A stretch of DNA of 64,000 nt, from assembly GCF_963678975.1 (NCBI RefSeq), contig NC_089275.1, positions 37,424,819 to 37,488,818 on the forward strand, given 5' to 3'. A model generated the notes under the pieces. The model saw nothing but the letters and a program-made list of their open reading frames with translations. It had not been told where the DNA came from and made no database searches. Shown piece by piece: positions 1-64,000 of the stretch; the stretch's first letter is position 1; every line of letters begins with the position of its first letter. The stretch is from Dysidea avara (taxonomy: Eukaryota > Porifera > Demospongiae > Dictyoceratida > Dysideidae). Made by a program: the position numbers and the translations under genes.

Positions 1-149
1 GATAGCTATACATAGATTGAAAACAAGAGGAGTTATGATTGGTCAAACTTGGGAATTTGGAAAGGCTATAAGACCACTCGGTCACATATAGTAATCCATT
101 CTTCCTCAATTTAGGTTATGTACAAAAGTCAACATGATGATGAGTGCCT

Positions 150-960
150 ATATCAAGACACACGGTAGTGTGTCGTGCGGCCCAAGAAGCCGGCGCGCCA
201 CACCGTGAGTATATTGACAGGAAGAACGAAAACGTCATTTTCACACCTTTGTATCTCGGTGATCACTTATCTGATTGGAACCAAATTTGCTACACAGTTG
301 CCCGCCAGCCAAGGGAGTCTACATTCCAAATTTGAAGGAAATCGCTCGAGCCATTTCCGAGATACGAGCTGCCAAAGTTTCGTTTTTTTTTCTTCGTTTT
401 TTTTCTTCTTCTTCTTCGTCTTTTCGCACACTTGCAAAAATTGCTATAACAAGCAAACGCGTACTCTGACCGCCTTGAAATTTGGCACACAGAAAGGGAG
501 TCCAAAGGCGAATCCTAGCATCAAATTTGGTACAAATCCGATGAATGGTTCAGGAGTTATGACCAATTATTCGCGTAAAACAAGATCGATTTGTTGTCAC
601 GCCTACAGGGTAAACCGCTTCATGGAATGAGTTGAAAATTGCTATGTAGATGGAGTAACCATCGTAGGAGTGCCTTTTGGTGGTTTGAAAGGAATCGAGA
701 TAAAGACCACGGAGATATGACACAAAACCCAACCTGTGTCACAATTACGCGATCGATTTTTATGAATAAAAAAGTATTAGTTTTCACGCCTACTAGGCAA
801 ACCGCTTAGAGCAATGAGCTGGAAATCGGTGTATAGCTGGAATAATCTTCATAGAAAGTCCTTGCAGTAGTACAGAAGAATCGGATTACAAACCACTGAG
901 TTATGATTCGAAAACCAACTCCGTGTAGCAAATGCGAGATCGAGATACTCTAATAGAACA
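150..960 (-). mobile_element. Dispersed repeat family X, copy 1
   Basis: Read on the minus strand this segment matches 19675-20294 and 23630-24650 on the plus strand. Shared blocks include the phrase around GCGTAATTGTGAAACAGG, the text on cytosolic-looking 'tatctcggaa/tatctcgcaa' segments and the terminal block with GACACAC-GGTA-GTGTGTC at 157-174, a short hairpin. The minus-strand start is at about 960, where the motif ACTCTAATAGAACAGTCA lies. No coding capacity is recognisable, so it is presumably a non-autonomous element. The terminal hairpin is reminiscent of Helitron 3' ends, but the bases after it differ between copies 1 and 2 and this is not established. Confidence 0.6.
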
Positions 961-999
961 GTCACCCTAATAGAGCATTCGGCTAATTTATTTACTCCA

Positions 1000-3900
1000 T
1001 TATAGAATTTTATTACATCACAAGTTATTCTGTAGGAAGTTCAGCTGCAAACAGTTAATCTTATAGACAGTTCAGCAAGAAGACAGTCACCATGTGGAGA
1101 GTTAAGCAAATATACCACATAGAGATTCAGAACATTACAAGTCACACTGAAGAAAGTTCAGCTATAAACAAGTCATGCACTGTGTGGAGAATTCAGCTAC
1201 AATTAAGTCACTCTCTAGAGAATTCAGTTACACAGAATTCAGCTACACACAAGTCACTGTGGAGAGAGTTCTACTACAAACAAATTACCCTTTAGAGTGA
1301 TCAGCTACAAACAAAACACTTTGCAGGGTGTTCAACTGCAACAAATCAATTACTTTTAGAGCGATCAGCAATGAACAAATCAACACAAATCTACCTGTAG
1401 AGAGATCAGCTAGAAACAAATCACCCTGAAGAGAGTTCAGTTACAAAAAAATCACCCTGTAGAGACATCAGCTAGAAACTAGACACAATGTAAGGAGTTT
1501 AGCTACAAGCAATCACCCTGTAGAGAGTTCAGCTAAAACAAATCAACCTGCAGAGAGATCAGCTACAAACAAATCACCTTATAGAGAGTTCAGCTACAAA
1601 CAGATTACCTGTAGAGAGATCGGCTACATACAAATCAACCTGCAGAGAGATCAGCTATATACACACAAATCAACTTGTAGAGAGATCAGCTACAAACAAA
1701 TCACCCTGTAGAGAGATCAGCTAGAAACTACACACAATGTAAGGAGTTCAGCTACAAACAAATCACCCTGTAGAGAGATCAGCTACAAACTAGACACAAA
1801 GTAAGGAGTTCAGCTACAAGCAAATTACCCTGTAGAGAGTTCATCTACAAACAAATCAACCTGTAGAGCAATCAGCTAGAAACAAATCACCCTGAAGAGA
1901 GGTCAGCTACAAAAAATCACCCTGTAGAGAGATCAGCTAGAAACAAATCACCCTGAAGAGAGGTCAGCTACAAAAAAATCACCCTGTAGAGAGATCAGCT
2001 ACAAACAAATTGCCCTGTAGAGAGATCGGCTACAAACTAATCAACCTGCAGAGAGATCAGCTACACACAAATCACCTTATAGACAGTTTAGCAAGAAGAC
2101 AGTCACCATGTGGAGAGTTAAGCAAATATATCACTATAGATATTCAGAACATTACAAGTCACACTGAAGAAAGTTCAGCTATAAACAAGTCATGCACTGT
2201 GTAGAGAATTCAGCTACAATTAAGTCAATATCTAGAGAATTCAGTTACACAAAATTCAGCTACACACAAGTCACTGTGGAGAAAGTTCAGCTACAAACAA
2301 ATTACCCTTTAGAGTGATCAGCTACAAACAAAACACTTTTGCAGGGTGTTCAGCTGCAACAAATCAACCTTTAGAGCGATCAGCAATGAACAAATCAACA
2401 CAAATCTACCTGTAGAGAGATAAGCTAGAAATAAATCACCCTGTAGAGAGTTCAGCTACAAAAAATCACCCTGTAGAGACATCAGCTAGAAACTAGACAC
2501 AATGTAAGGAGTTCAGCTACAAGCAATCACCCTGTAGAGAGTTCAGCTAAAACAAATCAACCTGCAGAGAGATCAGCTACAAACAAATCACCTTATAGAG
2601 AGTTCGGCTACAAACAGATTACCTGTAGAGAGATCGGCTACAAACAAATCAACCTGCAGAGAGATCAGCTACATGCAAATCAACTTGTAGAGAGATCAGC
2701 TACAAACAAATCACCCTGTAGGGAGATCAGCTAGAAACTACACACAATGTAAGGAGTTCAGCTACAAACAAATCACCCTGTAGAGAGTTCAGCTAAAACA
2801 AATCAACCTGCAGTGAGATCAGCTACAAACAAATCACCTTATAGACAGTTCAGCTACAAACAAATTACCTTGTAGAGAGATCGGCTACAAACAAATCAAC
2901 TTGCAGAGAGAACAGCTACACACATATCAACTTGTATAGAGATCAGCTACAAACAAATCACCCTGTAGAGAGATCAGCTACAAACTAGACACAAAGTAAG
3001 GAGTTCAGCTACAAGCAAATTACCCTGTAGTGAGTTCATCTACAAACAAATCAACCTGTAGAGCAATCAGCTAGAAACAAATCACCCTGAAGAGAGGTCA
3101 GCTACAAAGAATCACCCTGTAGAGAGATCAGCTAGAAATAAATCACCCTAAAGAGAGGTCAGCTACAAAAAAATCACCCTGTAGAGAGATCAGCTACAAA
3201 CAAATTGCCCTGTAGAGAGATCGGCTACAAACAAATCAACTTGCAGAGAGATCAGCTACACACAAATCAACTTGTAGAGAGTTCAGCTACAAACAAATTG
3301 CCCTGTAGAGAGATCGGCTACAAACAAATCAGCCTGTAGAGAGTTCAGCTAAAACAAATCAATCTGCAGAGAGATCAACTACAAACAAATCACCTTATAG
3401 AGAGTTCTGCTACAAACAAATTACCCTATAGAGAGATCGGCTACCAACAAATCAACCTGCTGAGAGATCAGCTACACACAAATCAACTTGTAGAGAGATC
3501 AGCTACAAACAAATCACCCTGTAGAGAGATCAGCTACAAACTAGACACAATGTAAAATTACTAAGGAGTTCAGCTACAAGCAAATCACCCTGTAGAGAGT
3601 TCAGCTACAAACAAACCAACCTGTAGAGCGATCAGCTAGAAACAAATCACCCTGAAGAGAGGTCAGCTACAAAAAATCACCCTGTAGAGATATCAGCTAG
3701 AAACAAATCACCCTGAAGAGAGGTCAGCTACAAAAAATCACCTTGTAGAGAGATCAACTACAAACAAAACATTTTGCAGAGAGTTCAGCTACAAACAAAT
3801 CAACCTTTAGAGCGATCAGCAACAAACAAATCAACCTGTAGAGAGATCATCTAGAAACAAATCAACCTGCAGAGTGATCAGCTACAAACAAATCAGCTTG

Positions 3901-5225
3901 TAGAGAGATCAGTTACACACAAATCAACCTGAGATAAGCTAAAAACAAATCAGAGTTCAGCTAAAACAAATCAATCTGCAGAGAGATTAGCTACATACAA
4001 ATCACCTTATAGATAGTTCAGCTACAAACAAATTACCTTGTAGAGAGATCGGCTACAAACAAATCACCCTGCAGAGTGATCAGCTACACACAAATCAACT
4101 TGTATAGAGATCAGCTACAAACAAATCACCCTGTAGAGAGATCAGCTACAAACTAGACACAAAGTAAGGAGTTCAGCTACAAGTAAATCACCCTGTAGAG
4201 AGTTCAGCTAAAACAAATCAACCTGCAGAGAGATCAGCTACAAATAAATCACTTTATAGACAGTTCAGCTACAAACAAATTACCTTGTAGAGAGATCGGC
4301 TGCAAATTAATCAACCTGCAGATTGATCAGCTACACACAAATCAACTTGTAGAGAGATCAGCTACAAACAAATCACCCTGTAGAGAGATCAGCTAGAACC
4401 TAGATACAATGCAAGGAGTTCAGCTACAAGCAAAATCACCCTTTAGTGAGTTCAGCTACAAACAAATCAACCTGCAGTGAGATCACCCACAAAAACGCAC
4501 TTGTACAGAGTTCAGTTACAAACAAATTACCCTGTAGAGAGATCAGGTAGAAGAATTCACCTTGTAGGGAGTTCAGCAACAAAGAAACCACCATGTAGAG
4601 AGTTCAGCTGCAAACAAATCACCCAGTAGAAAGATCAGCTAGAAGAAGTTACCTTGTAGAGAGTTCAGCTACAAACAAATCTCTCTGTAGAGAGATCAGC
4701 TAGAAGAAGTTACCTTGTAGAGAGTTCAGCTACAAAGAAACCATCATGTAGGGAGTTCAGCTACAAAGAAACCACCATGTAGAGAGTTTAGCTGCAAACA
4801 AATCACCTGTAGAGAGTTCAGCTAGAAACAAATCACCGCGTAGAGAGATCAGCTGGATGAAGTCACCTTGTAGAGAGTTCAGCTACAAAGAAACCATCAT
4901 GTAGACAGTTCAGCTGCAAACAAATCACCCTGCAGAGAGTTCAGCTACAAAAAAATCACCCTGTAGAGAGTTCAGCTAGACGAAGTCACCTTATAGAGAG
5001 TTCAGCTACAAAGAAACCATCATGTAGAGAGTTCGGCTACAAAGACACCACCATGTAGAGAGTTTAGCTGCAAACAAATCACCTGTAGAGAGTTCAGCTA
5101 GAAACAAAATACCCTGTAGAGAAACCAGCTAGAAGAGGTTACCTTGTAGAGAGTTCAGCTACAAAGAAACCATCCTGTATATAGTTCAGCTACATTTCAA
5201 GTCACCCAGTAGAGAGATCAGCTGC
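1000..5225 (+). repeat. 31-bp minisatellite array A
   Basis: About 4.2 kb of tandem units near 31 bp with core GATCAGCTACAAACAAATCA followed by CCCTGTAGAGA. Units vary by substitution (gatcagc/gttcagc, accctg/aacctg, tagaaac/tacaaac) and small indels. A higher-order duplication is visible: the irregular block starting CAGTCACCATGTGGAGAG at 1084 recurs at 2100, an offset of 1016 bp, and both are followed by matching variant units. The downstream part (4500-5220) is enriched in a variant with 'aagaaaccatcatgtag'. Sister arrays lie at 41797-42125 (same orientation) and 20790-21890 (inverted). There is no spacer diversity as in CRISPR and no gene inside; short open frames here are repeat by-products. 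Confidence 0.95.
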
Positions 5226-5438
5226 AAAAAAATATCCTGTGGGGCATAATGGGCATGTAATAAATATATGTATATAATTTGTAGAATTACTAATAAAATC
5301 AAAAATAATTGAAGTACTAAAATTCTTCTTTAAGTTCTTTTCTTCTTCCTGTAGTAAAGAAAAAAACACATGGGTTAAAAAAGCCCCAAAGCCAGCCATA
5401 GGCCGGCTTTGCAGTATACAAATACAAAAAGAAGTGAT
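5226..5438 (+). mobile_element. Linker of minisatellite/foldback composite A
   Basis: Non-repetitive linker between minisatellite and foldback. It shares CTTCCTGTAGTAAAGAAAAA, the phrase with 'gccataggccggcttt' and 'gtatacaaatacaaaaagaa' with 42230-42388 next to array C. A shorter version lies at 20638-20780 in inverted orientation. The sharing of this unique-looking sequence at three sites is the main evidence that array, linker and foldback travel together. Confidence 0.7.
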
Positions 5439-5760
5439 ATCTAATCAAAAACAGCCAAACTGTAAAAAAAGGTGCGGCCCCAAAAAGGCCATGGTGAAAA
5501 AAGATGTGAAATCCAAGGTGGCGGCCAAGAAATGGCTGTGATGGTAGGTTAATGGTTACATTTTAATAACGACAATTCAGGTGAATTTTGTGCCGCTTGG
5601 TCTTGGCACCAAATTCACCTGAATTGTTGTTATTAAAATGTAACCATTAACCTACCATCACAGCCATTTCTTGGCCGCCACCTTGGATTTCACATCTTTT
5701 TTCACCATGGCCTTTTTGGGGCTGCACCTTTTTTTACAGCTTGGCTGTTTTTGATTAGAT
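5439..5760. mobile_element. Foldback element A
   Basis: Near-complete inverted repeat of about 320 bp. The left arm starts ATCTAATCAAAAACAGCC and the right arm ends with its complement, ...GGCTGTTTTTGATTAGAT. The arms include 'ggcggccaagaaatggctgtgatggtaggttaatgg' and its reverse complement at 5645-5690. The loop near 5590-5615 is small. No ORF of note. Copies with the same arms lie at 20295-20637 and 42389-42710, and half-copies at 18939-19235 and 24690-24790. Confidence 0.9.
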
Positions 5761-6062
5761 AATATATTTACATCTGTAGCTATATTTTTGTATATTGTGT
5801 GGGAAGATCTAAGTACCAACGCATACTGCATTTTCCATACAGTACCAATTAGCTACTTAAGTGCACTGCACTAGTCTACTGCACAGTTATGCAGATGAAC
5901 AAATGCAGTACACTTGGAGAAATACAGTACACTACAGTACAGTTATTCAGTATAACTATATAACAGATGTCACGAAGACACAGACACAGAAGACACTATA
6001 CTGTGTGTTTAATTTACTTTCACTTACATGACACAGTGGAGTGTATTATAGCTATATAGGTA
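5761..6062. other. Unannotated spacer
   Basis: No gene seen. The stretch is rich in short 'cagta/cagtaca' words, resembling degraded simple repeat. Confidence 0.5.
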
Positions 6063-6064
6063 TG

Positions 6065-6601
6065 ACCAAGAGTTTATAATGATGTAGGGAGAGTAATGAA
6101 TTTTGCTATACCCGATGAAAAATGAGCCCGCCAGTAAAGTAGCCCACATATCTTTGTGTCCTCTCGTAAATATCGCTGTTGATTGCCCAGATTTAACACC
6201 TTCTTAGTTTGGTTGGGTGGTCCGCATTGAATCCCTATGGCTAAACCCCATCTAGACATATCACTTTCACTATCAGTTTCGAGAATGGTGACCATGATGA
6301 AATCTCGTATTAAGACCTCACACGCAAAGTTGATATCTATGGCTTTCCAGGTTAGTTGGCTGTGTCTTTCTCTCTGTACTAAGTTTCTCAGCGCATTGTG
6401 CCATACTTTTCTCGAGTACACTGTTATTTCACTCTGTAGCTTCAGTCTCTCAACGTGCACGCATCCACTGCACTTATAATTAGCCACCAATCAACACAAA
6501 TCACCGAGTCATTTGAACAATGCCATAGGACTTTACAGGCTCATTTTTCACAAGGTATAGCATAGTTTGACACTCTCCCTACACCATTATAAACTCTTGG
6601 T
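6065..6601. mobile_element. TIR element of about 540 bp with internal open frame
   Basis: Inverted termini of about 60 bp: the left end reads ACCAAGAGTTTATAATG then 'tgtagggagagt' and 'gctatacc..aaaaatgagcc'; the right end at 6540-6601 is the imperfect complement. A minus-strand frame (6490-6074, 138 residues) runs across almost the whole element and into the TIRs. Its product has no family I recognise; the central part (about residues 15-80) looks protein-like in composition. It may be a captured gene fragment or chance. TSD not resolved. Confidence 0.6.
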
Positions 6602-7590
6602 ATAACATTTACTTTATGAGGGATTGTTGTTTGATTTGTGCAAGCTTTGTGAAAATTGAATGGGGTATTTAGATGATAGAATCACCATGCTTTCCACCTC
6701 CGGCACAGCCTGTTCTTACTACAAAGAGTTGTTGTGTACGCTACCTTTTGGCTGAAGCTTTTAATATTTGGTGAAACTAAAAATCACTTTATCAGCAAAA
6801 GGAGTACTGTATAATGTAAACTAACCTTCAGTGGCTAAACCACACAATGACCTCCTTTTCTTAAGAAACTGGATGTCTTGCACTTTGTCGTATTAAGTGT
6901 CTCTAAATTAATTAGATGTTCAGTTCTTATAACGTTCGTAATAAATGGTAAGAACAGATGAATAATGATTTTTACAATTACATACCCAAGCTAATAGTTC
7001 CAGCTATTGGTACTGAGTTGTACCATGCTTCATAGTGGAACCCCCTTATTTAAAAGTCTGGATCTGCCACTGTAAAGCATTTACTTTAAAAGCCTTCCTT
7101 AAAAACTAATGACCTTGAATACTACTACATAGCCTCAGTAATATAATTAGGGTTGTAAAATCTTGTATAACAAACTTTTTGTCTGCAATTTGACTTGATA
7201 TACCGGTATGGAGGTAACAAGGAGATATTACAGCTGGCAATGTTATTGTGATATCATAGCAGCAATACAGCTGCAACTACACACTTACATTTGTTAACAA
7301 TGCCATATTGTACTTGTGTCAATCAGTAATTCAGCCTCCTTGTACTAGCAAACAAGCCCAACCCATGCACTACTATGCGAAGCGACGCACTAATTATTAG
7401 AATACACATGGGGCACTTGTACCAAGGAAAGATTAGTTAAACTAAATGTAAAGAAATAAGGAAGGCCATCTACATATGCAGCTATACTATACTAGTGAAC
7501 ATTTTTTTTTATCCAGCTTTCTTGTTAATTCTAAATGTGCGCCTTGACTATCAATTACTGAAAACAAAGTGATCATTCCATTCTATGTTC
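6602..7590. other. Spacer, transposon crumbs only
   Basis: No gene seen. At about 7038-7071 a fragment ending CTGGATCTGCCACTG resembles the terminus of the hAT-like MITEs found at 16044 and 28632. Confidence 0.4.
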
Positions 7591-7599
7591 TTCTACTCT

Positions 7600-8402
7600 T
7601 GTTATAGAGCATTACAAGCAAAAATCAGTATGAGAAGTGCCTCCACAATAATTCCAGTGACTAGCAAAATTACAAATGATTGTTGTGATAGCCAGCACTT
7701 GATGCCATGATGTGTTGCCAGTGATACATAGTATATAGTGGAGAAAGAAATGGTACACAAAGGAGGATAAAACTAAGTCTGTGATACATAATTATAGTGT
7801 AGCAGCTGTATAGTCATATGAGGCACATCTCAGGCCAAAGAAATGTTGAACAGTAAAAAAAATCAAGCCATTCTTTTCTTTGATGCAGTACACCAATCAT
7901 TAATTATATTATATACAAAACAGCTAACACATAAATAAAATTTAGTTTACTAGACAATAAATTTGGCTATCCCATTTTGTTTTCAGCTTGTTCCATCTGT
8001 TAAACAACATTATACAATAATGAAGAGTAATACCAGAAGCAAGTCTGCAAGCAATCCAGCCACAATGGAAATCACAACTAAATTAATCTAAGAAGCAAAT
8101 TTTAAGTAGTCAATCTAGCAATGTCCAGGTAGCTATGTATTATTGTATTGCTGCATGAATAGTGTGTAGAACATTTCTAATCATTATACAGCATTACAAA
8201 CAAAGAACAGTGTATGGGAAATGCCTCTGAAATCAAGCCAGTCGCTACAGAAATTACAGACAATTTTTTTGTGACAGCCAGCCTCATTGAAGCCATCACT
8301 ACTGTGGTTGGTGCAATGCATGTCTTGGGCCTTAACAGTGACAAAATGAAGCTTGTAGCATTAACCATAATCAAGTTATGTTTGGGTGAAGGCATCAGTT
8401 AG
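7600..8402 (+). pseudogene. Three related exon-like segments, unrecognised
   Basis: Segments at about 7610-7720, 7995-8095 and 8184-8402 share a diverged block (compare 'gcctctgaaatcaagccagtcgctacagaaattacag' at 8222 with 8045-8085 and 7640-7680). The third is the most intact: after a possible acceptor (TTATACAG at 8184-8191) it stays open for about 70 residues to a stop at 8402. It contains a fairly hydrophobic stretch (FVTASLIEAITTVVGAMHVL). The first two carry stops. This could be the last exon of a small gene plus decayed duplicates. No family recognised and no function proposed. Confidence 0.3.
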
Positions 8403-8815
8403 TCATGTAAGTCAGTTACTAGAAAACTAAACTTAATATTAAAATTCAATTGATTTTGTGGTTTCTCTGAAAGCATTTTCAAAAATGTACCTTTCAATTC
8501 TTGTTACTATGTGCTATCCATAGATACCATGAGACCAAAACGAAACAGTATTTGGATTTGTTGCCAGCTTGGCAGGGTAGTAGGTGGAGCAGCAGGTGGA
8601 GCAGCAGGTCTGGGGGTGTAGCCCACAGAAGCTAAAGCTATTTCATATGTTTAGGACTGATGTAGAGCACAAAATTAATATCTAAATCATACTGCTTTCT
8701 AAGTGATCGAGAGTTGTATAGGGGTAAGTGAAAGTCATGAGTAGTTCACAGCAGATTTGATTTTCGACAGTCCAAGAACACAAGCTACAATGCAAGTTTC
8801 ATAATCAAATCAACT
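8403..8815. other. Unannotated spacer
   Basis: No supported gene. It contains a short direct repeat 'ggtggagcagca' near 8583-8606. Confidence 0.4.
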
Positions 8816-8817
8816 AG

Positions 8818-9345
8818 ACTAGAGTGATCTGTTTTGCTGGCTGCTTTTCCCATGCAAGCACAGTGGCATATCCATACTAGTGGTCTGGAGCCCTGATGGA
8901 GCTCTGGCCAGACTGGGGATGGCTGTTTGTGGCTGTACAGCTCTGTGGTGTTGAATATATAGACTTGTGTGTAAATGTCCTTTCATTTTAGCCATTTTGA
9001 GACCTGAATGGCCCATAACTTGGCTTAATTCATCCCCACGCTTTCTTTTTAATTTTTTTAAACAGCCTCTTTCCCTCCTCGGCATTACTTCCTACCCTCT
9101 TTGGAGCTTGCCTGATACGTCAACTGGTTTAAAAACTATCTAAAATGGTGGGAAACTTAGCTGTTGCCTACTTGTACAGCAACTGTTCTAGAAGATAAGG
9201 AATTGGTGTAAAACATGTGAAATATGGACACGTAGCATCATCCATTGGTGTGCTACTGCACACTGAGTACTTAAAACTGGCATTTCTTGATACTTTTATA
9301 AGACCGATTTTCCCAGACTGGGTCACTACTTCCTATGCAAGGGTA
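8818..9345 (+). mobile_element. R2-family DNA transposon copy (degraded)
   Basis: Shares a long, diverged sequence with 22140-22496/23418-23590, 27292-27905 and the reverse of 24830-25410. Diagnostic phrases are 'gtggtctggagccctgatggagctctggcc', 'ctgtacagctctgtggtgttg' and the right terminus 'aagaccgattttcccagac'. Non-coding; see the copy at 22024 for the TIR evidence. Confidence 0.65.
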
Positions 9346-9419
9346 GATTTTGGTACATCACATAAAATTTGCTGTGTTATTAAAAAACGTGGCTTCTTTT
9401 TTAGTTTGGAACGTGTTGG

Positions 9420-10440
9420 GTGATTTTGTTTCAAAGTTATGATCATTTATAATAGCCATGAAATTTTATAATTTGTACCCCAAGATAAACCAGCTAGTTA
9501 TAGCTATAATTATTATGGACCTAAAGAATGGCATACGCAAGACTGTGTACATTTTATTTGCAAAACAGGCTGTGTCCAGGAAAGGGGGATAGTGCTGCAG
9601 ATGCTAGTCAAGAGGATTCTCAACAGTGTATCAGTGTAACTGTTCTGTTAGAGTGTTTTACTGACTGCTCTACTAGAGTATATCAATCTTGCATTATTTT
9701 TTGGAGGGGAGGGGGGTTGTAAGGTTATATTTTGGGAAAGAAATCCCAAACCTCTATTATTCATAATATACAGGAGTACCATGCTGTATCATTAATTTTT
9801 ACACGTGCAATTGATTTCAGAACAAATTTACCAACTAGCTATGTGCAAATCTAAATTCATACAAATTTACCTAACTTTTATGGACCAGGTTGCTTGAGCT
9901 ACCAAACTTCATCACTCATGCTGTTAGGAATATGCTCAGTGCCAGTCAGGTAAAGGAAGGATCCATAATAAAACTCCTTATAAGCCAGTTATATAGTTAT
10001 GGGTCCACGTGTACATTCACTGTACTGTTAGTGAATCTGTGGCCATGTATACTAAACGTCAATGGATTCTCAATTAATACATCTAAAGTGGTACAGTTAC
10101 CAGTTAGTCTATAGCTACGTGCTTATGAAACAATAATGCTATTCTGTCTGCCCCAATATTACGTATTCACATGACAACAATTATACTGCAGGGTTATAAT
10201 CTTACCAGCATCAGTGCTACAACTAGAGGATGGGCAATAAATGAAGTGGTAATGATTATGATGCTGGTGGTAATACTACTGATCATCAACTGAACATGCA
10301 GTAGTCTGGAACAATGATATTATTATGTGCTGATGTAGGACCAGTTTAAGTGTTTACATTAATCAAACAACACATTATTAGAAATACATGATGTCATGTT
10401 ATGATAGTAGAGTATATAAGAAAAAAATTCCAAATTCCAC
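9420..10440. other. Spacer with dispersed motif
   Basis: No gene supported. Two copies of the dispersed near-palindromic motif lie at 9638-9655 and 9663-9682 (CTGACTGCTCTACTAGAGTA), in DNA otherwise unlike the other carriers. Confidence 0.4.
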
Positions 10441-10479
10441 CAGCTTGGCTCTGGTAACTAAGTTCAATCTTCTACTTCT

Positions 10480-11030
10480 CAGCAACAAATTCAGCAAGAC
10501 ACACAGATGACTTCCAACAGTTTTACTCCTACTTCAAGCAAACAAACCCAGCCATCTACTATCACCAAGGTGACAAACAGACCCAATGAAGGAGACCGTA
10601 AGTTCAATGTGGTAATTTACGGCATAGATGAAAGCAGCAAGAGAACACCTAGGTGTGAGTAATTTAATCATGACTTAATTAGATCAAGTTACCACCATAG
10701 TCACTGACACTGAAAGCAGTATAAAACCTCTATCTATAAGAGACGTATTACAACTGGGTAAATACCATGATCAATCTCAGAAACCTTGACCATATTTGTC
10801 AGATTCAATAGAGCTATTGATACATCACTGTTATTATCTAAAGCCAGTACGTTGCCCAAAGACATAAGGGTTAAACCAGACATGTCTCAAGAAGAATGGT
10901 ATATTGAGTCACTTCTCTTAAAAGTAAGATGGCATTTAATTCAAAAGGGAATACAATGTAAAACAATCAAAATATGCAACAATAAACTTTTAATTTAGAA
11001 CAAGTTGTATGGAGAAGTTATTAATTTAGT
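10480..11030 (+). pseudogene. Decayed LINE ORF1-like remnant
   Basis: The first part encodes a Gln/Ser/Thr-rich segment leading into DRKFNVVIYGIDES. After a break, another frame gives SIKPLSIRDVLQLGKY, and the frame at about 10786-10998 gives FVRFNRAIDTSLLLSKAS, a lysine-rich stretch and SLLLKVRWHLIQKGIQ. This order (linker, 'NVVIYGI', then an RRM-like 'RPRPILVRF' type segment) is what I know from ORF1-like proteins of cnidarian and sponge LINEs. In-frame stops and frame changes show that it is dead. No reverse transcriptase is visible next to it. Confidence 0.5.
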
Positions 11031-11593
11031 CTTTGTCCATTGTCGATCTTCACAAGCTAGAGTTGAGATGGACACATAACACTTTTATATGTACGTTTAC
11101 ACTCACTTGTCAAGTTCTGTACATTACATATAATTATTTAAATCACTTTTTACCCCATTGCCTCATAATTCATTACTGCAGCTATGAATCATATTTTTGA
11201 TGCTATAGAAAGCATATAGGTTGTAATAGCAATCATTTTTCAACATGGAAAACAGTTTTAGGCAATTGATTAGTAGTATTTTTCCAAAGCAGAAACAAAT
11301 TAAACGGACAAGTGATTTGGACACAACTGATACATGCCATATGAGGCTACATTTTGTGACAGGAAAAAAACAAACTCTACTAATTTAATTGGAGTAGCTA
11401 TTAGTTTATTGTTCTAATAACAGAGAATCACAATTGTAAATCTTAACCATTAATACTTAGCCCGCTCCTTATGATCGCTTGCTCTTTCCATCTTTTGGTT
11501 GCCAATACAATAGTTACTACACATGTAACAAATGGGGGTGCTTTAACATCCCCCTCTTAATCTACCCTTGCACGTTACAATCATTCCTGGCAG

Positions 11594-11713
11594 AAAATCA
11601 AACTACTGAACAGCAATAATTATTATAATAATAGAAAATTTTGTCTACTGACTATACAAATTACAAAATTTTCTATTATTATAATAATTATTGCTGTTCA
11701 GTAGTTTGATTTT
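11594..11713. repeat. Perfect 51-bp-arm hairpin
   Basis: Arms 11594-11644 and 11663-11713 are exact reverse complements by eye over 51 bp, separated by 18 bp. The arms contain 'cagcaataattattataataatag'. Perfect arms suggest a recent MITE insertion or ongoing gene conversion. A hairpin transcript is possible but there is no other sign of a small-RNA gene. Confidence 0.85.
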
Positions 11714-12180
11714 ATTATAATAATAGTTAAAGATTCAGAATCGAGATGGTACATGGATTGAGCAGAATAAGTACACGTGGTTCAATGACGTAAACAGGGA
11801 AATCCTGATAAAATGGTGGTTTGTAAGTTGGCGATACTTGAGACTTTATTTAGGTAAATTTTAACACATGATTATCATAGAGGATTGGGTGAGGACTATG
11901 CATGCACAGTAGCAAAAATGGTGAGGAACCAGCTGCAGAATGGATCACACTGTAAGTAAACTTTACAAAATAGCTTGCATTTGGGCTTCCTGTGTTTAAT
12001 TGTGCACCCACAATCAAAACAATCTATACCTTCGTGTAGATACACTTATGTTTGGCCTCTCAGCAGCGCCTTGTTGTTGCTTTTACAATGTTATCCACAA
12101 TTTACATTCACATAGTCCTCTCAAAGCATTTCTGCAGTTTCCCACACTTGCAGGTGAGTCACCCAAGTAGAATATATTAG

Positions 12181-12288
12181 GTGTACCATGGGCACTTGTG
12201 ATTTGCCAGAAATATATGCACTCAGGCTGCACCCTCATGCCCGTGTGTATATTTCAGACAAATCACTTGTGCCCATGGTACAACTACT
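12181..12288. mobile_element. Short MITE (about 108 bp)
   Basis: Terminal inverted repeats of about 23 bp: GTACCATGGGCACTTGTGAT at the left and 'caaatcacttgtgcccatggtac' at the right. A relative lies at 18371-18480. A (TA)n tract follows at 12291-12310. Confidence 0.6.
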
Positions 12289-12309
12289 ACATATATATAT
12301 ATATATATA

Positions 12310-12926
12310 GGCTACTAAGTACACACTATAATTCTTTTGTGTATTGGATGGTTTGTATGACACGATTTGGCAACTCACGCAGCCAGTAGTCCCTGATAAT
12401 TTGTCCATTGATGAGTTAAAGAGCACATTTCCAAACTTGTTGAAATCTAAAACTTAGCTATGAGTCAATAAGTTTCAAATTTTATATGCCCTTATGCCCA
12501 CATTTGCCCAACCAGTTACTTAAAGTTGTATTCCTCAAGATATATAAATGCATGATGATAGTAACTACACATTTTCAACCAAACAGTAATATTTTAATAT
12601 TTGTGACTGGGCCTGCATGCAAAAAATTAAATTTGGGAATGTGGGCACGCAGTAGCAACATCCCATCACTTGGTGGGTTATATTTCAGTGCTGGAATAGA
12701 TATCTGCTTTCAGTAACTTGCACTATAAAGCCAATTAAATGTATGAAATTTCATGGCCATAGCATAACAGAATAAATTGTGATGCATAAAAATATGAAAA
12801 GATTGGCAAATTTTATGCACCCATATTCACAATTTTGCAGCCAGGCCCAGTCGCACGCAATTTTGTTTAATGCATTCAAATACAAAAAATTAATATAGAA
12901 TGTAAAAGACATGCTGCTATAACTAT
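12310..12926. other. NLR 3' flank, no gene
   Basis: The sequence contains two related blocks in inverted orientation (about 12540-12640 and 12760-12870, sharing 'gactgggcctg' and 'caaatttgggaatgtgggca'). It is downstream of the minus-strand NLR stop and may hold its 3' UTR. I could not identify a convincing poly(A) signal. Confidence 0.4.
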
Positions 12927-15853
12927 TTACTGACAAGGTGATGTATGCATGTATTCACCAAAAAGTAATGAATAAGTGTCAGGTAATGGACATTCCAACT
13001 CTTTTACATTAATTTTCCTCCTTTTGCTGTTGATCATTTCAAGTTCTCTCTTGGCACTATCACAATTTTGTAAAAGATCAAATAATTTTAGTTTATAAAT
13101 AGAATTATTGCAGTGTAGGCTCTTCAATAATTTCATATACGATTCTTCGTCTATTGTATGATCACTGCACAATTCCAGTTCCTTCAATGTAGCATTGTTG
13201 GTAATGGCTTCAGCAATTGCAGTGGCACCTTCTTGACTTATACCATTATTACTAATGTAAAGCCTTTCCAATGAAATATTCTGTGTTAAACTCTTTGCAA
13301 ATACAATAGCTCCAGTGGCTCGGATTTTATTCTGACTAATGTCTAGTATCTTTAGTACTTTGTTAGTGGCAATAACTTTAGCAAATGCTGAGGCTCCGCT
13401 ATCACTAATATAATTACCTTTTATGCAAAGTACTTCCAATGAAGTGTTTTTGACTAAACTGGTAGATAATGCTATTGCCCCAGCATTTCTAATTCTACTG
13501 AAATTAATGTAAAGTTTTGTGATTGTTTTGTTGATAGCAATAGAGGCAGCAAATGCTGTGGCTCCACTGTTGTATATATTATTGCTGTTCAAGTTTAGTA
13601 CCTCCAGTGAGGTGTTGTGTGTCAACTTGTCTGCAATAGCTTTGGCTCCTAAAGCACCAATTTCATTTTGATGGATTAAAAATGATCGCAGTGTGTTGGA
13701 TTCTTTAATTCCTTCTGAGAGAATTACAGCAGCAGCATCATCAAGTTTGTTATCACTGATATCCAGTTCTACCAAACAGCTCATCATATCTCGGATTGCT
13801 GATGCATCTTGTGAAGTAAGATGAGTGTGAGACATGTTCAATACTTTGACTGTGATTGTACTGACTATTGCAGTAGAGATATCCCTCATGTTGTGCAATT
13901 TGTTGCCATCTAAGACTATTGTGTGTGGCTGAAGTTGACTGATAATGTCTCCAATGAGAGGTGATGATACCATGGTAAGGTTATTATTGGTAAGATCTAT
14001 CATTTTTATTTCTTGCTTCCTTGTTTGATCTCCACAAAGGTAATGGTGTAGTATTTGGATGCCATAATCTCCAATATTACTGTCACACAAACGTAGTTCT
14101 TTCCATTTTCCGGGTGAATGTGATAGGAAAAATCCTAGGCCCACTAACTGGAATGTGAGTACATAGCCACTGATGTTAACCTTACCATTGCAGAAAGAAT
14201 TAGCCAATGCTCCACATACATAGTCATCTTGGGCCTCTTGGAAACATTGGTACAAGTAGAGAATCTTATAAGGATCTTCTAAGATGTTTTGTGAAACAGC
14301 TACACTGGCATATCCAACCTGGTTGGAGGATGACCCTTGCTCATTTGAAACAATATTGTTTTTTGATGTCATTTTTGTGTCAACTTTATAACTATTAGCA
14401 TCATGCTTACCTGATACTAGAAAACCTTTATGAACTAACAAAACAGGAAGGTTGGGTTCTCTGCATGTTGCTATATGATGATGTAAACTATTACACTGTC
14501 CACTAGTTACACCACAGTACATGATCCACATGTTGGAGAGACGTACACAGTTATCATCAGGAAAACCACCTACAGATGTGGTAGTAAGGAATGAATCTTT
14601 CAGGAGAGCAAGCACCTCACTTTCTGGTAAAGTTGCTACATATGTGGCAGCAAAATATTCTTGTATTCCTAGGTGAAGAAAATTAAATGATTTTGTCATA
14701 GTGCCAATTTCACCTGGACAATAAAATCGAACACATTGTAATAGTCCATAACAAGTAGGATCCTCCTCGCACATGTCAGGTACTTCATCCATTGCAAACA
14801 CAATTTTATCCTCTAGAAGACTATCAAATGCAAGTTTCCCCAGGTGTTGTAGTGTTTGCTGGACCGGCTGTGGTAATTGTTCCACTTCATTGGTGTGTTC
14901 ATCTTCAGTAATCCTCTTTGTTCTTTTAAGGTAATGACAAATTGTGTGTAATACAAAACTTTGATACATTTTACAAGCCGTTGGTGGCAGGTCCTCTGGT
15001 TGACACATACAAAGAAACACAATGATGGACATTAATAAAGGAATATAGCAAATTGCATCGATGTTTGGATATTGTTGAAAGTGTATCTGTAACTTCTCTA
15101 GCTTTGAAGGAGAATCCTGTAAGGCTTCATTTACATATTGCTTTCTGCTAGTTTGGTCAAACCCAAGAATTTCAACCCTTCTGTCTATGATACTATGAAG
15201 ACAAGCAGAAGCAATAGGTCGTGATGTCACTACTATCTTAGTTTTGGGCAATACTTTCTTTTCAAGTAGTTGTTTAAAGAATGATTCTGTGCGTAATTTG
15301 CTGTTCAGTTCATCAAAACCATCAATGATCAAGGTAACATCAGCTCCATTAGTGTCTTCTAAATAACTGTGTAGTTGCATTACCTTACTGGTGGACTGTA
15401 CGAAATGCTTTATAAGTTGCTGTATGTTTTTTATTCTCTGTACATTAGGATCTCTCAACAACAGGAGGAATACCAGTTTGTCAGAGGTAAGCAGTTTTCC
15501 TTCAGCCCATTCAATGCAGATCTCTTTAACAAGAGTTGTTTTTCCTATTCCAGGATGACCCTCGATGAGGATACAATTAGGAACACTACCAGATTGACAG
15601 TCGAACAATTGTACAATGTCAGTAAACTGTTGGGAATTAGCCTTTTTAGGTATATCCGAAATGTCTCCTTTTGTACGCAAGAAAATGGTTTGTGTTGTTT
15701 CTTCACTTGTTTGTAAATCTTTCTGATACATGAGAGCCAATGTAGTGTAAGACTTCGTTTTAACAGGTGGCCAGGAGTCTTGCTCTTCTCCACGTTTCTT
15801 AAGTCTCATACTGCAGTATTGTACCTTCATAAATTCACTCAGCCAATCAACCA
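12927..15853 (-). CDS. NACHT-LRR receptor, large exon (NLR-like)
   Basis: A single open exon of about 975 codons. In order it encodes a short linker; a NACHT ATPase domain with Walker A GHPGIGKTT roughly 100 residues in, Walker B LIIDGFDEL about 70 residues later and a sensor-like VVTSRP; a helical region (CYIPLLMSIIVFL..., FNFLHLGIQEYFAA, typical of NLR winged-helix/superhelical parts); and, after residue ~590, at least ten ribonuclease-inhibitor-type LRRs of about 28 residues with the pattern LEVLNLNSNNIYNSGATAFA. The stop is at 12927-12929. There is no ATG at the 5' end: the frame enters through TTTTGTCTACAG/TGGTTGATT, a good acceptor, so the true start is upstream and the exon begins in phase 1. 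NACHT-LRR proteins are cytosolic pattern receptors that oligomerise through NACHT. Exons at 26378-27263 on the same strand have matching phase and encode a Death domain. Confidence 0.93.
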
Positions 15854-16043
15854 CTGTAGACAAAATAGTACACAACTATGTACTATAGCAATGTATGTTG
15901 CAGCCATAATTCATACAATTAAAATAAACTGGTACGTCAATTATTTGATTTAACAAAGTGTAACAATTAGGAGTGCATCGAATCCTATGGACAATGGAGT
16001 ATGTAGCCCCATAAACAGCGAAATTCATTCATGGCTGCTGTGT

Positions 16044-16343
16044 CAGGGGCGGTGAAGCAGGCCAAAAAGTGAGGGGGCCAGGCCAGCTATAAGTTGAAGA
16101 CCAAAAAAAAAAAAAAAAGATCATTACCTGCTGACAATTGCTGCTCTCCACCAACTATATCTCCTTATTTATAACTACACATACGTAGCTAAGTAACTTG
16201 CTACACTGCTTCTCTGAATACTGTGACTGCTCTATTACAGTATCCAGATCCTGACTGTTCTATTAGAGTACCTCGATCTTTTCTTGCAAACAGTGTCCCA
16301 TAAAAGTGGGGGGGGCATGGCCCCCCTGTCTCCACCGCCTATG
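16044..16343. mobile_element. hAT-like MITE (about 300 bp)
   Basis: Starts CAGGGGCGGTGAAGCAGG and ends ...TCTCCACCGCCTATG. It is flanked by TGCTGTGT (16036-16043) and TACTGTGT (16344-16351), an 8-bp duplication with one mismatch, as hAT elements make. It contains a poly(A) run at 16104-16119 and two dispersed motifs (16222-16242, 16250-16276). A relative lies at 28632-28912, and related internal sequence follows the poly(A) at 63458. Confidence 0.7.
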
Positions 16344-16351
16344 TACTGTGT

Positions 16352-17203
16352 GCTATAAAAAACAACTTTATAAAATTCCTAATTTAATACATTATATGTA
16401 CGTACAGTAGATGCATGCTCAAGTAGCTACGTCATGTTACCGGCATCACTAAAACGAAGCTAGGAAATGAAGCTGAATGGCACGACGGAAGAATAGTGGC
16501 ACAGGCATAACGGGGTAGCCTTTCTGTATTCATAAGCAATGCGAGAATATTTGACTTGACCATTGTAAAGTTATCCTTTGACTTGACGGCCGCCGCTTGG
16601 CTGCCTTCACAGAAAACAATGAAGTGGCAGCTCATTGTGCACATCGCTGTTGCACGTAAGGAATGGATGATGTAACCAATGATATACATAGTAACACTGC
16701 ACGCCATGTTTGAATTTTGCTCATTGTATTGGTAGTGTACAGAGTTATATGCTCCCTTGTCCATAGGATTCGATGTATTCCTGGTTCGATTATTGCTTAC
16801 TATTTTATAATCACATATTTACCACTCAGGTCTGTTCACCTAATAGGTGAAGGAAGACAAACCTGCATTCTCCACATTACTTTTATACAGAGGTTTGTAA
16901 ACATTGATTGTCGGTTTAAGTTGTGGGCACAAAAGGAAATGATTGTGGTTGTAGTGATACCATTTCTAACCGAATAACCACTTTGTGGATGCCTAAAGTA
17001 ACCTGAGCCATCTTGTCATGTGGTTGAAATGTGCTATGTAGAAACGATTCCCACATTGCAAAAACGATCATTTAGTGATGTCTAGTAACTGAACTATGTA
17101 ATGCTGACTCACTCAATTATTTTTAGAATGCTTACTAAACAACACGCTAAACTCAAACCCACAATGCAAAGCTTTAAGCAGCTCTATGCAGAATCTAAGG
17201 GAA
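16352..17203. other. Spacer, no supported gene
   Basis: A minus-strand frame at 16764-16432 (110 residues) shows no recognisable domain and uses a region rich in hydrophobic codons. I cannot support it as coding. The sequence is within the presumed NLR giant intron. Confidence 0.35.
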
Positions 17204-17212
17204 CTAAAGCTT

Positions 17213-18220
17213 GGGCATCTGGATTCAGTGGAATGGAATGGTGGAATGGAATGGAATAGTAGAATGGAATGGTGGAATGGAACAATACTTAGGTAATTTC
17301 AATTAGTGGTCACCCCTTTAAAAAGACCACCTTCTAACAAAGACCACCTCTTTACTAGGGAAGTTTTACTTTAATATCTTAATTGTTGTTTTAGAGCCCT
17401 ATAAGACAGTCTTATTGATGAATTGTGTGCCACATGTTATGTCTAGAAAAGTCAGTAATATCCGATTTATGATACAATACAGTAATAGCTATATACCCAT
17501 ACAAAAACAGCTTGGCTATACAAAAAAAGATGTGTCCACTAAACTAAAAGCAACTGGCAACTAAAGGAGCTAATATCTGGTGAGGCCAAGAAATGAATGT
17601 TAATATATACTGGCAACTAAGTATAATTTACAATAATCTTGATCCTTTATCATTGACTTGTGCAGTTTGACTGTATTCCTAATTAATTCCCTGTAGATCT
17701 AATAGGCTAGTAAATTGGTACCTTTCTCAATAGTCCGGCATTGTAGAGGAGAATAAAGGCAGCTAAATTACTAGCCAATTAGAGTTACAGGGAATTAAAT
17801 AGGAATGCAGCAAGACCGTACGAGTCAATGATAAAGGACCAAATTTTTATAAATTATAGCAAGTTATTTGCCAGTATTTCTTGGCCTCACCCAGATATTA
17901 GCTCCTTTAATTGTCAGTTACTTTTAGTTTGATGGGGATGTCATTTTTGTACAGCCAAACTGTTTTTGCAAGAGGTATATCGCTGTATTACAAATCAGAT
18001 ATCACTCTGGGCATGTGGCGCACAACTGATCAATAATACCATTCTATGGGGATACACTCTAAAACAACAAGATGGCAGCAATTTAAACATTAAAATAAAG
18101 CGGTATTTATCAAGAGGTGGTCTTTGTTAGAAGGTGGTCTTTATAAAGAGGTGACCATCGATTGAAATTACCAAAGTACCGTTCCATTCCACCATTCCAT
18201 TCCACTGAGTCCAGATACCC
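17213..18220. mobile_element. 1-kb palindromic foldback element (Mutator-like)
   Basis: Arms run inward from GGGCATCTGGATTCAGTGG (left) and the complement of CCACTGAGTCCAGATACCC (right). They contain GGAAT-rich repeats, the phrase 'aaagaccaccttctaacaaagaccacctc' and its complement at 18110-18150, and an inner pair around 17500-17600 / 17880-17975. The flanks CTAAAGCTT (17204-17212) and CTAAAGGTT (18221-18229) form a 9-bp target duplication with one mismatch, which fits Mutator-like elements. The inner arms distantly resemble the 320-bp foldbacks ('aggccaagaaatg'). Confidence 0.75.
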
Positions 18221-18370
18221 CTAAAGGTTTGTAGCTGCCTCAACATCAAAGGCAGTTGTGGTCAGTATCATGATATCGCCGTAACCACAGGGCGATATTA
18301 TGTACTACCCTGTGGTTAGAGAATACATAGCCTTGCAGTTTCCTTTGATCTGAGGTGTCAAAGTGGTATA

Positions 18371-18480
18371 TACCATGCCACTTGGTATTTAACTAATACC
18401 GTATATGCCTCGTTCTCAGGCCTGTGGCCCTCGAGTATGGGCATATATATTAGGCATATCCCTTGTGCCCATGGTATAAC
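18371..18480. mobile_element. MITE related to 12181-12288
   Basis: Left terminus GTATATACCATGCCACTTGG and right terminus CCTTGTGCCCATGGTATAAC are imperfect inverted repeats that match the termini of the 12181 element. The interior differs. Confidence 0.45.
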
Positions 18481-18893
18481 TATTAATTACGTGCTACATG
18501 TCCATACTTTTAGTATACCACATACATACATAAATATTACAACATAATAATATGGTTTGTGGTATGTGATAGGCCACATGTGAATATTTTTTTCTCTAGT
18601 GCTTTCCTAAACATTTAAGTTATAACCTAGGTCCACCTGACCATGCACTTTATAAACATTTAGAACTTTTACTGGCTTCTTTTCAGCTAAAAGTTTTATC
18701 ATAATTGCTATTCCACTGCAGACTTGTGAGAAGCTATAGCCCATGAATACAGAGAATCTGAATCTTGTCATCAAACCTTTATGTATCATGATTATAATAA
18801 TGAACTATTCTCTCTCAAGTCACACAAGTAACCTAAGCTTGGATTACACATAGGAATTATTGTAGTTTGCTTTATTTTTGTGCAAAAGTTTTT

Positions 18894-19235
18894 CCTGATA
18901 AAAATTTTCGTGTAAGAACAATCCACACAAAAGCCATTGTTAAAATTTAGTAGCATTAACATCATTGCAGCCATTTCTTGGTCGCCACCTTTGATTTCAC
19001 AACTTTTTTCACCCAGGCTTTCTAAGGTCCGCACCATTTTTTCACAGCTTGGCTGTTTTTGTGTGGATTATTCTTACACGAAAATTTTTATCAGGAAGCT
19101 GTTAAAATTTAGTAGCATTAACATCATTGCAGCCATTTCTTGGTTGCTACCTTTGATTTCACAACTTTTTTCACCCAGGCTTTTTAAGGTCCGCACCATT
19201 TTTTCACAGCTTGGCTGTTTTTGTGTGGATTTCAT
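18894..19235. mobile_element. Duplicated foldback half-element with small inverted repeats
   Basis: Two direct copies of one foldback arm (from 18939 and 19101, period 162 bp) contain 'cattgcagccatttcttgg', 'tttgatttcacaacttttttcaccc' and 'cacagcttggctgttttt'. The first copy is bracketed by inverted 35-bp arms at 18894-18928 and 19061-19095 (CCTGATAAAAATTTTCGTGT type). The structure suggests partial duplication of a foldback during insertion or repair. Confidence 0.65.
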
Positions 19236-19564
19236 TTCTTTTTGTACTTTGTAAGGCCCCAAAACCAGTCTATGGCTGATCTTTGAGGTTCGTTTTTACT
19301 CACATTTCTTCTTTTCTATGCAGACACAATAATGATTATTGAAGACAGACCTATAAATGTATTCCATTGCATGATTTAATTCAATATTTGAAAATATTAT
19401 TGTTACAGTAATACTCTAATAGAGAGTGCACATTTTTTGAGGACTTCTAATAGAACATACATAGAATGTTCTAGAACAATCTAGAACTTCTATTGGTAGA
19501 TCTATGAAATTACAACTAGAAATTTCATTTATAAAGCAGAAATTAAGTAAGGTGATCAGCCAAG

Positions 19565-19635
19565 GTAGCAGTGGTTCAGTGGTTAAGGATGCAGGTGTTA
19601 GGTATGGAGGTCCCTGGTTCGAACTCTGGTAAGTG
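19565..19635 (+). repeat. tRNA-derived SINE head / pseudo-tRNA
   Basis: The A-box-like GTGGTTCAGTGGTTAAGGAT and, about 30 bp on, the B-box GGTTCGAACTC are at tRNA spacing. No full cloverleaf with paired acceptor stem is evident. A T-rich body follows, and at 19675 the dispersed motif and family X begin. It is best read as the head of a tRNA-derived SINE or a pseudo-tRNA, not a functional tRNA gene. Confidence 0.6.
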
Positions 19636-19674
19636 TTTTTTGACATTTTTTGCACACCTTTTTTACCCCATGGT

Positions 19675-20294
19675 GACTGCTTTATTAGAGTATCTCGATC
19701 CCACGATTTTACACTGGCTTGGTTTTTGCTTTATAACTTTGTCACTGTAACTCTATTGCTATTCAAACTATCAAACAGCACTGCTACAATGATCAGCCTA
19801 TCTACACACCAAATTTCAAGCTATTTCTATACTTGGTTTACCCTGTAGCCGGGACAAAAGTTTGATCTTTTTTACATGTCTCCTTGAATATTCCTCAGAT
19901 TCACAACAAACTTGGTACGTGAATCAACCATTACATGTTCTTCATTTGTGCCAAAGATCGAGGCAATCGAGTTACATGTTTGCATTTTATAGCAATTTTT
20001 GCAAAGTGTGCAAAAAGAAATCGAAGCCCCCGTACTGCATAAGAAGAAAACAACAAAGAAAATAAAACAAAACTTTGAATGCTCATATCTCGCAAATGGC
20101 TGTTGCAAATTTAATCAAAGTTGCTGTGTGCCGTACCCTACCTGGGGGACAGCTATAATGCAAAAATGGTGTGCTTTGGAGAAGGGGCCATGGAGCTATG
20201 CACGCATGAAAAAGCTGTTTATTTCTTCCTGTCAATATACTCACGATGTGGTTGCTGGCTTTCTTGGCCGCACGACACACTACCGTGTGTCTTG
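19675..20294 (+). mobile_element. Dispersed repeat family X, copy 2
   Basis: Begins GACTGCTTTATTAGAGTATC and ends with the hairpin GACACAC-TACC-GTGTGTC (20274-20291) followed by TTGAT. Reverse complement of copy 1 at 150-960 over most of its length, with an internal deletion. The foldback B starts immediately after it at 20295. Confidence 0.6.
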
Positions 20295-20637
20295 ATCTAA
20301 TCCAAAACAGCTAAGCTGTAAAAAAAGGTGTGGCCCCCAAAAAGCCATGGTGAAAAAGATGTGAAATCCAAGTTGGCGGCCAAGAAATGGCTGTGATGGT
20401 AGGTAAATGACAAAAAATTTTAACAACAACAATTCAGGTGAATTTGTAGTGCCTCCTCCAAGTTTTACTAGGACTCGGCAACAAATCCACCTGAATTGTC
20501 ATTATTAATTTTTTTTTCCATTTACCTACGTACCATCACAGCCATTTCTTGGCCGCCAACTTAAATTTAACATATTTTTTCACCATGGATTTTGGGGGGC
20601 CACACCTAGCTGCACCTTTTTTACAGCTTGGCTGTTT
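20295..20637. mobile_element. Foldback element B
   Basis: Inverted-repeat element with the same arms as 5439-5760: ATCTAATCCAAAACAGC at the left, 'ggcggccaagaaatggctgtgatggtagg' at about 20373, its complement at about 20530 and GCTTGGCTGTTTTG at the right. The loop around 20450-20480 differs from copy A. Confidence 0.85.
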
Positions 20638-20789
20638 TGTAATTGTATACCTGTCTTTTTTCTTTACTACAGGAAGGAAAAACAAGATGTAAAGCAGTTG
20701 TAGAGTTAAACATACATTTTTTTTATAATTGTACAATTTTTATATAATGAACTTTTTTTCAACAGGCCAACAGAATGTAACTATCCAAC

Positions 20790-21890
20790 TTGTTGCAATT
20801 TTGGACTATATAACTTGCTTGTAGCTGAATTCTCTGCCGGGTGACTAGCTTATAGCTGAACTTTCTACTGGGTGATTTGTTTGTAGCTGAACCCTATACA
20901 GGATGATTTGTTTGTAGCTGGGGTGACTTGTTTGTTGCTGAATCTCTACTGGGTAGCTTGCTTGTAGCTGAACTCTCTAAAGGTAACTTGTTTGTAGCTG
21001 AACACTCTACTCAGTGACTTTTATGTAAATGAACTTCATACAAGTTATTTGTTTGTAGCTAACTTTGCACAAGGTGATTTGTTCGTAGCTGATCTCTCTA
21101 CACAATGGTTTGTTTTTTGTATAGCTGAATTCTCCATATATAGCGTGATTTGTTTGTGGGTGAACTCTCTATAGGGTGATTTGTTGGCAGCTGAACTATC
21201 TAGAGGGTGATTTATTTGTAGCTGGACTCTCCACAAGGTGGTTTGTTTGTAGCTAAACCCTACTGGGTACTTGCTCATAGTTGAACTCTCTACAGGTGAT
21301 TTGTTTGTGTCCAAATTCTCTACTGGGTGACTTTCTTGTACAGGATGATTTGTTTATAGTTGAACTCTGACATTTTGTAGCTGAATTTTGTACTTGGTGA
21401 CTTGTTTGTAGTTGAACTCTGTGGCCTGTTTGTAGCTGAACTCTCAACAGAGTGACTTGCTTGCACTCTCTACAGGTGATTTGTTTGTAGCTGAATTCTC
21501 TAGTCGGTGACTTGCTTGTAAGCGAACTTTCAAAAGGGTGAATTGTTTGTTGTACAGGGTAGCTGAACTCTCTATTGATCTGTTTGTAGCTGAACTCTCT
21601 ACTGGGTAATCTGTTTGTAGCTGAACTCTCTATAGGTGACTTATTTGTTGCTAAACTCTCTACAGTGTACTTTCTGTAGCTGTACTCTCTACTGTATGAC
21701 TTGTTTGTAACTGAACTCTCTACTGGTTATATGTAGTTGAACTCTTTACAGAGTGACTGTTTGTAGTTAAACTCGATTTGTTTGAGTGACTTGTTTGTCT
21801 AACCACATAACTGGTATGTAACTGAACTCTCATGGGCTAGATGAACTCCTGAAGGTGTGACTTGTTTGTAGCTGAACTATCCATTCAGGC
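20790..21890 (-). repeat. 31-bp minisatellite array B (inverted)
   Basis: About 1.1 kb of ~31-bp units, here reading TGATTTGTTTGTAGCTGAAC then 'tctctacagg', the complement of array A. More diverged than A. It is joined to foldback B by a linker (20638-20780) containing 'tctttactacaggaag', the complement of the linker phrase in composites A and C. So the order array-linker-foldback is the same when read from the minus strand. Confidence 0.9.
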
Positions 21891-22023
21891 AGCATGCAGT
21901 TTATCTACAGTGTACAATTGCTGATAGCTATGAAGTCCTGTGCTTATTTCTTCAACAACAAAAACAGCGTCAAATGAATAATAACTATCATTATTGTAAT
22001 AAAAGAACACAATGAAGTAACTA

Positions 22024-23590
22024 TATGTGACTGGATCTACGAAAACCGTTCTTATCGCCCAAGACAAGAAGTTTGACTTTTTCACACAAACACAAAGCTT
22101 AACGAATGCACTATCAAGTTTAACTTCCACAGTCTACCAGAGTAAAGTGGTCTGATTTTGCTGGCTACTTTTTTAGAGCACAGTGGCGAGCCGTATGAGT
22201 GGTCTGGGGTCTTGATGGAGCCCTGGCCAACCAGGAGATGGCTGTGTGTGGCTGTACAGCTCCGCGGTGTTGGACAATGACCTGTGCTGTAAATTTCCTT
22301 TCATGTTAGCCAGTTCTGAGCCCTGAATGGCTTATAACTTGGCCTAATTCATTCCAGCACGTTTCTTTTCAATTTTTGAACAACATCTTGCCCACCTTCC
22401 AGGGCCCCCGCCTCCCACCCTTCTGGAGTTCGCCTGATACAGACAACCTCGGTTTAAAAACTATCTAAAATGGCAGGAAACTTAGCTGTTGGCTACTTCT
22501 TCACAGTGGCGTATCTACACCCGGGCATACCCGGACATTTGCCCAGGCATCAGCTCACCTTGCCCGGGCTTCAGAAAATCTTCTGGCGTGGCAGTCACGC
22601 ATGAAAATACACTGCTCACAATTCGATTCTATCCACCATTGACTGTAGCGAACGTTTGCTGCATGGAAAATAAGCGCTGCGCGTTTAATCAAGAGTCTGA
22701 CTCTAATAATAGCCCCATAGATTATGAGTTACTATATTTAAATCTGAAAAACAGAGATGTGCCAGCCCAAAATCTAGTGAATAGTGCCAATTTGTAGTCT
22801 CATCTAAGTGATGATAGTTTGGAGTTTGCCTGTATATAGACCGCATGAAGTGGAAAACGACTAACTGTTTGGCTACTTGATTTCAACAGGTAGCGGTCTA
22901 ATTCTGAATAATCAGTGCCTGGATTTATTGTGGTACAACTACGACGAAGGAATGTCAAGGGAATAACATGAGAGAACTGCTGATGATACTTTGTAGGACA
23001 ACTCAGCAGGGCATAGTAGAGTTGGCGGGTGGTTGCAGTGAATGGATGCTCCTAGTGAGTACGTAGATGAACTGGTGTCGTGACGGTTTTGTGATCCACA
23101 CAAGTACGAGTCAGTGCAAGAAATGTATCGGTTCAGTAGTATTGTTCATTACGAGTTGGAAGTATCCTCTTTTGTGTGGCACATGATGCTGCAGTCCCAC
23201 CTTCGATTACATGCGTCATAGCTAGAGGCTAGTATGGAGTGATGAGCTATTATATATGCAAACAGATAAGAATTAATAATTGTAGCTAGCCATGCCATGC
23301 ACTTGAAAACAACAATTTGATGAATGCTCGTATGAACCCACACATATTGTTCACTGGACTAGGTGTACAGGTAAATGGGCTTGCCCGGGCATCATGTTTG
23401 GGCTAGATACGCCCCTGCTTCTTCAGTGGATGATCAGGAAGGTAAGAAATTGTTGTGAAATGTGTGAAAATTTGGTATGCGTAGCTACCACCATTGGCCA
23501 GATACAACACACTGAATATTTAAAACCAACGTTTCTTGATACTTTTAAATGGGCGATAAGACCGGTTTTCCCAGAGACAGTCACATAATT
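22024..23590 (+). mobile_element. R2-family transposon with nested hAT insertion
   Basis: The left end (GTGACTGGATCTACG then 'aaaaccgttcttatcgccca') and the right end (GGGCGATAAGACCGGTTTTC then 'ccagagacagtcac') are inverted repeats of about 35 bp. Removing the 914-bp insertion at 22504-23417 plus one TSD leaves an element of about 645 bp. Copies at 27292-27905 and 24830-25410 have the same ends. Non-coding, so non-autonomous; superfamily not determined. Confidence 0.7.
22504..23417. mobile_element. hAT-type non-autonomous element with perfect 8-bp TSD
   Basis: Starts CAGTGGCGTATCTACACCCG and ends ...GGGCTAGATACGCCCCTG, imperfect TIRs. It is flanked by the perfect duplication CTTCTTCA at 22496-22503 and 23418-23425, and interrupts a recognisable R2-family copy, so boundaries are certain. 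The interior has only short frames, one of about 100 residues near 22489-22797 that overlaps the TIR and is not recognised. Size and TSD indicate the hAT superfamily. Confidence 0.88.
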
Positions 23591-23629
23591 TATGTAAGTA
23601 AGTTGAACTGCTTACAAACTGATTACTCT

Positions 23630-24650
23630 GAGTGACTGTACTATTAGAGTATTCGATTGTGCACTTGGTACACGTAGTTGGATCTCGCATTATAACTCGG
23701 TGGCTTTTACTCCAATTTTTCTATACTACACCATGGACTTTCTATGGTGATAACTCCATCTAAATACTGGTTTTCAGCTCACTCTTCTAAGCAGTTTCAC
23801 TGCTTGAAGGTTCTTAGTTTACTAATTTGTTAAGCTGCTTTACTGTAGTTGTATCCAGTTATACTGATAGTAAAATGTCAGTAACTTTAAGTATATGGAA
23901 CATAATTGTTTTACTAAATTTTAAACTCTCAGTAAACATCAGCGAATGCAGGTTTACTGAAAAGCTACTAAAATTCCTAACAATTAACTGTTCCATATAC
24001 TGTGGATATACCACTCTAGTAAACTAAGAAACTTCAAGCAGTGTTTACCCTAGTGAGCGTGAAAATTAATAGTTTTTATTCATGAAACTCGATCGCGTAA
24101 TTGTGAAACAGGTTGGGTCTTGTGTCATATCTCCATGGTCTTTATCTTGATTCCTTTCAAACTACAAAAAGGCACTCTTACGATGGATACTCCATCTACA
24201 TACACTGTAGCAAATTTCAACTCATTCCTCCAAGGGGTTTATCCTGTGGGCGTGACAGAAGTTTGACCGGCTTTATTTTTCACAAATAATCGGTCGTAAC
24301 TCCTTCATCGGATTGCTACCAAACTTAATACTGAGAACCGCTACAATGAACCCTTTACGTGTGCCAAATTTCAGCCTGATCAGAGCATGCATTGGTGTTG
24401 TATGGTGGAGTTTGCAAAGTGTGTGAAAATAAGATGAAAAAAACAAAGAAATTAAAACAAACTTTTAGCTGCTCGTATCTCGGAATTGGTTATAGCACTT
24501 TTCTTCAAATTTGGTATGGTAACTCCCCTTCCTGGTGGACACGTTTGTAGCAAATTTGGTTCCAATTGGATAAAGGATCACAGAGCTATGTATGTGTGAA
24601 ATCACATTTTCTTTCTTCATGCCGGCTTCTTGGGCAAGGAATTTTGTACA
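23630..24650 (+). mobile_element. Dispersed repeat family X, copy 3
   Basis: Starts with GACTGTACTATTAGAGTATT and is the longest copy. The stretch 24075-24330 is the reverse complement of about 545-760 in copy 1, and 24440-24640 matches 19995-20260 of copy 2 ('gcaaagtgtg..aaaa', 'gctcgtatctcgg', 'cttcatgccggcttcttggg'). It lacks the terminal hairpin. An internal inverted repeat around 23760-24030 ('cttgaaggttcttagtttact' / 'agtaaactaagaaacttcaag') marks a nested palindromic insert. Confidence 0.55.
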
Positions 24651-24689
24651 AGATAAAAATTATGAAACAAAATGTAAATTACAGTATCT

Positions 24690-24790
24690 ATACCAAAATA
24701 GCCAAGCTGTGAAAAAAGCTGTGACCCTAAGTGAAAAAAATTGTGAAATCAATGGTGGTAGTTGCAATGATCTTGATGCCAATCATATTT
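24690..24790 (-). mobile_element. Foldback arm fragment
   Basis: 'aatagccaagctgtgaaaaaagctgtgacc ... gtgaaatcaatggtgg' matches one arm of the 320-bp foldbacks and the half-copies at 18939-19235. The partner arm is missing. Confidence 0.5.
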
Positions 24791-24829
24791 ATGACCTACT
24801 GGTCTTATCGCCTATTTAAAGTATTGAGC

Positions 24830-25410
24830 AACACCGGTTTCAAGTAGTTAGTCTTAGGTGTATTGTAGCTTGCCAATGGTTGAAGTTATGCGTACCAAAT
24901 TTTTACATACTGTACTTAAACAAATTCCTTACCTTCCACAGCATCCACTGTACAAGTAACCTACAGCTAAGTTTCCCACAATTTTAGATAGTTTTTAGGC
25001 CAAGGCTGACTCTATCAAGTGAGTTCCAATAGGGGTGAGTGGTGGGGGCAAGAGGCTGTTACAAAATTAAAGAGGAAGACGTAGGAATGAATTAGGCCAA
25101 GTTATAGGCCATTCAGGTCTAAAAACTGGCTAAATTGAAAGGACATTAGGTCTTTATTCAACACCATGGAGCGTACAGGCACATACAGCCTTCTCCAGGC
25201 CAAAACTCTATCAAGGCCCCAGACCACATGTATGGATTATCACTATCCTTGGGAAAAGCAGCCAGCAAAAACAGGCCACTCAAGTCTAGCTGATTGTTTA
25301 ATGGTGTAATTTGATAGTTTATTCATCCAGCTTTGTGTTCTTGGTGAAAAATCAAATCTGTTGTCATGGGCAATAAGACCGGTTTTCCCAGATCCACTCA
25401 CGTTTAATGA
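24830..25410 (-). mobile_element. R2-family transposon copy
   Basis: Reverse-orientation copy. 'ggcaataagaccggttttcccag' at 25368-25395 is one terminus. The interior 25050-25250 is the complement of 22190-22420 ('cattcaggtct', 'ccagaccac'). Confidence 0.6.
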
Positions 25411-25439
25411 TGTGTGATCATCAAAAATCATCACTATTA

Positions 25440-26040
25440 TTAACAATTATTGCAGCCACTAGCTGTTTTAATAATGAAATTAAATCCCAATAGCAAATAA
25501 TTAAGGTGCATAAGTATCATATTTCCTCACCCTCGAATAGTACCGCACTATACTTTCATAATTACTCTTTACTAGTGCTCTCAAACCTTTAGTATTAATC
25601 TTCATCTTGATTTACAGAAGGCATTGTCCTGGTAAAACTTAAACGGCTGTCACATAATCGAAATTCTGGATATTAGTAAATTGACCACTTAACACGTGAC
25701 GTGTCATGGTTGTGCTACAAGGACTAGAGTGAAAGAAAGGTCTTGTACAGAAGAAATAAGTAGCAACATGTTGTGATTGTTTTATAAAACTATAATGTAG
25801 AATAGCTATAGCAGTGGCAGGTTAAAATATTAGAGCGCACCCTCGAATAATACCGCAGTGCAGCACTATTCGAAGGGTTTTATCCTTATTTTTGGCAAGA
25901 AAATAGTACCTCTGGGGCACAAATCGACTAAATAAGGTAATTCTGGATGCACTTGAGGATAATGAAGCATTACCTGCATTAGGGATGTGAGAGTGTCCTG
26001 ACAATTTTTCTATATAAAAAAATTAATAATAAGAAGGTAG
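25440..26040. other. Spacer, no gene seen
   Basis: Contains a repeated phrase 'accctcgaatagtaccgcact' (25530) / 'accctcgaataataccgcagt' (25840), a degraded direct repeat. No coding evidence. Confidence 0.4.
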
Positions 26041-26074
26041 AACATGGAGCCAAGTGGACGTGGATTTGTCAAGG

Positions 26075-26340
26075 TACAGTATCTGCAGGCCGGCAGGCAG
26101 AGCCCTACTGGAGCTCACCAGAAACAGTCTATCTTTGGGTAAAGATCTATCTAAATAATATTATTGGTGAAACGCTTATGTAGCTGCTATATACTTGTAA
26201 AATAGATGCTCAGGAATTGGTGAAAATTTGGTACAAATAGCTCCAACCATTGGCAAGTTACACAACTTTGAATGCTTAAAATTGGCTTATTGATTCCTTG
26301 TATGTAGGCATGACTGATTTCCCCAGAGACAGTCACATAA
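26075..26340 (+). mobile_element. R2-family fragment
   Basis: Diverged 3' half of an R2 copy: 'ggaattggtg', 'ccaaccattggcaagtt' and 'gatttccccagagacagtcaca' match 27785-27905. It lies just 3' of the last Death-domain linker exon, on the opposite strand. Confidence 0.5.
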
Positions 26341-26377
26341 ATATTATAGCTATATATGCATGGCCATGTTTTACAAC

Positions 26378-27263
26378 CTGCAGGTGATTTTCTTGATATG
26401 GACTGTGATATTCCACCTTTCTGCTCATCACTGCCAGCACCTGTAACAGTCAACCAGACTTATTTAGCTGTGTCACTGAGTGTTATATCTGTATTATTAA
26501 TGTATGCCATATAAATACCTGATGTAGTAGTAGCTAAAAGCTTCTGTCTTATAGCTTCTCTCTTCTTTGACTTTACCTTCTTTCTCCCCTCGGTGTCTAC
26601 AGGTTTTGAATTACATGTATCAGTAGCTTGTATATAAAATTCAATACACTGTTACAGTGTAGCATTGTGTCAAAATGGTTGATACCAGAAACATACAAAA
26701 CTTAAATTTTGTAGATTCATAAAATAATTTTGAGGATTCGTGATTGAAATTTTAATCTGAGCTTGTGATTATCAGGATTTACTCAGCTATATGATAGTAT
26801 AACTTGTGGAGAACAAAATGATCCTCATAAAATAAAGCTACCATCAGTAACATATTTTGACCAATGTATAAAATGTTTTAATATTAAGTGTTCATCCTTG
26901 TAAATAACAGTCCCAAAATTATTATGTCAGTGCAGTACATGATAAAATATTTCCATAATTAACTTGCTAGCTCACCTTGTACCATTAACAGCTGCTCAAC
27001 TGCACTGGCAACACTGTTTAATTCGATAACAGCAAGAGCTTCTATCACTTTATTCCAACTAGCTTGGTTATCAGTGTCAAGCCATTTACTAAACATCTTC
27101 CTGCAGCATGTTTTAACATCATTCTTCACATCAGATGCTTCAATTGTAGCTAGTTCTCTCTCATATTTTTGGTCTAACAACTGTAATCCTAGTTCATACC
27201 ACTTGCTGGCAACGAAAGGTACTACATTATTTAGTAGGTCTCTCAGTGCAGGACAATCAGAAC
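26378..27263 (-). CDS. Death-domain and linker exons, probable 5' part of the NLR gene
   Basis: Three exons on the minus strand: 27263-26976 (288 nt), 26596-26519 (78 nt) and 26440-26378 (63 nt). All have AG/GT borders, begin in phase 1 and have lengths divisible by three. The first encodes a full Death domain fold: LRDLLNNVVPFVASKWYELG ... CCRKMFSKWL ... ASWNKVIEALAVIELNSVA, with the hallmark Trp residues and helix pattern. The second is a basic linker (EGRKKVKSKKREAIRQKLL) and the third a Ser/Gly-rich linker. The third exon ends in phase 1, exactly what the NACHT exon at 15853 needs, giving Death-linker-NACHT-LRR, an architecture known from sponge NLRs. The 10.5-kb gap would be an intron. 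The link is inference; these could instead be exons of a separate or broken gene. The initiator exon upstream of 27263 was not found. Confidence 0.72.
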
Positions 27264-27291
27264 CTACAGTATCATAATGTAATGTATAATT

Positions 27292-27905
27292 GTGGCTGGG
27301 TATGGGAAAACCAGTCTTATCAGCAATGATATTATATTATTTTTAACACATGCATGAATTATGAATGTATACTATCAAATTTCACTGTCATATATATACT
27401 AAGCCAGGGTTAAGTGGTCTGCTTAAGCTGACTATATATACAGTTTCCAAGCCCGGTGGTGAGTGGTGTTCATGGGGCCTTGATGGTCCAGGAGCTCTGG
27501 CCGACCGGAGATACAGTAGTTGTGCATGGCCATATGTACATATGTACAGCTCTGCAGTGTTGAAAGACCAGCGAGTCAGTTTTAAGCCCTGAATGTCCCA
27601 TAATGTGGCCTAATTCATCCCTATGCATTCTTTAAGTAACTTTTTGTTTGCCTCCTTTTTACCCCCACCCACTTCTGGAGTTTACCTGATACAGTCAACC
27701 TCAATAAAACCATCTAAATTGGTAGAAACTTAGCTGTTGACTATTTATGCACTATGTACTATATAGATGTTATATAAGGTAAAGAATTGGTGTAAAATGT
27801 TTGGTACATATAGTTCCAACCATTGGCAAGTTAAAATACTGACACTTAAGTACTTATAACTTGATATGCAAGAAAACTTGATTCCCCAGAGACGTGAAGT
27901 CACAA
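27292..27905 (+). mobile_element. R2-family transposon copy
   Basis: Left terminus GGCTGGGTATGGGAAAACCA then 'gtcttat'; right terminus 'aacttgattccccagagac..gtcac'. The interior matches the 8818 and 22024 copies ('gggccttgatgg', 'tgtacagctctgcagtgttg'). Confidence 0.6.
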
Positions 27906-28630
27906 TTTTTTATCATAAATACATGTATTTTTCCGTGCAAAACTTTTCATGACAATATTTTCATCTAAAAGTGGTTTTGTATGATTTTCACCAAGCAAAT
28001 TAATTCACACTGAGGTTGGCAGAGGTTCTGATACAATACAACTGTCAGTTTTTGTGCCTATACAAACTAATTGTGTGAGTCATAGCCACAACAACTCTAC
28101 AGAGCTGGAAAGATATCTGAATAGACTTTACAGAAACACTTCTAGAATAGAATTAAAGCCGCAAAAACAGCAGCCATCATGGTACAGTTTAACTACACAA
28201 TTATGTAGATAGAGTCATGCAAGTCCATGCTCTTTGCCTAACAAACGTATAATTATTATATGAAAGACCCTATAAATGGTCAATATACAGTACAAGTTTG
28301 ATTGTTTCTGACATTTAAGTGGCTTCTAAATTTGGCTTTGCTTAGAACCTCCAGAATACTAAGGTTGGTCCTGGACAGCATTTCCCATGGATATTGGTCT
28401 TACCAATGCCAAAGTTGCTGTCAGGCCTTCAGTGCTGGTCACTGTAAAGTGTTAATAATAAATAAATAATAATAAAATATAGTTAACTGACTGTTCTATT
28501 AATTAAATAGCTACTGACTGCTCCATTAGACTAAATGTCGATCTTTATCCAGGACAATCATTTCAAGAGCAATTTTGTATTTGTAATTTGTTCTGCCTAT
28601 TTTGTGTATACTTGATGTTTCAGGCACACT
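27906..28630. other. Spacer with dispersed motif
   Basis: No gene seen. Two degenerate copies of the dispersed motif lie at 28491-28508 and 28517-28546. Confidence 0.35.
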
Positions 28631-28631
28631 T

Positions 28632-28912
28632 CAGGGGTGGATCCAGAGTTTAAAAAGAGGGGGTGCACATTGCTAAAAAGTTGAAGGACAAAAATAAGTC
28701 ACAGCAGTAATGGCTGTCCTTTACCAAATGTATATATTATAAAGTATATAAAGATCCTTATTTATAGCTTCATAGTTAAGCTACACTGCCTCATGAACAC
28801 TGTGACTGCTTTATTAGACTGCTCTATTAGAGTACTGCAACTTTGTATATATGCAATTTTTTTGAAAAGGATGAGGGGGGGCATGTGTGCCCCCTCTCTG
28901 GATCCGCCACTG
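28632..28912. mobile_element. hAT-like MITE (CAGGGGYGGATCCAG termini)
   Basis: Left CAGGGGTGGATCCAGAG, right CTCTGGATCCGCCACTG, imperfect TIRs extending into 'ggggg' runs. The interior matches 16104-16270, including 'cttatttatag' and the motif copies at 28800-28835. An exact TSD is not evident. Confidence 0.65.
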
Positions 28913-28933
28913 CACTTTACAACTACACCTGTA

Positions 28934-29121
28934 CAGTGCTCCCTCAGTTATCTGACTCCCTTGGGACCAAGGCAATTTCAGATAATCAAAAAGTTTGGAT
29001 AATTAGAGCTACTCTAATAGAACAGCATCTTAGACAAAATATTCTAATAGAGCAGTCATTTGAACTGTTCAGATAACCAGTGTTTGGACAATGGAGGTTT
29101 TGATAATCAAGGGAGCCTGTG
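28934..29121. mobile_element. Tigger/pogo-like MITE
   Basis: The left end CAGTGCTCCCTCAGTTATCT and the right end 'ttttgataatcaagggagcctgtg' are imperfect inverted repeats of the pogo type (CAGTNNNCCCTCNNTTATC). It has two copies of the dispersed motif, around 29010-29028 and 29041-29060. The TA duplication is not clean. Confidence 0.5.
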
Positions 29122-29343
29122 CCTAGACATTATTTTTGTGCATTTAAGATTAACAGTACCACCTGGACACCTCATCTTATCTGCGTACATTTGGCCTCCA
29201 ATCCAAAAAAGTACATAGCTACTTTTATAGGTGATAGACTTCCATGTTTAATAAGTATTTATTCTGGGGTCGTTGGTGGAGTTCCAAAAATCTAAGACTT
29301 CCCCCACCTAAAATTGTGAGTGATACTACGTACACTGTACCTT

Positions 29344-29636
29344 ACAGCCTGTTTACACTACAGTTCGATTCATGTGAGATCGATCCAGCTCGGTCCGGGA
29401 TTGGTTGTTGAGCTGTGCAACCACTACTTTAGTAATCTCTCGTACCCATATTCCGTTTATAACAGCTGAGTGCGAAGCCGGTAAGTGGATCGAACCAGAC
29501 CCACATCCCTAGCAGGTCCATCTCAGATTGGTTCGGTACGGTTCGATTCGATTCGTTACGCGTTTACATTAAGCTAGAAATTGCTCTGATTCGAAACAGT
29601 TCGAAACAGAGGGCTAGTGTAAACGGGATGTTAGGT
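29344..29636. mobile_element. TIR element (CAGCCTGTTTACACTA ends)
   Basis: CAGCCTGTTTACACTACAG at the left is matched by 'gctagtgtaaacgggatg' at the right. The interior has repeated 'ggttcg' and 'gattcg' words. Non-coding MITE candidate. Confidence 0.5.
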
Positions 29637-29792
29637 TCAGCATTCATTTAAATTGGCACACAAAACTATCAAAATGCCTTCAGATTCAATTGCAATCTCA
29701 GGCAGTTACTGTTTAATACAATATCCCACATTAAATTTGCTGCACCCACACCCTTGAAGATTTTCTCCCAGATGGTCTAATTTTAAACATCT

Positions 29793-30216
29793 CTAGGCCT
29801 GAGTCAAATATGCTCAAAATGTTGCCCAAAATTCTTTCAGGAATTTCCCAAAATTTTCACCTATTATGCTTTTCAGTGTTCCCATTATGCTTGCATTGTG
29901 CTCCTAGGTTAGCAACATTTCTTACAATTTATCTTGAAACATTATTATCTGTGAATGTTCTGTTAGAGTATTTCACTACAAAGTGACTGTTCTATTAGAG
30001 AGTATTGATCTAAGGAGCTATTTACAATGCATTTGAGTGCTCCATTGTAGTTTGCAGTTTCCACTAACTGCTCTATTAGGGAGTATTGATCTACTTTCAT
30101 GGAATTAAGCTCCATAGTTTGAAATATCCGCCTACTATATATGCTAGCATTATGCTGGCATAGCACTCCAGCCTATTATGCTTTTTATTATGCTGGCATA
30201 TTTGATGCAGGCCTAA
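29793..30216. mobile_element. AGGCCTG-ended MITE, copy 1
   Basis: Left TAGGCCTGAGTCAAATATGC; right GCATATTTGATGCAGGCCTA. The interior is rich in 'attatgct(gg)' and carries three copies of the dispersed motif (29958-29975, 29984-30008, 30062-30092). A second copy lies around 44500-44855. Confidence 0.6.
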
Positions 30217-31640
30217 AAATCTCCTACATAGTGATGATCAGTGAGCCCAATTAACACTATCAGAAGTTCAACCTACAACACAAGACAGTACCATCTGTTC
30301 CACATAACAGCATACTTCACGAGTTGATGAGTATCCTGTGTATTATTGGCCTATCAGCTGGAAATTTCACGATAAACAGAACACTAACAGTTACTGTATA
30401 CCATCACACAATAATTTTGTAACTATTTCCAGTTCGTACCTAAGCCATGCGAAGTAGAAATTCAACTTAAACTTTCTCCTTAGATCATGTCAACTTGCAT
30501 AGCAGAAGCATTTGTGGTTTCATTTCAGAGTTCATTTCATTCTTTTTCTTTGAAATATACTCCTCTATTGCGAAGCATTAACAAAAAAAAAAACAGTTAA
30601 TACAAAGCTGCATATGTCATGCACATTGTGTGGCTCTTACCCCATTTAAAATGGCAGCAAAAAGGGGTGTAGTTTTGGGCAGCATTTATAGATGTGTTTA
30701 ATGAAGAGGTGTGGTCATAAAAATTCACCGCATGTGCAAACTACCAGTCATTTTTGTAAGGCACCAGAAATATGATGCAGACTGGAACTTGTCAATCAAG
30801 CAACGATAAAATGGGTGGTTTGAGGACTAAAACCATTAATAAACTCGGGCATAGAAAATAAGTTACCTTTCAAATATTAAAGCAAGGTTTTTAGGAGGTA
30901 ATTTAAATTTCGCATAAACCAGCTGTACAGAAAAGTCACCCCATTATTCTTCTCCAGGAAATTCCGACTATTGATAAAGTATTACTACAAGGTTTGTATT
31001 TGGGGTAGTGATTACTTGATGCAGTATTGGAGTGCTCAAAAACACTTCGAAAATATTTGCGCCACATTGATTTTCCCAATCTTTTTGCCCTACACAAATC
31101 CAGATTACGTTACGCAAATATAGTGCCCTTGTTAAACCCGTCTATACAGCATTCTACTAATGTAATTGTGTAAACGTAGTGCTTAGGTAGTCTGCCTAGA
31201 TATTACACCAATGTGTGATAATAGCAACTGTGACACTCATGCATTAACCTATACCAAGTACCAACCATAGGATCTGGATTAACCCATCACAAAAAATCAA
31301 CACTCATGACACAACCTTCAGTGCCCAGTAAACAATTTCGTTATACGGTTGCAGAGATACGTAGCTATGTGTATATGTAGATTCCCCACAAAAGAGAAAT
31401 CCTACTAATAAACACGTGCACTGTGTTTGATCAACAAATGTAGCAACTTTTATGGTGGTGTGCACGTGTATGTGCTCCTTTGGATCAGTGCAATAATTTT
31501 ACTGAACTTTTGAAAGGTTCTCAAAACCTGGGATATATACAGTACTTTCCATGGCTCTAGCAGCAGCATCACATTGCATGGACTTAAGTGATATTAACAC
31601 CTCAAACAGGTTTTACGCACTATCAAAATCTCCAATAAAA
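30217..31640. other. Spacer, no gene seen
   Basis: No gene, RNA or clear transposon boundary could be supported over 1.4 kb. Confidence 0.4.
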
Positions 31641-31689
31641 TTAACTATTAATGTATGTGTTTCAACGTGATAGCATCATACAATATAAT

Positions 31690-32860
31690 CAAGTAGCTAA
31701 TAAGCAGGGTGAATGTGAAGCCGGGGTTTACATCACGCTACCAGATGCATTGTGTTTGCAATTTGCATGGTTGCCCAATGGCTTTCATGCCAAGTGTGAG
31801 TGTGTGTGGCCATGGCTTCACTGTAGATCATGCAATGAATTGTGCATCTGGTGGTTTCTCTATACTTAGAGTTTAATATAAACTCTTGCCTATACTAGCT
31901 AACTATGCCATATTGAACTTAGGGACTTCACCACTGTGACAGCTGTACTGTATGAATTATGTCATGATGCGGTGATTGAGCCAGGGTTACAACCCCTATC
32001 TGGTGAATTGCCAATGCGGAGGATGAGGTACAATATACGTCCGGATGTTGGTGTGAAAAGATGGAATCGGTCATAAGAGGGCTTTCTTTTATGTAAGAGT
32101 CTTCAATCCGACTGCTCCTAGTTTTCGTATACAGCAGTTACTTCTCCATACAGAAGATTTGAGACAGCAAATGTATGAACAATGTATGTATAGATGGGTT
32201 GCCTTTTTAAGGCGTAGTCGTTTTACCGTAAATTTTCCACATACTTTCCGAGTTCGCTAAGTCAAAAATGTATTACAGCTAATGGAGAAAATGAACGTTT
32301 TGGTTTACTTTAGCAAGCAAGAGTTAGCCAGCCTTCAGAACAGAAAGTATGTTATAGAGAAAGGTTCAAGCTTTAATAACATATCCAGCATGTAAGGTGA
32401 AGGCTGAACAAGAAGATGATTTTCTCTCAATCTCGGGTTTTTGGAAAGCAATAAAACTCGCTGAAAACATTCTTTGTAAGACTTTGCTACTACTTAGAAT
32501 GATAGACTGGATGATTTTAACTCACCTGTACCTTTGAAGAATCAAAAACGTTTGTCAAACTATTTTAAAAAATGGGTATTTTGTTGACTTCTTGACCAAC
32601 ACTGTAATCATGCATAAAACGGAAAGTTGCGTTTGCTCACGTTACACAAGGGACACGCCCTAAATAGGCAACCCGTCTATAAGGGATGTGAAATGGACTC
32701 ATTTACCCCATTGGTATTCTCTACTTTGAGGGGGGGAGAATTGGTGGCCCGGGTGTAGCCACAACTGCTTACAAGTGGTTGGCATCTCTGGTTGCTGCTC
32801 AGACAGAGAGACCAAAGCCACAGTATAGTGTGTCGTCTTGAATTAGATGTTCCAGTGAGG
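31690..32860 (+). pseudogene. Retroelement polyprotein C-terminal remnant, split by a MITE
   Basis: Across shifting frames the segment 31690-32190 gives a Leu/Trp-rich stretch, then FTVDHAMNCASGGF and then a region with decayed matches to 'LQPLSGE' and 'FNPTAPS'. It resumes at 32682-32860 with FTPLVFSTLGG, VATTAYKWLASLVAAQ. I recognise the DHAxxCxxGGF ... FNPTAPS ... TPLVFST-GG ... KWLASLVA order from the C-terminal part of reverse-transcriptase-containing elements common in cnidarian and sponge genomes; the class name is uncertain. The two halves are separated by the TIR element at 32191-32679. Frameshifts show that it is inactive. Confidence 0.6.
32191..32679. mobile_element. TA-flanked MITE inside retroelement remnant
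   Basis: Left TAGATGGGTTGCC, right GGCAACCCGTCTA, with TA on both sides (32189-32190, 32680-32681). Because the host remnant's reading frame resumes after it, the boundaries are supported independently. The TA duplication suggests a Tc1/mariner-type origin. Confidence 0.7.
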
Positions 32861-33510
32861 TCAAATTGTGGCAGGTAGCCTAGTTAGTGCATTTGACTTT
32901 AATTGCAATGTCTGAGGGTCAAATACTTCAATCCCATTGATCCCTTTATGATTATAGTCTTTTGTCCAGTACTAGCTATGGGAGTGCTGGCACCCCTGGA
33001 AAAAAGAACTATTAATACGCACCGAGATACGCACAAGTATAGCAGTCCTGACTAGTATATGAGACTATTTATGAGTGGAATCCCTGTTTAAATATTACAA
33101 TTACAATTACAATTACAATTACAAACACACATGATACTATGACTAGCTAGCTCGAGGACTAATTCTCCGAGATAGTAATGACATGAAACGAAACTCACGG
33201 TACTCAACAGTACAGGGGTTTAGCTACTCACCGTATGCGTTGATCTTTCCTTGATCCATTCTCTTAATTAAAATTTGGTTAGATGGTGCCCACCCTAGCT
33301 CGAGGTAGGCGTTCCAGTATCCGAGATTTTTATAAGAAATCTCCGTATATTCTCACGCAATAGAAAATCGATATGGGGTTTGTCCACACATTAATCTCGT
33401 GCACGTTACATCTAAGTATAAAGTTTTGTGTCGTTTTGTAGTTTTGTGATGCAGCTATGCCACATTTTGAACTTAATTTGGAAGGTATGAGTCACTGGTG
33501 CTTACTTTAT
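32861..33510. other. Spacer with (AATTAC)n
   Basis: No gene seen. A short (AATTAC)n tract lies at about 33098-33123. Confidence 0.4.
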
Positions 33511-33515
33511 ATGCG

Positions 33516-36022
33516 TAGGTAATTGGTAAAACAGGGAGGGGAGCGGGAGCGGGAGCGGGAGATTGCTTGGTAAAATCAGGAACCGGGAATCGGGAGATCA
33601 CGTGTCAATCTTTGCTGTCACAAGTAACACACATACGTAGCTAGAGCGCCTGCAGTGCTGTGACGAAGAAACTAATATAAACTAGTAAATTATGAGCTTG
33701 AGGGGAAAAATAGCTATAGCTAGATAAAGTTTGCATGATGGCCGTATATTAAAGGCTTTCATTAGAGCTTTATAGTTATTAGCAGTGAATGCATAAAATT
33801 GTATTGTGTGGGTTTTTAGCACAGTAATTCACAAAGTGGCTATTTTAGTGGACATAAAATTTCTGAAAGGTAATTTCAGTGAATACATGCAGCAGTTATT
33901 TGGCATATTGGATTGTCTTACAATAATGAATGATGAGCAACAGGCCTCCAGTCCTAGCTACATGGTTCTGCCCCAGTATATACTAAAGTTCATGCACCCT
34001 ACCAATCTAAAATCCATTCAACTAAATGTGATTAGACTTCCCATCATTGCCAGCAGACTTTCAATGGATAGACTGAAGTACAGTACACCAAGCATAATTA
34101 TTCTCTGAGTATACAAAATACATTAATAAATCATAAAGTGTTAATTAGCTACAACATACAGTATGTAAAATCAAAGCTGCCTAAAGTAATATGCATATGA
34201 CCCAGTTTTGTTCTGGAAATCATTAAGTTTAAAAGGTTGAATCCTGTGGCTTCTCATGCCATCATAATATAATGTATGACCATACCAGAAGCAAACTGCA
34301 GTAAAATGATTGTCACTACAAACAGTGCAGCCAGCTAGTTGATATCCATGACCATATATAGTTAAAACTTTTGGAATTGTCAATATTGATCTACCAGTCA
34401 AGGACTGCATGGATATCAATCGGGATCATCCAAGGCACTCGATTAAGAAATGACGATGCCATTACCTGTGGTACACCATGGCACTCATAAAATGTTTCTC
34501 TGTTTCTGCCAGTTAAATTTAATCGGTCAGTAACTGCATGGAGAGATTCATTTGGTGGTTGGCAATGAAATTCTGCACCACAGTAACCAACCATATCTCC
34601 AGCTATAGGAAAAATTTCATTAAAGTTATCTAATCCAGAGCTGAAGGAAAACGTAGAAGGGTATTTTGTTACCTCCGTGTTATGATTAGGGCAATGCTCA
34701 GAGGTACATTTAAGTTTAATTACCAGTTTCCAGATATGTGTGAACAAGCAAAGACACCTATTATTCTCACCACCAAAACAATCATATTTCAAATTATTCT
34801 CCTGAGAAATTGTAAGATTTAATCTTGATTGAAGCAAATGCAAAAATAGTGTTTTTCCTTCATCCAGCTTTCCTTTATTCATCAATACAATTGCTGCTTT
34901 GAGAGAGTTCTCAGCTTCACTGTCACCAAAGGTATCCAAGAAAGATTTGTACTGTTTGCAGTGGAGTGACAATATTGTCAGGAAGTTATCAGAAGTGCAA
35001 GTGTTGGTGTATTCATTGTGCATCCATGGAAGAGATTCTGGTACAGTACATGCACTGCAAAAAAAATCGGCATTCCGTTTGGGTATGGTAATCTCACATG
35101 CACTCAAACAATACTTATGGAACCAGTTGTCACACTTTGAACAGTTGTACATGTTGAAGTCTCGCTGCATGTGAATTGCCATATAGCGCGACAGATGTTG
35201 ATCCATCAACCCATGGTGTTTGGCAGTAGCAAAACAGCTGAACCATCTCTTCTGCTTTCCCGCGATAGTCCTTTTTAACTTGTGAAATGCCATTGACTGT
35301 TCCAGTATCATCTTGTTGCAATACTGAAAATAACTGTGGCAAACCTTTAACCAAATCAATGCGCAGTTTTCCCAAATCCGTATCCGGTTGTTTGCAAATG
35401 TGCAGGAGCAAAACTGCAGTTATAATCTCGGCTTTTGCATTCTCTTTACTGCTTTGCACTCCAACATGAATGGTATTCACAACTCCAATGTTTGAACGAG
35501 TGGCAGTTCCTGCATGATAGTTTAGTTCTGCATAATCAGGGTCACTGTAACTTGATACAACCTACAAAAATATATTGCAGTAAACGCTATCTATGCATGG
35601 ATATTGTTATATAATACCTCTACTCTTGGTGTTTTATCTTCCTTATCGTTTAAACGTCTCAAAAAAGCTATTTGATTACTCCTTTTCGTCTGAAGTACTG
35701 CAATCTTTCCAATGTCAAGATCAGTAACTTCCTAAAGGAATGATAAATTTTAACAGAGGCTACATATTATATGCAGGAACACATAGCACATCTTCCTCCA
35801 TTGTGCATGCGCGGCCGCACTATAGCTACGTGCAACTCTATACTTGCAACGCTATACTTGCAAAATCACGCCTGCCGTTCGTAGCAAGTGAGAGATTTAG
35901 TTTGCACGTGATTACAAGTGAGATATTTAGGAGAAGTCGCACGTGATCTCCCGATTCCCGGTTCCTGATTTTACTAAGCAATCTCCCGCTCCGGCTCCCC
36001 TCCCGGTTTTACCAATTCCCTA
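33516..36022. mobile_element. 2.5-kb DNA transposon with long TIRs carrying a PHD-protein gene
   Basis: The left TIR (33516-33604) begins TAGGTAATTGGTAAAAC and continues through 'gggagcgggagcgggag', 'ggtaaaatcagg', 'aaccgggaatcgggagatcacgtg'. The right TIR (35943-36022) is its complement, ending GTTTTACCAATTCCCTA. The flanks are ATGCGTAG at 33511-33518 and again at 36023-36030: an 8-bp direct repeat, or 5 bp (ATGCG) if TAG is counted as TIR. The interior carries a minus-strand spliced gene (34171-35731). No DDE transposase is recognised, so it is either non-autonomous with a captured gene or an unfamiliar family. Confidence 0.8.
34171..35731 (-). pseudogene. PHD-finger protein with C-terminal peptidase-like domain, frameshifted
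   Basis: Exon 35731-35618 (38 codons) joins over a 56-nt intron (TTTGTAG acceptor) to a long exon from 35561. The product has a helical N-terminal part (LQTKRSNQIAFLRRLNDKED, HVGVQSSKENAKAEIITAV), then a PHD finger: CYC in the first frame, a one-base frame change near 35195, then CSKCDNWFHKYCL and FFCSAC. A middle domain follows, and near 34405 a second frame change leads to a C-terminal segment containing LAGCTVCSDNHFTAVCFWYG and LYYDGM. The HFTAV..W..YDG pattern resembles the His region of USP/papain-like peptidases; I know similar multicopy uncharacterised proteins from sponges and cnidarians. PHD fingers bind histone tails, so targeting to chromatin is possible. The start exon was not found; two frameshifts make this copy a probable pseudogene. 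Confidence 0.62.
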
Positions 36023-36079
36023 ATGCGTAGCTATAGCTAGTTAATTTGTTCAAGTTAGCGATTCTATTTCAGTAGTCTC

Positions 36080-36176
36080 GCGTGGCCAGACCACTTTTTC
36101 TCGGCACGGTGCTTATCGATTGCATTATAATGCAAGCGCCGAGAAAAAGCGGTCTCAATGGCCACGCGAGATTAGT
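36080..36176. repeat. Snap-back hairpin (about 95 bp)
   Basis: 'gtctcgcgtggccagaccactttttctcggc' pairs with 'gccgagaaaaagcggtctcaatggccacgcgaga' around a loop of about 35 bp. Tiny MITE or hairpin relic. Confidence 0.65.
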
Positions 36177-37160
36177 TAGCGATTTTGTTTTCCAAAAAAA
36201 AACAAAAAAAACTGAAACACTTCAAAGTTGGCATAGCATTGCCATGCATAATCGAAATCACAACTACACCTTATAGGTATTGTTGCACACCTCCACTTGA
36301 GTTGTTTACCTTTATAAGTTTAACATTAAATTTAATCTTTTCCTTGAGTTGCCTATTATGTTTAACATTAATTTTAATCTTTTTCACTGAGTACTATTAA
36401 TAAGATGGCCATTGGCTATGGGTATAAAACATTGATTGACAAGTGTGCAGTAAGTGAAACATATTTGCTCACCACAAAGCTAGCATACAAACATTGCTGA
36501 GATCCAATAAACCCTGAACTAAGTTACTCTCATTACATGTAAATATTGTCAGCTAGAAACAACCGCAATTTCACAACAGTCCAGGATAGCTACTACGAAG
36601 ATGGCTTCCTAGTTCGATAAATCAATTCAATTGTTCCATTTTTTCCCTTAAAATGTATGGGGAGCCCTGTATATTTTTCAGTTTTAAACCAGTAAAATCA
36701 CTGTGCATGCCAAACTAGCCAATTCCAAACCAACAAACTTTGAGATTGACAGTCAATAGTCCATCTATTGAGCATATAAAAAGTCTATTTCCAAAAATTG
36801 TGCTTGAATCAAGCCCAGCTCAAATGCATACCATATGTGCATCCATATACAATTACATTTCTCCAACCTTCAGAAGAGTATACAGGAAAAATATGTGGAC
36901 TTAATGTAATGCAGGCTGGTGTATAGCTGTACTAACAATCCATTTTACCCAGGAAATCATAAATACTGTACTCAGTCATAATAAATAAAGTCGATACTCT
37001 CTGATAAAACAGTCAGTATGTAGTGTGTGAATGCATTTAAATATTGATGAGATGCATAGAGATGATAATATACAGTGTCAGCCTGACAGGATAATGCATA
37101 GCTATGCATTACAGAGAAATTCATGAAACCTTTGGAAAAAATATTTGATCCTATTTAACT
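36177..37160. other. Spacer, no gene seen
   Basis: No coding evidence. An A-rich run occurs at 36194-36213. Confidence 0.4.
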
Positions 37161-37171
37161 AAGACGGCTCC

Positions 37172-38041
37172 ATGTTAACTGGTATGAATAGCTATAGTAA
37201 CTTCAACCCTCATCATGCGGCAGAAGAGTTTGAGTTGACAGAGAATTCACTGACAGAGAAGTCTGATATGTATGAATATGATTTTGGAGAAGTTGAGTTT
37301 TCTTCTATCACTATCACTGGTCTACCAGTAGAAGATGTTCAGTTGATGGCTATACAATTGATGATAGTGAAGTACACAACAGAGAAGTAAGGTCGTTGAC
37401 TGATGAACTAGGATGGCATCTTGATAGAAATCACTGTCACTATAGATGGATACAATGTAATCCAATGCCATGAGTAGCTGTACTGTAGCTTTATAGATGA
37501 TAATAAAAATAAATGCATGCTTGATCTCAATTTACGTCTGTAGCTACCTATCATGAGCAAATGATAACATTTTGCACTTTTCATGGTATCATTCATTCAC
37601 TGGGATATATATGAATCAACAATTCAATGGAGATACATGCAAGTAATGGAGGAAGTAAGTCTCTGAAGATTGCTTGAACACATATTGTAAAAAGGCTTTC
37701 AATAATAATCAACTGGGCGAAAAAAATTTTCATAGTGGAATTTAAAGCTTGAGTTCTTCACATGGATTTTATTAGATGATATCCCACTATAGGGACCTGT
37801 GAGAAGGCTAAAGCCTGTGAATACAGGGAGTCAGAGACATGTAACTGAAATGTTGAAGAACACAGAAAACAATCACAGACCCAGTGGTGACTTGATCCTG
37901 CACAACATGCAGTCTAGGCATGCACCAGAGGAGCCACAACAGCTGGGATCTGAGATCTTCTCTGAACATAATACATTGTTACCCACACAAACATATTGGC
38001 CAGCTATTTACCTTTTGGCAAAACGTCTATACCATATATAA
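37172..38041 (+). other. Two coding-like frames, unrecognised
   Basis: Frames at 37172-37390 (72 residues, acidic, containing EFELTENSLTEKSDMYEYDF) and 37799-38041 (80 residues, polar, containing PSGDLILHNMQSRHAPEEPQ) have more protein-like composition than surrounding DNA. No domain is recognised, and splice sites that would join them were not confirmed. They may be exons or remnants; low confidence. Confidence 0.2.
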
Positions 38042-38159
38042 CAGTTTTTCTATACATGTAGTACTGATTGACTTGTTGAGCTATCACCAGTTTGGTCCTT
38101 TTCTGAAGAAAACATACTCTGTGCTCCTGTAATTAATGGAAACAAGTTGATGTTGTGCT

Positions 38160-38811
38160 ACTTCTAAAAACCAGGCGCCATGCATCTAGCTAACTTATCT
38201 GGAATTAATAGACAGTATATACTACTATGAATTAACCAACTATGTATTACTACTTTACAATAGGGTAGTTTTGGGTTGTGCAATAATATTATTAGTGAAT
38301 TCTCGTATTTCGTAATTCATGAAATATTCGTAATTCGTTCAATTACGTTGCTATGCACTGCTAAGGAAGCGTTTGTTAAACAAACCGCTTTTACCAACAA
38401 ATTACGCACAAAATCATCTTCTAAACTGTTTTATAGTGTGACTAACGTGTTTTTTCCCACAAATTCTCTCGACAAAGCCTCAAAGCTGCTCTTCATTTTC
38501 GTTCGCGTACGTAAGGGATACGCCCCCTTTCAACTCGAAGCGATAGGCTATTCCTGGCAGTGTACGAGGCCTGCACCATTGTTTTTCAGTTGCTAAATGC
38601 CTGAAAACCTCAAGGGGAAGGTAGTCTGAGGAAAGTCACCACACCCGTATTTCAGTCCGCCGAAAAGAAACCACCTCAGAGCAAAGTTCACCTGTGCAGA
38701 AGTTTAATACAGACTTCATTTCACTTTTACTTCTTACGTAAAAGCTGCTTTTACCGTTATTAAACGATTTTGCTCACGTGGGTGCGTACGGACAAACATA
38801 GATAGGTACAG
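38160..38811. other. Spacer with unrecognised frame
   Basis: A 106-residue plus-strand frame at 38276-38596 has no recognisable motif. No further evidence. Confidence 0.25.
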
Positions 38812-39215
38812 CGGTTCTAAGAGACCTTGCGCAACAAACAAGACGTCACGTGCGGTAATTATTGTTTGAACTTCAAAAATGAATTGATTTGATTGGACGA
38901 AATCTTGTGCACGTGATTTTCACTTGTTTGTTGTCGCGCAAGGTCTCTTAGAACCGCAGTACTGTGTTTTTCAGGTTTCTGGCAAAAATCAAAGCATTAA
39001 CGTGATCAAACACGTGATCCGTGCTTCGAACTAGCAAGGCTTACATAACTTGCAACATACTAGCAATACTTGAACGTGTACAATGATCGGCAAAAGGTGC
39101 GAATATTCACTTTAAATGCCTTGCAAGTTCGAGATGTTTGAATTACAGATCACGTGTTTGATCACGTTTATGCTTTGATTTTCGCAAGAAACCTGAAAAA
39201 CACGGTACACACACA
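38812..39215. repeat. Two adjacent hairpin elements
   Basis: Hairpin 1 (38812-38960): 'gcggttctaagagaccttgcgc' pairs with 'gcgcaaggtctcttagaaccgc', preceded inside by 'aacaaacaag' / 'cttgtttgtt'. Hairpin 2 (38964-39215): 'tgtgtttttcaggtttct' plus 'aatcaaagcattaacgtgatcaaacacgtgat' pairs with the complement at 39152-39213. They lie back to back, 3 bp apart. Confidence 0.75.
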
Positions 39216-39990
39216 CAATTTTACGAAAACAATTTCAGTAAACCAGGCGCACGCCGTAAAATGCAGATCAGTTACTACACTTCCACTAGTTAGACCAGTG
39301 TTCTATATATAGTTGCAGTACGGTGCGTGGGCAGATCAAAGGCTGCCACCAGTATTACAGATCAATTGTGAACTGGTTTACAAATAATTGTAGCATGGCT
39401 AAGTACCTCCTTTTGGCCACACAGTCTGGCCACTAATTAGTTCAAACACTTCAAACGAAACCATACACCAGGCCAACACAGGAAATCACAATGCAAGGCT
39501 AATAATGTCAAGGAGGTAAATCACTCTGGAATGAATGAACACACAACACTGCACTATCTGAATAAATGGAAAGTGGTATAACCGCTGCGCTGAGCCCGGT
39601 AATCTACCACACGCTGGTTCGCCAATAAATTAAGCTAACCAAGACTATTATAGCGCTGCACCACTCAACAATGAATATCAGACACTTCAGCTACACCTGT
39701 CTAAATGATGCGGAAGCTGTACAATGGCTGGAGTGATTGGCATCGACGATAGCTAGAACCTCGTGCTTGTGCATAACAAATTCGCTACCAATGAATAAAC
39801 TAGCTAACAATGAACTAACTAACCATCAAGACAGTAAATAGAGAGTAAAATCGTTCCTTGTACACAGCGCTCAGCAGTGGCCAATATTAGCCTTGCGTTC
39901 TTGTTCCTTCCATGTTACAAATGGGTGCCTTTGATCTGTGTACACCCCATACCACAAATCAGTTAGAATACACCCGTTTGGTTTGTATCT
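39216..39990. other. Spacer, no gene seen
   Basis: No supported coding or RNA gene. Confidence 0.4.
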
Positions 39991-39993
39991 GAT

Positions 39994-40123
39994 TTGTAAA
40001 CACTCCACCCTCGGGCCTTTGTAAACACTCCACCCTCGGGCCTTTGTAAACACTCCACCCTCGGGCCTTTGTAAACACTCCACCCTCGGGCCTTTGTAAA
40101 AACTCCACCCTCGGGCCTGCGGC
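39994..40123 (+). repeat. 25-bp tandem repeat, five units
   Basis: Five near-identical units of ACTCCACCCTCGGGCCTTTG plus 'taaac'. The last unit diverges ('cctgcggccctcggg'). A Gly/Glu-rich minus-strand frame across it is a by-product. Confidence 0.85.
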
Positions 40124-40673
40124 CCTCGGGTGTCGTGCTTACAAATCAAGATACAAATCTCATAGGTGTGTTACAACTATTACCTATATATACTTTGGCA
40201 TGCATTCCAAGGACCAAGTGTGTAATATTATTCCTTATTCTGACGATGATATTATTATATAGCAAGGAGAAAATCATTAGCCTTATATAGCTATACTGCT
40301 AACCTAGTCACCATGGGCAGCTCCAGGATATTTGATGACTGGCTATGGATTCTATTCCAATCCAGACCTTTTGTGATACCAGGGCCTAGTCTCATAGCAT
40401 TACAACTAAATTATACAGAAAATGTGCATATACCTAGAAGCACATGTACACTTGCATGCAAACCATGCTAATTTAGCGAGGTCTAGAGGGGAATTGTGCC
40501 ATTTAATGTAAGACTCACTGAAGTTTTAATATTGACAGTTAATACTGTCTGTATTACATTAGGGTGGCTGCGCAGTGTATGGTACTATGGTATCATTTGA
40601 CTAAAATTTCACAAAACAACGCTTACACAAGAGAAAAGTTATAATTTAGTTTTGTGGAATTAATTCGCCACAT
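40124..40673. other. 3' flank of TRAF-like gene, no other gene
   Basis: No gene supported. It may contain the 3' UTR of the minus-strand gene above it. Confidence 0.35.
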
Positions 40674-41800
40674 CTATAGCATACTAATTCTGAAGAAGAC
40701 ACAATCATCCTTGAGATACTGACGTGTAGAAGTAATCCTGTTAAGGATTTCTTTGGAAATGAACCGATCTCTTCCATGAGCAGTACTAATCTCATTGTCA
40801 TCATCATCATCTTCTTCCTTGTCTTCATCATTGTCTTTTTCTTCATCGTTGTCATCATCATTGCCATCATTCATTTCATCATTGTCATCAAAATCTTTAT
40901 CATCAGTGCTGCTGTCGAATGCTTCACCATCAATGCCTTTGTTGCAGCCACCATCTACATGATCATCATCAATCTCCATATTCAGTGACAGATCCATCAG
41001 AGTATGAATGCAGTCATTTTTCTGATTCAGCAACAGCACTTCAAACCTTCTCACCAGCGGCCATGTGAGCTCATCATCATATGGACCATTCATGATGCAC
41101 AGGTACACTGACAAGTGAGTTCCTATACCAGCACCATTACCAGCAGGACAAACACAGAGACACATTTTATAACCTCTGTCATGGGTGTAAAAGGGGTTAC
41201 TATACCATTCAATCTGCTCTTCCTCTTTTTCTTGAAATTCAGTGAGCTTAACAATAACTGGACACATCTGACCACCTGATGTACTCATTTCTGATATCAC
41301 TGCTAGCGTAACTGACCACTTCGCTGCTGACACTATTGATTCTGTACCACTGATATTAGTGGAGAGAGTTGTGTGATACATCAACACCATTAGACTGTTG
41401 ATCTGCTTTAATGCAATGGCAAGTTGTAGTTTAGTACTATCTAGTTCAGATGTAGATATTGACAGCTGCTGTTGAGTAGCAAATAATTCAGCCTCATTAT
41501 CTGAATACTTTTGTTCCAAATTAGCTGATAATTGTTGGTTAGTACCACTTAACTCGGATTCAGTCTCTGACAGCTGTTGTTTAGCATCAGACAGTTGGTG
41601 TTTAAGATCAGTTATCTGTTGTTGCATTTCATGCTTGGTCATAAACAGATGATCTTTCATCTTCTCTTCTTCATGTTTCTTCAAGTCTTTCCGCATCATC
41701 CGCTCTTCACATCCTACATTGAGATACTCACACCGAACAATTTCAAGAGGGCATTCTTCCCTGTGTGCTTTCATATCTTTACGAGGGACACTTCCCAGCT
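40674..41800 (-). CDS. TRAF-like protein: zinc finger, coiled coil, MATH domain (5' incomplete)
   Basis: About 370 residues from 41800 to the stop at 40674. Order: TRAF-type zinc finger (KDMKAHREECPLEIVRCEYL, GCEERMMRKDLKKHEEEKM); a glutamine-rich coiled coil of about 90 residues with repeated QQQL/SELS heptads; then a MATH/TRAF-C domain (WYSNPFYTHDRGYKMCLCVC, YLCIMNGPYDDELTWPLVRR, FEVLLLNQ) ending in the family signature TRQYLKDDCVFFRI. A block of about 65 mostly Asp/Glu/Asn residues (roughly 267-335) is inserted between the LLNQ strand and the last strand, where normal TRAFs have a short loop. The RING and first zinc fingers expected upstream are missing: minisatellite C abuts the coding sequence at 41797. 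Either the array lies in an intron and supplies the acceptor (TTCTTTGTAG/CTGGGAAG) or the gene is truncated. TRAFs couple receptors to ubiquitin signalling in the cytosol. Confidence 0.85.
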
Positions 41801-42125
41801 ACAAAGAAACCACCATGTAGATAGTTCAGCTACAAACTAGTGACCCTGTAGAAAGATCAGTTAGAAGAAGTTACCTTTTAGAGAGTTCAGCTACAAAGAA
41901 ACCATTTTGTAAAGAGCTCAGCTGCAAACAAATCACCTGTACAGAATTCAGCTACAAACAAATCACCCTGTAGAGAGATCAGCTAGAAGAAATTACCTTG
42001 TAGATAGTTCAGCTACAAACAAATCTCCCTGTAGAGAGATCAGCTAGAAGAAATTGCCTTGTAGAGAGTTCAGCCAAAGAAACCATCATGTGGAGAGTTC
42101 AGCTGCAAAGAAATCACCACTGCCC
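41797..42125 (+). repeat. 31-bp minisatellite array C
   Basis: About 10 units of the array A family, mostly the 'agaaaccaccatgtagagagttc' and 'tagaagaa(g/a)ttacc' variants also seen at 4540-5200. It abuts the TRAF-like coding exon on one side and, through linker 42230-42388, foldback C on the other. Confidence 0.9.
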
Positions 42126-42229
42126 AAATTTCAAGGCAATAGCTCTTTCTAATCTGAAGTTATCAATTGTCAAAGTTGGCAAATTGGATGTGTGTGGAAG
42201 GCCCCTTTTTGCAAATCTGGTCACATATG

Positions 42230-42388
42230 TATTATATATATAATTTGTACATTTACTGATAAAATATTTAAAGTACATCTACTTCATCTTTACTTCTTCC
42301 TGTAGTAAAGAAAAAAAACATAGGTTAAAAAAGTCCCAAAGCTGGCCATAGGCCGGCTTTGGGGTATACAAATACAAAAAGAAATGAA
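42230..42388 (+). mobile_element. Linker of composite C
   Basis: Matches 5255-5438 closely: 'tatatataatttgta', CTTCCTGTAGTAAAGAAAAA, 'ggttaaaaaagtcccaaagc', 'gccataggccggcttt' and 'gtatacaaatacaaaaagaa'. Confidence 0.7.
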
Positions 42389-42710
42389 ATCTAATCCAAA
42401 ACAGCCAAGCTGTAAAAAAAGTGTGCGGCCCTCAGAAAGGCTATGGTGAAAAAAGATGTGAAATCCAAGGTGGCGGCCAAGAAATGGCTGTGATGGTAGG
42501 TTAATGGTAAAAATTTTAATAACGACAATTCAGGTGAATTTTTGTGCCGCTTCACAAAATTTACCTGAATTGTCATTATTAAAATTTTTACCATTAACCT
42601 ACCATCACAGCCATTTCTTGGCCGCCACTTTGGATTTCACATCTTTTTTCATCATAGCCTTTCTGAGGGCCGCACACTTTTTTTTACAGCTTGGCTGTTT
42701 TGGATTAGAT
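42389..42710. mobile_element. Foldback element C
   Basis: The cleanest copy: starts ATCTAATCCAAAACAGCCAA and ends with the complement GGCTGTTTTGGATTAGAT. The arms are nearly perfect over about 150 bp around a short loop at about 42540-42555 (GCCGCTTCACAAAAT region). Because of the near-perfect pairing the arms appear recently homogenised. Confidence 0.92.
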
Positions 42711-42720
42711 AAGATATATC

Positions 42721-43065
42721 TCCACTACAATAATCAACACAAACACAGTCAGAGTACTACACATGAGTGGGATTTCCCTCACGCCACAAGAAATGCCAGC
42801 AATTTCTGATGTGATGATCTGCTTGGAAGAGTTGCACATAAGTGAAAACAAAATTGATGATGTTGCAGCAATACAGTTATCAAAAGGATTAATGAAAACC
42901 ACCATGTTGCGAGAACTGTATCTTTTTACAAACTGTATTGGAGCTCCAGGAGCTAAAGCAATTGCAAACAGCTTACAACACAACACATCATTGGAGATAC
43001 TGCACATGGGTGGTAATGCTATAGGTAAAGATGGTGCTATAGCATTTGCTAGAATGATCTCTATA
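42721..43065 (+). pseudogene. Orphan LRR fragment of an NLR paralogue
   Basis: Open from 42721 (before the first ATG at 42763) and encodes about 115 residues collinear with the LRR region of the 12927-15853 NLR. Compare TNTVRVLHMS, LEELHISENKIDDVAAIQLS, GAPGAKAIANSLQHNTSLEI and GGNAIGKDGAIAFARMISIN with the NLR's LVELDISDNKLDDAAAVILS and GALGAKAIADKLTHNTSLEV. Homology begins right after foldback C and ends about 43065, after which the frame runs 13 non-homologous codons to a stop at 43104. No NACHT is nearby. Read as a truncated duplicate, broken on its 5' side at the foldback. Confidence 0.75.
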
Positions 43066-43104
43066 AACAATTTTTGCAAGAAGAACAGCTATATACTATT
43101 ATAA

Positions 43105-44495
43105 TTCTATTGTTTATAAGGATATTGTGTACATGTGGTAATGGATTAAATGTTATTATTGCTGTGTAGACGTAGCTACTGTTGTTCATACAGTGTACAT
43201 ACTTTTCAATTAAAGCATCTTTGAAGCTAATTAGAAACTACGTAGCTATGCATGCATGCATCTTAGCTTTTTATGGCTGCTAGACTGAAAAAATCTTTGG
43301 TGCCCAAATAATTAGCTGTATGTAATTAATGCACACACAGCTTCAGATTAATTTTACAGGCGGATAGCTATATGTATTTGCAATTGTAAGCCCTATAGTA
43401 ATCATGCAGCAGCTGGTGATTTTCGCATTTTCTTGTAAACATTTAATTAAATGAGGTCTGCATATCATAGGCCTCTTCCGTTGTACCTGATTATATAATC
43501 AAAATTATATAAGTACTTAGTTATCATTGAGTACAGTAAGGCAGAACAAATGTGTCATTGGCCAAGATTTCCTGAAAAACCGACAAACTGAACATGCAAC
43601 GTTATTGCATGCTATTGGAAATGCATGATTGGTGGCATACTCTAATAGAACAGTCAGTAATTCTGATGCACTTTCTATCACTGACTGGATACATACAGAA
43701 TATTATTAATTTTAAGGTTTAGTATTTGGAAATTTAATTTATGACTATATATAGGAGATCATGATGGAGCAATCACCACAAGGTATGATCATTCAGGTAA
43801 CAAACTAGCATAATAATAATATTGCTAATAATGTAACAGGAAGAAAAATGTACGTCACAATTATGTATATGCATGATCACTTATTATTATGTGACAATGT
43901 AAATCCTTCAAATTCTTCATGTCACAGATAAATACAAACATAAGTAATTAGCTAACTAGTTCTGTGTTTTTTATTTTACATTTCTTCAAATTACAAATTG
44001 ATATCTTCTATCCAGGTGTACTTTTAGTTTTGAGTACTTGTACGATGACGATAGCCTGAAATTAGGCACCACCAATCTGGCTTATTACTGTTTTGCTTTT
44101 GATTCAATAATGCTGCAGTGTTAAAATCAGTCTCCATAACTATCAGTTCCCAAAGCCCCAAACAGATTGCATTATAGCTTTTATCAAGAGTTAATAATAA
44201 ACTCTTGCTTTTATGAATAAATAATCCTTCTCAAATGTGTGTATAATGATTGGGGTTCTCTTAATGATTGGGGTTCTCTAACAAGAATACTGTCAAATCA
44301 AATCTAAAAACTGATGGAATCAGGTATGTGTCTTACTGATTGATCCAAGTTCCAGGCATTATATATTTTACTTTTATTGCTTTGAACCCTTTAATATTAT
44401 AGTACTGCAGTGTGGTAAGAGTCTTAGCCCTTTTTATTATAGATTAATACATACACTAGATGCATTATGTACTTTTGTCAGCTCTTAAAGCAAGC
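43105..44495. other. Spacer with dispersed motif
   Basis: No gene seen. One well-kept dispersed motif (TACTCTAATAGAACAGTCAG) at about 43638-43657. Confidence 0.4.
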
Positions 44496-44499
44496 TTGC

Positions 44500-44855
44500 A
44501 CTGATTATGCTAGAATAATTTGGGGCATAATAGGTAGCCAAACATTGAACACAATGCCAGCATAATAGGCACAATTTTTGTGCTAAAATTCAGCACATTT
44601 GATGCAGAATGGGATAGTAGTAAAAATCAGATTTACACCCACTTGTGAAGGAGATTAGATATACTCTAATAGAACAGTCACCATTTGCTAATAGAACATT
44701 TGCAGCTAGATGCATTTGATACTCTAATAGAGCAGTCATGACACAATTTTATATGAGCATAATTATTTGAAGCATAATGGGGCACAATGGGCATTATTGG
44801 AGCAAAATTTTGGAGCATTGCTCAAAAGCATAATAGGCAATAAATTATCTCAGGC
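44500..44855. mobile_element. AGGCCTG-ended MITE, copy 2
   Basis: Shares 'agcataatgggg', 'cattattggagcaaaatttt', 'gcataatagg' and the terminal 'caggccta' with the complement of 29793-30216. Three dispersed motifs lie at 44653-44735. The left boundary is approximate. Confidence 0.5.
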
Positions 44856-45900
44856 CTACCATCCCCGACTCACTGATCTTATATCTTGAAGCAAATTACA
44901 CAAGGACCTTCAAGGTGCTAAATTCTTTGCAGTATACAGCTGCAGCATACCCAAGAAACAAGTAGTATGGATGGACATACTATAGCTGTAGTCACCTACA
45001 ATTATACTCTTTACCACATATACACAGTGATTTTTTAAAGAGGAGATTGTTGTAGATTTGTATCAACCGCAGACACACCACTCTTGTTAACTTTAAAGAT
45101 GCTTAAACTTTAAAATAAGCACAATGCAAATATGCAGTAATTTTTTTCTGCGGATAACAAGTGCATAGCTCCTCCCCTCCCCTCCCCTAAATCTGACCCT
45201 GCATAAGTATTCATCATCACCATCTTATGCTAAGATGTGAAATTCAAGAATTTATTGGTAACTAGCTACTACATAACATGAGGCATACGATAAACAATTT
45301 ATGGTGCGTGTAGTGATGACTTGCATGTGAAAGAAAGGTCTTGTGAATAAAGTAAGTATGTATTGGATTTGTTGATGTTTCGTATACACAAGACAGCTAC
45401 ATAGTAGAAATAATTATGTAGCATCATATGTGGTACATTTGAAGGCTTTACCTTACAACAAAAAAATGCATCCTTCAGTTACAGAATCCAAACACTTCCA
45501 TATAACAGTGAAACCTCAACACCATTGCGATAAGATTATTCAGGTAGTATTACATATAAAAAGACCATTTGGTATACAAAACAATGTCAGATTATACAGG
45601 CATTCTGAGGTTTCAGCATAATTACTTAATACTTCATACAACACAACTTATAATAGCATTCACAGTGCATCACATAAACAACAGGCTGCACTCCAGGACA
45701 GATGTGAACTGACTATAGTCTAGGTAGCTGTGTATACCATATTTCTTTGGCATGTCATTTGAACTCTATTGTACAAGATTCACCAAAACTATCTAATTAA
45801 ATTATCTCATTGATCATTGTTATTAATAATAAAAATGGAATTACAAAACGAGTGATATAGGTATATTTATATTAAGTTCTGTTCTCATAGAGATCAAGTG
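44856..45900. other. Spacer, transposon crumb only
   Basis: No gene seen. 'ctcccctcccctcccctaaatctgaccctgc' at about 45171-45204 looks like a hAT terminus without a partner. Confidence 0.4.
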
Positions 45901-45907
45901 AATTTGT

Positions 45908-47847
45908 CTATGGCATCATAAGAGAATCTCCACTACCATCACTGTCACCATCATCATCTACAATAAAATTAACACAAATGTATACGTATAGTGATAGCAA
46001 TAAGTCGTTGAACAATATGTGGCAAGATATTGGCAGGCAGAAATGCTGTCAGTACAGCCCTGCTACTAATGCTACATACCTAATACCTTCTGTACATCAT
46101 GTCATGACATTAATAAAAAAAAGGAATTTGGCTTAAAGGTCACTGGAATAAACTTTCAGGTTTAGCTTCAGAGTATATAGTATGGTCATTCTAAACTTAC
46201 CAACACATCTACTTCCAGTATACAGCAGTCTGTTGGATGTGTACCCCATTTCCCAGCGTGGTAGTGTACTAAAATCAATAGCATCTTCTGTGGCCATACT
46301 GACAAGATGTTTCTTGACTTCCTGAGGTGTGAAATCGGGATATTTCTCCAATACTTGAGCAGCTGCTCCTGCCACTATGCCACAAGATAGTGATGTTCCA
46401 GTAGTTGTACTACAGAGAGAAACAACATATAAAAATTGTACAATCAATAGGATAAAGCTTCTATTTTGACATGTTTAAGTTAACATTTGAAAAGGACTTC
46501 AACTATGTATATCTGTAGCTTGAAAACACACAAGACAGACACACATTTTTTATTGATTTGCCTAATGAAGCCACAACTATAGTTAGACAACCAACACTCA
46601 AGACTATGACAATGTCATACACAAGTAACACAACTATATCATTCTTACATGTATGCATCATTATCAGTTGCAGCTGTCACTAGCTGTCCAGGGGCAAACA
46701 GTGTTACACATTTTCCATAGTTGGTACCCTCCAAGAAGGAACGATACAACCCATCATGTCTGGTTGTAGCACCAACACTGATCACATCTGGTGAACTGGC
46801 AGGAGAATATCTACAGGCATTGTCCACCTGGTTCCCTATCAAACAATAGCAACTTCACACTAAATATGTATCATACAAATATCACTATGTTATAATTAGT
46901 ACGCAGTTGCTGGTATATTTGCCTGTTGCTAGCTATAATGTATATCTACTGGTATAACCAAACTACCTTGGTGTCATAGGTGCATGTGTTACACATGTGA
47001 ACCAGACACTTACCAGCTGCAGCTACTACTACGATACCCATCTTTGTAGCCTTCTTGATGATGTTATTAAGAGGAACAGAGTAATAGGTGTACAGTGGGA
47101 GGGCTATAACTACTCTACGAGTACTATCTGTTGACTTTACCACCTTCATAACATGGCGGATTCCATCAATGACCTTTGAAACAGTAGTGAAGAGAAAGCA
47201 CTCCAAAACATCAATGCTGTAAACAAATTGGCACATTTGATAACCACATTTAGTTGATACAGATCATAAGCACACACTCAGGTAGTAGCTACAATATATG
47301 ATAGAAATTATACCTGTAAACATTGGCCTTCCTGGCTACTCCAACAGTATTCCCTGCTGCCAAGCTAGCTACCATAGTGCCAAAATAAGCACTAGAGCAT
47401 AGTCCACTTTTTGTGCTATACCCTCCATCAAATGCTCTACCACCAAATTCTGCATGGTCATGTTGTATTCCTTCACCAAACACATAAATATCAACTCCAG
47501 ATCCTACAAAGGAATAAAGTTAATTCCTAAATTCAGGACAGCATGATCAGAGCTCTATTTCAAATACTATGTATATCTCAACTGCAAAATTGTTTAGAAT
47601 GTGTAAATAGATATAGATAGATAGATTTACCATTTTCTGATGGGCAGTATTTTCCATTGAGTGGTAGTGACCGCTGATCAATTCTATCAAGATGCCATCC
47701 TAATCCAAAATCCAGTGATCTTGAGTCTCTCTTGTGTACTTCACTGTCATCAATGGCAGCCTTCACTTGACTATCTTGTACTGGTAGAGCAGACACCAGT
47801 GATATCAACAATGCTAATACAGTCAATTTCTTTACTATCGAATTCAT
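45908..47847 (-). CDS. Secreted proteinase K-like (S8) pseudopeptidase, six exons
   Basis: Exons (minus): 47847-47631, 47503-47314, 47216-47014, 46835-46649, 46409-46201, 45957-45908. All have GT/AG borders and total 1056 nt, giving 351 residues. Residues 1-20 are a signal peptide (KKLTVLALLISLVSA). Then come a short pro-like segment with a KR pair (39-40) instead of the ~70-residue I9 inhibitor domain, and an S8 fold: GWHLDRIDQRSLPLNGKYCP, GSGVDIYVFGEGI, GIVVVAAAGN, CRYSPASSPDVISVGAT, NYGKCVTLFAPG, TGTSLSCGIVAGAAAQVL. In proteinase K the Asp of VIDTGI and the His of GHGTHCAG are catalytic. Here these positions are Gly82 and Phe113; only Ser272 and the oxyanion Asn205 remain. The acidic tail (DDDGDSDGSGDS) is on its own exon. 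Intact frame, splice sites and signal peptide argue for a functional non-enzyme rather than a pseudogene. Confidence 0.88.
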
Positions 47848-47928
47848 ACTTAAAAAGTTAAGCAATCAAAGCACTACTTACTAATAGTTCTACTGAATGA
47901 TTGATAAGCTGCTATTGGGAGGCTGCAG

Positions 47929-47936
47929 TATTTATA
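47929..47936 (-). promoter_or_regulatory. Candidate TATA box of the S8 pseudopeptidase gene
   Basis: On the minus strand TATAAATA lies 82 bp upstream of the ATG at 47847, leaving room for a transcription start near 47900. Position and sequence fit a TATA box; there is no independent proof. Confidence 0.45.
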
Positions 47937-47939
47937 CAT

Positions 47940-49110
47940 GCTGGCTGTGGTATATGCCAAGTGTGCAATGATATACTTTAGTCCAGGATGTGGTCGTATT
48001 ACATCATCAGTGTGATGTGGACTGTTATGATATTGGTATGGCTTGTTTACACAGTCATAATGAATAAAATTTGACTGTTACCATAGCGCATTATGTACTG
48101 TACATACACCTCAACCAATTGATCAAAGCTAGGTGTCCACTTTCCAGGTGACCTTACATCATAAAAGTGCACAACATGTGAAACTAAATCTATCCATTTT
48201 ACAGTGCACTGTACCATTGTGAGATGTGTGGTGTTGCTATGAATGCGCTAAACTACTTTCTAACTGTGCTTACAAGTGCAATTTTTTCAACAAAGTATGC
48301 CAGACAAAATAAAATCTGACTAAATTATAAATAGAGTGTGCCAACAAGTATATGCAAACAATTCACAAGTACTCAAGCAATAGCACAGATTAAATTCCCG
48401 CTTTGGCAATGCACATATGTGCACACTTGTCACACAGAGCTAGTGACAGTGGTCTAGAATATATTCGTAACATCCAGGATGTGTTATTAAAGGTTAAACA
48501 CTTTTATCATAGTTTAAGGGTTACTATCATTGACCTTTGTGCTGTTATCTAAATCATGATATTACTCATGATACAAAGTACAACACTGCCTCATATCCTA
48601 TACTATGACATCACTGGGTAGACCTGTCCAGTTGGTACATCAATAGTGTAGTGATGTAATTGATTACTACTGCCTGAAGCTGACTAGTCAGAACTCAACT
48701 TCTGTAGTGACAGGAGCGGCAAGGTAATGTTGGTGATTAAAAGTACGTATGGATTTGATTTAAAAATTAAAAGATGAGACAAACTTTGTTTCTTCTGTTT
48801 CATGCACATCGTCAGTAAATAGATATATGTATTCTGAGGCAGATTTACCCGATAATCAGTCTGGTGGGTGATATTAGCATAATATAAAATGCTCAGTATC
48901 TATCTATCCCAAGTATCCAAGTTGTCTGATATTGCAACCTTCTGCACTTTCAAGTAAATATTTGTAAAAATCTGTGTTGTTCAATGTTTGGTCCTTAAGT
49001 ACTATTTACATATGTACGTACATTCATACAACTGCTTTCGGGAAAAAAATATTATATAATTTGGCACTCTGTGTCTTGTGTTCATTAGGAATCTTTTAGG
49101 ACAATAAATT
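47940..49110. other. Intergenic spacer, no gene seen
   Basis: No coding or RNA gene could be supported upstream of the S8 gene. Confidence 0.4.
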
Positions 49111-49640
49111 TTAAGGTGGTGCAACAAATCGTACTATGAAATTCGTAGAATAAAAGAAATTTGAACCCTTGTAATGGATTTCTACATACACACACACGCA
49201 TACACGCACATGCACACACACACACACAACAAAGCAAAAAAGTAAAGCCTATGGCAGCAGTGCAAAACACAACTATGGCCACCCAGCGAGCCAGTACTGG
49301 GATGCCTGTGCACCACTCAGACACTTGAGTCTTGTGCACACAAATCCTAGGGCTAGTTACCCGCAGTAAGACTGTCCATGCAGGTCTCAGAGAGGTCACA
49401 GAACCTGAAGTTTCACAACAACTCCATCCGCTAAGCAAGACAAGGACAGTTGGGAGTTTGTTCCCCTGGGTACCCATTGATGTTGCAGCTGGGTGGGCTG
49501 CTTTCCCAGTTGACACCGGACTACCAGGGTAGACTGGAGCAATGTGAGTATAAGTTTCTTTCTCAAGGAAACACCAAATGGCAACAAACCTGGAATGTTT
49601 CGATTACTAGACCAATGCTACCCACACTAGTGCTGTACAC
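49110..49640 (-). mobile_element. tRNA-derived SINE-like repeat
   Basis: Read on the minus strand: a head with GTAGCATTGGTCTAGTAATC (A-box like), a weak B-box GGTTTGTTGCC, then the phrase CCACCCAGCTGCAACATCAA followed by 'tgggtaccca', a body type I know from SINEs of several invertebrates. It ends in a (TG)n tract, seen as CA repeat at 49182-49228. Open frames across it on both strands are by-products. Confidence 0.5.
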
Positions 49641-50575
49641 TGCTGTGCAATTAACTGGATATTAACTAGTGTTGTCTAGGTCAGCCAATAACTGGTGAAC
49701 ACTTAGCAAACCATAAATTACCCCTGCTGACAAGTGTTAACATCATAACATAACCTCGAAGCATGTGTAAATATGTGATTGTAATAACTGTTATTGCAAG
49801 ACAGGATGTTGATGGTCACTTTGGTACCACCCTAAACCTTCCAGCAGGCTTGTCCAATATACAAACAAACCAATTAACTGGTGATCACCAATTATTGGTA
49901 GGAAATTAACCAGTGACAAAAATTTGTAGGTGTACAGGACTAACACACACACGCACGCACACAACACAACACATCACATCATGCACACATACTAAACCTT
50001 CAGCTGTCACACCTCCCAGTGAATACTTGTACTGTATAATAGCTTATACACTACTCAGATACTACTAGTTGGTATGGACAAATCCTCCAGGGGTGAAGAC
50101 ACATACGTACATGTACTAGTACACATTTGCAAGGTAAAGATGCATTTGTATACCAGTTTTAGCACCAAGAGCATGAGGTATATATTTATCCCAGCTAGTA
50201 TACACCCACATGAACAGACCCTCTACTGTGGGGGCCACAAATTATGACTTCAATGATGAGGTGGCATATTACAAACATTATCATGAAGTAGCGCAGTACT
50301 TGTCATGTCTACTATAGTGATGTAGTCCCATGAGGTACCATACTGTAAACTCCATTATATGATGTGATGTAATGCAGTTATAAATGTTTGTTATATTTGT
50401 ACATATTTTTGCATATAGACTAATATTGGAACCTATTCTATAATGCATATGCGATTACACAATACAAGGGCAGGTGTGATAGCAGCCGAGGCTTAGTGTG
50501 TATAATATGTGTGTACGCGCGTGTGTGTAAGGATACTAGAGTCGTGTGACAAACTAACATAAATTTGTAGTAAAC
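49641..50575. other. Spacer, simple repeats
   Basis: CA/CG-rich short tracts at 49948-49985 and 50505-50528. No gene seen. Confidence 0.4.
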
Positions 50576-50579
50576 TATA

Positions 50580-50960
50580 GTATGTTCACGTTGAGCTGAA
50601 TCCTGAAAAACAGCTAAAAGTTAAATGTGGATTTTTTCTCAACAGAGTTAACATTTCAGCCAACCAGATGATTATTGGTAATAGCAAAGGTGTCAACAAC
50701 AGACACGTACGGTTTGGCTCCATTACAAGTTCGGAAAGGGGCTGTAATGGACACTGTATTTGTATGGCTTCCTCATTGGAAATGTATTGTGAAAATTTTG
50801 ATTGGCCGTAAATATTATGTCAAACATTTGAACAAAAAGATTTTGAAATATTTTTAGCGGGTCAAGCAGTACTACAAATGAACCAAATTTCAAGATCGTG
50901 AGTAATTGAATCCATGAGTTATTAAACATTTTTTGAGGATTCAGCTCAACGTGAACATAC
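50580..50960. mobile_element. TA-flanked MITE (381 bp)
   Basis: GTATGTTCACGTTGAGCTGA and its complement TCAGCTCAACGTGAACATAC are the termini, with TA on both sides (50578-50579, 50961-50962). Tc1/mariner-type non-autonomous element. Confidence 0.75.
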
Positions 50961-51207
50961 TATATATACTAGATGTGACTGAACCATTTGAATTCCCAAT
51001 AACAAAAAAGAAATACCATTTACCAAAAGGCTTCCATGCTTCTAACAACTCCTAGCACATTGTCTGTACTTAGCACCACTGTACTTGAAATCACATTGGC
51101 TTTTAACATCTGAAGCCTAAATGGTATCCATGCATATCAAAATTTCATTTTATACCAATGTCAACCATCAGACTTTATACTCAAACAATACAACAATGAA
51201 AAATGTG

Positions 51208-52009
51208 GGGTGTAACTAATCACTGGACTGGATTACTGGACTGGAACATTGGACTGGACTACTGGACTGACATATTTTGGGTTTTTACACATTCTGAGGT
51301 TGGTTTTATTGATTCCTGCTAACCAAGGGCCTTCAGAAAACTTGCAGTCTGTTACTAAAATGATGAGTATGAGGAGTGGGAGTAAGCAAAAACTGACTTC
51401 TAGTGATTTCACTTCTATTTATTATGTTCTTCTACAGTACATACACCTATACTACTTATCAGTATGCTACAGGGAATATGCTAGTTATAGTTAACCAATT
51501 GGAGATAGTAGCAAGCTTGTACAATGCTAATAAATTTGGTCACATATTATAGTACGCCAACCAGCACATGTAAGAACTAATCATGATAGCAGAAAAAACT
51601 CTACAGTTGTGTAATGAGTTTGTATATTACATGTAGGAACAAATTTAGCTACAATAGATTATCTTAGGAAGGATAGGTTGTGTCCCAGGGGTCTGAGCTA
51701 TTTAGTTCAAGGATACAGTGTAAGATAGGGAGCACAAATATAGTAAAATGATTTTTGGTTAGCTACTGCTAGGTATTACAATCTCCAAAACACAATACTA
51801 AGAAGTGTATAAATGCTGTAGAACACAACAAGTAGTGAGAATTCAGTTTTTGCTTACTCCTGTAGCAGGCTGCAAGTTTTTTGAAGACCCTTGGCTAGCT
51901 AGACTCAATAAAACCAATCTCAGAATGTGTAAAAACCAAAAGTATGTCAGTCCAGTAGTCCAGTCCAGTAGTCCAGTCCAGTAGTCCAGTCCAGTGATTA
52001 GTTACACCC
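51208..52009. mobile_element. Foldback element with 10-bp TSD (Mutator-like)
   Basis: GGGTGTAACTAATCACTGGA at the left and its complement at the right. Arms of about 200 bp contain tandem CTGGACTGGA words, 'gggtttttacacattctgag' and 'gtaagcaaaaactga' with their complements. The perfect direct repeat GAAAAATGTG flanks it (51198-51207, 52010-52019). Confidence 0.85.
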
Positions 52010-52176
52010 GAAAAATGTGTTTAACAGTCTGTGCCTAATTTCTGAAATAGGAGGCATTGTATTGAGTGATGTCATGTTTTTCAGACCCACAGTGGATACA
52101 TGACAACAAAGTTGCCGGCAATATAACCCCTGGTAGAAACTATCCTTCAGTGTTCAGTCTGGTGACACAGACTGGT

Positions 52177-52187
52177 TATATATAAAT
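52177..52187 (+). promoter_or_regulatory. Candidate TATA box of the ankyrin gene
   Basis: TATATATAAAT, 270 bp upstream of the ATG at 52454. If used, the leader would contain an upstream frame of up to 75 codons (52197-52424). Speculative. Confidence 0.3.
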
Positions 52188-52453
52188 CCTCTCTCTATGA
52201 TAAGCAATTGCACCTTGATGGCTTACTGTTATTGTCCGTATACTATCTGGATACCCCTCAAATCGTCGCGACACTTTACTAGTTATTTCCAAGTGCTATA
52301 CACTCTGCTCGAAGAACATAACATTCCGCCTTGCATTCCTCTGCTCCTTAGTAATGAAACAATAGCGAGGAGACAAGGCACCGAGCTTCTTAATTTCACG
52401 CGCATCTTCTTGCGCATCACATAATAAATCTTGTGTATTCTATTTTATTCGTG

Positions 52454-55400
52454 ATGGAAAAGTTTCCTTGGGGAAGCGCTGATCAATGGGAGGAATACCT
52501 GCAGACACACTATCATTTGATCAATTCTCCCGCTAATGACCGCGGCCACACAATCTTGCACATGGCGGTGCACCGCAACTACCTCAGCTTGGTGAATTTG
52601 TTGTTGAGACTAGGGGCTGACCTCGAGGCGAAGACAGAAAAGGGTGAAACTCCATTGTTGATAGCTTGTCAGGTATACACCATAATCTGTATTGTAGGTA
52701 CCTATAATTGCACTACAGTAGAAATACAGAAATATGCTTTTGAAGCGTTGTGAATACACCATCAATGCTAGGGTCCGCAACGCGAAAAATCGATATCCTC
52801 CAATCAACTACCAAACTATTGTCATGTGTTAGGCTAAGTGTAACTTGAATAACACCAGCATGGCAGCCAAGTTTGTCACTTTCGTCTGGTAGAAAACGAT
52901 ACAAATGTCTTAAAATCACGTAATTTTTCATTGCAGCAGTTCGTAAGGTTCTTCGTTTGCCACAATATTCACTCTCAACATTGTTCAAGTAGTCTATCAT
53001 CAACTCAAGTATTGGTGGTTTGATTTTATTGGTCAGTTTCTGGTGGCAGCACGATCTGTGCAGCTTTTTGGCGACAGACAAAATGTTCCTCTGGAGCACA
53101 GGACAAGTAGAGCAGCAACTGCACCGTAGGTCAGCAATGACCAGCACTAGGTAAAGTACCTGCATGCGGAGTATGGTTATAATTGAAGCTTGTTAGCCAT
53201 CTGGCTGAGCCATCTATATGCTATCTGGCTGAGCCATCTATATGCTGAAATTCGGCCAAAATGATGCGAGTTTTGCAAACAAATACCAGAATGGTTGATA
53301 CATCAGTGAGACAGTCTCCAACAGCAAGGATATGAAGTTTATAAACACCTAACCATACGGCTATCTCGCCCAGTAAGCGCATAGAGTATGAAATAAGCAC
53401 TCATGTGATCGAAATTCAAATCACGGAATCACCCATGAAATCGCTTTTATTTCTGAATAGGAACCATGCAGTGTGCTCCTTTTGTAAATTTTTGTTTTAA
53501 TTGTTCACTCAAGCCCCAGTGTAGGTGTGTTTTATGCTGTGATGGTATTGTAGGGAGAGTCTTAGACTGATGGACTAATCGAGATACTGAACCTAATGCA
53601 CACAAACTGATTGTCACTTGATTCCAAGTGATTTTAAGGTCATTGGAATAGATTATGGTTGTATTTTCCGAGATTTGAATATCGATCACTTAAGCGCCTA
53701 TTTCATGCATTGGATTGCTCTATGCGTTTACTGGGCGAGATAGCCGTATTGTTAGGTGTTTATAAGCTTTGTATCCTTGCTGTTGGAGACTGTTTCACTG
53801 ATGTATCAACCATTCTGGTATTTATTTGCAAAAATCGCATCATTTTGGCCGAATTTCAGCATATAGATGGCTCAGCCAGATGGCTAACAAGCTTCAATTA
53901 TAATCATACTCCGCATGCAGGTACTTTACCTAGTGCTGGTCATTGCTGACCCATGGCACAGTTGCTGCTCTACTTGTCCTGTGTTCCAGAGAAAGAAACA
54001 TTTAGTTTGTCGCCAAAATGCTGCACAGATGGTGCTGCCACCAGAAACTGACTAATAAAATCAAACCACTGATACTTTGAGTTGATGATAAACTACTTGA
54101 ACAATGTTGAGAGTGAATATCGTGGCATACGAAGAACCCTACGAACTGCTGCAACGAAAAATCATGTGATTTTAAGACATTTATATCGTTTTCTACCAGA
54201 AGAAAGTGACAAACTTGGCTGCCATGCTGGTGTTATTCAAGTTACACTTAACCTAACACATGACAATAGTTAGGTAGTTGATTGGAGGATATCGATTTTT
54301 CGTGTTGTGGACCCTACGTACCAATGCAAGTCCCAACATGAAAATTTGGTGATACACAAGTGATTGTGAGGTTCGTGTAATATGTGTGAAGTAAGGGCTG
54401 CATACATGTGACATGTCTTCAGGTATTCTCTAAAGAGTGGTGCTCTTGGTAGAGCACTGCTCTAGTTTGCTTAAATTTCTTTCAATGTGGTAAAAGAATA
54501 TCTATAATTTAAAAAATGATTTTATGTTGTTGGTAGCTAATTGCCAGCTCTACTTTACCTTGATTTAATCATGTGTATTACTTTTAGTGTTGTACCGATT
54601 CCCACCTTTTAGGCTAAGCCGATTATCCAATATTTTTTGTCTATTTTACCCATAGTTAACTGATACCTGATTGTAGGTCTCTACAAGTTATACTTATTTA
54701 TACTCCACTAAAAGTACAGCTTACAATGCCAAAGCTGTGAGGTCAAAGGAGGATGGTCACTCAACATACAACATTTCCCTACTTACGTAGGTGGCCTCCC
54801 CCAAAGTTGGCTCTGAATGTGGTGCTTGGCTGGAATCTGGGTGGCCTGTGGATCACGTCATGATGGGGTTGGCTTTTTTTCTGGCCTTCTAGGTATTTGT
54901 CCCGTTTCACTTCAGGATATTTAGCTCAAAGATTTTCGTTGAGACTCCTAGGCTATGGGTAAACACCTTGAACAGGCTCTGCCTTCTGTGTACACCCTCC
55001 AGTGCCTAACTGGTAAAGTAGATAATAACAATAACATAGCCCTATGACGTACTACTACGTGTAATTACATGGCACCTGAAATTAGCATCATTTTTATGAA
55101 GCCCCTCGTCATGAGAGTTATGCATAATTTAGCGTTATTTCTTAGTTCTAAAGGTCACATAAAGTGTGGGCAGCTGAAAGAAGGGCTCTGGGAACTGTAA
55201 TTTATCAATATCAATTCGCACATTAGAATATTTTGTATTGATACTGAGGTGTCGGGGTTGAATCTTTAAGATCACAAGATGTTTGACCAACTGTGAGGTT
55301 GTGCACTTACCTCAACTCAAACTGCTAATCAGAGAAGTGGGCTAGGGCTCTAACCATCACTGTTTATCATATGGTTGGCTTTGTGGTTACCACTAAACAT

Positions 55401-58400
55401 AAGTAAACTACATAAGTGCCATTGACAACAACCTTGTAGTGGTACTGTAGCTGCTGAATAGGCTAATAGTCTGCCCATTTCAGAAGCTTAGTGCTAATGA
55501 GCACCTGATACAATTGATTTTGATTGTGGTAATAAAAACAGCTAATTATCGGCTTCTACGGATTACTATCTGATTATTGCATACTGAACATAAACAAGTG
55601 AGTACTTAGTTTGAAATTGTTACAGTTTCACAAATCTTTGAGGGTGCGATGTAACTGTATAAGGAAACTATTAAATAATTTTGCAAGTAGCTAAACATAA
55701 GTCCTGTTCTTCCCTCTCTATTCAAAGAATGACAAATTCAATGTTATGTTATGTTTTGTATATTGTACTATTGTATTGTGGCTACCTACCTACTTACATA
55801 TTGCTTCACTCCATAGTCTGGCAGTTTGTATACTACTCACGCTCTGGTCACTGCTGGGGCTGACGTCATGGCAACTAATAATAAAGGCTTGTCCTGTGTT
55901 CATCTGAGTGCATCTGGTGGATTGGTGTAAGTGTCATGGTGTGTGTGCGCGCGCATGCATGCGCACATGGGCGTGTGTGTTTATGTGTTGTATATAGTGT
56001 GTGTACACGTGTATGCATTTTTAGTGTATTGCTGCTAATGTACTTGTTGTGAGCCTAATTTGTTGATAGTGTGACTAGTGGCAGCACCCCTGTGGCAAAG
56101 GTGTTGCGTTGGCTGTGCAACAGAACCTGCACACAACACAACATAACATACATACCATGCTATTGTATTGCAGAAGAGCGCTCCACCCTCCAGTTTATTT
56201 TCTTGCTTGGCCTGGCATGCTTCCCTTGACTAGGTGGGTATCTCCCAAGGAAGGGATGATAATGTTCTTTAGACAGGGAGTATTAAGTATTGTAGTGTTG
56301 TAGTGTTTGTGTGCATGTGTATGTGTTTATGTGTATATATACAGTGTCTGAGGCCATAAATAATCCACACACGCACACATACTCACACGCGTGCGGTCAG
56401 CACACACACATACACATAATGTATATTATATATATGAAGGTGTGCAGTAAAGAGGTTCTTATACTGTACACTGCATTTTTCTTTATTACTATTTTGTGAA
56501 CATATATGACACTTTAATGTGTTCTTTTCTCATAGTCATCTCATCCACTACCTTGTGACTACCAAGCAAGTGTCTCTTGCTGTTAAAGATAATGAGTGAG
56601 TCACGTTAAGGTTGATAGGACTACTGTGTAGCCCCTCAATATGGACACCTCATCAACATGTACATACGTATCTATGGTCCCTTTAGTGAATAAGCACTTA
56701 GGTTTTTAGGCTGCTTTTATAAGAACAGGTCAAGCTATGAACATGTGTAAGTGTCCAGAATAGAGGGGGCCCTACTGTACTGTGTTCTATTGTATTGTGT
56801 TCTATTGTATTGTGTTGTACTGTACAGTATTGTGTTGTACTGTACAGTATTGTGTTGTACTGTACAGTATTGTGTTGTACTGTACTGTATTGTGTTGTAC
56901 TGTACTGTACTGTACTGTACTGTATTGTGTTGTACTGTACTGTATTGTGTTGTACTGTACTGTATTGTGTTGTACTGTACTGTACTGTACTGTACTGTAC
57001 TGTACTGTATTGTGTTGTACTGTACTGTATTGTGTTGTACTGTACTGTACTGTACTGTACTGTACTGTACTGTACTGTGTTGTACTGTACTGTATTGTGT
57101 TGTACTGTACTGTACTGTACTGTACTGTACTGTGTTGTACTGTACTGTATTGTGTTGTACTGTACTGTATTGTGTTGTACCGTACTTTACTGTAGTCTGT
57201 TGTATTGCACTGTGTTGTACTGTACTACACTGTACTGTACTGTACTGTACTGTGTTGTACTGTACTGTACTGTACTGTACTGTGTTGTACTGTACTGTAC
57301 TGTACTGTACTGTACTGTGTTGTACTGTACTGTACTGTGTTGTACTGTACTGTACTGTACTGTACTGTACTGTACTGTACTGTACTGTACTGTGTTGTAC
57401 TGTACTGTACTGTGTTGTACTGTACTGTACTGTACTGTACTGTACTGTACTGTGTTGTACTGTACTACACTGTACTGTACTGTACTGTACTGTGTTGTAC
57501 TGTACTGTACTGTACTGTACTGTGTTGTACTGTACTGTACTGTACTGTACTGTACTGTACTGTACTGTGTTGTACTGTACTGTACTGTACTGTACTGTAC
57601 TGTACTGTGTTGTACTGTACTGTACTGTGTTGTACTGTACTGTACTGTGTTGAACTGTATTGTACTGTGTTGTACTGTACTGTACTGTGTTGAACTGTAT
57701 TGTACTGTACTGTACTGTGTTGTACTGTACTGTACTGTGTTGAACTGTACTGTACTGTGTTGTACTGTACTGTACTGTGTTGAACTGTACTGTACTGTGT
57801 TGAACTGTACTGTACTGTACTGTGTTGAACTGTACTGTACTGTGTTGAACTGTATTGTACTGTGTTGTACTGTACTGTACTGTGTTGAACTGTACTGTAC
57901 TGTGTTGTACTGTACTATACTGTGTTGAACTGTACTGTACTGTGTTGTACTGTACTGTACTGTGTTGTACTGTACTGTACTGTGTTGTACTGTACTGTAC
58001 TGTACTGTACTGTACTGTACTGTGTTGTACTGTACTACACTGTACTGTACTGTACTGTACTGTGTTGTACTGTACTGTACTGTACTGTACTGTGTTGTAC
58101 TGTACTGTACTGTACTGTACTGTACTGTGTTGTACTGTACTGTACTGTACTGTACTGTACTGTACTGTACTGTGTTGTACTGTACTGTACTGTGTTGTAC
58201 TGTACTGTACTGTGTTGAACTGTATTGTACTGTGTTGTACTGTACTGTACTGTGTTGAACTGTATTGTACTGTACTGTACTGTGTTGTACTGTACTGTAC
58301 TGTGTTGAACTGTACTGTACTGTGTTGTACTGTACTGTACTGTGTTGAACTGTACTGTACTGTGTTGAACTGTACTGTACTGTACTGTGTTGAACTGTAC

Positions 58401-61400
58401 TGTACTGTGTTGAACTGTATTGTACTGTGTTGTACTGTACTGTACTGTGTTGAACTGTACTGTACTGTGTTGTACTGTACTATACTGTGTTGAACTGTAC
58501 TGTACTGTGTTGTACTGTACTGTACTGTGTTGTACTGTACAGTACAGTACAGTACTGTACTGTACTGTGTTGTACTGTACTGTACTGTGTTGAACTGTAT
58601 TGTACTGTGTTGTACTGTACTGTACTGTGTTGAACTGTATTGTACTGTGTTGTACTGTACTGTACTGTGTTGAACTGTACTGTACTGTGTTGTACTGTAC
58701 TGTACTATGTTGAACTGTACTGTACTGTGTTGTACTGTACTGTGTTGAACTGTATTGTACTGTGTTGTACTGTACTGTACTGTGTTGAACTGTACTGTAC
58801 TGTGTTGAACTGTACTGTACTGTGTTGTACTGTACTGTACTGTGTTGAACTGTACTGTACTGTGTTGTACTGTACTGTACTGTGTTGAACTGTACTGTAC
58901 TGTATTGTACTGTGTTGTACTGTACTGTGTTGAACTGTACTGTACTGTATTGTACTGTGTTGTACTGTACTGTGTTGAACTGTACTGTACTGTACTGTGT
59001 TTTTCTGTACTGTACTGTGTTGAACTGTACTGTACTGTGTTGAACTGTACTGTACTGTGTTGAACTGTACCGTACTGTGTTGAACTGTACTGTACTGTGT
59101 TGTACTGTACTGTACTGTGTTGAACTGTATTGTACTGTGTTGTACTGTACTGTACTGTACTGTACTGTGTTGTACTGTACTGTACTGTGTTGAACTGTAA
59201 TGTACTGTGTTGTACTGTACTGTACTGTGTTGAACTGTACTGTACTGTGTTGTACTGTACTGTACTGTACTGTGTTGTACTGTACTGTACTGTGTTGTAC
59301 TGTACTGTACTGTGTTGTACTGTACTGTACTGTGTTGTACTGTACAGTACAGTACAGTACTGTACTGTGTTGAACTGTATTGTACTGTATTGTACTGTGT
59401 TGTACTGTACTGTGTTGAACTGTACTGTACTGTATTGTACTGTGTTGTACTGTACTGTACTGTGTTGAACTGTACTGTACTGTGTTGAACTGTATTGTAC
59501 TGTGTTGTACTGTACTGTACTGTGTTGAACTGTACTGTACTGTGTTGTACTGTACTGTACTGTGTTGAACTGTACTGTACTGTGTTGTACTGTACTGTAC
59601 TGTGTTGAACTGTACTGTACTGTGTTGTACTGTACTGTACTGTGTTGAACTGTACTGTACTGTGTTGTACTGTACTGTACTGTGTTGTACTGTACTGTAC
59701 TGTGTTGTACTGTACTGTACTGTGTTGAACTGTACTGTACTGTACTGTGTTGAACTGTACTGTACTATGTTGTACTGTACTGTACTGTGTTGTACTGTAC
59801 TGTACTGTGTTGAACTGTATTGTGCTGTGTTGTACTGTATTGTACTGTGTTGTACTGTACTGTACTGTGTTGAACTGTACTGTACTGTGTTGTACTGTAC
59901 TGTACTGTGTTGAACTGTACTGTACTGTGTTGAACTGTACTGTACTGTGTTGAACTGTACTGTACTGTGTTGTACTGTACTGTACTGTGTTGAACTGTAC
60001 TGTACTGTACTGTGTTGAACTGTACTGTACTGTACTGTGTTGAACTGTACTGTACTGTACTGTGTTGAACTGTACTGTACTGTGTTGAACTGTATTGTAC
60101 TGTGTTGTACTGTACTGTACTGTGTTGTACTGTACTGTACTGTGTTGAACTGTACTGTACTGTGTTGAACTGTACTGTACTGTGTTGTACTGTACTGTAC
60201 TGTGTTGTACTGTACTGTACTGTGTTGTACTGTACTATACTGTGTTGTACTATACTGTTGTGTGTTGTACTGTACTGTGCCAGGTGCAGTGGAACAATTC
60301 TATGTGTACATGTATGTGTACATGCATGCACGTGCACTATAAAAGTTACATGGTTAGGAATTTGAAGTATACAACATACTGAAATGCCAGCTTTAGTGAT
60401 GCACCATTTAGTTGGTAAATAATCGGAAATCGATTAATCAGCCAAATTTCAGCAATATTGGTACCAGTAATAATTGTTAGTAGATTATTTAGCCGCCTGG
60501 TGTTATTATTTTCATAACAATAAGACAAAATAATGATTTAAAAAGGCAATTTTTAAAATATATGTTGGAATCGTGGTAAGCATATGCCACTTTAGCATTA
60601 ATTTCCCATATTGCCTGGGAAATATCACGGGAATGCATATGGCTTTGATGCCCAACCAGTACGATACACTTTGACTCATTATATTGAGCAACATGGAGCA
60701 TTTAATTGTGGGTTTGGGTTTATAGATTAGGCTAGGCTCAGTTTCAACTAGTTGATAGTTACTAAATCCAAATGATTAGTACTAAAGATAATCGTTTTGG
60801 ATACATATTTCTACCCACCACACATTAGCCATTGAGCAGACCACACAAATGACAACTAGATTTAAGTAGGTGATTAACTTATTGTACTAACTTTCTGTCC
60901 CAATAGTGAATTTAGTAGGCTTAATGTAGTACACAATTCTAAAGCTAAAAGTCGGATCCCACAATTGCAGTTTTTCTGGCACTGTGTGTAAAGTCCATTC
61001 TGATATCGGTATGGTTTATGGCTAATATCCCTGACCTTAACAAGCAGGTGGCTACATTATTATCAAGAGTAAGTAATGGAAGGTTTACTCTTGTTATTAG
61101 TACGGCTGTTGGCACTATAATCTTTGTCTTCCTAATATAGAATTTTTTCTATTGTATCTTAATTTGGGGAATTGAAGTTCCACTGTATTCCAAAAGTTGT
61201 AGAAAAAATATGGTTTTATGTGACTGCTGTATTAGAGTATTATACATATGTTGCTGTTTGCTCTAAACATGCTTTGTTTGCCAGTGCTCCCAATGCTAAA
61301 CAGGCATTGTGGTTTATACATCATTTTTGTCTACAGGTTTAATACACCGTTACACTATGCTGTCCAGCAGAGGAGAACTCAAACTGTCAAGTACATATTG

Positions 61401-62000
61401 AAACACGAGGTACAGTATTCAAATAATGTGTTGTTACTGATGAAACAAATACCGTACACGAATTTTCAAGGTGCGTATGTAAGTTTTGCAGATTGAAAAA
61501 TTTCACGGTTTTATTTTTGTGGGTCACTCGTTTTTCACTCAGGCTATCATAGTGCTAGTGTTAATTTTTGAGGAAGAAAAATTAGCGAATTGCTAAGCAA
61601 CTGCAAAATCCTTGCCCACCTCAAAATTTTGTGCATATATGGTGCATGTGTGATTTTGAAGTTGTTCTCCTGAATGGTCAGTAAATTGTAGATGGTGAAA
61701 TCTCTCTAAAGTACATGGTAATTTACCCCTTAAAACTATGATAGTTTTTTGTCACTTGTGGAGAGGTAGCCTTATTTCAGTTTTTCATATAGTGTAGCTT
61801 GATTATAATGTTTAGAATTTGTAGTGAGTTAGGGTGAAATTTGAACGTGTAGGTAGCACAGTGTTAATCACTCTGATTAGTATTTATCAGCGCATCACTA
61901 ATTGTGTTGCAATTTTTGTAACTATTCAGGTTGATTGTCTGACGATGACTAATGCTAAAGGATTTACACCACTTCACATGGCAGCCCAAGCTTGCCACAA
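52454..62000 (+). CDS. Ankyrin-repeat protein (3' end beyond the window or not found)
   Basis: Five exons with GT/AG borders and consistent phase: 52454-52672, 55817-55926, 56536-56595, 61337-61409, 61930-62000. Joined, they give about 178 residues starting MEKFPWGSADQWEEYL, then consecutive ankyrin repeats: GHTILHMAVHRNYLSLVNLL, GETPLLIACQ/SGSLYTTHAL (across the first junction), GLSCVHLSASGGL/VHLIHYL, FNTPLHYAVQQRRTQTVKYI, GFTPLHMAAQACHK. Each junction falls inside a repeat and continues its consensus, which supports the model. The start is the first ATG in frame after a stop. The last exon ends in phase 2; later exons were not identified by 64000. Ankyrin repeats mediate protein binding; partner and location are unknown. 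Intron 1 (3.1 kb) holds a palindromic transposon and intron 3 (4.7 kb) a pentamer array. Confidence 0.85.
52771..54314. mobile_element. 1.5-kb palindromic TA-flanked element in ankyrin intron 1
   Basis: Termini GGGTCCGCAACGCGAAAAAT and the complement of 'atttttcgtgttgtggaccc', flanked by TA (52769-52770, 54315-54316). Arms of about 650 bp (to ~53425 and from ~53675) are inverted, with substitutions and small indels, around a ~245-bp centre. Both arms preserve a similar protein-coding frame, minus at 53165-52760 and plus at 54082-54273, containing DYLNNVESEY, RRTLRTAA and HLYRFLPDESDKLGCHAGVI. The product is not recognised. Looks like a Tc1/mariner-like foldback that duplicated a coding segment into both arms. 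Confidence 0.8.
56775..60285 (+). repeat. 3.5-kb pentanucleotide array (TGTAC)n
   Basis: About 700 tandem pentamers, mostly TGTAC with variants TGTGT, TGAAC, TGTAT and rare AGTAC, TATAC, TACAC. The 5-bp phase appears unbroken from the first rows to 60280, so variation is almost purely by substitution. The first ~850 bp lack TGAAC; after about 57650 a 20-bp higher-order unit TGTACTGTACTGTGTTGAAC dominates. Internal segmental duplications are visible (marker TGTACTACAC at 57221, 57461 and 58031; TGTACTATAC at 57911 and 58476, offset 565 bp). Lies in intron 3 of the ankyrin gene. The many Cys/Tyr/Leu/Val-rich open frames in both directions result from a 5-bp period lacking stops and are not genes. 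Confidence 0.97.
60290..61330. other. Rest of ankyrin intron 3
   Basis: No coding evidence. A degenerate dispersed motif (GACTGCTGTATTAGAGTATT) lies at 61222-61241. Confidence 0.45.
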
Positions 62001-62960
62001 GTATGTAGTTAAATTATTAATGTTGTATGTTATCATAGTATTGTGTATAATCACATGACCCCCATTTGCCTGGTTAGCCACAATCTCCATTTTGTTCCAC
62101 AATTGCAAACTCATGATTGGCATGTGCTGTTTTGGGCTCCGACAAGTGTCTGCCTTCTGTGTCCTACCTACACTTTTATCTTTTATCTAAAAAAAATTCT
62201 ATAAATCCACCATGGACAATCATTTGTTGTTGTTTTGATAAATACAGAGACCGTTAGTTGCGAATTGGTGACCACCGATAGTTGTCATTTCAGAATACCG
62301 ATTTCTTCACAGCGGTTTTGTTTTTCTTCGTGAAAATCACACCATTGTGAAGTACAACACACTAGAACTCAAATATCTATCATATCCACATGTTGTTGTA
62401 GAGTAGGTAAATGTATACTTTTGCATAGATTATCTATGATCTTTGTTTGTAATACAAATATCAGATCGACTATCAGTTATCGGCTTGTTTTGGTGGTATC
62501 CATATCGGATATCGGTACATGCCAGAAACTCATATTGGTACAGCTCTACTCTTGTGAACAATTGGTATTTTGCACATCAGTAAACACCAAGGGAAATGAT
62601 ATGATAGCGAGCATATTGTAAACATGTTAGCACCAAGTATTCTCCAATGTAGCACCCTTATACCAACTGTTTTCTGTAAAACATTACAGTTATACATTCA
62701 AAGGAATATCTACTGACTTCTCTGAATTGTGCACCAAATATAATGGACAAAACAATGCCTCCTGTGACAACTGGTGTGGCAACTGTTCTTATGCATTGAA
62801 GTTGATGATTTATTGTAATGCTCTATAACAGGTTGAACATAGCTTACAATGAAGCGTAATGGATACTTCACTTTTCAGACGATAATTGATATAATTTGGG
62901 CGCGCAGCACCATTTCTTTCTTTTGATGTGGTGTGCATGGGCTCACCAGTCATAATAATT
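62001..62960. other. Presumed ankyrin intron, next exon not found
   Basis: A frame after an acceptor-like TTACAG at about 62685 is open for about 45 codons in compatible phase, but its cysteine-rich product (ASCDNWCGNCSY) does not continue the ankyrin consensus. Not called. Confidence 0.3.
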
Positions 62961-62965
62961 GTTTA

Positions 62966-63251
62966 CAAATACACAAAAAATTGGAATTTTCAACTAGAGT
63001 AGGGACCATAGCACATCGATAAAAAGTACTGAAACAAGTTGGAGTAGTCCATGATATTAAACCACAGTAAAACAATACGAAGTGTTATATCCCTACTGTG
63101 CTTTTCCATTATGGTATCTTGAGCACAGTAGGGATATAACACTTCTTATTGTTTACTGTAATTTAATATCATGGACTACTTCAGCTTGTTTCGGTACTTT
63201 TTATCGATGTACTATGGTCCCTACTCTAGTTGAAAATTCCAATTTTTTTGT
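62966..63251. mobile_element. Palindromic MITE (about 285 bp)
   Basis: Arms of about 135 bp: 'aattggaattttcaactagagtagggaccata' at the left pairs with 'tatggtccctactctagttgaaaattccaatt' at the right, continuing through 'atcgataaaaagtac' and 'gtgttatatccctactgtgc' to a loop near 63108-63120. Confidence 0.85.
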
Positions 63252-63259
63252 GTGTGTAT

Positions 63260-63771
63260 CATCGTTGAAACCGGGTCACTACTGTTGACCCGGATGACCC
63301 ACTGACCCGGATTTGACCCGGATGTGACCCGGATTGACCCGGATTAATTAAAACTGAGGCGTGCGATAAGAGCTATGTTTCGAGCGTTCGATTCGTGTTG
63401 AGTAAACAGAGGCAGATCCAGATTTTTAGAATTGCAACTTCAGCTTAGCTGTAGTTAAAAAAAAAAAAAAAAAAAAGGTCATCACCTACTAACATTAGCT
63501 ACCCCTCACCATAGATACCCTCAGTTTCGTGCTACATACTGCACTTACTAATAATTGGGCGTGGCTGAGCGTATGTTTGTAACGTGATAAGTGGGCGTGG
63601 CTCACGAAAGAGCTACACGATAGCGTTTATAAGTTTCTATGTCGTCAAACGGACAATTTCGTTTCTCACGTGATCCAATCCGGGTCAGACCAGGATAATT
63701 TGTAAACCCGGTCAGACCCGGATGACCCGGAGAAAATGTGACCCGGATGACCCGACCCGGTTTCAACGCTG
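63260..63771. mobile_element. hAT-type element with perfect 8-bp TSD and GACCCGGAT iterons
   Basis: Left CATCGTTGAAACCGGGTC, right GACCCGGTTTCAACGCTG, flanked by GTGTGTAT at 63252-63259 and 63772-63779. Both subterminal regions carry repeated GACCCGGAT (at least five on the left, several on the right including inverted copies). The centre contains a poly(A) run at 63458-63475 followed by sequence related to 16120-16160, plus 'gcagatccag' from a nested CAGGGGCGGATCCAG-type MITE. Non-coding. Confidence 0.85.
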
Positions 63772-63779
63772 GTGTGTAT

Positions 63780-64000
63780 GTACTTGTATACCTTTGTTCT
63801 TTGTGTCCCATTTATTACTCCACTATCGCATACATGTTGATTGGTTTGTGGTAACCCTTTATGGCTTCAGTACATGTTATCTCAAAAGAATCATCTGTAA
63901 TTTCTGTGGTGGTTGGGCTATTTGTAGAGGTACTTGTCCTACTGTTCTTCATTTGTATTACTGTACAACTGGTGAAACAAAACTGAAAACAATGTGGAAA
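63780..64000. other. Window end, nothing supported
   Basis: No feature recognised in the last 220 bp. Confidence 0.4.

Follow-up and report, generated by a model that had tools for sequence, protein, structure and literature searches.

PCSK9 is a secreted human S8 protein that acts by binding, with no cutting in trans, and it retains a prodomain and carries a C-terminal Cys/His-rich domain. Among the known S8 pseudoproteases are proteins of clostridial spores, CspA and CspC of Clostridioides difficile; we know of no acidic Ser-Gly-type tail on either of them, nor of any glycosaminoglycan core protein built on an S8 pseudoprotease. CspA and CspC are reported to be S8 pseudoproteases that have lost two residues of the catalytic triad and have retained both the prodomain and an inserted jelly-roll domain, the latter of about 130 residues (PMC6636752).

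Here, we analysed a stretch of 64,000 nucleotides from the sponge Dysidea avara (contig NC_089275.1, positions 37,424,819 to 37,488,818), referred to as the window throughout. It carries a gene that, as its sequence supports well, would encode a secreted proteinase-K-like (S8A) pseudoprotease, with six exons on the minus strand, GT-AG introns throughout (phases 1,2,1,2,1) and 351 codons plus a stop:

47631..47847, minus strand: exon 1, with the start codon, the signal peptide, a short linker and the start of the mature S8 domain (GWHLDRIDQRSLPL)
47314..47503, minus strand: exon 2, carrying the positions of the former catalytic Asp and His
47014..47216, minus strand: exon 3, with the S4/S1 groove segments and a Ser-to-Pro change at residue 176 (ALPL)
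46649..46835, minus strand: exon 4, with the oxyanion Asn205, Cys211, Cys246 and an Asp-to-Thr change at residue 248
46201..46409, minus strand: exon 5, with the nucleophile Ser272
45908..45957, minus strand: exon 6, with the acidic tail (DDDGDSDGSGDSLMMP), the stop and Ser344, a candidate site of glycosaminoglycan attachment

The signal peptide (MNSIVKKLTVLALLISLVSA), read by eye, covers residues 1 to about 20 (47847-47788); a single exon spans from it to the start of the mature domain at GWHLDRIDQRSLPL, and the frame stops about 20 residues past the S8 domain. A purpose-written spliced protein-to-genome aligner returned an identical model, which bears out the clean six-exon, 351-residue frame of the original prediction, made from the letters alone. 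That prediction had also considered that an alternative exon with intact motifs might exist. Across all minus-strand frames of window positions 44500-49500 we found no HGT, GHG or D-T/S-G motif, and an exon restoring VxDTG or HGTH was therefore rejected for this interval. Searching the window with tblastn revealed no second S8 gene, only a decayed relic of an exon 1 of the same type, with no further exons found beside it by the same method:

37357..37428, plus strand: exon-1 relic (IDDSEVHNREVRSLTDELGWHLDR), on the strand opposite to the window gene and about 8.5 kb from it

The window protein matches PF00082 with an E value of 6.4e-26, and the solved structures closest to it by sequence are those of aqualysin-1 (1.4e-42), PCSK9 (7.8e-42) and other proteinase-K-like enzymes, including proteinase K itself (1ic6, 1.5e-22), which confirms the proposed S8/proteinase K relationship. 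We aligned the window gene with 39 other S8 genes of the genome and two solved relatives (aqualysin and PCSK9). In this alignment, the column of the catalytic Asp holds Gly82 (codon 47477-47475) and that of the catalytic His holds Phe113 (codon 47384-47382), while the nucleophile Ser272 (codon 46393-46391) and the oxyanion Asn205 (codon 46833-46831) are kept, so that the replacement of Asp and His and the persistence of Ser and Asn were both read correctly from the letters. Measured against what defines an S8A enzyme, the protein thus has the S8 homology and the oxyanion Asn and lacks an Asp-His-Ser triad and a prodomain. With active S8A enzymes, such as aqualysin-1, proteinase K and the paralogues L018-L028, it has in common the fold (by homology), the Ser, the oxyanion Asn and the Cys residues; it differs from them by the replaced Asp and His, the absent prodomain, a degenerate groove, Thr248 and an acidic Ser-Gly tail exon.

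PCSK9 ranks with the best matches of the window protein in the PDB and, like it, has Pro at residue 176, but PCSK9 keeps Asp, His and Ser in the matched PDB sequence, whereas the window protein lacks Asp and His and has neither the intact triad with a self-cleaved prodomain nor the C-terminal Cys/His-rich domain. Direct orthology was rejected, as PCSK9 groups with another gene of the same genome, L041 (support 73). With the Csp-type proteins the window protein shares the loss of triad residues, but it lacks their prodomain and, as judged against aqualysin, their jelly-roll insertion, and it is an animal protein whereas CspA and CspC are bacterial spore proteins.

A genome-wide protein search (550.8 Mb, 108 contigs), followed by analysis of the fetched loci, identified six further genes that share the plan of the window gene, five on its contig and one elsewhere, so that the clade has at least seven members in this genome. 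Their residues in the columns of the catalytic Asp, the catalytic His, the oxyanion Asn and the nucleophile Ser are, in that order:

Window gene: G,F,N,S
L009 and L010, pseudoprotease paralogues at 36.96-37.05 Mb on the contig of the window: G,H,N,S
L011, pseudoprotease paralogue in the same 36.96-37.05 Mb interval: A,V,N,S
L012, pseudoprotease paralogue at 38.27-38.28 Mb on the contig of the window: S,Q,Y,K
L061, pseudoprotease paralogue in the same 38.27-38.28 Mb interval: S,Q,F,K
L059, pseudoprotease paralogue on contig C8: G,F,N,S

The catalytic Asp is gone in all seven (replaced by Gly, Ala or Ser), the His in five, and all four residues in two (L012 and L061), whereas Asp, His and Ser are kept in 32 of the 33 genes outside the clade in the same alignment. 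The aligning of S8A peptidases and the search for genes with the same losses, both suggested when the gene was first noted, thus yielded six paralogues in which the Asp is lost. The one exception outside the clade, L052, lies in an array near 11 Mb on the contig of the window and has Asn for the catalytic Asp (VLNTG), its His and Ser being intact. None of the spliced alignments of the six paralogues contains a frameshift or a stop; the model of L061 has unresolved first codons and requires one further gap, of 33 nt, in exon 3, and the alignment of L012 begins at query residue 7.

At the exon level, the genome holds at least 145 S8 matches by family search and at least 137 by protein search. 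The tree and the table of triad residues cover 40 of its genes together with aqualysin and PCSK9; incomplete or redundant loci (L013-L017 and L025-L027) were omitted from the tree, L001-L008 duplicate eight of L029-L058, and L043-L047 are exons of the window gene itself. Intron-bearing S8 genes on contigs C2, C3, C6, C7, C9, C10 and C14 lie outside the fetched set. In the tree, the seven pseudoproteases form one clade with a bootstrap of 100, and of 99 when 38 catalytic and groove positions are left out. They share their phase 1,2,1,2 introns with the intron-bearing active paralogues (the model of L024 differs at the first), and six of the seven lie with the array of these paralogues on one contig, within about 3.4 Mb. 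This array, an active proteinase-K-like expansion (L013-L028), was fetched at 39.4-40.22 Mb of contig C4, that of the window, with matches continuing to 40.35 Mb; this contig has further S8 arrays, at 10.7-11.6 and 41.2-41.5 Mb.

Beyond the sponge, our scan of bacterial and archaeal genomes returned three relatives among 100 pattern matches, and that of viral contigs one among 46. All four have the D-T/S-G, GHGTH and SGTS motifs of ordinary proteases, and bacterial, archaeal or viral orthologues of the pseudoprotease were rejected on these grounds. The viral relative (L067), on a 359-kb IMG/VR contig, is an S8 protease whose motifs are intact, encoded within an open frame of 1417 residues. Among the literature matches listed, no title or abstract opening described a family of S8 pseudoproteases in animals, or a proteoglycan built on an S8 protein.

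Relative to the window gene, the intron-bearing active paralogues in the 39.4-40.35 Mb array have about 110 additional residues between the signal peptide and the mature domain, encoded by two exons that a phase-0 intron separates. We found no trace of this active-type prodomain segment in the seven pseudoprotease loci, which scored 290-350 compared with 3685 and 2825 for two positive controls (at L059 the scan covered a short upstream flank of 595 bases), and signal peptide and mature start share one exon in the six clade genes whose start was reached. The prodomain had been predicted to be reduced to a short segment; its loss holds, whereas the remaining segment does not, since the scan finds no trace at all. 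In the one active gene searched, the segment was not recognised as Pfam I9, the name that we take to apply to the prodomain of these S8 genes. In its simplest reading, the tree suggests an order in which a protease may turn into a non-enzyme, with Asp and prodomain lost first, His later in separate events, and Ser together with Asn in L012/L061. The clade would thus derive from genes that had their introns in common with the active paralogues and that lacked prodomain and Asp, from which His and, in two members, Ser and Asn were lost piecemeal. Known S8 pseudoproteases of clostridial spores have kept the prodomain; this animal clade has dispensed with prodomain, triad and groove.

Losses of this kind could also mark a decaying pseudogene whose frame is open by accident, and a genuine relic of a clade exon 1 does lie in the window. 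A dN/dS comparison, suggested with the original prediction, speaks against such decay. Fitted to gap-free codons only, a single omega is 0.283 for the seven pseudoproteases (303 codons) compared with 0.191 for seven active paralogues (295 codons), which allows for some relaxation, and for the seven, with kappa and the tree fixed, an omega of 1 is worse by a 2 delta lnL of 223. The bootstrap upper limit of pairwise dN/dS is below 1 in 21 of 21 clade pairs (largest 0.71, for L009-L011). With frame and splice sites intact as well, we rejected the pseudogene reading for the window gene and, of all the readings, consider it the least probable; the clade genes look like selected proteins rather than relics, and a pseudoprotease family under selection is, on these sequence comparisons, close to certain. 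What had been proposed as one secreted pseudoprotease is thus well supported, secretion being predicted from the signal peptide, and widens to a clade of seven genes. A nucleophile and an oxyanion hole might still permit slow acyl-transfer or self-processing without Asp and His, as Ser and Asn are kept in five of the seven members and L009 and L010 have the His as well. This, too, is very improbable, as L012 and L061 remain constrained without Ser and Asn, with a dN/dS of 0.35 (0.25-0.48) between them; if their loss of all four catalytic residues is a shared one, it would predate the split of the two genes.

The pattern of conservation bears on what is being selected. Of 60 core positions that hardly vary among nine diverse active relatives, the window protein keeps 49, and seven of its 11 losses fall in catalytic and groove motifs (82, 110, 113, 116, 146, 176 and 269). 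Taking five less redundant clade members against the nine relatives, mean similarity is 0.451 at 18 conserved groove positions, which we list by what we take to be subtilisin numbering, compared with 0.853 at 73 other conserved positions (permutation p 0.00025, or 0.006 without the four catalytic residues). Cys108, Cys142, Cys211 and Cys246, which correspond to Cys residues that are paired in aqualysin and PCSK9, are invariant across the clade alignment. All seven members have Thr248 in place of an Asp that helps to bind calcium at the strong site in proteinase K, and Pro176 in place of the Ser of the S1 strand (SLGG), a Pro found in PCSK9 alone among the nine relatives. A conserved fold core with a degenerate substrate groove points to a function that is non-catalytic and located outside the groove. 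The old substrate site might instead bind and titrate peptides, prodomains or protease inhibitors; in favour of this, five of the seven members retain the oxyanion Asn and the Ser, and the clade is invariant in the SPA segment and in the AG of AAGN. Such a decoy or inhibitor trap mimicking the active site, one of the roles first proposed, is nevertheless disfavoured because drift at the groove positions that active enzymes conserve significantly exceeds that in the remaining core, and because Asn and Ser are both gone from two members; we regard it as quite improbable. The chief rival is a regulatory pseudoenzyme that pairs with active S8 paralogues and stabilises or activates them, with the acidic tail incidental. 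It is modelled on CspC and CspA, which have been proposed to act in this way on CspB in C. difficile, and the shared introns and common contig of the six dead genes and the active array are in its favour, as is the statement that pseudoenzymes frequently act as modulators of their cognate enzymes (PMC12880746). Yet one clade member (L059) lies on another contig, and the prodomain that CspA and CspC keep is absent from the clade, so that we hold this rival to be unlikely. A non-catalytic binding role of the clade seems probable to us: the pseudoprotease would fold without an intramolecular chaperone, be secreted, and act in the manner of PCSK9 by binding through surfaces outside the substrate groove.

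What the clade might carry is suggested by its C terminus, on which the original prediction made no remark. In all seven members the last exon is a separate, acidic one that contains a Ser-Gly motif of the kind usual at glycosaminoglycan-attachment sites; for L012 and L061 more than one acceptor was possible, and the choice was filtered by acidic content:

Window gene: DDDGDSDGSGDSLMMP, with the candidate Ser344 (codon 45934-45932)
L009: ESDFDGSGSLGVVFE
L010: ESDFDGSGSLGVVFG
L011: DDIDGSGTLGITIA
L059: DAGFDGSGGFDGSGDLGIIIN
L012: NEIPFSSSGSGSGVFSDDEDL
L061: EKEIPFSGSGDYNDNSDDEDLWK

In a mechanical scan of candidate terminal exons, reaching up to 1500 bases downstream, Gly/Ser-Ser-Gly with two or more acidic residues no further than six positions away occurs in seven of seven clade members compared with one of 13 active-type loci. 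The latter number comes from 14 of the 16 loci L013-L028 (all except L015 and L027), with L017 set aside as it had no anchor; the sole match, L013, is doubtful, its exon being long, distant and unlikely. Random stop-terminated frames carry the motif in 0.2% of cases under its strict form and 0.8% under its loose form (n=4003). Tails shuffled at the same composition do so in 3-26% (strict) and 17-57% (loose), which means that composition carries much of the signal, and the seven tails are related and do not count as independent cases.

According to PMC3039539, a Gly-Ser-Gly among many acidic residues is predicted to be a good acceptor for xylosylation, and secreted core proteins of the dentin sialoprotein type have such a motif within acidic residues, as the clade tail does. 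No consensus for glycosaminoglycan attachment was obtained from PMC8418075. By the description in the former source, an acidic-flanked Ser-Gly is present in seven of seven members, and the genome has the biosynthetic enzymes as well: it encodes a xylosyltransferase C-terminal domain (Xylo_C, 2.1e-17), a member of the GT43 glucuronosyltransferase family (1.2e-29) and several CHGN chondroitin enzymes (4.2e-113), three families without a match in 14 control genomes. The cys-loop receptor ligand-binding domain gave zero matches in this genome and none in its controls either; beside these animal-type enzymes and the NACHT-LRR-like and TRAF-like frames of the window, such an absence would fit a sponge.

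We grade the parts of our preferred reading separately. A secreted S8 pseudoprotease family with a binding role, possibly comprising proteoglycan core proteins, is the best explanation overall and, in our judgement, a moderately likely one. That the tail bears a glycosaminoglycan is a serious but tentative possibility. More tentative still is the fuller picture, in which an early-branching animal would make small secreted proteoglycans built on a dead proteinase-K-like domain as core protein, its protease fold having been taken over for use as a matrix ligand. Under this scheme, that recruitment would have come after deletion of the prodomain and stepwise loss of the triad, the C terminus would provide a glycosaminoglycan-attachment exon, and a chain added at the acidic Gly-Ser-Gly tail would make the dead protease domain the core of a small matrix proteoglycan. 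The conserved Ser-Gly tail yields a direct prediction on glycosaminoglycans in a sponge. Against it stands the statement of PMC5050403 that marine sponges produce none; if the prediction is true, candidate core proteins would be named in a phylum said to make no glycosaminoglycans. Under selection and beside a large active expansion on the same contig, the clade also offers seven natural variants.

The window contains several other open frames, which we named by eye. One of 982 residues at 12930-15875 (minus strand) has an NACHT-LRR (NLR-type) look, one at 40677-41798 (minus strand) resembles a TRAF-type zinc-finger/coiled-coil protein with a long Asp/Glu-rich tail, and the pieces at 42709-43101 and 52394-52750 (both plus strand) are LRR- and ankyrin-repeat-like. 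At 56700-60430 lies a simple repeat of about 3.7 kb that is open in several frames (YSTVQ.. / TVLYC..) and includes an artefact-prone open frame of 1009 residues.
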